Shown in pieces: positions 1 through 26,441 of a stretch of 26,441 nucleotides of DNA. Both the position numbers and the translations under genes were made by a program. The stretch is from a virus: IMG/VR virus record IMGVR_UViG_3300042434_000795, positions 1 to 26,441 of that record. The stretch is one strand, 5' to 3'. Each line of letters begins with the position of its first letter. Position 1 is the stretch's first letter. Under the pieces are notes generated by a model. It did not search any database, was not told the origin of the DNA, and saw only the letters and a list, made by a program, of their open reading frames with translations.

Positions 1-392
1 CAGGCACGAGCCCGATAGTTGCAGGAAGAAATTAGCGTCTCAAATCCATCCTGAGCCAATGGATTGCAGGAGTATCCATCGCACAGCTCGAAAGCGTCTT
101 CGCACGCAGTTTGGTAGGCAGGCGGAGTGCCGCACTCGACCAGCGTCCATCCGGACTGGTCGGTCTCGGCAGGGTTGAACCAGCTTGGAGATCCAGAACA
201 GCCGGTCCCTGCGCATTCGGTTTCAAGCGACGCAGATCCGACAACTGTGGTGTTGACCCGGACGCCGTTCACGACGACCGCCAGAGCACACTCGCCACAC
301 GAGCAACCGCCGCCGCAACAGCACGCCTGCTCCGTCCCCACCTTCCCGTCACGCAGGACGGGCTTGCCGTCTTGGAAGGTGATGAGCGTCAT
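1..392 (-). CDS. Cys-rich tail-tip/appendage protein, C-terminus beyond the window
   Basis: Open frame of 130 codons that runs off the left edge with no stop, so the gene is partial. It begins MTLITFQDGKPVLRDGKVG and then carries a dense cysteine cluster (Cys24, 25, 26, 30, 32, 35 in CCCGGGCSCGEC), followed by a V/T-rich stretch and more scattered cysteines (near residues 64, 69, 91, 101, 108, 112 and 125). The ATG at 392 overlaps the TGA of the preceding gene as ATGA, which supports this start. A Cys-cluster N-terminus after the tape measure and tail-tip genes is a pattern I recall from planctomycete phage structural clusters; it could bind a metal or form disulfides. The function is unknown. 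It probably belongs to the tail tip or a receptor-binding appendage by position. Confidence 0.7.
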   Translation of the reverse strand, partial: MTLITFQDGKPVLRDGKVGTEQACCCGGGCSCGECALAVVVNGVRVNTTVVGSASLETECAGTGCSGSPSWFNPAETDQSGWTLVECGTPPAYQTACEDAFELCDGYSCNPLAQDGFETLISSCNYRARA

Positions 393-1321
393 GCGCCACC
401 CCCGCCGGTGGATCCTTCCTCGCATTCAGCAATATCAAACCACTTCAAGCATCCGTTTTCGTCGTGGCCGAGAATCTGTTGCTTTGTCCCATCCCATCCC
501 GGCCATTTCGTGATGTCTTCGCCGCCGATGGTATTGCGGCAAGATCCTTCTGGCGAGCCCGCCTCGACGAGATACCACTTACCATCTGCGGCCCGCGCGA
601 TCTCTACCCACGACCCGGACTTCACGTCGCGCGACAGATTGCGGACGTCCGTGATCGTCGCGGCCGGGCTTGTCTGCGTCGGCTTGCAGGACGCCCCGGA
701 AGTGGCCTCGCCCTCCCAAATCGTGACCGTGGCACAGGTGCCGAACGCCCAGTCGGCCGTGACCTTCCCGACCCGGACTTCGCCGCCACCGTCGTCGATG
801 CGCACCAGCCCCCACACCGTCCCTGTACCGCTCTGCCGCCATAGCACGCGAGCCGGGCCGTCGGCGCCGAGCTGCAACGTCTCGCGTGATGCGTGCGGCT
901 TCGCCCTGTCGCCGGACCCGCCGCCGCCCACTGTGAGCCTGGCCTGCACCACACCCGCCACCACCACGCGGCCAATCTTGCCGGCCTTGATCGGCTCGAC
1001 GGCGATGCAAAAGGCGGCCCCGGTGGTGGCCGACGGCATCGTGCCGACAACGCACGGCATTTCCTCGAAGCTCCGCCGCTTTGTTTCGCCTTCCGAGGGG
1101 TTGATTTCGATGCCCGTGATCGCGAGCACGCCCCAGCGGTTGAGGTCGCCGCCGCTGCTGTTGCGGGCCATGATGACGTTTCGACCAGGCTCGTAGCCCG
1201 GCAGCGCCGGCCCCTTGAACCCGGTGTCCGGTCGCATCAACCCGTTGAGGAAGTTGATCTGCTCCGCGGCGATCCGCAGCTTGTCGCCCGGCTTGACGTG
1301 TTGCCGTGGATCGGTGCCCAT
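389..1321 (-). CDS. tail-tip/appendage structural protein (310 aa)
   Basis: The frame stays open far upstream, but the coding start is the ATG at 1321, which shares one base with the TAA of the previous gene (TAATG); upstream of it the frame only mirrors another gene. The product begins MGTDPRQHVKPGDKLRIAAEQINFLN, the 'V-K-P-G-D-x-L-x-I-x-A-x-x-x-N' opening seen at the N-terminus of many uncharacterised phage structural proteins downstream of tape measure genes. The middle is beta-rich (residues about 60-250). The C-terminus has WxxGTKQQILGHDENGCLKWFDIAECEE and ends in a short Gly run. It probably sits at the distal tail or is a virion-surface protein; no enzymatic motif is visible. Confidence 0.75.
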   Translation of the reverse strand: MGTDPRQHVKPGDKLRIAAEQINFLNGLMRPDTGFKGPALPGYEPGRNVIMARNSSGGDLNRWGVLAITGIEINPSEGETKRRSFEEMPCVVGTMPSATTGAAFCIAVEPIKAGKIGRVVVAGVVQARLTVGGGGSGDRAKPHASRETLQLGADGPARVLWRQSGTGTVWGLVRIDDGGGEVRVGKVTADWAFGTCATVTIWEGEATSGASCKPTQTSPAATITDVRNLSRDVKSGSWVEIARAADGKWYLVEAGSPEGSCRNTIGGEDITKWPGWDGTKQQILGHDENGCLKWFDIAECEEGSTGGGGA

Positions 1322-2250
1322 TACGCCAACCCGTTCCCGCCGGCGGCACCGGCCTGACCGTTCGCACCGGCCCGCGGCCCGCCGATAGTCCCGGCGATCA
1401 TGCCGAGCGCAGCCCAGCTCTTTTTGTGGTAGACGCGGTTCTTGTACGCGGCGATCGGCTTGCGGATCAGGGAGCCGCCGCTGCTCTCGGGCTGGTATGC
1501 GATCCACACGTGTTCCCAGCCTTCCTTCGGGAACTGCCCGATGGCCTTCACGTAGAAGTCCGTGACGTTGGCGCGTGCCTCCCAGTCGAAGGTCACGGTC
1601 ACGTAGGGCTGGTCGCCGTTCCACTGCCCGCGTCCGCCCATGAACAGGGCCTCGCCGGGGGCGAAGCAACGGAACGCGGATTGATTGACGGAGCCCGTGA
1701 GGCGGTAAACGCTGCCCACAAAATCGCAACTGATCGCGACCTGGGCCGGGATGATCCACGTCTCCGAATACCGCAGGTTCGGCCGCACCACGTCCAGCCC
1801 TTGCACGCTGTCGCCTGACACGTTGAGGGCGGATTGGAAATCCGGCGACTGGTCCGGGAAACGCTCCTCGTCGTCGAGGCCCTGCGTGATGTGCTCGGTG
1901 TTGCCGGTCGTGTCCCATGCCAGAGCGCCAGGCACGAAGTCGTCGCCACCCCCCGGAGCGTCGGCCACCTTCGGCTGAAGCGTCTGGTAGACGGCGGTGA
2001 CGTCGAAGTAGGCGTTGCCGATGCCGTTGACGTCGAGCCGCCTGCGAACCCAATACAGCCCCGCCCCGTCGCCGTTCACGTAGCTCGGAGCGTACTTCTC
2101 CATCTCGGCGACGACCTGGTTGAAGCCGCTGTCGCAGCGTCCGATCACGTACCGCCGCTTCACCTCGCGGACCTCGCCGCCCTCCGACTCGTTGCTCACG
2201 GAGCCGGACATGCTGTCCACCAGTTCGTAGACCTTGATGTTGCTGCTCAT
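1321..2250 (-). CDS. conserved phage protein following the tape measure, probable distal tail component (309 aa)
   Basis: Starts MSSNIKVYELVDSMSGSVSNESEGGEVREVKRRYVIG at an ATG overlapping the tape measure TGA by four bases (ATGA). The sequence is mixed alpha/beta with conserved-looking blocks such as YVTVTFDWEARANVTDFY, GWEHVWIAYQPE and AYKNRVYHKKSWAALG, and ends in a Gly/Ala-rich collagen-like tail (GGPRAGANGQAGAAGGNGLA). The position directly after the tape measure is where siphophages encode the distal tail protein, so a baseplate or tail-tip role is inferred from context. I do not recognise a named family. Confidence 0.75.
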   Translation of the reverse strand: MSSNIKVYELVDSMSGSVSNESEGGEVREVKRRYVIGRCDSGFNQVVAEMEKYAPSYVNGDGAGLYWVRRRLDVNGIGNAYFDVTAVYQTLQPKVADAPGGGDDFVPGALAWDTTGNTEHITQGLDDEERFPDQSPDFQSALNVSGDSVQGLDVVRPNLRYSETWIIPAQVAISCDFVGSVYRLTGSVNQSAFRCFAPGEALFMGGRGQWNGDQPYVTVTFDWEARANVTDFYVKAIGQFPKEGWEHVWIAYQPESSGGSLIRKPIAAYKNRVYHKKSWAALGMIAGTIGGPRAGANGQAGAAGGNGLA

Positions 2251-4493
2251 GAGAAGACTGGGTCGATGCCTGTTGTAAGAGCCCTCGCGATGGTGCCGAA
2301 TACGGTGCGGCTTTCTTTTGCCACTGCCAGATGCTCTGTCGAAATCTTGATGAGCGACTCAAGCCGAGAGTCAACGGAACTGAAAATCGCTTGCGTGTCT
2401 GCGACCTGGGCCACTCCAGCCATTGCGGCTTGCTGGCGAGCCGGGAGTGACGCCACAGCTTGCACGCCGCCGACTGCCGAAGAAGCGCCCGCTACGATCG
2501 GAGGCGATTGCCTTTCGGACGACGCCACGATGACGCCGTCCCGAGCCATCTGCACAAGCGTTTCAGCCATGGCGGCCGTGTTCGCGGCCGTCTGGATTGC
2601 TGGCTGCTCGAGCTTGTTCAGTTCCGGCCCGATCATGAGTCCATCGAAAGAAGACGAAAACGTTCCGACTGTTTGCCCGATAGCGTTGGCGGCGGAAGCC
2701 TGGTTTCCAGGCATGGCCGCCTCCATTGACTGCGCGGCCTCATTGGCTGCCTGCTTCAAGGCACGCCCATACGTTTCGAGTGTGATCGCCCCTTGGTCGC
2801 GAAGGTCAGCGAGCTCGGCGGCCTGGTCGGCGAACCTTTCCTCGGGAGTCCGCACGGATTCCGTGATGGACTGACCGCGCCGGATGGCGTCTTCTCGATC
2901 CTTGGCAGCCTGCTGGGCGGACTTGTCCTGCGCGTTTTGCAGTGCCGCCATCTGCTGATTGGCCTCGATTTCAGACTTGTCGAGCATCCGGCGGATGTTG
3001 ACGATGGCCTTTTCCGTCTCCTGCTCCATGCCCGCATCTTGCTTGGGCAGCGGCTTGCCCATCAGGCCAGTCATTTCCAGCCAACCGTCACTCGCCTTTT
3101 TGAACTCCGGCGACAGGTTGCGGGCGGCGACAATCGCAGCACCAATTGCGCCAGCAATCAGGCCGACCGTGAGCATTACGGGGTTCGCCGCCAGCAACGA
3201 CATCGCTCCGATTACGCCGCGGATCAGCATCGGGATCGTGCCGAGGGCAGTGCCCATCAGCGTGATCGACTTGCCGACAAGGACTACCGCCGTGCTGATA
3301 CCAAGGAGCGACAGGGCAACATTCAGGGACAACTTCGATAGCACTGGAAACTGCTGAACGATCCCTGAAACGGCATCCAGGATCAGCGAAAACAGCTCGC
3401 GAGTGCTTGCCGTTGCAGGCCCGAGCGAAGTAATCCAGGCATTCGCCAGCCGCTCCACTGCCCCCTGGAGCGATTCAAACATCCCGCTAAGACCGCTCAT
3501 CACGATCTCGTACTTCTCGGCGACGCTCTTGGATTGGCCCATCTCCTCCTTGAGCCGCCGGAACCCATCGACACCGACGCTCGAAAATGTGCTGATCGCC
3601 TTGATTCCGCGGTCGCCGAATATCTTTGCCGAAGCCTCCTGGACCTGCATCTGATCGCGGCCAGCCGTTGCGTTTGCGAACACTGCCGCGATCTGGTCGG
3701 GCGGCAGGATGTTGCCTGTCGCGGCATCACGGAAACTTCGCATCGACAGCCCGAGCGACTCAAACGCGCCCTTCGCCTCCTCCGCCGGCGCAATCAGGCG
3801 TTGCAAGAAAACCTTGTAGGCAGTGCCAGCCTCCTCGACGTTCATTCCCTTCGACAATGCGGCGAGCGCGACCGTCGTGTCGGAAAGCGTCAATCCGAGC
3901 TGTGCGGCGTAAGGAGCGACATCGCCGAACGCGGCAAACAGTCCGGCCACGCTCGTTTCAGTCGTGTCGGCAGTGGCGGAAATCGTGTCCGCGACTTCAC
4001 GGAACGAAACGCCAAAGCTGTTTGCCGCCTTGTTCATCTGCTCCGACACGACGTCCATGCCAAGCTCAGGAGCCATCTTTCCGAATTGCACGGCTGTCTC
4101 GAGTGCGCCGGACATGAGGGAGTCGAAAGTGACGCCGGCCTTTGCCAGCGACTGAAACGCCATGCCGACCTTGGTCGGTGTCGTCTGCAATTCGGCGGAC
4201 AACTGCAACACCTTCTCGCGTGCGGCGTCGAGTTGTGCTCCGGTGAGGGTGGTCGCTGCCCGCAGCCCCAGCATCGTGTCCTCAAACTGGGCGGCCGTCC
4301 TTGCGGCCAGCACCATCGGGGCAGCCATTGCGGCACCCCCAAGCCCCATTGTCGAGCCAAACGAGCTCATCGAAGAGCCGATGGCCTTCATCCGATTCTG
4401 GACCCGCGTCATCGCCTGCTGGAACGCGCCGTCCTTGGCGAAGATCTCGATGTAGGCACCGCCGGCCCGGACTGCTCCAGCACTAGCCGCCAT
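2247..4493 (-). CDS. tail tape measure protein (748 aa)
   Basis: A long helical protein with the TP901-type tape measure core at about residues 65-360 (AAQFEDTMLGLRAATTLTG..., MAFQSLAKAGVTFDSLMSGALETAVQFGKMAPELG, then SKGMNVEEAGTAYKVFLQRL). A hydrophobic block at about 388-457 (NVALSLLGISTAVVLVGK to GAIGAAIVAARN) resembles the membrane-active segments of tape measures. An Ala/Gln/Glu-rich coiled coil follows at about 490-590. The protein serves as scaffold and length ruler for the tail and is ejected with DNA. A strong Shine-Dalgarno (GGAGGTG) lies a few bases before the ATG at 4493, and the start overlaps the end of the chaperone extension, as usual. At roughly 0.15 nm per residue it would specify a tail of about 110 nm, which fits a siphovirus; a myovirus is not excluded, but I see no sheath gene. 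Confidence 0.93.
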   Translation of the reverse strand: MAASAGAVRAGGAYIEIFAKDGAFQQAMTRVQNRMKAIGSSMSSFGSTMGLGGAAMAAPMVLAARTAAQFEDTMLGLRAATTLTGAQLDAAREKVLQLSAELQTTPTKVGMAFQSLAKAGVTFDSLMSGALETAVQFGKMAPELGMDVVSEQMNKAANSFGVSFREVADTISATADTTETSVAGLFAAFGDVAPYAAQLGLTLSDTTVALAALSKGMNVEEAGTAYKVFLQRLIAPAEEAKGAFESLGLSMRSFRDAATGNILPPDQIAAVFANATAGRDQMQVQEASAKIFGDRGIKAISTFSSVGVDGFRRLKEEMGQSKSVAEKYEIVMSGLSGMFESLQGAVERLANAWITSLGPATASTRELFSLILDAVSGIVQQFPVLSKLSLNVALSLLGISTAVVLVGKSITLMGTALGTIPMLIRGVIGAMSLLAANPVMLTVGLIAGAIGAAIVAARNLSPEFKKASDGWLEMTGLMGKPLPKQDAGMEQETEKAIVNIRRMLDKSEIEANQQMAALQNAQDKSAQQAAKDREDAIRRGQSITESVRTPEERFADQAAELADLRDQGAITLETYGRALKQAANEAAQSMEAAMPGNQASAANAIGQTVGTFSSSFDGLMIGPELNKLEQPAIQTAANTAAMAETLVQMARDGVIVASSERQSPPIVAGASSAVGGVQAVASLPARQQAAMAGVAQVADTQAIFSSVDSRLESLIKISTEHLAVAKESRTVFGTIARALTTGIDPVFS

Positions 4494-4923
4494 GCTTCAC
4501 CTCCGCGGGCTTGCTCCGCCGCATGGCGAGGCCGAGGGACGCGAGCACGTCCGGCGTGGCCTCCGGGATCTCTGGCTCGGGGAGGTACGGGTGGTAGGTC
4601 GCCAGCGTCGGCGGGCTGCCCTTGTCAGGGTCGGAGTGGATGCTGGCGAGGAGCGTCATGAGCGAGGCCGTGTGATTCCAGTTTTCGTTCGACCGTCCCC
4701 ACGCCATCCAATCAAGTTCGCGGAGCGTGTATCCCCACGGGTCTACGCCGCACTGGCCGGCGAGCTCGAAGCAGAGCTCGTAAGGGTCTGGCGGATCACA
4801 GCCTCCGCATCCATCTGCTCGATCTGCTTTTCGACCACGGCGAGGGTTTCGACGCGAACCTTTTCGACCGCCGCCTTGTACCGCTCCGTCACCTTCTTCA
4901 GCAGCCCCTTCCGGGGCTCCGGG
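4483..4923 (-). CDS. tail assembly chaperone frameshift extension (T-like domain)
   Basis: This frame has no start of its own that makes sense; it is read as a -1 extension of the chaperone gene 4743-5216. The stretch after about 4805 carries a coherent domain (DPPDPYELCFELAGQCGVDPWGYTLRELDWMAWGRS...HTASLMTLLASIHS...LATYHPYLPEP) of the kind found in gpT-like chaperone domains that bind the tape measure. It ends at TAG 4483, overlapping the tape measure start. If the shift occurs at the slippery site 4929-4923, the fused product is 98 + 146 = 244 residues. The first ~40 residues of the extension are low-complexity (Gly/Arg-rich), as expected for a stretch overlapping another frame. Confidence 0.8.
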   Translation of the reverse strand, partial: PGAPEGAAEEGDGAVQGGGRKGSRRNPRRGRKADRADGCGGCDPPDPYELCFELAGQCGVDPWGYTLRELDWMAWGRSNENWNHTASLMTLLASIHSDPDKGSPPTLATYHPYLPEPEIPEATPDVLASLGLAMRRSKPAEVKHGG

Positions 4924-5216
4924 AAAAAATCGGAAAGTTCCGCCAGCAGCGCCTCCGCGGCTCCTTCGATCACCGTGCCGTCGATGCCGGCCAGGAAATC
5001 GTCGAGCGTCTTGCCGGCCGCCTCCGCCTGCGGCCGGATGGTCGAGAACAGCACCTCGCAAAACTTCACGTCGTCCGCGAAGAACGACCCGATCTTCTCG
5101 GCGCTGGCGAACAGGTCGGTGAGCCGCAGCCCGGTGTCGTCCTGGCACCGCTTGATGGTGCCGACGTTCACCGTCACCTGCCATTCCGTGCCGTCGGTGG
5201 TTTTGAAGGTTTTCAT
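4743..5216 (-). CDS. tail assembly chaperone, short form (G-like, 157 aa)
   Basis: Begins MKTFKTTDGTEWQVTVNVGTIKRCQDDTGLRLTDLF at an ATG overlapping the previous stop as ATGA; the 13 residues upstream in the frame are ignored. Residues 40-100 are helical (ADDVKFCEVLFSTIRPQAEAAGKTLDDFLAGIDG), and the C-terminal coil (LLKKVTERYKAAVEKVRVETLAVVEKQIEQMDAEA) is charged. Size, acidic helical character, the location just before the tape measure, and a second open frame at -1 with its own domain identify the G/GT chaperone pair that coats the tape measure during tail assembly. Confidence 0.85.
   Translation of the reverse strand: MKTFKTTDGTEWQVTVNVGTIKRCQDDTGLRLTDLFASAEKIGSFFADDVKFCEVLFSTIRPQAEAAGKTLDDFLAGIDGTVIEGAAEALLAELSDFFPEPRKGLLKKVTERYKAAVEKVRVETLAVVEKQIEQMDAEAVIRQTLTSSASSSPASAA
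4903..4929 (-). promoter_or_regulatory. programmed -1 ribosomal frameshift signal
   Basis: On the minus strand the heptamer T TTT TTC (4929-4923) sits in the correct X XXY YYZ register of the chaperone gene (codons GAT TTT TTC, Asp96-Phe97-Phe98). After a 4-nt spacer (CCGG) comes a perfect 6-bp hairpin, AGCCCC-GGAA-GGGGCT (4918-4903), capped by a GNRA-type tetraloop. A slip by one base leads into the frame that ends at 4483 with the T-like domain. Slippery heptamer, spacing and stem all match classic -1 frameshift sites, though a second weaker slip site nearer the stop cannot be excluded. Confidence 0.75.
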
Positions 5217-5578
5217 GGAGGTCCGTAGGTCCAGAGCTTCAGGGTCACTTCCCACGCCAGCACGCCGGCGATGGGCTGCTTGACGGCGATGTTCACCGGC
5301 ACAAAGTCGGCTTGTCCGACGTTGCTGATCCCGAGCGTCAACGGATCAGGCGGGTGCCGGTTGAACTTCGCCGCGAAATCGTCGTAGTTCTCTTTCCAGT
5401 AGATGAGCACCTTGACGGTCGCGTCGGCCGCGAGCGGCAGGGTTGACTTCCAGCCGTGCCACCACGACGTGACGTCGTGCGTGGACATGGCCATGTCGAT
5501 GTCGAGTTCCCGGACGCCTTCCAGGACCGTGCCGTCAAGCGTGAGCACCTGGTCGCGGCCGAGCTTTACCTTAGCCAC
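5213..5578 (-). CDS. tail-tube-like protein, third of three in tandem (121 aa)
   Basis: Starts with GTG at 5578 (GTG GCT AAG). Product begins MAKVKLGRDQVLTLDGTVLEGVRELDIDMAM and shows the beta-strand pattern of small tail tube proteins, ending EVTLKLWTYGPP. The opening 'x-K-L-G-R-D' is shared with the two genes upstream, which suggests duplication. The stop overlaps the chaperone start (ATGA), the usual place for a major tail protein gene. Which of the three is the real tube subunit cannot be told from sequence. No clear Shine-Dalgarno precedes the GTG. Confidence 0.75.
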   Translation of the reverse strand: MAKVKLGRDQVLTLDGTVLEGVRELDIDMAMSTHDVTSWWHGWKSTLPLAADATVKVLIYWKENYDDFAAKFNRHPPDPLTLGISNVGQADFVPVNIAVKQPIAGVLAWEVTLKLWTYGPP

Positions 5579-5590
5579 GCGGACCAGCGA

Positions 5591-5950
5591 TCACGCCGCC
5601 TCCGGCTCGGTCACTCCGTACTTCACCGTGTACTCGACCTTGCCCTTCATGTTGGGCTTTTCTTGGATGTCGAGGATCACGGCGTTGAGCGTGCTCGGCA
5701 GGCCGGCAATGTCCATCGCCCCCTCGTCACCGACGGCGCCAGTCACGTGCGTGCAGTTCACGTCGATCGAGATGTCGATGATGCCGGCCATGTGGACCAG
5801 CTCGGTGATCGCCGTCGACTTGAACACCGTGACGTCCAGGTCGGCAGCCGACACGCTGACCGTGGAGTCGATGATGTCGTCGTTTTCCACGCCCGGGAGG
5901 ACGTTGATGCAGTCGCGGCCGAGCTTGTAGGTGGTCGTTGCGGCGGGCAT
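5591..5950 (-). CDS. tail-tube-like protein, second of three in tandem (119 aa)
   Basis: ATG at 5950 is preceded by a good ribosome site (AAGGAG, 6 nt spacing). The protein starts MPAATTTYKLGRDCINVLPGVENDDIIDSTVSVSAADLDVTVFKS and ends with alternating beta strands (KGKVEYTVKYGVTEPEAA), giving the size and beta-barrel look of tail tube subunits. It shares the KLGRD opening with the gene 5213-5578. Its own ribosome site suggests separate and perhaps higher translation than its neighbours. Confidence 0.75.
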   Translation of the reverse strand: MPAATTTYKLGRDCINVLPGVENDDIIDSTVSVSAADLDVTVFKSTAITELVHMAGIIDISIDVNCTHVTGAVGDEGAMDIAGLPSTLNAVILDIQEKPNMKGKVEYTVKYGVTEPEAA

Positions 5951-5962
5951 GAAAACTCCTTG

Positions 5963-6343
5963 TTACGAGCGGTAGTCGCTGGGGCCGACCGTGACCTGAT
6001 TGGCGGTCTCGCTCGCCACGCCGGGCTTCATCGTGACCTTGTACGTGACCACGCCCTCCTGCGGCTCCTCACGGTTGGCGGTCAGGCAGATCACGTCCTT
6101 GGCCGTGCCACCGTTGACGACGAGCGAATAGCTCTGCCCGATCACCATCGAGGTCGTCGCGGTGGCGAGCACCGTGCCCTCGAACGTGTAGTCGGGGATG
6201 CCGCCCTTGACCTTCTTGATCGGCTTCGCGCCGGATCGCGTGGTGGTGTCGATGCCCTCGGCGGACCGTGCGACCGTGAGGTCGGACACGCCTACCAGGC
6301 CGGAAAGAGTCCAGTCTTTGCCGAGGTTGATCGTGGCTGCCAT
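5963..6343 (-). CDS. tail-tube-like protein, first of three in tandem (126 aa)
   Basis: The chosen start is the ATG at 6343 (MAATINLGKDWTLSGLVGVSDLTVARSAEGIDTTTRSG), with GAGAGGG just upstream; the 13 extra residues in the open frame come from intergenic sequence. The product is beta-rich, with TFEGTVLATATTSMVIGQSYSLVV in the middle and VVTYKVTMKPGVASE near the end, typical of small tail tube folds. 'INLGKD' aligns with 'YKLGRD' and 'VKLGRD' of the next two genes. Position between tail completion genes and the chaperones supports a tube role. Confidence 0.75.
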   Translation of the reverse strand: MAATINLGKDWTLSGLVGVSDLTVARSAEGIDTTTRSGAKPIKKVKGGIPDYTFEGTVLATATTSMVIGQSYSLVVNGGTAKDVICLTANREEPQEGVVTYKVTMKPGVASETANQVTVGPSDYRS

Positions 6344-6413
6344 CTGGCCCTCTCGCCGGTGTCCGGGCGGCCTTTGCCGCACCTGAACATCAGTCTACCG
6401 GTGGCCTGTGGTG

Positions 6414-7172
6414 TCAGAGCCCGCCGACCTTGAAGCGGTTGGCGAACTCCTTGGCAATCCGCCCGGAGGCGATGGCGTTCTTCATCGCGGGCCGCATGTA
6501 CGGCCGCTCGGGGTAGGGGAACGTCTCCTGGAACCGCGTTCGCTCCCAGCGGTCCTTGCGCTTCGGCTCGCGGCCGATCCTCCAGTATCCGATGATGCCG
6601 CTGCGGTAGGACCGCGGCCACCGCGGGATCCACGCCCAGCCCTGCATCTGCTCGCGGCCGCCGAACTCGTGCAGGCTCGCGAGCCAGGCCGCCGACGGCG
6701 CCCCCTGCCCGACCACCACCGATTCGCTCGTCGGATCGAAGGCGAACACGATGCCAGGCTTGTCGCGGAGGTTGCCGCGGTGGGTGTGCGGCGGCGTTCC
6801 GGGTGCCGACGGGGCCTTGGCCTGGATCTCCAGGAGCCGCCGCCGCAGCTGGTTGGCCTGCCGCCGGTTGCCGCTGGCCTCGCTCATCCCGATCAGGTCG
6901 CGGATCGACTGGTCGGGGTTTTCCGTCATCACCTTGAGCTTCGGCCGGGCCATGCCCATCCGCTTGATCGACCGCCGGGCGAGCTGCATGACCACCGAGC
7001 CCGACCGGTAGAGGGCCTTGTGGGTCATCTTCGACAGGGTGTTTTTAACCACCGCCCGGTCGAAGAAGTAGTTGTAGTTGATGCCGGCAGGGATGCCGGG
7101 AAACGCGGACGAAATGCCCGCCGTGGAATTGCTGAACGGGATCAGGGCGGGGGACCGCGGGATCAGAGCCAT
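6414..7172 (-). CDS. HK97 gp10-like tail completion/neck protein (252 aa)
   Basis: The C-terminal half has the family signature: a conserved LHEFGG (around residue 165), then FPYPERPYMRPAMKNAI (around 217-234), matching the 'L-H-E-F-G ... P-F-L/M-R-P-A' pattern of HK97 gp10-like and Mu gpG-like virion morphogenesis proteins. Upstream is a basic helical region (RKS/RRRLLEIQ). ATG 7172 lies 8 nt after the previous stop with a GAGGT ribosome site. The protein is longer than typical family members (about 110-160 residues) because of an N-terminal ~70-residue extension that I do not recognise. Role: completing the tail's head-proximal end. Confidence 0.75.
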   Translation of the reverse strand: MALIPRSPALIPFSNSTAGISSAFPGIPAGINYNYFFDRAVVKNTLSKMTHKALYRSGSVVMQLARRSIKRMGMARPKLKVMTENPDQSIRDLIGMSEASGNRRQANQLRRRLLEIQAKAPSAPGTPPHTHRGNLRDKPGIVFAFDPTSESVVVGQGAPSAAWLASLHEFGGREQMQGWAWIPRWPRSYRSGIIGYWRIGREPKRKDRWERTRFQETFPYPERPYMRPAMKNAIASGRIAKEFANRFKVGGL

Positions 7173-7180
7173 GGCCTACC

Positions 7181-7666
7181 TCACGGTGCGGGCGGCGGCG
7201 CGAGCTTGTTCATCCCGACCATGTAGGTCACTTCGATCTGCGACAGGAACACGTTTCGTTCCTGGAGCGCCTCCACGTCGTAGGGCACCGGCTGGCCGAT
7301 GTCGAGCCAGTCGGCTGCCTCCAGGTCGTCGAGCGGGAGCAGCTCGCTGCGGATCGCGTCCATGATCGCCTGGTTCAGATCCTCGAGGTCTTGGATCTCC
7401 TGCTCGCTGCCGACATGCTTGGCGATCACGATGCCGACCGTGAGCTCGAAGAAGTCGGCCCCCCGCGGTGCCTGTTGCCGCTGGTTGATCTGCACCGGCC
7501 CGGGCACGACCGACACCTTCAGCGTGCCCAGGTCGGTGAGGTCGTAGTCCGGCTTCCGCCGCCAGGCGGCTTCGATGGTCGAGAGCGTGCCCGGCCAGGA
7601 GTAGCCCGACAGGGCCTCCGCGAGCTTCTGCCCAACGAGCCGCTGGATGTGTGGATCGGCTGGCAT
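7181..7666 (-). CDS. probable tail completion/neck protein (161 aa)
   Basis: Begins MPADPHIQRLVGQKLAEALSGYSWPGTLSTIEAAWRRKPDYDLTDLGTLKVSVVPGP and contains FFELTVGIVIAKHV and ERNVFLSQIEVTYMV strands. Small alpha-beta-beta proteins of this sort, with one gene between head joiner and tail tube genes, act as tail completion or tail terminator proteins. ATG 7666 is preceded by GAGG and lies 3 nt after the stop of the 38-residue gene. Family assignment is by position and overall pattern only. Confidence 0.65.
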   Translation of the reverse strand: MPADPHIQRLVGQKLAEALSGYSWPGTLSTIEAAWRRKPDYDLTDLGTLKVSVVPGPVQINQRQQAPRGADFFELTVGIVIAKHVGSEQEIQDLEDLNQAIMDAIRSELLPLDDLEAADWLDIGQPVPYDVEALQERNVFLSQIEVTYMVGMNKLAPPPAP

Positions 7667-7669
7667 GAT

Positions 7670-7786
7670 CTACCTCGTGTTCGTCGCCCCAGCGTGCCAC
7701 CGCGGCGTATACGGGCACAGCACGCACCGCCGGCCGCAGCAGCGGCCGTAGGCCAGGAGCACGGCGGCGGGGGTTGGGGTGGTCAT
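7670..7786 (-). CDS. 38-residue Cys protein with CCGxxCxxCPY motif
   Basis: The gene starts at ATG 7786, overlapping the previous TGA as ATGA, and ends at TAG 7670, three bases before the next ATG, so it fills the gap exactly. The product is MTTPTPAAVLLAYGRCCGRRC followed by VLCPYTPRWHAGATNTR. The core Y-G-R-C-C-G-R-R-C-V-L-C-P-Y resembles the CCGxGCxxCPY motif of small DUF5522-type proteins, with the glycine replaced by arginine. Four cysteines could bind a metal ion. The frame and tight packing argue that it is translated. Its role in a tail-appendage cluster is unknown. Confidence 0.6.
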   Translation of the reverse strand: MTTPTPAAVLLAYGRCCGRRCVLCPYTPRWHAGATNTR

Positions 7787-8070
7787 TCGATGGTCTGCTC
7801 GATCGCCGCCTGGTACTCGGCCTCGGTGATCTCCTCGACGGCACCGCTGGCGATCAGTTGCGGGAGCAGCTCGGCCGGGAGGTTGTAGTCGCAGTAGTCC
7901 GACGCGATTGCGAGATAGACGCGGCCCTGTGAGTCGTGCGGCGCATCGGCCGCAGGCGTGATGCTCGTCAGAGTCTTCGTCTCGGCGCTTGGGTAGCCAT
8001 AGGCCGCGTCGAGTTGCGACCTGATCGCCTCGTAGACCGCGTCAGTAGAGCGAAAGAATCGCGCATTCAT
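7783..8070 (-). CDS. small phage protein after LamG gene (95 aa)
   Basis: Start MNARFFRSTDAVYEAIRSQLDAAYGYPSAETKTLTSITPAADAP at an ATG overlapping the LamG protein's stop (ATGA). The longer upstream frame is rejected as an antisense-like Arg-rich translation of the neighbour. The C-terminal half, LPAELLPQLIASGAVEEITEAEYQAAIEQTIE, looks helical and acidic. I know similar small proteins next to fibre genes in planctomycete-type phages but no function. It may be an assembly chaperone for the adjacent receptor-binding protein (inference from position and size). Confidence 0.7.
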   Translation of the reverse strand: MNARFFRSTDAVYEAIRSQLDAAYGYPSAETKTLTSITPAADAPHDSQGRVYLAIASDYCDYNLPAELLPQLIASGAVEEITEAEYQAAIEQTIE

Positions 8071-8879
8071 GCGACCGTGATTCCGTACTTTTTGCCGAGG
8101 TAACGTTCGACCGTCTGTCGCCGTGAAGTAGACAAAACGCCTTGATAGAAAAGCATCTCGGCCACGGCTGCTCGCGTGCCGCCACCGGCGTTTCCGATCG
8201 TCATGTTTGTTGAGGCGTTTCCGGTCGCTGCGGCGTTCGTCACCGTGTTCGTCGTGGCGTTGACGGTTCCGTTTAGATATGCCCGCAGCCTGGACGACGC
8301 CGTAGCATTCCCGCAATCGTACGCCACAGAGAGGACGCAATATGCGTTAGCGGTCGCAAAGAAATTATTTGGAATGATCGCCGCCGTCTGAGCCCCTGAA
8401 ACGCCGCGATTGGCAACCGCTAACAAGGCATTGTTTCTGCTCACCGAAACACGGTCATCAAAGGTAAGGCTGATCCCTGTGTTCGCCGATGTATCGCCGT
8501 TGTTCATCAGAAACGGAGCGTATGCGTTTGGGTCAGACGAATCGCCCGGACGAATGACGATGAAAACGGTGCCGCCCGTTGAGTTGTGCAGATAGTTGAA
8601 TGACGCCGTTGACGATCCAAAGACCAGCGACCGAGTCGTCGCGAAGTCGACCGTTCCTCGGCCATTCAGCCCGCTCGCGTTGTAGGCAGGCTGGTTGGCT
8701 GCGAAGCCTTGCGCGGCCGCAGGCGCGCCCGATCCGCTCTTGTCTCGCCACTCGGAGACGTTGCTGCCGTTGAGCGTGATTGTGGACAAGTCGGAGGCGT
8801 CCAGCCAAAGGCCGATGCCTGGAATAGTCCTCGGGTCAAACTGCCGCGCCCTCCCGTAGATCGCCTGCCACCGGCTCAC
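8067..8879 (-). CDS. LamG/concanavalin-like lectin domain protein, probable receptor-binding protein (270 aa)
   Basis: GTG start at 8879 overlaps the fibre gene's stop as GTGA; the frame upstream of this is an antisense-type Arg-rich artefact. The protein is essentially one jelly-roll lectin domain (about residues 22-268): IGLWLDASDLSTITLNGSNVSEWRDKSG, then RGTVDFATTRSLVFGSS, FIVIRPGD, RLRAYLNGT, and the closing block AEMLFYQGVLSTSRRQTVERYLGKKYGI, which is the standard end of such domains. In a phage it most likely binds surface glycans. Its location after a fibre gene supports a receptor-binding role. Base composition here looks less GC-rich than the surrounding genes. Confidence 0.8.
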   Translation of the reverse strand: MSRWQAIYGRARQFDPRTIPGIGLWLDASDLSTITLNGSNVSEWRDKSGSGAPAAAQGFAANQPAYNASGLNGRGTVDFATTRSLVFGSSTASFNYLHNSTGGTVFIVIRPGDSSDPNAYAPFLMNNGDTSANTGISLTFDDRVSVSRNNALLAVANRGVSGAQTAAIIPNNFFATANAYCVLSVAYDCGNATASSRLRAYLNGTVNATTNTVTNAAATGNASTNMTIGNAGGGTRAAVAEMLFYQGVLSTSRRQTVERYLGKKYGITVA

Positions 8880-10225
8880 AGGATCCTCCACCGCGAGATC
8901 GCGCTGGAGTAGGTGAGCACGGCCGAGCCGCCGTCGGCCGGCAGGATGAAGTCTCCGCCGGTCGTGTTGCGGAACCGATTCGCCGCCGTGCTCGATGTCG
9001 ACTCGTGCTTGAGCGTGATCGCCGCCCCGCCGCTGGCGTTCGTGTTGAGCACGAGCCGCATGGCCCCGTCCACCGTCCCGGCCACGAGCCCGGTGAGGTC
9101 GATGGCGGTCGAGCTCGACAACCGGATGATGTCGCACACCCCAGGGGCGTAGTCGTTTTGGCTGGCCGACAGGCTGGACGGCGTGACGATCACCGGCGCG
9201 ATCGCGTCGGCCTGGCCGGTCTGGTGGCTGGACGCATGGCTGGTCGGCGTGCGGGCGTTGGACAGCCGCGAGTCGTTGCCTTCACACACCGTCCCGGCCG
9301 TCGTTCCGTAGGCCACGCCGAGGTTCGTGCGAGCCGCAGATGCCGAGGTCGCTCCGGTGCCGCCGTAATCGACAGCGACGGCCGTGGCTTGCCAAGTCCC
9401 AGTGGTCACAACCCCAGTCGAACTCACCTCGAACAGCGTCGTCGCGCCAATGCCCAAGACAGCGAGTCGCCCAGTAGTGGCCGTCACGCCGCCAGCACCA
9501 GCCGCCATCGTTCCCGCGCTCACGCTGCCGAACGACACGGTTTGGTTGCTCGCGATTTTCGCCGCGGTCACAGCCCCGTCCGCGAGCTTGGCCGTCGTGA
9601 CGCTGCCGTCGGTTGGCGCACGCTGGTCCGTCAGCCGCGAGTCGTTCCCCGCCGCGACCGTCCCGGCCGTCGTGCCAACGTTGAGCGTGGCGGCCCCGCC
9701 GAGGCCAGACACGTCCGCCGCCGCCAGCGTCACCGCCCCCGTCCGCCCCGCCACGCTCTGCACCGGGGCCGCCGCCGCGGCCCGGCCCGTCGTGTGGTAG
9801 AGGTTCGTCGTGCCCTCCGGCACGGCATCGGTCGAGCCCGGGGCCGCCGAAATCTCGATGTACTGGGAGCCACTCCAGCGGAACACCTTCCCGTTGTCGA
9901 TCGTCACGTAGATTTTGCCGGTCTCACCCGTGGCCGGGCGGGCCGCGGCGTTGGCGTACTCGAGCACGTCGTCCACGAAGGACGGCAGCTGCGAGGCCTG
10001 GACCTTGCCGTTCCCGTCCAGTTCAACCTTCTGGTCGAGGGCCGCCTGGAGGCCGACCGTGTCGGCGATGAAGTGGTTGTGGGCCTGCGGCGGAAACGTC
10101 GTTGGCTTGCCGGTGATGCCGGACCACGAGACGTTCGCCCCTTCGGCGAGCGTCACGGTCACCGCACCTCCGGCCGTCACGCTCACGCCGGTGCTGCCGG
10201 CCACCGATACCACAATGTCGCTCAT
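8876..10225 (-). CDS. tail/appendage fibre protein with collagen-like and tail-repeat motifs (449 aa)
   Basis: The N-terminus (MSDIVVSVAGSTGVSVTAGG) is followed by fibre motifs: AHNHFIADTVGLQAALDQK (48-66), QSVAGRTGAVTLAAADVSGL (156-175), AVDYGGTGATSASAARTNLG (284-303), and HASSHQTGQADAI (330-342), all typical of trimeric phage fibres. A 21-residue block recurs (184-204 and 307-327: G-T-T-A-G-T-V-x-x-G-N-D-S-R-L). The C-terminal ~100 residues form a beta-rich tip (ANRFRNTTGGDFILPADGGSAVLTYSS). ATG 10225 has AAGGG upstream. It is likely a shaft linking virion to the LamG protein encoded next. Confidence 0.85.
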   Translation of the reverse strand: MSDIVVSVAGSTGVSVTAGGAVTVTLAEGANVSWSGITGKPTTFPPQAHNHFIADTVGLQAALDQKVELDGNGKVQASQLPSFVDDVLEYANAAARPATGETGKIYVTIDNGKVFRWSGSQYIEISAAPGSTDAVPEGTTNLYHTTGRAAAAAPVQSVAGRTGAVTLAAADVSGLGGAATLNVGTTAGTVAAGNDSRLTDQRAPTDGSVTTAKLADGAVTAAKIASNQTVSFGSVSAGTMAAGAGGVTATTGRLAVLGIGATTLFEVSSTGVVTTGTWQATAVAVDYGGTGATSASAARTNLGVAYGTTAGTVCEGNDSRLSNARTPTSHASSHQTGQADAIAPVIVTPSSLSASQNDYAPGVCDIIRLSSSTAIDLTGLVAGTVDGAMRLVLNTNASGGAAITLKHESTSSTAANRFRNTTGGDFILPADGGSAVLTYSSAISRWRIL

Positions 10226-10238
10226 TCGATGCCCTTCG

Positions 10239-10715
10239 TCAGAGGATGGCCGGTATCAGGTCGGTGTTTCGCTTGATCGGGGACAGGTCGGTGCCCTTTG
10301 CAACCCCGTATTCTACCAGTGCTTGCTGTATGCCAGCCCCGCCGTCGGCCGTGACCACGGTGGACGCCGCCGATTGAATCAGGAGGGTCTGGACTCCGGC
10401 GGAGTAGGCGACCGGGTCGCCTCCTGGCCCTCCGACGAGGTTTCCTCCGGCGACTCGGGCGATGTAGTTGCCAGCGGCAAAACGAAGCTGCCAGTTCCCC
10501 AGTAGTTCGCAGGTGAGGCCGACCTGAACCCCTTGGCCGAGGGCAACGAGTCCCGATCCTCTGGCGATCCGCTCATAGATCACACCCTCCTCGCTTGCCT
10601 GGGCCAACTTGCACGCCAGGTACAGGTCGGCGCAGTCCACGTCCGAGACGCCCGAGGCGACGTCGATGACCGACGAGGCGAAATTGAACGTGTAAGAGCC
10701 GGTTGAAAACGGCAT
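10239..10715 (-). CDS. appendage-associated structural protein (158 aa)
   Basis: Recognisable phage structural type with DCADLYLACKLAQASEEGVIYERIARGSG (24-53), then GVQVGLTCELLGNWQLRFAAGNYIARVAGGNLVGG (61-96) and PVAYSAGVQTLLIQSAASTV. Proteins with this 'LLNGW-x-I/L ... GGNLVG ... S' layout occur next to fibres in many environmental phages; their exact function has not been defined as far as I know. ATG 10715 is 3 nt after the preceding stop; no clear Shine-Dalgarno, so reading probably depends on coupling. Confidence 0.75.
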   Translation of the reverse strand: MPFSTGSYTFNFASSVIDVASGVSDVDCADLYLACKLAQASEEGVIYERIARGSGLVALGQGVQVGLTCELLGNWQLRFAAGNYIARVAGGNLVGGPGGDPVAYSAGVQTLLIQSAASTVVTADGGAGIQQALVEYGVAKGTDLSPIKRNTDLIPAIL

Positions 10716-10718
10716 GGA

Positions 10719-12155
10719 TCACACATCGGAGTTACGCGAGGCATTGACCGAGGCACCGGCAGACGTCACCGACAGGAGCGTCGAGAACGGAATGATGGGC
10801 GACACGCCCGATCCGTTTCGCACATCCACGCGAGCCGAGAAGTTCGCACTGTAGATGAACGTCACGCTCTCGGCAGCAGATGCGGCGACCCGGTCAACGT
10901 AGGGCACGAACACGTCGTCGGCCGTCACGATGTTGCCAGCGAGCGCAGGCGACAGACCCGAGAAGGTCTTTGTGCCGGCGTTGAACGCCGAGTAGGTGTA
11001 CCGCAGTCCCTTGATGCGGATCACGCCGCTCGACGGCGTGTCGGTCTTGATCGACTCGACCACCGTGAGCGCGGTGGCCCCAGCGCTCGCCGCGACGGGT
11101 GTGTATTCGTCGCGGAGGATGCCGCCGCTGCCGTTCTCGCGGGCGACCAGGACGCGGTCGCCGCTCACGAGGTTGCCCACCGTCACGCCGATCAGCGTCG
11201 GGGGCGTCTGCGTCGTGCCGTCGTCAGCCACGAGCTGGTAGCGGGTGGACTCGCCCGCCAGCACGCCGGTCACGAACCAGCCACGCGCGGCGAAGAACGT
11301 ACCACCGGCAAACGTGCCGAAGGGAGCCGAAGGGATCTCCGTGTAGCCCGAGTTGAGGACGCGATACCGCCAGCCGGGGATGCTGTTGAGCGTCGTGGTC
11401 GAACCCTCGCGGGTGACATACTGGAGGTACTGGTACGCCTCCTGGAGCGTGCAGCCGTTCGAGAGCGTGATCGTGCCGCGGTAGAGCTTGGAGCCGTTGC
11501 CGTTGCCGAGGTCTTGATTCGTGTTGCCGAAGGTGATGCTGACCTTCGTCGACAGCGCCGCCGCCTGCACCTCGGTCAGCACGACGTTGGGATCGACGGC
11601 GGTTGAGAGAGCCGCGTTGCTCTCGCCACCCGCCGAGAGGTTCACGTCGAAGTGGCTGTAGGTTTGCCCCCACTTCCGCGAGAAGGCCGTGACGTTGCCC
11701 GAGTCGATGAGCGAGCCGGCCGACCGTACCTTCACCAAAATCTGAACGTGGCCGTCGGCCCAGAACTTCGTGAGCTTGTTGCCGTTCTGGACGACGTAGA
11801 TCGGCGACGCGGCGACGATGCCGCCGATCGTCTTCAGGCCCGAATACTGGACGTTGCCGCCGTCCTGCTTCACCGAGCCGAAGTTCACATACTGGGCGGC
11901 GTCATCGTCGAGGTTGAATGCGACCGAGCCGCTGGTGAGCAGATTGAGCCTTGATGCCACGGCCACGTCTCGCGGGCCGTCGAGGCGGGACGGATTCGGC
12001 GCCAGGATGTCCACGAGGTCGTTGGACGTTGCCGCCGCATCGTCGGCCAGGTCTTGGAGCCATGCGTGCAGGTCGAGCACGGAGTAGACCGTGGTGCCGC
12101 TCGTGTGGCGGATCGCACCGACTGCGGAGATGGAAAAGTCGTCTTGGATGGGCAT
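10719..12155 (-). CDS. large virion appendage protein (478 aa)
   Basis: Begins MPIQDDFSISAVGAIRHTSGTTVYSVLDLHAWLQDLADDAA and continues as a mostly beta protein: QYVNFGSVKQDGGNVQYSGLKTIGG, LTKFWADGHVQILVKVR, KVSITFGNTNQDLGNGNGSKLYRGTITL. The C-terminal region has LIGVTVGNLVSGDRVLVARENGSGGIL, similar in pattern to 'LLTVSGLVAGSRVKVTRLDTGALL' near the end of the preceding 857-residue protein, so the two share a domain. ATG 12155 has AGGA at a spacing of 9. It appears to be a structural component of the same appendage as its neighbours; no catalytic motif seen. Confidence 0.75.
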   Translation of the reverse strand: MPIQDDFSISAVGAIRHTSGTTVYSVLDLHAWLQDLADDAAATSNDLVDILAPNPSRLDGPRDVAVASRLNLLTSGSVAFNLDDDAAQYVNFGSVKQDGGNVQYSGLKTIGGIVAASPIYVVQNGNKLTKFWADGHVQILVKVRSAGSLIDSGNVTAFSRKWGQTYSHFDVNLSAGGESNAALSTAVDPNVVLTEVQAAALSTKVSITFGNTNQDLGNGNGSKLYRGTITLSNGCTLQEAYQYLQYVTREGSTTTLNSIPGWRYRVLNSGYTEIPSAPFGTFAGGTFFAARGWFVTGVLAGESTRYQLVADDGTTQTPPTLIGVTVGNLVSGDRVLVARENGSGGILRDEYTPVAASAGATALTVVESIKTDTPSSGVIRIKGLRYTYSAFNAGTKTFSGLSPALAGNIVTADDVFVPYVDRVAASAAESVTFIYSANFSARVDVRNGSGVSPIIPFSTLLSVTSAGASVNASRNSDV

Positions 12156-12158
12156 GGC

Positions 12159-14732
12159 TTAGTCCTGCTCTTGAAGGGCTGTCACTGTGGTCGTGGTTCC
12201 GGTCGCAATCGAGACTTGCGTGACCCACGGTCGGTAGGTCGTTGTACCGCTGGCGTTTCGGGCTTCCACGCGAACCGCTCCGGTGTAGGCCATGTCGAGC
12301 GTCAGTGAGGTTCCGGCGGTCGAGTCCTGCGCCAGTAGCGCCCCAGTGTCCAACCGCGTCACCTTCACGCGGCTGCCCGCGACAAGGCCCGACACCGTGA
12401 GCAGCGCCCCCGGCAGCGGGTACTCGCGCTGCTGGTCGGTTGCGGTGGTCGTCGTCGCGATGGTGATGTAGGTCAGGAGGTTCGTGGCGGATGCCGTGTT
12501 CACCGTAGCCCGCACGCGGAGTTTCACGCCGACGGCAGGATTCACGGCCACGGCCGCGAGGTTCGCGCCGGTCAGGGCAGTCCATGTACCGTTCCAGCCG
12601 CTTCCGGTGTCCCACTGAAACTGGAGCGTGTGGTTGGCGGTGTTCGTGCCTGTGATCGTGGGGGCCGTGTTGGCGAACCCCGTGACCCCCAGGGCGAAAT
12701 ACGGCATCTCCCAGACGATCGAGTCCGTCAGCAACTTCATCGCCACGGTTCCGCCTGCGGTAAAGCCGGAGCCGGTGCCGAACGATGCTGTGCATTGAGC
12801 AAGAGAAGCGGCAGTTGGTTCGTTGCACGCAATCTGGATGAATCCCGCAGTGGTGCTGGTCCAGCCGTCGATGAAGTGCGTCCCATAACAGTTTGCCTGG
12901 GCTGTTACGGTCGGCGTGTACCGCCCGCCTCGCAGCGCGCTGTTGAGGCAGTTATTGGCTTGCGTATCAGCCGCATCGCCCCAGCAGTTGTACGCATCAA
13001 ACCCGATGACAGTCGCCGCAGTGTTGACCATTGACGTGCGGAGATTGCTGGCGTAGCAGCGCCGCATTGTTACCGCTGCGGAACCCGACAATACTGCGAT
13101 GTGGCCGCATTGGTTTGCGCTGCCTCCGTCGTAGGGGGAGGCGGCGGATGCTATGTTTTTTATCTCGACGTTCGCGCAACTCGGAACATTCACGATGCCT
13201 ACATACGGATGCACGTTGGCGACGCTGTCGTAATTTGCGAACCCATCGACCAGCACGCCGTCCGACCCGGTCAACACTATTCCGTAATGTCCGTCCGTTT
13301 GCGTCGTGCCGATTGACCTCGCAGCGTATTTCGTCCCGATAACCCTCACGCGAGCGCACGGCGCTAAGTTGAACCCAACGCCGCCGATGGTAACGCAGTC
13401 GGTGAAAGTCGAATCAACCAGTCGGGTGGCTTGTATTGCTCGTGCGCTTGCGCCGAGGGCGTTTGTTCCAGTCGTCCCGAATGAAATGCACGATAGTCGC
13501 GTGACGGTGAAGTTCGCGCAGTCGTTCATTGTGCACACCGCCGAGTTCGCAGCGTTGTGCGCCATGGAAACGTCTTCGATGATTGCCCCTGCGTACGCAA
13601 ACTGCACCACAAAAGGCGCACCACCGGCCAAATCCACCACAAGGCCCAGGCCCACGTTTCGCAGCACAAAGGTGTCAATGAGCGTGTTGAACGACATCGC
13701 CCCGCCGACGCCGCTATTTTGGATGCTCAATGAATACACGGATGTGCCGGCGATGTACCATCCGCATGAGGCATGGCTGACAGATAGCGCACCGGCCGGG
13801 AGCGTGTACCCGTACCGGAAAGTGATGCCCGTTGGGTTGATGTTGACGGCGTAGTTTGCAGGATCAGCGCTCGACAGCAGAACGTTGGGGATGCGAACTT
13901 TGCATCCAGTTGGCGGTTTCAGCCCGGCGTTGTTTGAGCCACGAGCAGCGACGGTGATGACGCCCGTCGCCGCATCGCAGCCAAAAAACATCCCTCGCTT
14001 GTCAGTCGTGGAGACCGAGGCGTCTGTCCATCTCGTGTGTGCGTGTAGCCAGATTTCGTAGACGCCCGACCCGGCGGAAGTCTCAATCCAGATTGCCGGA
14101 CAAAGGTCCGCTACCGGGTACTGAAACGTCTGATTGTCGGCGCCATTCGTGGTGCCGAGTTCAAACCAGTCGCCGGTTATCGAGTGCGTTCCTAGTCGCG
14201 GTACGGTAAGCCGCTGGCCTATTCCAGACGATGAGCCTCGACCGACAACGTGAATCCATGACCGCCTGCCTGCGCTGCTCGCCGTGACCGTCGCCCCGCC
14301 GGGCAGCGTGATGGTTTCGCCGGCCTGGAAACTGCCTGACCTGGAGCGGAGTTTGATGTAGCCCGTCGCGGGCATCGCACCGCCCGCTGTGGCAGGAGTG
14401 AGCGAGCCGGTCGCCCACACTCGCGTCAGTTCGCCTGTGGCCCCGCTCGTGCCGCCCGTCACGCCGTTTGAGCCGAGGGCGGCCTGCGTCGGCACGTTGC
14501 CGGTCGATGCCGAGAATGGCACCTCCCACACCTGCGTCCCGTCAATCAAAAACGATCCGCCCAGCGACGACGAGATCGACACTGCGCCAAACACGGCGGC
14601 CTGCTGGTTCCATCGCACATCTGCATTTACCGTGACGCTGCCGCCGTTGATCGTGATCGACTCGCCGTCGAGGAGGCCCGAGATCGAGGCCGCGTCGTAG
14701 TTGACGGTCGTGGTGACTGTCTGGCTAGCCAT
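12159..14732 (-). CDS. large appendage protein with right-handed beta-helix-like core (857 aa)
   Basis: N-terminal beta domain (MASQTVTTTVNYDAASISGLLDGESITINGGSVTVNADVRW, to about 130), then a Gly/Ser/Thr-rich region, then a central stretch (about 330-660) with short irregular beta repeats typical of a parallel beta-helix: AIIEDVSMAHNAANSAVCTMNDCANFTVTRLSCIS, LAPCARVRVIGTKYAA, SDGVLVDGFANYDSVANVHPYVGIVNVPSCANVEIKNIAS. Such helices in phages form tailspikes that bind or cleave surface polysaccharides, but no catalytic residues are identifiable here. The C-terminus (770-857) carries a domain shared with the next protein. The start overlaps the previous stop by 8 nt. It is the longest gene in the window. 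Confidence 0.8.
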   Translation of the reverse strand: MASQTVTTTVNYDAASISGLLDGESITINGGSVTVNADVRWNQQAAVFGAVSISSSLGGSFLIDGTQVWEVPFSASTGNVPTQAALGSNGVTGGTSGATGELTRVWATGSLTPATAGGAMPATGYIKLRSRSGSFQAGETITLPGGATVTASSAGRRSWIHVVGRGSSSGIGQRLTVPRLGTHSITGDWFELGTTNGADNQTFQYPVADLCPAIWIETSAGSGVYEIWLHAHTRWTDASVSTTDKRGMFFGCDAATGVITVAARGSNNAGLKPPTGCKVRIPNVLLSSADPANYAVNINPTGITFRYGYTLPAGALSVSHASCGWYIAGTSVYSLSIQNSGVGGAMSFNTLIDTFVLRNVGLGLVVDLAGGAPFVVQFAYAGAIIEDVSMAHNAANSAVCTMNDCANFTVTRLSCISFGTTGTNALGASARAIQATRLVDSTFTDCVTIGGVGFNLAPCARVRVIGTKYAARSIGTTQTDGHYGIVLTGSDGVLVDGFANYDSVANVHPYVGIVNVPSCANVEIKNIASAASPYDGGSANQCGHIAVLSGSAAVTMRRCYASNLRTSMVNTAATVIGFDAYNCWGDAADTQANNCLNSALRGGRYTPTVTAQANCYGTHFIDGWTSTTAGFIQIACNEPTAASLAQCTASFGTGSGFTAGGTVAMKLLTDSIVWEMPYFALGVTGFANTAPTITGTNTANHTLQFQWDTGSGWNGTWTALTGANLAAVAVNPAVGVKLRVRATVNTASATNLLTYITIATTTTATDQQREYPLPGALLTVSGLVAGSRVKVTRLDTGALLAQDSTAGTSLTLDMAYTGAVRVEARNASGTTTYRPWVTQVSIATGTTTTVTALQEQD

Positions 14733-15243
14733 ACGCCACCCCCGTCAGGGTTTCGCCGCTGTAGGTCAGCGTCTTCGTGGTCGCGATGCCAGACGGCAGC
14801 GCCCCCGAGAGGACGATCGACGCGAGCCGGCCTGCCGTGCGGTTGAGCGTCTTGACGATCGACCCGCCGGGCGTGGCGTAGGTGATGCTCGCCAGCTCGC
14901 CAGCCGCGTAGGCGAGCGTGGCGGGGTAGGCCCCGAGGTTCTTGGCGACCGTCTCCCAGGTCTCGGCGGCCTCGCCCGTGTTCGCGGCCACCTCGATCAC
15001 GACCGTCTCGCCGTGATCGGCGATGGCGACCGCTACGGCGTCGGCGTCCGGCAGCACGGCCAGGGCGATGGTCTCCGCGGCCTCGACCACGGCCAGGGTC
15101 GCGACGTCGCCTGCAGCGGCCACCACCAGCGACACCGTTTCGGTCGTGCCTCCCACGGACAGGCCGACGGTCTCTCCGCCGCCGACGACCAGCCCGACGT
15201 CCTCGACCGTTTCCGCGACAGAGATCGAGACGTCGTCGATCAC
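14725..15243 (-). CDS. protein with seven 11-residue beta-repeats (172 aa)
   Basis: GTG start at 15243 overlaps the preceding TGA (GTGA). The first half is built of repeats of pattern E/D-T/A-V/I-x-L/V-x-V/I-x4, with the leading acid at residues 11, 24, 35, 46, 57, 68 and 79, that is 11 residues apart from 24 on. The second half (TWETVAKNLGAYPATLAYAAGELASITYATPGGSIVKTLNRTAG...KTLTYSGETLTGVAYG) resembles the short YD-type beta strands found at the end of many phage appendage proteins. It probably forms a small beta-solenoid stalk plus a tip. Its position between BppU-like proteins and the large fibre indicates a virion appendage role. Confidence 0.7.
   Translation of the reverse strand: MIDDVSISVAETVEDVGLVVGGGETVGLSVGGTTETVSLVVAAAGDVATLAVVEAAETIALAVLPDADAVAVAIADHGETVVIEVAANTGEAAETWETVAKNLGAYPATLAYAAGELASITYATPGGSIVKTLNRTAGRLASIVLSGALPSGIATTKTLTYSGETLTGVAYG
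14977..15174 (-). repeat. 33-bp-period coding repeat (11-residue units)
   Basis: Residues 24-89 of the 172-residue protein form six consecutive 11-residue units, each starting with Glu or Asp and followed by a hydrophobic pattern (ETVGLSVGGTT, ETVSLVVAAAG, DVATLAVVEAA, ETIALAVLPDA, DAVAVAIADHG, ETVVIEVAANT). The amino acid pattern is tighter than the DNA identity, so these are old repeats kept by selection for a fold. Confidence 0.7.
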
Positions 15244-15596
15244 GTGCTCACGTCCGCAAGCACCCGCATCCGGCCGGCCACGTAGGTCCGCACACGGCCG
15301 TCGGGGTAGGTGAATTGGATGTCGTAGCGGTACGGACCGGGCTCGCGTGGCACCGAGAAGCCGCCCAGATCAAAGATCCCGCCGGCGGCGTTCACGACAG
15401 TGAGGCCGCTGCCGATCGCCAGTTTGAGCACGACAGGCCCGCCACCTTCGCCACGCGCGAACCAGCACGCGATCGCCACGCCGGTCAGGTTCTCCGGCGA
15501 CGTGACGCCGCCGACGGTGCGCGTCACCGTGAACCGGCGGTTGGCGACCGTGTCGCCGGCCGTCTGGTCGGGGAAGTCGTACTTTGCCGGCGTCAT
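15240..15596 (-). CDS. BppU-N-like beta-sandwich appendage protein (118 aa)
   Basis: ATG 15596 overlaps the upstream stop (ATGA); the longer frame start is not supported. Sequence MTPAKYDFPDQTAGDTVANRRFTVTRTVGGV...LTGVAIACWFARGEGG...GPYRYDIQFTYPDGRVRTYVAGRMRVLADVST follows the layout of the N-terminal domain of baseplate protein BppU and similar small phage proteins (opening 'GDT', 'LTG..I.C.', and final 'YDIQ.T.PDG...T...G...V..DV'). It presumably anchors host-recognition proteins to the virion. It looks paralogous to the gene upstream. Confidence 0.7.
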   Translation of the reverse strand: MTPAKYDFPDQTAGDTVANRRFTVTRTVGGVTSPENLTGVAIACWFARGEGGGPVVLKLAIGSGLTVVNAAGGIFDLGGFSVPREPGPYRYDIQFTYPDGRVRTYVAGRMRVLADVST

Positions 15597-15937
15597 GGCT
15601 TCACCGCCCGGACGGTGCCGGCCAGGATCGTCCGCGTCACGCTGCCTGGGGCCGGCGACACCCAACGGAAGAACCACCGCATCCGAGCCGCCGTCAGCAC
15701 GGCCGTCTGGGTTTCGGTGAGCAGGAAGGCCACGGTGCTGGTCGTGACGCCGCCCACCGTGGCGGTGGTCATGTTCACCGACGGGGCCGTGAGTTCCGTG
15801 CCGGTGGCGTCGTTGTAGATCGACGCCTGGAGCGTGTAGCCGGTGAGGTTGGTGTTGAATGTGGCGGAAAACGGAAACTCGTCGCCACGCACGAGCGACA
15901 GGTTCAGTTCACCGGGAAGCTGCTCGAACACGGCCAT
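15593..15937 (-). CDS. BppU-N-like appendage protein, paralogue of the next gene (114 aa)
   Basis: MAVFEQLPGELNLSLVRGDEFPFSATFNTNLTGYTLQASIYNDATGTEL...VAFLLTETQTAVLTAARMRWFFRWVSPAPGSVTRTILAGTVRAVKP. The 'L-V-R-G-D-x-F-P-F' opening, 'LTGYTLQASIY' and the closing strand 'T-I-L-A-G-T-V-R' are as in BppU N-terminal domains. ATG 15937 comes 3 nt after the stop of the head-tail joiner gene. Two adjacent genes of this fold may form hetero-oligomers on the neck or head. Confidence 0.7.
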   Translation of the reverse strand: MAVFEQLPGELNLSLVRGDEFPFSATFNTNLTGYTLQASIYNDATGTELTAPSVNMTTATVGGVTTSTVAFLLTETQTAVLTAARMRWFFRWVSPAPGSVTRTILAGTVRAVKP

Positions 15938-15940
15938 CGG

Positions 15941-16321
15941 TCACGCCCTCGGATATTTTTCGGTTTCCAACGTGTGAATCCGGCGGACGCCCTGATTGCG
16001 GTCCACCCACTTCCACGCCTGTTGCATCCCCTGCGGGACGATCACCTGATACGTCCGCTCGACGCCGTTCTCCACCACCACGATCCGATCGCCGCGAACC
16101 GGGTCCGCCGCGTAGTCGGCGAAGCCGATGATGAAATCCCGCGTCTCGATCCGCACCACCTGGCCGGTCGCGTCGATGCCCTCCCATCTCCCGATGGTCG
16201 GCGTGGCCCGGCACGTGACCGGATGGCTGGCACCGACCGGGAAGTAGGACACTGCCGCCGAGAGATGCTCACGACGCTGCTGCTCAAACCAGCCGCCAGC
16301 CTTCGCGAGCATGTCCTGCAC
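15941..16321 (-). CDS. head-tail joining protein (gpFII-like, 126 aa)
   Basis: GTG at 16321 is favoured because GGAGGG lies 7 nt upstream, whereas the ATG three codons later has its AGGA too close. The protein has the layout of gpFII-type joiners: N-terminal helix, then VVRIETRDFIIGFADYAADPVRGDRIVVVENGVERTYQVIVP (P-x-R-G-D-x-I ... T-Y-x-V), and a conserved-looking C-terminal GVRRIHTLETEK. It would sit at the neck, between portal ring and tail. Confidence 0.75.
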   Translation of the reverse strand: MQDMLAKAGGWFEQQRREHLSAAVSYFPVGASHPVTCRATPTIGRWEGIDATGQVVRIETRDFIIGFADYAADPVRGDRIVVVENGVERTYQVIVPQGMQQAWKWVDRNQGVRRIHTLETEKYPRA

Positions 16322-16345
16322 TGCACTGCCCTCCGGCCATGGCCG

Positions 16346-16376
16346 GGGGCGGGCTGCGATTCACGCGGCCCGCCCC
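16346..16376. other. strong intergenic hairpin before head-tail joiner
   Basis: Inverted repeat GGGGCGGGC / GCCCGCCCC (9 bp) continued by GCG/CGC after one mismatch, with a 5-nt loop (ATTCA). It lies between the DUF2190 gene and the head-tail joiner. No T-run follows on the minus strand, so it is not a classic intrinsic terminator; it could slow transcription or protect mRNA. Confidence 0.6.
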
Positions 16377-16386
16377 GCGGCCTGGA

Positions 16387-16713
16387 TCATGCCTTCATCA
16401 ACTTGACATCGACCGTCGCATCGCCGGAGGCGACCGCAGCCACCGCGTACCCCGCGAGGGTGTTGCTCGTCGCGGTCGTCGTGAAGACGCTGTTGGTCGC
16501 GTCCCAGTAGACCTTGGCGTAGGCCGTGATGGCCCCGGTCGCCTTGGCGTGCCGCACGACACCGTCGACAAACAGGCTGCCCTTCTCGTTGGCCGCCAGG
16601 GCCACCGGCACCACGCCGACACCCACGCTGCCCATCACGACCACCGCACCGGCGGCCACCGCGGCCGTCGGGGTGTAGTCGATCGCCTCGCCCCTCTGCA
16701 CGAACGTCGCCAT
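16387..16713 (-). CDS. DUF2190 capsid decoration protein (108 aa)
   Basis: MATFVQRGEAIDYTPTAAVAAGAVVVMGSVGVGVVPVALAANEKGSLFVDGVVRHAKATGAITAYAKVYWDATNSVFTTTATSNTLAGYAVAAVASGDATVDVKLMKA is a textbook DUF2190 protein (FVQ.G..IDYT....V..G.VV, L.V.G.....K, G..VYWD, GYA..A..SGD). Family members are found beside major capsid genes and are thought to decorate the capsid surface. Full length for the family. Isolated by GC-rich hairpins on both sides, which may give it its own mRNA dosage. Confidence 0.9.
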   Translation of the reverse strand: MATFVQRGEAIDYTPTAAVAAGAVVVMGSVGVGVVPVALAANEKGSLFVDGVVRHAKATGAITAYAKVYWDATNSVFTTTATSNTLAGYAVAAVASGDATVDVKLMKA

Positions 16714-16759
16714 GTTTGTTTCTCGCTTTCTGGAATCTGGAAAGAACTTGAGTCGTCAC

Positions 16760-16791
16760 CCCGGGGCCGGGCTTGGGCTCCCGGCCCCGGG
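16760..16791. other. perfect 12-bp hairpin after capsid gene
   Basis: CCCGGGGCCGGG (16760-16771) and its exact reverse complement (16780-16791) enclose an 8-nt loop. It lies within the ~98-nt gap between the capsid fusion gene and the DUF2190 gene. No T-tract on the minus-strand side, so Rho-independent termination is doubtful; attenuation or RNA stability is more likely. Confidence 0.7.
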
Positions 16792-16811
16792 CACGATTTG
16801 CACTGTCAGGG

Positions 16812-18674
16812 TCAGGCCGTGGCCATCCGGTAGCAGCTCTTCGGCTCGCCCTTGGCGACACCGAAGTCGAAGTAGCCGCGGACCTGGATGCCGAGCGTGT
16901 CGAAGTCCGCCTCGGCCTGCTCCACGACGGGGTTGCGGTTGCCGTTGAGGAACAGCACCTCCATCGCGTTCAGGTCGCCCGGGTTCGCCACGAGCCACCA
17001 GGTGCTCGCGCTCGACAGGTAGACCGACGACACGACCTGATAACGACCGGCCAGCACGTTCGTACTGGGGGCCGCACCGCTCGTGCCGTGGATCAGGGCC
17101 GAGCCCATGAGCTCGGCACCCGCGATCTCCAGCTCCGGCGGGAGCAGCAGCATCGCAGGGGCCACGCTCAGCGGGTTGCCGTCCGCGTCGGTGACCTTCC
17201 GGTAGGCCGACACGGCCGCCTTCAGGCTGGTCAGGCTGAGGGCGTTGCCAGCCCCGGCCGTGGCCCGCTCGAAGTAGGTGGCGTTGGACGCCTGGAACTC
17301 CGTCCAGAAGTTGGTGTTGAACCTCAGAGCCGCACCACGGCCGAGCCGGGTGGGCACCACGGTCAGAGCACCGAGGTCGTCGTTGATGATGTCCCGACGG
17401 CTGATCGCGGAGATCCGGCCGTAGGACTTCGCACCGAACGAACGGGCCTCGTCGGTCGCTTCGGCCGACTTCAGCTCGCCGGCCGGGCCGACTTCCTCGA
17501 ACGTGAACCCGCCGTTCACCCGCACGCCGGTCACCGCCTTGAAGTCGGAGACGGGGCGGATCATCGAGATCCGGTCCCACACCGACTCCACCGAGGTGTA
17601 GCCGTTGAGGAGGAACTTGCCGTAGGCCGTGCCGACGACGTTGGCGATCGAGTGGGTGCTCGATCCGAACGAGGCCCGCAGCACGTCGCGAAGGTTGCCG
17701 TCGGTGAGCTTGTAGGCATCACCCTGGTAGCCGTTCGCCTTCGCGGCCCGCAGGAGCATCTCCTGGAGGCCCATGTTCCGCCGCTTGTGGGCGGCTTCGA
17801 GCGTCCGCTCGCCGAACTGCTTGTCGACGCCGGGCAGGTTGCCGGCGAGGCAGATCGAGGCGACGAGCAGCTCGTCGGTCTCGGCCGGCTTGGCGACGAC
17901 GTGAACCGCCGGAGCGGACGGGCGATCGGCACGAATGTCCGCGAGGGCTTCGGCCTTGACCTCCTTCCGGATCTGCTCGAGCAGCTCGGCCTTGATCGCA
18001 CCCAGGTCCACGGAGGGAGCGGGCGGCGTCACGGCCTCGGGGGCCTTCGCTTCCACGGCGACCTTCGCCGTGGCTTCCGCCGAGGCCTTGACCTCGTCGG
18101 GCTTCTGGGTGGCGTGATCCGCCATGGGGAAACCTCCATCATTCGCTTCCGCAGCGATCGCGGCAGACGTAGCGGCGTCTGCTCCGAAAAGGACGATCGA
18201 CACCTCGCGGAGCGTGCTGGCACGCACCACGCTGATCGGGCCGGCGAACTGGCGGCCGTTCACCTCGACGCTCTCGCCGGCGGCGATGTTCTCGATCCGG
18301 CCGACGTCGGCCCCGATCGACGCCTGGAACCGCCAGCCCTTGCGGGCCAGCGTCACGGCCTTCGCAACCTCTGGGCTCTCGCCGATGACCTCGGTGGCCA
18401 CGGTCAGGTCCGTGCCGCTGTTCACGACATCCGACGCCTGGCCGACGGCGTGGTCGATGTCGTACTGGTGGCCGAGCATCACCGCGATCGGCTGGCTGGT
18501 CGTGTCCATGCCGGCCAGGTCCACGACGAGCGGCGTGCGGCTCCATGCCTGCCGGATGGCCCGGCCGGTGTAGCCCACGAGCGAGAACTTCGGGTTGCCG
18601 CCGCTCTGGCCGTCCGCGAGGATCGGGGCCTCGATGAGCGTTGCTTCGCCGCCGAACGTGATTTTCTGGCTCAC
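16812..18674 (-). CDS. prohead protease-major capsid protein fusion (620 aa)
   Basis: One uninterrupted frame holds two head functions. Residues about 1-175 are a prohead protease of the HK97/herpes assemblin type: LGHQYDIDHAVGQASDVVN (candidate catalytic His69) and RKGWRFQASIGADVG (candidate Ser119), ending in STLREVSIVLFGADAATSA. Residues about 180-260 are Ala/Lys/Glu-rich and coiled (LGAIKAELLEQIRKEVKAEALADIR), a probable scaffold or delta-domain segment. Residues about 265-620 match Mu gpT-like major capsid proteins, with FGAKSYGRISAISRRDIINDDLGALTVVPTRLGRGAA as the hallmark. The GTG start overlaps the portal stop as GTGA. Cleavage by the protease would release the mature shell protein. 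Confidence 0.9.
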   Translation of the reverse strand: MSQKITFGGEATLIEAPILADGQSGGNPKFSLVGYTGRAIRQAWSRTPLVVDLAGMDTTSQPIAVMLGHQYDIDHAVGQASDVVNSGTDLTVATEVIGESPEVAKAVTLARKGWRFQASIGADVGRIENIAAGESVEVNGRQFAGPISVVRASTLREVSIVLFGADAATSAAIAAEANDGGFPMADHATQKPDEVKASAEATAKVAVEAKAPEAVTPPAPSVDLGAIKAELLEQIRKEVKAEALADIRADRPSAPAVHVVAKPAETDELLVASICLAGNLPGVDKQFGERTLEAAHKRRNMGLQEMLLRAAKANGYQGDAYKLTDGNLRDVLRASFGSSTHSIANVVGTAYGKFLLNGYTSVESVWDRISMIRPVSDFKAVTGVRVNGGFTFEEVGPAGELKSAEATDEARSFGAKSYGRISAISRRDIINDDLGALTVVPTRLGRGAALRFNTNFWTEFQASNATYFERATAGAGNALSLTSLKAAVSAYRKVTDADGNPLSVAPAMLLLPPELEIAGAELMGSALIHGTSGAAPSTNVLAGRYQVVSSVYLSSASTWWLVANPGDLNAMEVLFLNGNRNPVVEQAEADFDTLGIQVRGYFDFGVAKGEPKSCYRMATA

Positions 18675-20131
18675 TGGTTCGCCTCCTGGGGCTGGTCGGC
18701 CGGGGCCGGCTGCTGATCGGGCGTCGTGAGGTCGATGCCCAGTTCAGCCGCATACGCCTCCTCGGCGGCGATCTGGCGGAACACCTGCCGCCAGTCCTTG
18801 CCGCGGCGGGCACAGGCTTCCGACCGGCTCACGGTCTTGTTCTCCAGGCCGACGCTCTCGGCGTTGGCCTCCTTGAGCGGGTCGATGTGCTCGTGGCCGT
18901 CCCAGCGCCACCGCCACGTCCACTGATCGCGGGGCGGGAGGCCGTCGGGGATCATGCCGTCCACCACGGCGGCCTCGCCGATCCACCGCTGGAGCAGCGG
19001 GTCGAGGATCACCCGCTCCACGTCCGCCCGTTCGGCGTTCATGTGCTGGCGATACACGAGGTAGTCGCCACGCATCGTGGAGTAGTTCGCCCCGGTCGCG
19101 TCCATCACCGCGACGATGTACGGCATCGACAGGGCGCGGCTGATCTGCATCAGAATCCGCCGCTCAAAGGCGTCGAACGTGCTGGTCGGGTGCTCGGCCC
19201 GCATCTGGGCAACGTCCCACCCCTCGGGAGCCGCCATTGCCATGCCACGCATGATCGGCAGCGTCTCGGCCAGCGGCAGGGCGGCAGCGGTGCCGCTCGC
19301 CGGCATCGTGGTCTTGAAGATCGCGGCGAAGTCGGCGGCCGTCTCCGCAGCGGTCACGACCGCGTACTGGTAGCGGCGGAGCATCGCGAACAGCTCGAGG
19401 GCCGGCACGACCTCGCCGACGCCGCGGTGCTGCCCGGGGCGGGTTGCGTGAAAGTAGTGGTGGACGTAGCGAGCATCGACCCACTTGCCGCCCAGCGTCA
19501 CGCCGAAGTGCAGCGAGCCCGGGTGGTGGTCGAGGAGGAAGTATTCGGACGGGTTGCCGTCGGCATCGAACCGCACGCCGTCGACGGCACCGCCGAACTC
19601 AAACCGGCTTGCCGGGTCGGCGATCATGTCGGCCTCGACCAGCCGGAGATCGAGTTGCACGTTCCGCAGCCGGCGGTTGGTGGTCTGGATGCCGAAGCCG
19701 TCGCCGTCGATCGCCTTCACGCTGCGGAGCGTCCGGAGCTTCTTCGCCAGGTCGATCTCCTGGTGCCACTCGAAGACGTTCTCCTCCACGCGGGCGACGG
19801 CCGACTGATCGGCGTCCGGCCCGCAGTCGAGGAGCAGCGTCGGCCCCTTGCCGACCAGGTCGGTGGCCAGGGTCGCCACCATGCCAGCGAGGTAGCCGTT
19901 GTTCGCGGCCTCGTAGCGGGCACGGGAGCGGAGCGTCCGTCGCACCCACGGCGACAGGGCGGCGTCGGCCGCCATGTGGTCGGCCTGCGACCAGTGGTTC
20001 TTGTTGCCGGGCGTGGTCTGGGCGGCGTCGTACCGTGCCCGGATGAGGTTGGTGACGGCGTGCCGCTGCTTGGCGATTGTCGCCTCCAGCGACCGCCGGG
20101 ACTGCCCGAGGAGGTTGCCGAACAGGCCCAT
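18671..20131 (-). CDS. portal protein, lambda gpB-like (486 aa)
   Basis: Start taken as ATG 20131, which shares one base with the TGA of the gpW-like gene (TGATG); 15 upstream residues in the frame are excluded. Family features: R-x-R-x-R-Y-E-A-A-N-N-G-Y-L-A-G (68-83), then LATDLVGKGPTLL (88-100); CRs around IDGDGFGIQ (141-149); YFHATRPGQHRGVGEV (226-241); TSTFDAFERRILMQISRALSMPY (316-338); and the diagnostic ANYSTMRGDY (348-357). It forms the dodecameric ring for DNA packaging and tail joining. Typical length for this family is about 490-530. Confidence 0.95.
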   Translation of the reverse strand: MGLFGNLLGQSRRSLEATIAKQRHAVTNLIRARYDAAQTTPGNKNHWSQADHMAADAALSPWVRRTLRSRARYEAANNGYLAGMVATLATDLVGKGPTLLLDCGPDADQSAVARVEENVFEWHQEIDLAKKLRTLRSVKAIDGDGFGIQTTNRRLRNVQLDLRLVEADMIADPASRFEFGGAVDGVRFDADGNPSEYFLLDHHPGSLHFGVTLGGKWVDARYVHHYFHATRPGQHRGVGEVVPALELFAMLRRYQYAVVTAAETAADFAAIFKTTMPASGTAAALPLAETLPIMRGMAMAAPEGWDVAQMRAEHPTSTFDAFERRILMQISRALSMPYIVAVMDATGANYSTMRGDYLVYRQHMNAERADVERVILDPLLQRWIGEAAVVDGMIPDGLPPRDQWTWRWRWDGHEHIDPLKEANAESVGLENKTVSRSEACARRGKDWRQVFRQIAAEEAYAAELGIDLTTPDQQPAPADQPQEANQ

Positions 20132-20337
20132 CAGCCGGTCGCCCCTGGGGATTCGATGCGGGCCATCCGCAGACACGCGAACGGCGAGCCGGCGGCGGCG
20201 CGCGAGCGGATCACGAAGTCGGCGGCGGCCACCTGGCGATCGAGTTCATGCTGCTCGACCTCGCCGGCGTCGGTACGTGCCCGGCGCGGCTGCGCAAGAT
20301 TCGCCGCGATCGCGTCGAGGATGTCTTCGTTGGCCAC
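20131..20337 (-). CDS. gpW-like head-tail joining protein (68 aa)
   Basis: GTG start at 20337 with GGAG 7 nt upstream. MANEDILDAIAANLAQPRRARTDAGEVEQHELDRQVAAADFVIRSRAAAGSPFACLRMARIESPGATG matches the size and layout of gpW-type proteins: an N-terminal helix, a short turn (TDAGEVEQH), a second helix and a C-terminal 'LRMARIESPG' strand. Position between terminase and portal, overlapping the portal start, is the usual place for gpW. It plugs the packaged head for tail attachment. Confidence 0.75.
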   Translation of the reverse strand: MANEDILDAIAANLAQPRRARTDAGEVEQHELDRQVAAADFVIRSRAAAGSPFACLRMARIESPGATG

Positions 20338-20348
20338 GGGCCGGCTCC

Positions 20349-20378
20349 GATGGTCGGGCGAGGGCTCGCCCTACCATC
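20349..20378. other. long hairpin upstream of the gpW-like gene
   Basis: GATGGT and ACCATC (outer 6 bp), one mismatch, then GGGCGAG/CTCGCCC (7 bp) around a two-base turn. It sits in the 5' leader of the gpW-portal-capsid operon. It has no T-tract and is probably an mRNA stem or a REP-like element. Confidence 0.6.
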
Positions 20379-20414
20379 ACTGTACCGGCGTTCACAGGTG
20401 TTCCCGGCCGTGGC

Positions 20415-20498
20415 TCACAGGAACTCGATGCCGGACAACTCGTCCGAGAGCGAGTCCAGTTCCGCGTAGAAGTCTTCCCACACTTGATCGACGTGCAT
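20415..20498 (-). CDS. possible 27-residue small ORF
   Basis: ATG 20498 opens MHVDQVWEDFYAELDSLSD and continues ELSGIEFL to a stop at 20415, an acidic helical peptide with normal-looking composition. A weak GGAG lies about 11 nt upstream. It fills the only sizeable gap between the small membrane protein and the gpW-like gene. There is no homology I can name, so it may be non-coding. Confidence 0.3.
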   Translation of the reverse strand: MHVDQVWEDFYAELDSLSDELSGIEFL

Positions 20499-20545
20499 GG
20501 TGGCGGTCTCCGGCGGGTGCGGACGCCACCATTTTCCGACCGCGG

Positions 20546-20806
20546 CTACGTGTTCGTTTGCCGGTGGAAACGCACCGTCAGGTAGGTGCCGAGCCACGCC
20601 CCGGAGGCGAGCGGGATGAGGTAGATCGGGTTCTTCGAGTAGGTGATGACGCCGAAGGCCAGGAGCGAGTACAGCACCGATGAGATCGAGGCCGCCGTGA
20701 GCGGCCGCCGCTTCTCGACGGCGATGATGTACGCGGCGTAGAGGATGTCCACCGCGACGTAGGTGGCGAAGATGACGACGGCGGTGAAGGGGGAGAAGTC
20801 GGTCAT
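20546..20806 (-). CDS. small membrane protein (86 aa)
   Basis: ATG 20806 is chosen; the longer frame would begin with TTG in the leader and adds 18 unlikely residues. Three hydrophobic segments are visible: TAVVIFATYVAVDILYAAYIIAV (about 6-28), SISSVLYSLLAFGVITYS (about 40-57) and IYLIPLASGAWLGTYLTVRF (about 61-80), with VEKRRPL between the first two. Similar three-helix proteins with a late 'G-x-x-L-G-T-Y' are common in phage genomes and unassigned. A holin-like role is possible but not supported by a nearby lysis enzyme. Confidence 0.7.
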   Translation of the reverse strand: MTDFSPFTAVVIFATYVAVDILYAAYIIAVEKRRPLTAASISSVLYSLLAFGVITYSKNPIYLIPLASGAWLGTYLTVRFHRQTNT

Positions 20807-20867
20807 GGCGTTGGAACAATCAGGCGGATAATGGATTATCCACGGGTGACTGGGGGTCAATTACATG

Positions 20868-20876
20868 GTTCTGTGG
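20868..20876 (+). repeat. single R'-type core site: left boundary of cassette array
   Basis: GTTCTGTGG occurs here without the rest of a hairpin site, immediately before CTA (the stop of the reversed first gene). It matches the R' core of the other sites, and the sequence to its left (phage leader of the membrane protein gene) shows no L or R'' box. This is what an attI or a secondary integration target looks like after cassettes enter at G/TT. Confidence 0.6.
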
Positions 20877-21152
20877 CTATCCGACGAGTCTTCTCCAAAA
20901 CCGACAAATCCACGGGCCGTTTACCTCAACGCTCATCTTTGGCGACGCAAGCAACTCGTAGACCCTCACGTTGGCGAGCGTGGCGAAACCGTCGGGCGAC
21001 ACGAGAACCCACTTTCGCGGGTCGCCCTCGGCGTACTCAACCTCAGCCTCAAACGAGCAATCTCCTCGTTGCGTGAGCGTCTTCTTTGTCCAGCCCTGCG
21101 GATCGACCACGCTGTCAAAGTGCTGGCAGATTTCGTGAACCGTGGTGCTCAT
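20877..21152 (-). CDS. cassette 1 protein, unknown (91 aa)
   Basis: MSTTVHEICQHFDSVVDPQGWTKKTLTQRGDCSFEAEVEYAEGDPRKWVLVSPDGFATLANVRVYELLASPKMSVEVNGPWICRFWRRLVG. ATG 21152 has AAAGGG upstream, and the TAG stop is followed directly by CCACAGAAC of the cassette boundary. A mixed alpha/beta small protein with no recognised family; the strand pair CSFEAEVEYAE...KWVLVSPDG suggests a compact fold. The start codon lies about 18 nt beyond the attC-like site 21170-21230. Confidence 0.65.
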   Translation of the reverse strand: MSTTVHEICQHFDSVVDPQGWTKKTLTQRGDCSFEAEVEYAEGDPRKWVLVSPDGFATLANVRVYELLASPKMSVEVNGPWICRFWRRLVG

Positions 21153-21169
21153 GTATCCCTTTCTACGCT

Positions 21170-21230
21170 CACAGAACCAGGCGCTGGAGCGGACGGCCAG
21201 GAGCCGCCGCTCAGCTTCAGCGTTCTGTGG
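21170..21230 (+). repeat. attC-like site 1
   Basis: Layout on the plus strand: R'' CACAGAAC; 5-nt spacer CAGGC; arm GCTG(G)AGCGG(A)CGGC with bulged G and A; short loop; return arm GCCGCCGCTCAGC; 6-nt spacer TTCAGC; R' GTTCTGTGG. The two arms pair fully except for the two extra bases, as in integron attC sites. Total about 61 bp. R' departs from the proteobacterial consensus GTTRRRY. Confidence 0.75.
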
Positions 21231-21515
21231 CTACTTGCCGTCCGCTGGATGGGCCGGAAGCGGCATCCAATGGGTGACGTCTGCGATTTGTCGGACAACG
21301 AGTCCCGGTAGCGTGTGATACCAGCAGCCGTGATACAGTTCCCCAGCGGCCACTACTCCGCGATTGTCTGGCGTTCGCCCTCTATCGGCAACGATTGCGA
21401 CAGGGACGCCGTCTTCCGGCAGCCTCTCCGCCACCGGAATCCAACTATTCAGGCAAGCCGCATGGTTCGCCACAGAACCACGCATTGGAGCAGACCCGGC
21501 ATCTTCCTGTGTCAT
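21231..21515 (-). CDS. cassette 2 protein: DUF551 (94 aa)
   Basis: The ATG at 21515 has AAAGGA 8 nt upstream; the TTG two codons earlier is rejected because the ribosome site would be too close. Domain: SWIPVAERLPEDGVPVAIVAD (about 24-44) and a closing THWMPLPAHP, which is the DUF551 signature (W-I-P-V-x-E-R-L-P ... H-W-M-P-L-P). DUF551 proteins are small, mostly phage-encoded, and of unknown function. The first 16 codons overlap the arm of the attC-like site 21470-21558, so the N-terminus (EDAGSAPMRGS) is partly site-derived. The stop TAG abuts the next boundary. Confidence 0.8.
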   Translation of the reverse strand: MTQEDAGSAPMRGSVANHAACLNSWIPVAERLPEDGVPVAIVADRGRTPDNRGVVAAGELYHGCWYHTLPGLVVRQIADVTHWMPLPAHPADGK

Positions 21516-21558
21516 AGTCAACTTCCTTTCTCGGGCTGCTCAATGCAGCCGTTCTCCG
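21470..21558 (+). repeat. attC-like site 2
   Basis: R'' CCACAGAAC; spacer CACGC (5 nt); arm ATTG(G)AGCAG(A)CCCG; 33-nt loop containing a ribosome site and the ATG of the DUF551 gene; return arm CGGGCTGCTCAAT; spacer GCAGCC (6 nt); R' GTTCTCCG. The stem differs from sites 1 and 4 at many positions, yet pairs perfectly and keeps the bulged G and A at the same places. Its R' belongs to the next cassette and differs from its R'' complement, as expected in an array. Confidence 0.75.
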
Positions 21559-21560
21559 AA

Positions 21561-21791
21561 TCAAACGGCCCCCACGGCCATGACGAACACCCGCCGCTCT
21601 TCAACGGCAGACCAGGCCTCACGGTATTGCCGGAGTGTGTCCTTGTGAACTGCGTCAACGTCGATCATGCAGCAGCCGGCCGCTAGTTGAGCGTTGACGT
21701 GCTGCATGGTGATTTTGACAAGCTCCATCGCGACCACTGCTGGCACGTCCATCGGAGAACCAGCGGACCCGCGATCTTCGCCGTTCGCCAT
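21561..21791 (-). CDS. cassette 3 protein, unknown (76 aa)
   Basis: ATG 21791 has AAGGAGG about 10 nt upstream. MANGEDRGSAGSPMDVPAVVAMELVKITMQHVNAQLAAGCCMIDVDAVHKDTLRQYREAWSAVEERRVFVMAVGAV, a helical protein (LVKITMQHVNAQLAAG; KDTLRQYREAWSAVEE). The N-terminal EDRGSAGSPMD matches EDAGSAPMRGS of cassette 2 with a 9-nt gap, because both are encoded by the R''/L'' arm of an attC-like site. No function known; the longer upstream frame is an unsupported extension into the neighbouring gene. Confidence 0.65.
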   Translation of the reverse strand: MANGEDRGSAGSPMDVPAVVAMELVKITMQHVNAQLAAGCCMIDVDAVHKDTLRQYREAWSAVEERRVFVMAVGAV

Positions 21792-21837
21792 AGCATGGCC
21801 CCTCCTTCGCGGGCCGATCATCTTCCGTGTTCTGTGG
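21752..21837 (+). repeat. attC-like site 3, degenerate (9-nt deletion)
   Basis: Left end CGGAGAACCAGCGGACCCGC lines up with site 2 (CAGAACC then AGCAGACCCGG) after loss of 9 nt from spacer and first stem. The return arm GCGGGCCGATCATC and R' GTTCTGTGG remain. Pairing is kept only for AxCGG(A)CCCGC, including the bulged A. The deletion is a multiple of three and lies inside the cassette 3 ORF. Confidence 0.55.
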
Positions 21838-22170
21838 CTACTTGCGAGCCGTTGGCGGTGCCGGGAGCGGCACCCAGTGAGAACACGGCCCCCAGTCGTC
21901 TTCGTCGCCCCACACCGGACGCATCGCTGGCAGCCCCATGTCATTTCTCGCGCCTTCCCACCGCCCAGACTCAACATCCGTAAAGCCCTCGTTCGGCCCC
22001 AGATCGCAGGTAAACAATACCGTCTCGTCATGTGGCGGCAGCCGCTCCGTCACCGGAATCCAGCGATGCCGTAGTCGCTGAATCTCATTCGCCGCCTCGT
22101 ACATCAAGGCGTGCTGTTCAGCCACCACGGGCAGCGGGCGAGATCGAAGTCGCCGCAAAATGTCATCCAT
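21838..22170 (-). CDS. cassette 4 protein: DUF551 with N-terminal coil (110 aa)
   Basis: ATG 22170 is preceded by AAAGGAG, 7 nt away; the 65 residues upstream in the same frame translate the attC-like site and the neighbouring gene and are rejected. N-terminal helix MDDILRRLRSRPLPVVAEQHALMYEAANEIQRLRHR, then DUF551: RWIPVTERLPPHDETVLFTCDLGP ... SHWVPLPAPP. The 'E-A-A-N-E-I-Q-R-L-R' helix recalls EAADEIERLR in gene 22512-22853 outside the array. It is a diverged paralogue of the cassette 2 protein. TAG directly precedes CCACAGAAC. Confidence 0.8.
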   Translation of the reverse strand: MDDILRRLRSRPLPVVAEQHALMYEAANEIQRLRHRWIPVTERLPPHDETVLFTCDLGPNEGFTDVESGRWEGARNDMGLPAMRPVWGDEDDWGPCSHWVPLPAPPTARK

Positions 22171-22186
22171 CGAAGTCTCCTTTGCG

Positions 22187-22245
22187 CCACAGAACCATTC
22201 GCTGGAGCGGACGGCCATGGGCCGCCGCTCAGCTTCCGCGTTCTC
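22187..22245 (+). repeat. attC-like site 4: right boundary of the array
   Basis: R'' CCACAGAAC; spacer CATTC; arm GCTG(G)AGCGG(A)CGGC; loop; return arm GCCGCCGCTCAGC; spacer TTCCGC; R' GTTCTC, continuing AAAAG. Nearly identical to site 1 across the stem. The R' flank departs from the GTTCTGTGG seen elsewhere and runs into the stop of the gene at 22244, so this junction marks where cassette DNA meets ancestral phage DNA. Confidence 0.75.
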
Positions 22246-22519
22246 AAAAGAGCCGCTCCAGCAAACAACGGAGTGTGTGTATGTGGTGGTAGTCCTTGGG
22301 ATACCACCGGCCTTCGTCGCAAGCCTCGCGGATCGCCTCCCGCTCCTCGTCGGTGAGCGTGGCATCCAGCGTCACAGTCACGTTGCCGTCGCACACCGAC
22401 AGCGTGGCGTCCTGCTCCGCGAGTCGGCGGATGGCCAACTCCAACGTCGCGATCTTGATGCGGTCGGCAACGACAGCGTGCCGCAGCCAGTCGGCGTTAT
22501 CGATCGGATCGTCAGCCAT
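22244..22519 (-). CDS. small phage protein with LTDEERE and TLRCLLERL motifs (91 aa)
   Basis: MADDPIDNADWLRHAVVADRIKIATLELAIRRLAEQDATLSVCDGNVTVTLDATLTDEEREAIREACDEGRWYPKDYHHIHTLRCLLERLF. A coiled first half is followed by LTDEEREAIREAC and a terminal HTLRCLLERL, motifs seen in small uncharacterised genes of planctomycete-type phages. The start overlaps the previous stop by 8 nt. The TGA stop falls in the R' core of attC-like site 4 and would be kept if the cassettes were removed. Function unknown. Confidence 0.7.
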   Translation of the reverse strand: MADDPIDNADWLRHAVVADRIKIATLELAIRRLAEQDATLSVCDGNVTVTLDATLTDEEREAIREACDEGRWYPKDYHHIHTLRCLLERLF

Positions 22520-22853
22520 TGGTGCCTCCAGTTCGCGCCAGCAGGCCGCGAAGCGTAGCGGCTTTTGTGGTGTAAAAAATCAACGCTTCGCCTTGCGGCT
22601 CGGACATCAGTGCCAGGTTCCGCGCCGTTTCGTCCAGCGTCAGTAGATGTTCCTCCAGCACCTCCCGCTCTTCTCCGGTGAGCGCAGCAACATCCCCGCT
22701 GCGGATGACGTTGTCGCAGAACCGGACCCGCGACCGCAGCCGCTCAATCTCGTCGGCCGCCTCTGTGATGCACCGCGTGGCGATCCCGTCCTCGCAATGG
22801 ATGTCGCGAGCGAGGATGCGCAGCGCTCGCACCAGCGTGGTAGTGTCACTCAC
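22512..22853 (-). CDS. small phage protein, paralogue-like of the next gene (113 aa)
   Basis: MSDTTTLVRALRILARDIHCEDGIATRCITEAADEIERLRSRVRFCDNVIRSGDVAALTGEEREVLEEHLLTLDETARNLALMSEPQGEALIFYTTKAATLRGLLARTGGTNG. The helix TEAADEIERLR, then LTGEEREVLEEH and a C-terminal KAATLRGLLAR parallel the LTDEERE...TLRCLLERL order of the following gene, so the two probably arose by duplication. Starts inside the end of the previous gene (8-nt overlap). No assigned function. Confidence 0.7.
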   Translation of the reverse strand: MSDTTTLVRALRILARDIHCEDGIATRCITEAADEIERLRSRVRFCDNVIRSGDVAALTGEEREVLEEHLLTLDETARNLALMSEPQGEALIFYTTKAATLRGLLARTGGTNG

Positions 22854-23628
22854 GGCGCCCCTCCAGCCTCTCGCGCAGGCCCTTGAGCGTAGCGGCTATC
22901 TGGAGCAGGTTGCGGCTCGCCGCGCTGCCCTCCTCGCGAGTGTGACCCTCCCAGAGCAGGACCGCTGTCCCCTGGTAGAGCGCGTCCAACTCCGCTGCGG
23001 TGATCGCAGGCTGCTGCGTACCCTCCGGCGGTACGCTGCACTCGCCATGGGTAGCGTGCGATGGCTGTGTAGCGTCACACGGCACCAGCGGCACCACTCG
23101 CCAGATGTCGCCAGACTCCTCCTTGCACAGCCAACGGCAGATCGCCTCAGCCTCGCCGCGAGTGTCGTAGATGTCATAAGACCGGCCGCCAGACATGACG
23201 GCAAAAGCCACCGGCTCCTGTGTGTTGTGCCCCCGCCCACCCGCTGCGTGATCCCTTGTCGGGGCGCCCGCGTCTGGGGGCCACCCCTCGTCGCTGCCGA
23301 CGCGCTGCGTTGCGGCGGCTGGTGGCACACACTTGCGCGACGAGGCGCGATCTGTCTCCACGCATGGTGGAGCAGTCTGATTGCCGGTGCCCATGCGGTG
23401 GAGCGTCCCAGCGTTATCTTTCCTGGTGCTGCCGCTCTGGACTCTCGCCGCCGGCGCGGCGTCATGATTCGTTCGCTCCAACGCCGCCACTCGCCGCTCC
23501 AGTGCGAGCAGGTCAATGGCCACGCCGTAGCCCCAGTGGCCCGGGCCATGCGACTCCCAATCGTGCTTGCGGGCGAGTGCCTCACGCATCGCCTGGCCTG
23601 GCATCATGTTCGATCCCTCGCCTCTCAT
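22846..23628 (-). CDS. multi-part phage accessory protein (260 aa)
   Basis: ATG 23628 overlaps the upstream TGA as ATGA, so the 13 further residues in the frame are dropped. Residues about 1-55 are helical (MMPGQAMREALARKHDWESHGPGHWGYGVAIDLLALERRVAALERTNH). About 55-140 is disordered and polar. A small alpha/beta unit follows: EPVAFAVMSGGRSYDIYDTRGEAEAICRWLCKEESGDIWRVVPLVP, of a type common in phage accessory genes. The end, ELDALYQGTAVLLWEGHTREEG...ATLKGLRERLEG, shares the 'ATL-x-G-L-x-x-R-L' ending of the next genes. It appears to be a fusion of short domains; function unknown. Confidence 0.6.
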   Translation of the reverse strand: MRGEGSNMMPGQAMREALARKHDWESHGPGHWGYGVAIDLLALERRVAALERTNHDAAPAARVQSGSTRKDNAGTLHRMGTGNQTAPPCVETDRASSRKCVPPAAATQRVGSDEGWPPDAGAPTRDHAAGGRGHNTQEPVAFAVMSGGRSYDIYDTRGEAEAICRWLCKEESGDIWRVVPLVPCDATQPSHATHGECSVPPEGTQQPAITAAELDALYQGTAVLLWEGHTREEGSAASRNLLQIAATLKGLRERLEGRRE

Positions 23629-23837
23629 GCCCGCTCCTCCACCCACGCCGCTGCCTTCTCCAGCCACGCCGCGAGCCGCCGCATGTCTCGCGCGTCACGC
23701 TCGTCGAACATCATCGCCGGCAGGAACACCGACCGGCCGCACTCGCCGCCGCCGACGACGCTCCACTGCTGGCACTCGGCCTTCTCGCCTTCGACAACGG
23801 CGTTTCGGAGCTTCAGGTCTTGCGGCTTGCTTGGCAT
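23625..23837 (-). CDS. small accessory protein (70 aa)
   Basis: MPSKPQDLKLRNAVVEGEKAECQQWSVVGGGECGRSVFLPAMMFDERDARDMRRLAAWLEKAAAWVEERA. ATG 23837 has CGAGGG 5 nt upstream. The C-terminal half is a charged helix (DERDARDMRRLAAWLEKAAAWVEE); two cysteines lie in the first half. Overlaps the next gene by ATGA, so the pair is probably translationally coupled. Family unknown. Confidence 0.65.
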   Translation of the reverse strand: MPSKPQDLKLRNAVVEGEKAECQQWSVVGGGECGRSVFLPAMMFDERDARDMRRLAAWLEKAAAWVEERA

Positions 23838-23859
23838 GTTGCCCTCGGTTGCGGTGAGA

Positions 23860-23895
23860 GTCGGCCCCGCCCCGCCTGTCGGGAGCGGGACCGAC
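23860..23895. other. GC-rich hairpin between secreted protein and accessory genes
   Basis: GTCGGCCCCGC (23860-23870) pairs with GCGGGACCGAC (23885-23895) except for one C/A mismatch, enclosing a 14-nt loop. It lies in the 72-nt gap after the secreted protein gene. Could end or attenuate transcription, but there is no T-run. Confidence 0.45.
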
Positions 23896-23909
23896 GTGCT
23901 CAGCGATGG

Positions 23910-24206
23910 TCAGCGATACCGGATCACGGCGAACCACTGCCGGCGAGCCGGCGAGTAGGCCACGCCTTCCTCGACGATCACACGCTTGCCGAAGAAACAG
24001 CAGTTCCGCCGAGCGGCATCGGGCGTCGAGCCGGAGCCGATCCCCTCGTACTGGCCGCACGACGAATGCACGAGCGTGCCGCGGCTCGCGATGATCGTGG
24101 CGTGGTCCTGGGCCGTGATCACAATCGACCGCCGTGGTGCCACGATCACGTCCTGTGCGATCGCGGTGGTGCAGAGCAGGGCGGCCACGAGCGTAAGAAA
24201 CTTCAT
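23910..24206 (-). CDS. secreted small protein with signal peptide (98 aa)
   Basis: MKFLTLVAALLCTTAIAQDV is a clear Sec signal peptide (Lys2, hydrophobic core 4-12, cleavage likely after AIA-17). The mature part has IVITAQDHATIIASRGTLVHSSCGQYEGIGSGSTPDAARRNCCFFGKRVIVEEGVAYSPARRQWFAVIRYR, with Cys50 and a Cys69-Cys70 pair. The block 'HATIxAxRG...H...YEGIGxGSTPDAAxxNCC' resembles small secreted proteins of planctomycetes. AAAGGA precedes the ATG by 7 nt. In a phage it is an accessory gene, possibly taken from a host. Its role is unknown. Confidence 0.75.
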   Translation of the reverse strand: MKFLTLVAALLCTTAIAQDVIVAPRRSIVITAQDHATIIASRGTLVHSSCGQYEGIGSGSTPDAARRNCCFFGKRVIVEEGVAYSPARRQWFAVIRYR

Positions 24207-24280
24207 GCTGGAGTCCTTTCAGCAAGGGTGAAACCGAACCACCCGCAGGCTCGCACGGATCCCGCAGCCGTCAACCGAGG

Positions 24281-26413
24281 CTATCGGCCGAGTTTAGCCA
24301 GCAATTCCGCCCGCCTGGCGGCCATCTGCTCCGCGGTGATGACGCGGGCCGGGGCCGCCGGCGCACCATCGGCACCGATCGCCGACACGCCGGAGTAGCT
24401 CGCCGCCACCGCCGCCCCGATCAGGCAGTCCCACAGGTGGTTATCCCTGCCGGGGATCAGCCGCCACTCATCCACCACTCGCTGCCGGCTTTCCACGCGG
24501 ACCGGCACCTCGCTCGACAGTTGCTCGGCAAGCATGTCGTGCTCGCCGGCGTGGATCGTCAGCCCTTGCGGGTCGCCGACCGGCAGTTTGACGCGGGCGG
24601 CCACGAACGTCTTCCAGGCGTTCGTGTCGTAGAGGATGTGCCGCTGCCGCTGGATGGTGCTCGTCCGCCAGTTGGCCCCGATCCGTTCGCCGCGGTCGGG
24701 GGCCTTGTCGCTGATCGTCTGCCCGCTGGCCCCCACGAAGCGGCCGTGGGTCGGCAGCACCCGCGGCCCCCACCGGGAGCGGCGGGCGAAGTCTCTGACC
24801 ACGCCCTGCGACTGTGCCCAATTCGCATCGATGCACAGCTGGCCCACGCGGAGGACGGCATCGTCCGTCTCGCGGGTGAACTCCCGCTCGAGCAGATCGC
24901 CGGCCAGGGCCTCGAGGCCGGCCAGGATCGCCGCTTCGACGTTTGCCCCATGGGCGCGGGACAGCGTCCGCTTGGCATCCCGCAGTGTAAAGTAGGCCCG
25001 GCTCTGGTCCGGGTACGTTCCAAAGGCCACGACGTGCCCGCGGAACTGGTGGCCCCAGGCCACGACGGCCCAGTAGAGCAGCTCCTTCTGGACGTCCACG
25101 AACGCCGTGAGCGTGTCGAGGCCGCGCGGCACGGTCCAGCGCGGGACGTTGATGATGCGGTTCCGGACGTCCTCCGGCTTCAGACCAGCGTTGGCCGCTT
25201 CGTTCTTCAGCGGTTGCTGCTGGAACTCGCTCGCGAACACGTCCTCGCCGTCGTCGATGAGCGCGTTGTAGGCGTGCTGGATCGCGGAGTGCTCGGAATC
25301 CGGGTCGAAGCATGACTCCCACGAGACCACGCACCCTTCGTCCATGTCGGCCCGGTTGCCCAGGTAGAACTCGTTGGCTTCCGCCTTCGCTCGCTCCTGG
25401 TCGCCGATGACGTCCCGCGAGAACGTCCGCCGGATGGAGGCATAGCGGTCCATCCACAGATCCTCGTGCCGTTTCGACCACGCCCGGACCATCGGGATCC
25501 GCTCACACTGCCAGCCCGGCGTGCGGAGCAGCTCGTCCACCATGTCATCAACCTCGATCACGGTGGCGTTGACGACGCACGCCATGGTCGTGCGGTGGCC
25601 CGCGAGTTTCAGCACCGACTTCTTCAGGATGTCGAGCCGGGCCTTGCACTGCACCGGCGACTTCGCCGATTCGCGGGTCTGCGGGTCGTCCACGATCGTG
25701 AAGTCGGGCCGCAGCTGCCGGCCGTCCGGGGCCTTGTGGCGGAGGCCGAGGATCGACGCCGTCAGTCCCTTCGACACGATGATCGACCCGGCCGACTTGC
25801 TCCCGTCGATGGACGGCAGCACGAGCGTGTCCTGCTTCCACTGGATGTGGGTCCGCTTGCCACCGCACGTCTGGGAGTTGCACCGCTGCGGCTTGCCTTC
25901 GAGTGCCCGCACCGCGTGGCAGGCCTCGGGGAAGTCTTCGTAGAGCAGATCGTTGTCGGACAACTCCGTCTTGATCGAGGTGATCGCCTTGTCGGCCAGC
26001 CCGGCCTCGGCCGCGAAGATGGCGACGAACTTTCGGTGGCCGTAGAGCGTGGCCCAGAGCAGGGCGTTCTCCGAGATCGTCGACTTGGCGAACCCGCGGT
26101 AGACGGCGTTGCAGAATCGGCCGCCGCCGATCAGGCAGCCTTCGATTCGGGCGATCACGCGGCGATGGTCATCCGAGAATGGCGACATCCCGGTGGAGAA
26201 CGGGAAGTAGGTGATCAGGAACCGCTCCAGGTCGTGCTCGCACGCGGCCCGGCGTTCCGGGTTGGCGCACTTCGGCACCTCGCCGATGTCGCTTCCGGCC
26301 CGCGTGCGGGCGCGGGACCGCTCCAGGGCAGCCTTTCGGTTGGCTTCAGCCTGGCGTTTTTGGTCGTCGTCCGTGTGCGAAACGGCCCCAGGAACTGCGG
26401 GTTTTCGGGGCAT
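24281..26413 (-). CDS. terminase large subunit (710 aa)
   Basis: Motor domain: degenerate Walker A YRGFAKST (105-112) and Walker B FTIVDDP (238-244). Between them sits a Cys-containing segment (Cys178, Cys183). The nuclease domain has three expected acids in an RNase H-like order: FVDVQK (Asp440), CIDANW (Asp529) and DNHLWDC (Asp662), the last in the 'N-x-x-x-D' form seen in GpA-like terminases. The protein packages and cuts DNA at the portal. ATG 26413 is the first codon near the window edge, with no clear ribosome site. The long N-terminal ~55 residues are charged. A small terminase subunit is not seen; it may lie beyond the right end. Confidence 0.93.
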   Translation of the reverse strand: MPRKPAVPGAVSHTDDDQKRQAEANRKAALERSRARTRAGSDIGEVPKCANPERRAACEHDLERFLITYFPFSTGMSPFSDDHRRVIARIEGCLIGGGRFCNAVYRGFAKSTISENALLWATLYGHRKFVAIFAAEAGLADKAITSIKTELSDNDLLYEDFPEACHAVRALEGKPQRCNSQTCGGKRTHIQWKQDTLVLPSIDGSKSAGSIIVSKGLTASILGLRHKAPDGRQLRPDFTIVDDPQTRESAKSPVQCKARLDILKKSVLKLAGHRTTMACVVNATVIEVDDMVDELLRTPGWQCERIPMVRAWSKRHEDLWMDRYASIRRTFSRDVIGDQERAKAEANEFYLGNRADMDEGCVVSWESCFDPDSEHSAIQHAYNALIDDGEDVFASEFQQQPLKNEAANAGLKPEDVRNRIINVPRWTVPRGLDTLTAFVDVQKELLYWAVVAWGHQFRGHVVAFGTYPDQSRAYFTLRDAKRTLSRAHGANVEAAILAGLEALAGDLLEREFTRETDDAVLRVGQLCIDANWAQSQGVVRDFARRSRWGPRVLPTHGRFVGASGQTISDKAPDRGERIGANWRTSTIQRQRHILYDTNAWKTFVAARVKLPVGDPQGLTIHAGEHDMLAEQLSSEVPVRVESRQRVVDEWRLIPGRDNHLWDCLIGAAVAASYSGVSAIGADGAPAAPARVITAEQMAARRAELLAKLGR

Positions 26414-26441
26414 GGGAGGGAAGAGTCAGGGCAAAAGTGGA

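Follow-up and report, generated by a model that had tools for sequence, protein, structure and literature searches.

Integrons are usually treated as bacterial gene-capture platforms, and the published phage cases appear incidental. The closest described systems are the CALINs of phage genomes, for which Qi et al. (2023; PMC9892861) showed that attC sites of virulent phages are IntI1 substrates; the 17 cases described there are scattered, their cassettes are described as normally oriented or mixed, and the strings 'Planctomyc' and 'opposite' are absent from the main text. T and C extrahelical bases on one side of an attC site are functional, work well with several IntIs and are often favored (PMC3053210). 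Our search of the open literature turned up no description of attI arrays that phages carry without intI, of the planctomycete phage group described here or of systematic gene inversion. Like the phage CALINs, the window (the whole stretch of DNA analyzed here, 26,441 bp) is a phage sequence in which attC sites are clustered without intI. It contains at least two attC sites with no neighboring intI, as a CALIN does, and lacks the intI in cis of a complete integron as judged by PF00589, which had no match in the record, and by TIGR02249.

The window, a tailed-phage contig, corresponds to one whole IMG/VR record, although the contig may be incomplete. Its minus strand carries a tailed-phage structural module with terminase, portal, protease-head fusion and tape measure genes. 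The cassette array lies between the genes for the terminase large subunit (24281..26413, minus strand; phrog_38 and phrog_15) and the portal protein (18671..20176, minus strand; phrog_21). The next gene of the module (16812..18674, minus strand; phrog_4523 and phrog_133) is a single ORF that appears to fuse the head maturation protease with the major head protein. A small flank gene (22244..22519, minus strand; LTDEER...LLERLF) ends at the array with the stop TGA-GAAC. Its protein family, LTDEERxAI...LRGLLERL, was found in many cassettes, where it makes up cassette cluster C0 (21 contigs), as well as in fixed flank genes, and domain swapping is suspected. An Rfam search gave no meaningful match, the array DNA had no match among the annotated phages of INPHARED, and the relatives of the portal protein in that collection were all below 60% identity.

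Four segments between the terminase and portal genes were bounded exactly like integron cassettes, with R boxes at 20868, 21172/21222, 21473/21551, 21755/21829 and 22190/22240. The attC loops were too variable for alignment, and sites were detected with our own structural scan, which was controlled with reversed sequences and resampling. The strict pattern comprised AAC, a spacer, a stem in which one arm has two bulges of a single base each, a second spacer and GTT. Over all 26,441 bp, it gave exactly three matches (21175-21224, 21476-21553 and 22193-22242), and the mirrored arrangement gave none; Markov resamples of the region contained no match in 299 of 300 trials and one match in the remaining trial. 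An earlier note on this DNA had described four hairpins of one architecture. The strict scan and the folds bore this out for sites 1, 2 and 4, where the stems form as claimed with a bulged G and A on the left arm of the plus strand (C and T on the other strand), but site 3 proved to have a degenerate stem. At this site (21753-21834), the two R boxes are kept and the stem is partial, with CCCGCG/CGCGGG and a single bulge; the outer stem and the second bulge are lacking, and the site was missed by the strict scan. Sites 1, 2 and 4 are textbook attC sites; thus, three of the four window sites form the R''-L''-L'-R' imperfect palindrome, one arm of which carries two extrahelical bases. The window R boxes (CAGAAC/GTTCTG) deviate from the consensus RYYYAAC/GTTRRRY while keeping the AAC/GTT core, and this consensus is common but not a strict requirement. 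R boxes reading GCCTAAC/CACCTAAC were present in the relatives L014 and L068, with perfect GCCTAAC/GTTAGGC boxes in L014.

Cassette a (20869..21222, plus strand, which is the attC top-strand sense) extends from G^TT to G^TT with the ends TTCTGTGG and CACAGAAC. It holds a 91-aa gene with no family match (20877..21152, minus strand), the stop codon of which adjoins CCACAGAAC, and attC 1 (21170..21227, plus strand), a strict-scan site that reads CAGAAC, 5 nt, GCTGgAGCGGaCGGC..GCCGCCGCTCAGC, 6 nt and GTTCTG. Cassette b (21223..21551, plus strand) has R-box boundaries and encodes a DUF551 (PF04448) protein (21231..21515, minus strand), whose Shine-Dalgarno (SD) sequence and start codon lie within the long loop of attC 2 (21471..21556, plus strand; strict scan). 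The attC/leader region of this cassette (~78 nt) matched many phage contigs with other gene bodies at 88-94%. In cassette c (21552..21829, plus strand), a 76-aa gene with no family match (21561..21791, minus strand) starts within the loop of the degenerate attC 3 (21753..21834, plus strand), which folded with its R boxes and partial stem only. Cassette d (21830..22240, plus strand), which has a whole-length counterpart in the relative L004, encodes a 110-aa DUF551 protein (21838..22170, minus strand), for which a second possible in-frame start, at 22218, lies in the loop of attC 4. This final array site (22188..22245, plus strand; strict scan) has its R' box completed by the flank (GTTCTCAAAA).

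The complementarity between the two ends of each segment, also pointed out in the earlier note, was real for cassettes a to d, being TTCTGTGG/CCACAGAA in a, b and d and the segment-specific pair TTCTCCGA/TCGGAGAA in c; because it is symmetric, it cannot fix the top strand. The polarity was settled by the side of the bulges, by the contrast between a solitary R box at 20868 and a hairpin at 22240, by L004 and by the host arrays bearing intI. The bulge side, the flanks, L004 and the host arrays ruled out the minus strand as the top strand, an assignment in which the ORFs would follow the attC direction.

The array starts on the portal side with an attI-like recipient site (20820..20868, plus strand; GGATAATGGATTATCC...GGGGGTCAATTACATGG^TT), whose predicted recombination point lies between G20868 and T20869. 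It consists of a lone R box without a hairpin and is conserved in relatives with different cassettes; the same variant, AACCATGTAATTGACCCC..., was also found in L045, L046, L050, L071 and L220. Portal-side array ends fell into a few conserved families, and approximately 40 phage array ends shared AACCAGTGTTTCTGCGG..CC..ATAAC...ATAAC. We built an attI HMM from 41 phage array ends, none of them of the window family, and it detected host attI. The 10 best of the 46 intI-centered loci all matched it at 14-264 bp beyond the 3' end of intI and in the attI orientation, with a best E-value of 4e-6. This HMM, which represents the commoner phage attI, did not detect the window variant, and an HMM of the window family found no convincing match in the host loci. 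Homologues of attI are evident in the related phage arrays at the sequence level, and the window site is a putative attI assigned by position, conservation and similarity only.

The four window genes were all antisense to the attC top strand. Using a codon model trained on the window phage, which left many segments undecided, we obtained antisense-to-sense ratios of 97:1 in phages versus 1:13 in hosts (Fisher p = 6e-15). The corresponding ratios by longest ORF were 85:11 and 2:24; this count was redone with the codon model because antisense ORFs in GC-rich DNA had partly spoiled it. The stop codon lay -3 to 10 nt from the R'' box in 39 of the 55 decided cassettes, and in 24 of these 55 the SD sequence and start codon were inside attC, with leader peptides such as MNTDNTQGGAEPSPASAGS.

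A portal search yielded 37 loci for comparison within the phage family. In L004, the flanking DNA was ~90% identical to that of the window, and cassette d was aligned from boundary to boundary (1-411 of 411 nt, 96.4%), with differing neighbors: the same terminase-side cassette d was followed by two different cassettes, and homology to the window ended at the R boxes at 21829 and ~20868. The segment-specific ends covaried, reading GTTATGCC...GGCATAAC in L004, GTTAGGC...GCCTAAC in L014 and GTTAGGTGC...GCACCTAAC in L068. Other arrays occupied the same place in L009, L010, L013, L014, L019, L022, L023, L034 and L035, and the more distantly related L205, whose portal is 56% identical, carried an attI of the common type between terminase and portal. 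By eye, no array was seen in L017, L021 and L024; where the array would be in L017, a gene resembling dCMP deaminase by eye was present (8826-9326). Some intragenic chimeras of cassette genes were found, as between cassette d and L009. We also observed two-gene cassettes with a probable promoter of their own (TTGCCT..TATACT) and a small ribbon-helix-helix-like gene (L013:1042-1695 and L009:5610-6310). They look like toxin-antitoxin or addiction cassettes; their second gene had no Pfam match. Two window-family relatives encoded XerC/D-like tyrosine recombinases of 317-320 aa (L251:1117-2070 and L249:434-1396). As IntI candidates they were rejected, with 21.9 bits or no match against a cut-off of 265, and they are probably lysogeny integrases.

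Two attC patterns of ~20 nt each matched >120 and 117 stretches of IMG/VR, in contigs of up to 205 kb; because most viral loci were gathered by attC motif, their prevalence is no fair sample. Several contigs at least belonged to other kinds of phages. L050 encodes a phrog_9 terminase and a phrog_12 portal and showed no similarity to the window terminase, and L101 and L173 encode a processivity factor. Across 255 viral loci (2.33 Mb, overlapping copies counted), the structural scan detected 385 sites versus 13 in the reversed-sequence control, and 350 of the 385 had T/C bulges. Among 167 distinct viral segments, the ends matched within a segment at 4.52 of 6 variable positions, compared with 2.97 after permutation (maximum over 2000 permutations, 3.25) and 3.04 across the adjacent hairpin. 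Such within-segment pairing is the signature expected of units exchanged at G^TT, unlike a conserved RNA hairpin, and the homology to relatives breaks at the same point. Cassette-level matching replaced a raw HSP-end analysis that was too noisy. It gave 113 cassette-contig matches, some pairs being counted from both sides; neither neighbor was common in 75, one in 7 and both in 31, and the 75 matches with neither neighbor in common were mostly alignments of the whole unit at 85-100% identity. One shared cassette (cluster C4, in L030 and L123, 93% nucleotide identity, different neighbors) encodes a Dam-like DNA adenine methyltransferase with a weak PF05869 match, which is possible anti-restriction cargo.

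A genome scan with the attC pattern revealed 28 loci, mostly in Planctomycetota MAGs. IntI scored above the cut-off in 15 of 27 genomes carrying the scanned attC loci and in 50 of 294 sampled Planctomycetota; in the 50 viral contigs carrying the window attC type, none exceeded the TIGR02249 cut-off. Sites of the window type stood beside intI in L309 (14 sites) and L319 (13 sites), as well as in L310 and L312, and all host arrays examined had attI and intI on the side predicted from the hairpin asymmetry. L311 is a chromosomal contig (ABC-F, rhodanese, ROK kinase) with a full IntI, and the cassettes adjoining its attI were of the phage type and inverted. The first holds an antisense gene that ends TAGCCACAGAAC at attI and is DUF551-like by eye (an 81-aa ORF without a Pfam match), and a second inverted cassette follows. 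intI is thus present in likely hosts, and we infer planctomycete hosts from the MAGs and the shared sites.

The central claim of the earlier note, integron-type cassettes in a tailed phage, was upheld by the attC structure with cassette-specific end pairing, by exact breakpoints against relatives, by cassettes common to unrelated contigs and by the same attC family adjoining intI on Planctomycetota chromosomes, where the note had suggested looking. The two patterns it had named as counter-evidence were absent: related phages carried different genes with hairpins of their own, not the same genes without hairpins, and the hairpins lay at cassette boundaries in arrays, not scattered genome-wide in a REP/MITE-like manner. 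Its proposal of a single host-to-phage delivery gave way to a phage locus that is recurrent and variable and has an attI-like site at one end, and its view that such cassettes are rare in phages does not hold in this group, given the IMG/VR stretches matched by the attC patterns.

The likely explanation, in our view, is a phage integron that lacks an integrase of its own and is operated in trans by the host's IntI. Its dedicated site, located between the terminase and portal genes, would comprise an attI-like recipient on the portal side and a cassette array, each cassette being a TT...G unit with one small gene and one attC. What is established about integrons, namely the use of the attC bottom strand and the role of extrahelical bases, implies that IntI could act on these sites. 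A planctomycete host would supply the integron integrase; taking the bottom strand of attC in its folded form, the enzyme would recombine it with other attCs or with the phage attI, so that cassettes may be exchanged between phages and host integrons. The genes, antisense to the attC top strand, point toward attI and along the direction of phage transcription and would therefore be read by phage transcription entering from the terminase side; with the start codon often inside attC, an attC arm would then be translated as a short leader. The cassette boundaries, attC structure, cassette sharing and reversed polarity can be read from the DNA itself, and the acting enzyme, its current activity, the expression logic and the host identity are deduced. 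With less confidence, we also favor a broader reading, in which planctomycete phages keep integrase-less integrons with attI sites of their own and a private pool of inverted cassettes that would be moved by host IntI from one phage genome to another during infection, read only on the phage side and silent in a host integron.

We weighed this explanation against four others. The absence of an integron integrase from the phage contigs tested, the degenerate site 3 and the intragenic chimeras of some cassette genes (cassette d versus L009) would suit a relic CALIN, which entered long ago from host integrons and is now subject only to inheritance and ordinary phage mosaicism. We regard such a relic as improbable in view of near-identical, boundary-exact cassettes in contigs with unrelated neighbors, attI homologues conserved in dozens of arrays, folding and bulges intact at most sites, and a host attI occupied by phage-type cassettes (L311). 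Somewhat less probable again is homologous recombination between conserved attC hairpins or leaders that swaps gene bodies in place of IntI. Strand exchange at G^TT is required to account for ends that pair inside a segment but fail to pair over the hairpin; cassettes with a precise G^TT edge are common to single-cassette arrays and to unrelated phages, and the attI-side ends offer no hairpin homology. On the other side, the ~78-nt attC and start region is highly conserved despite different gene bodies, and one (7) or both (31) neighbors were shared in part of the 113 matches.

A phage-encoded tyrosine recombinase might work the array instead of host IntI, and enzymes of 317-320 aa do occur in two window-family relatives, L249 and L251. 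They score far below the IntI cut-off, are present in some contigs only and resemble phage integrases (phrog_1), and the attC and attI sites fit host IntI as partners; we therefore give this explanation little credence. We give almost none to repeated RNA hairpins, translational operators or REP/MITE-like elements that precede small genes and have no role in recombination. In favor of that idea, 24 of the 55 decided cassettes have their SD sequence and start codon within a hairpin loop; segment-specific end pairing, attI homology and the same hairpins with canonical genes in intI-linked host arrays speak against it.

If the host-driven phage integron is true, phages would be stable participants in integron recombination, with host-powered shuffling of their accessory genes, which would explain why small phage genes turn over fast in this group and would provide a direct route for cassette traffic between viruses and chromosomes. 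It would also yield a testable rule, namely that cassette gene direction is set by the location of the promoter and not by attC.

In comparison with published phage CALINs, the new elements are a phage locus dedicated to cassettes, which has an attI or attI-like site of its own, and systematically antisense genes. Unlike the cases in PMC9892861, the locus recurs in a large number of phages, both related and unrelated; its arrays have attI homologues and inverted genes and share a cassette pool with Planctomycetota. The sedentary chromosomal integrons of Planctomycetota (L309, L310, L312 and L319) have the same attC family, attI architecture and attC-attI polarity; however, they contain intI and canonical sense genes, whereas the phage arrays have antisense genes and no intI. 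With mobile class 1 integrons, the phage arrays share the folded-strand attC logic, the G^TT cut and an attI or attI-like site at one end. They differ in having neither an integrase nor a Pc promoter in cis, in R boxes that are mostly GTTCTG/GTTCTC, and in a second extrahelical base that is C, not G.
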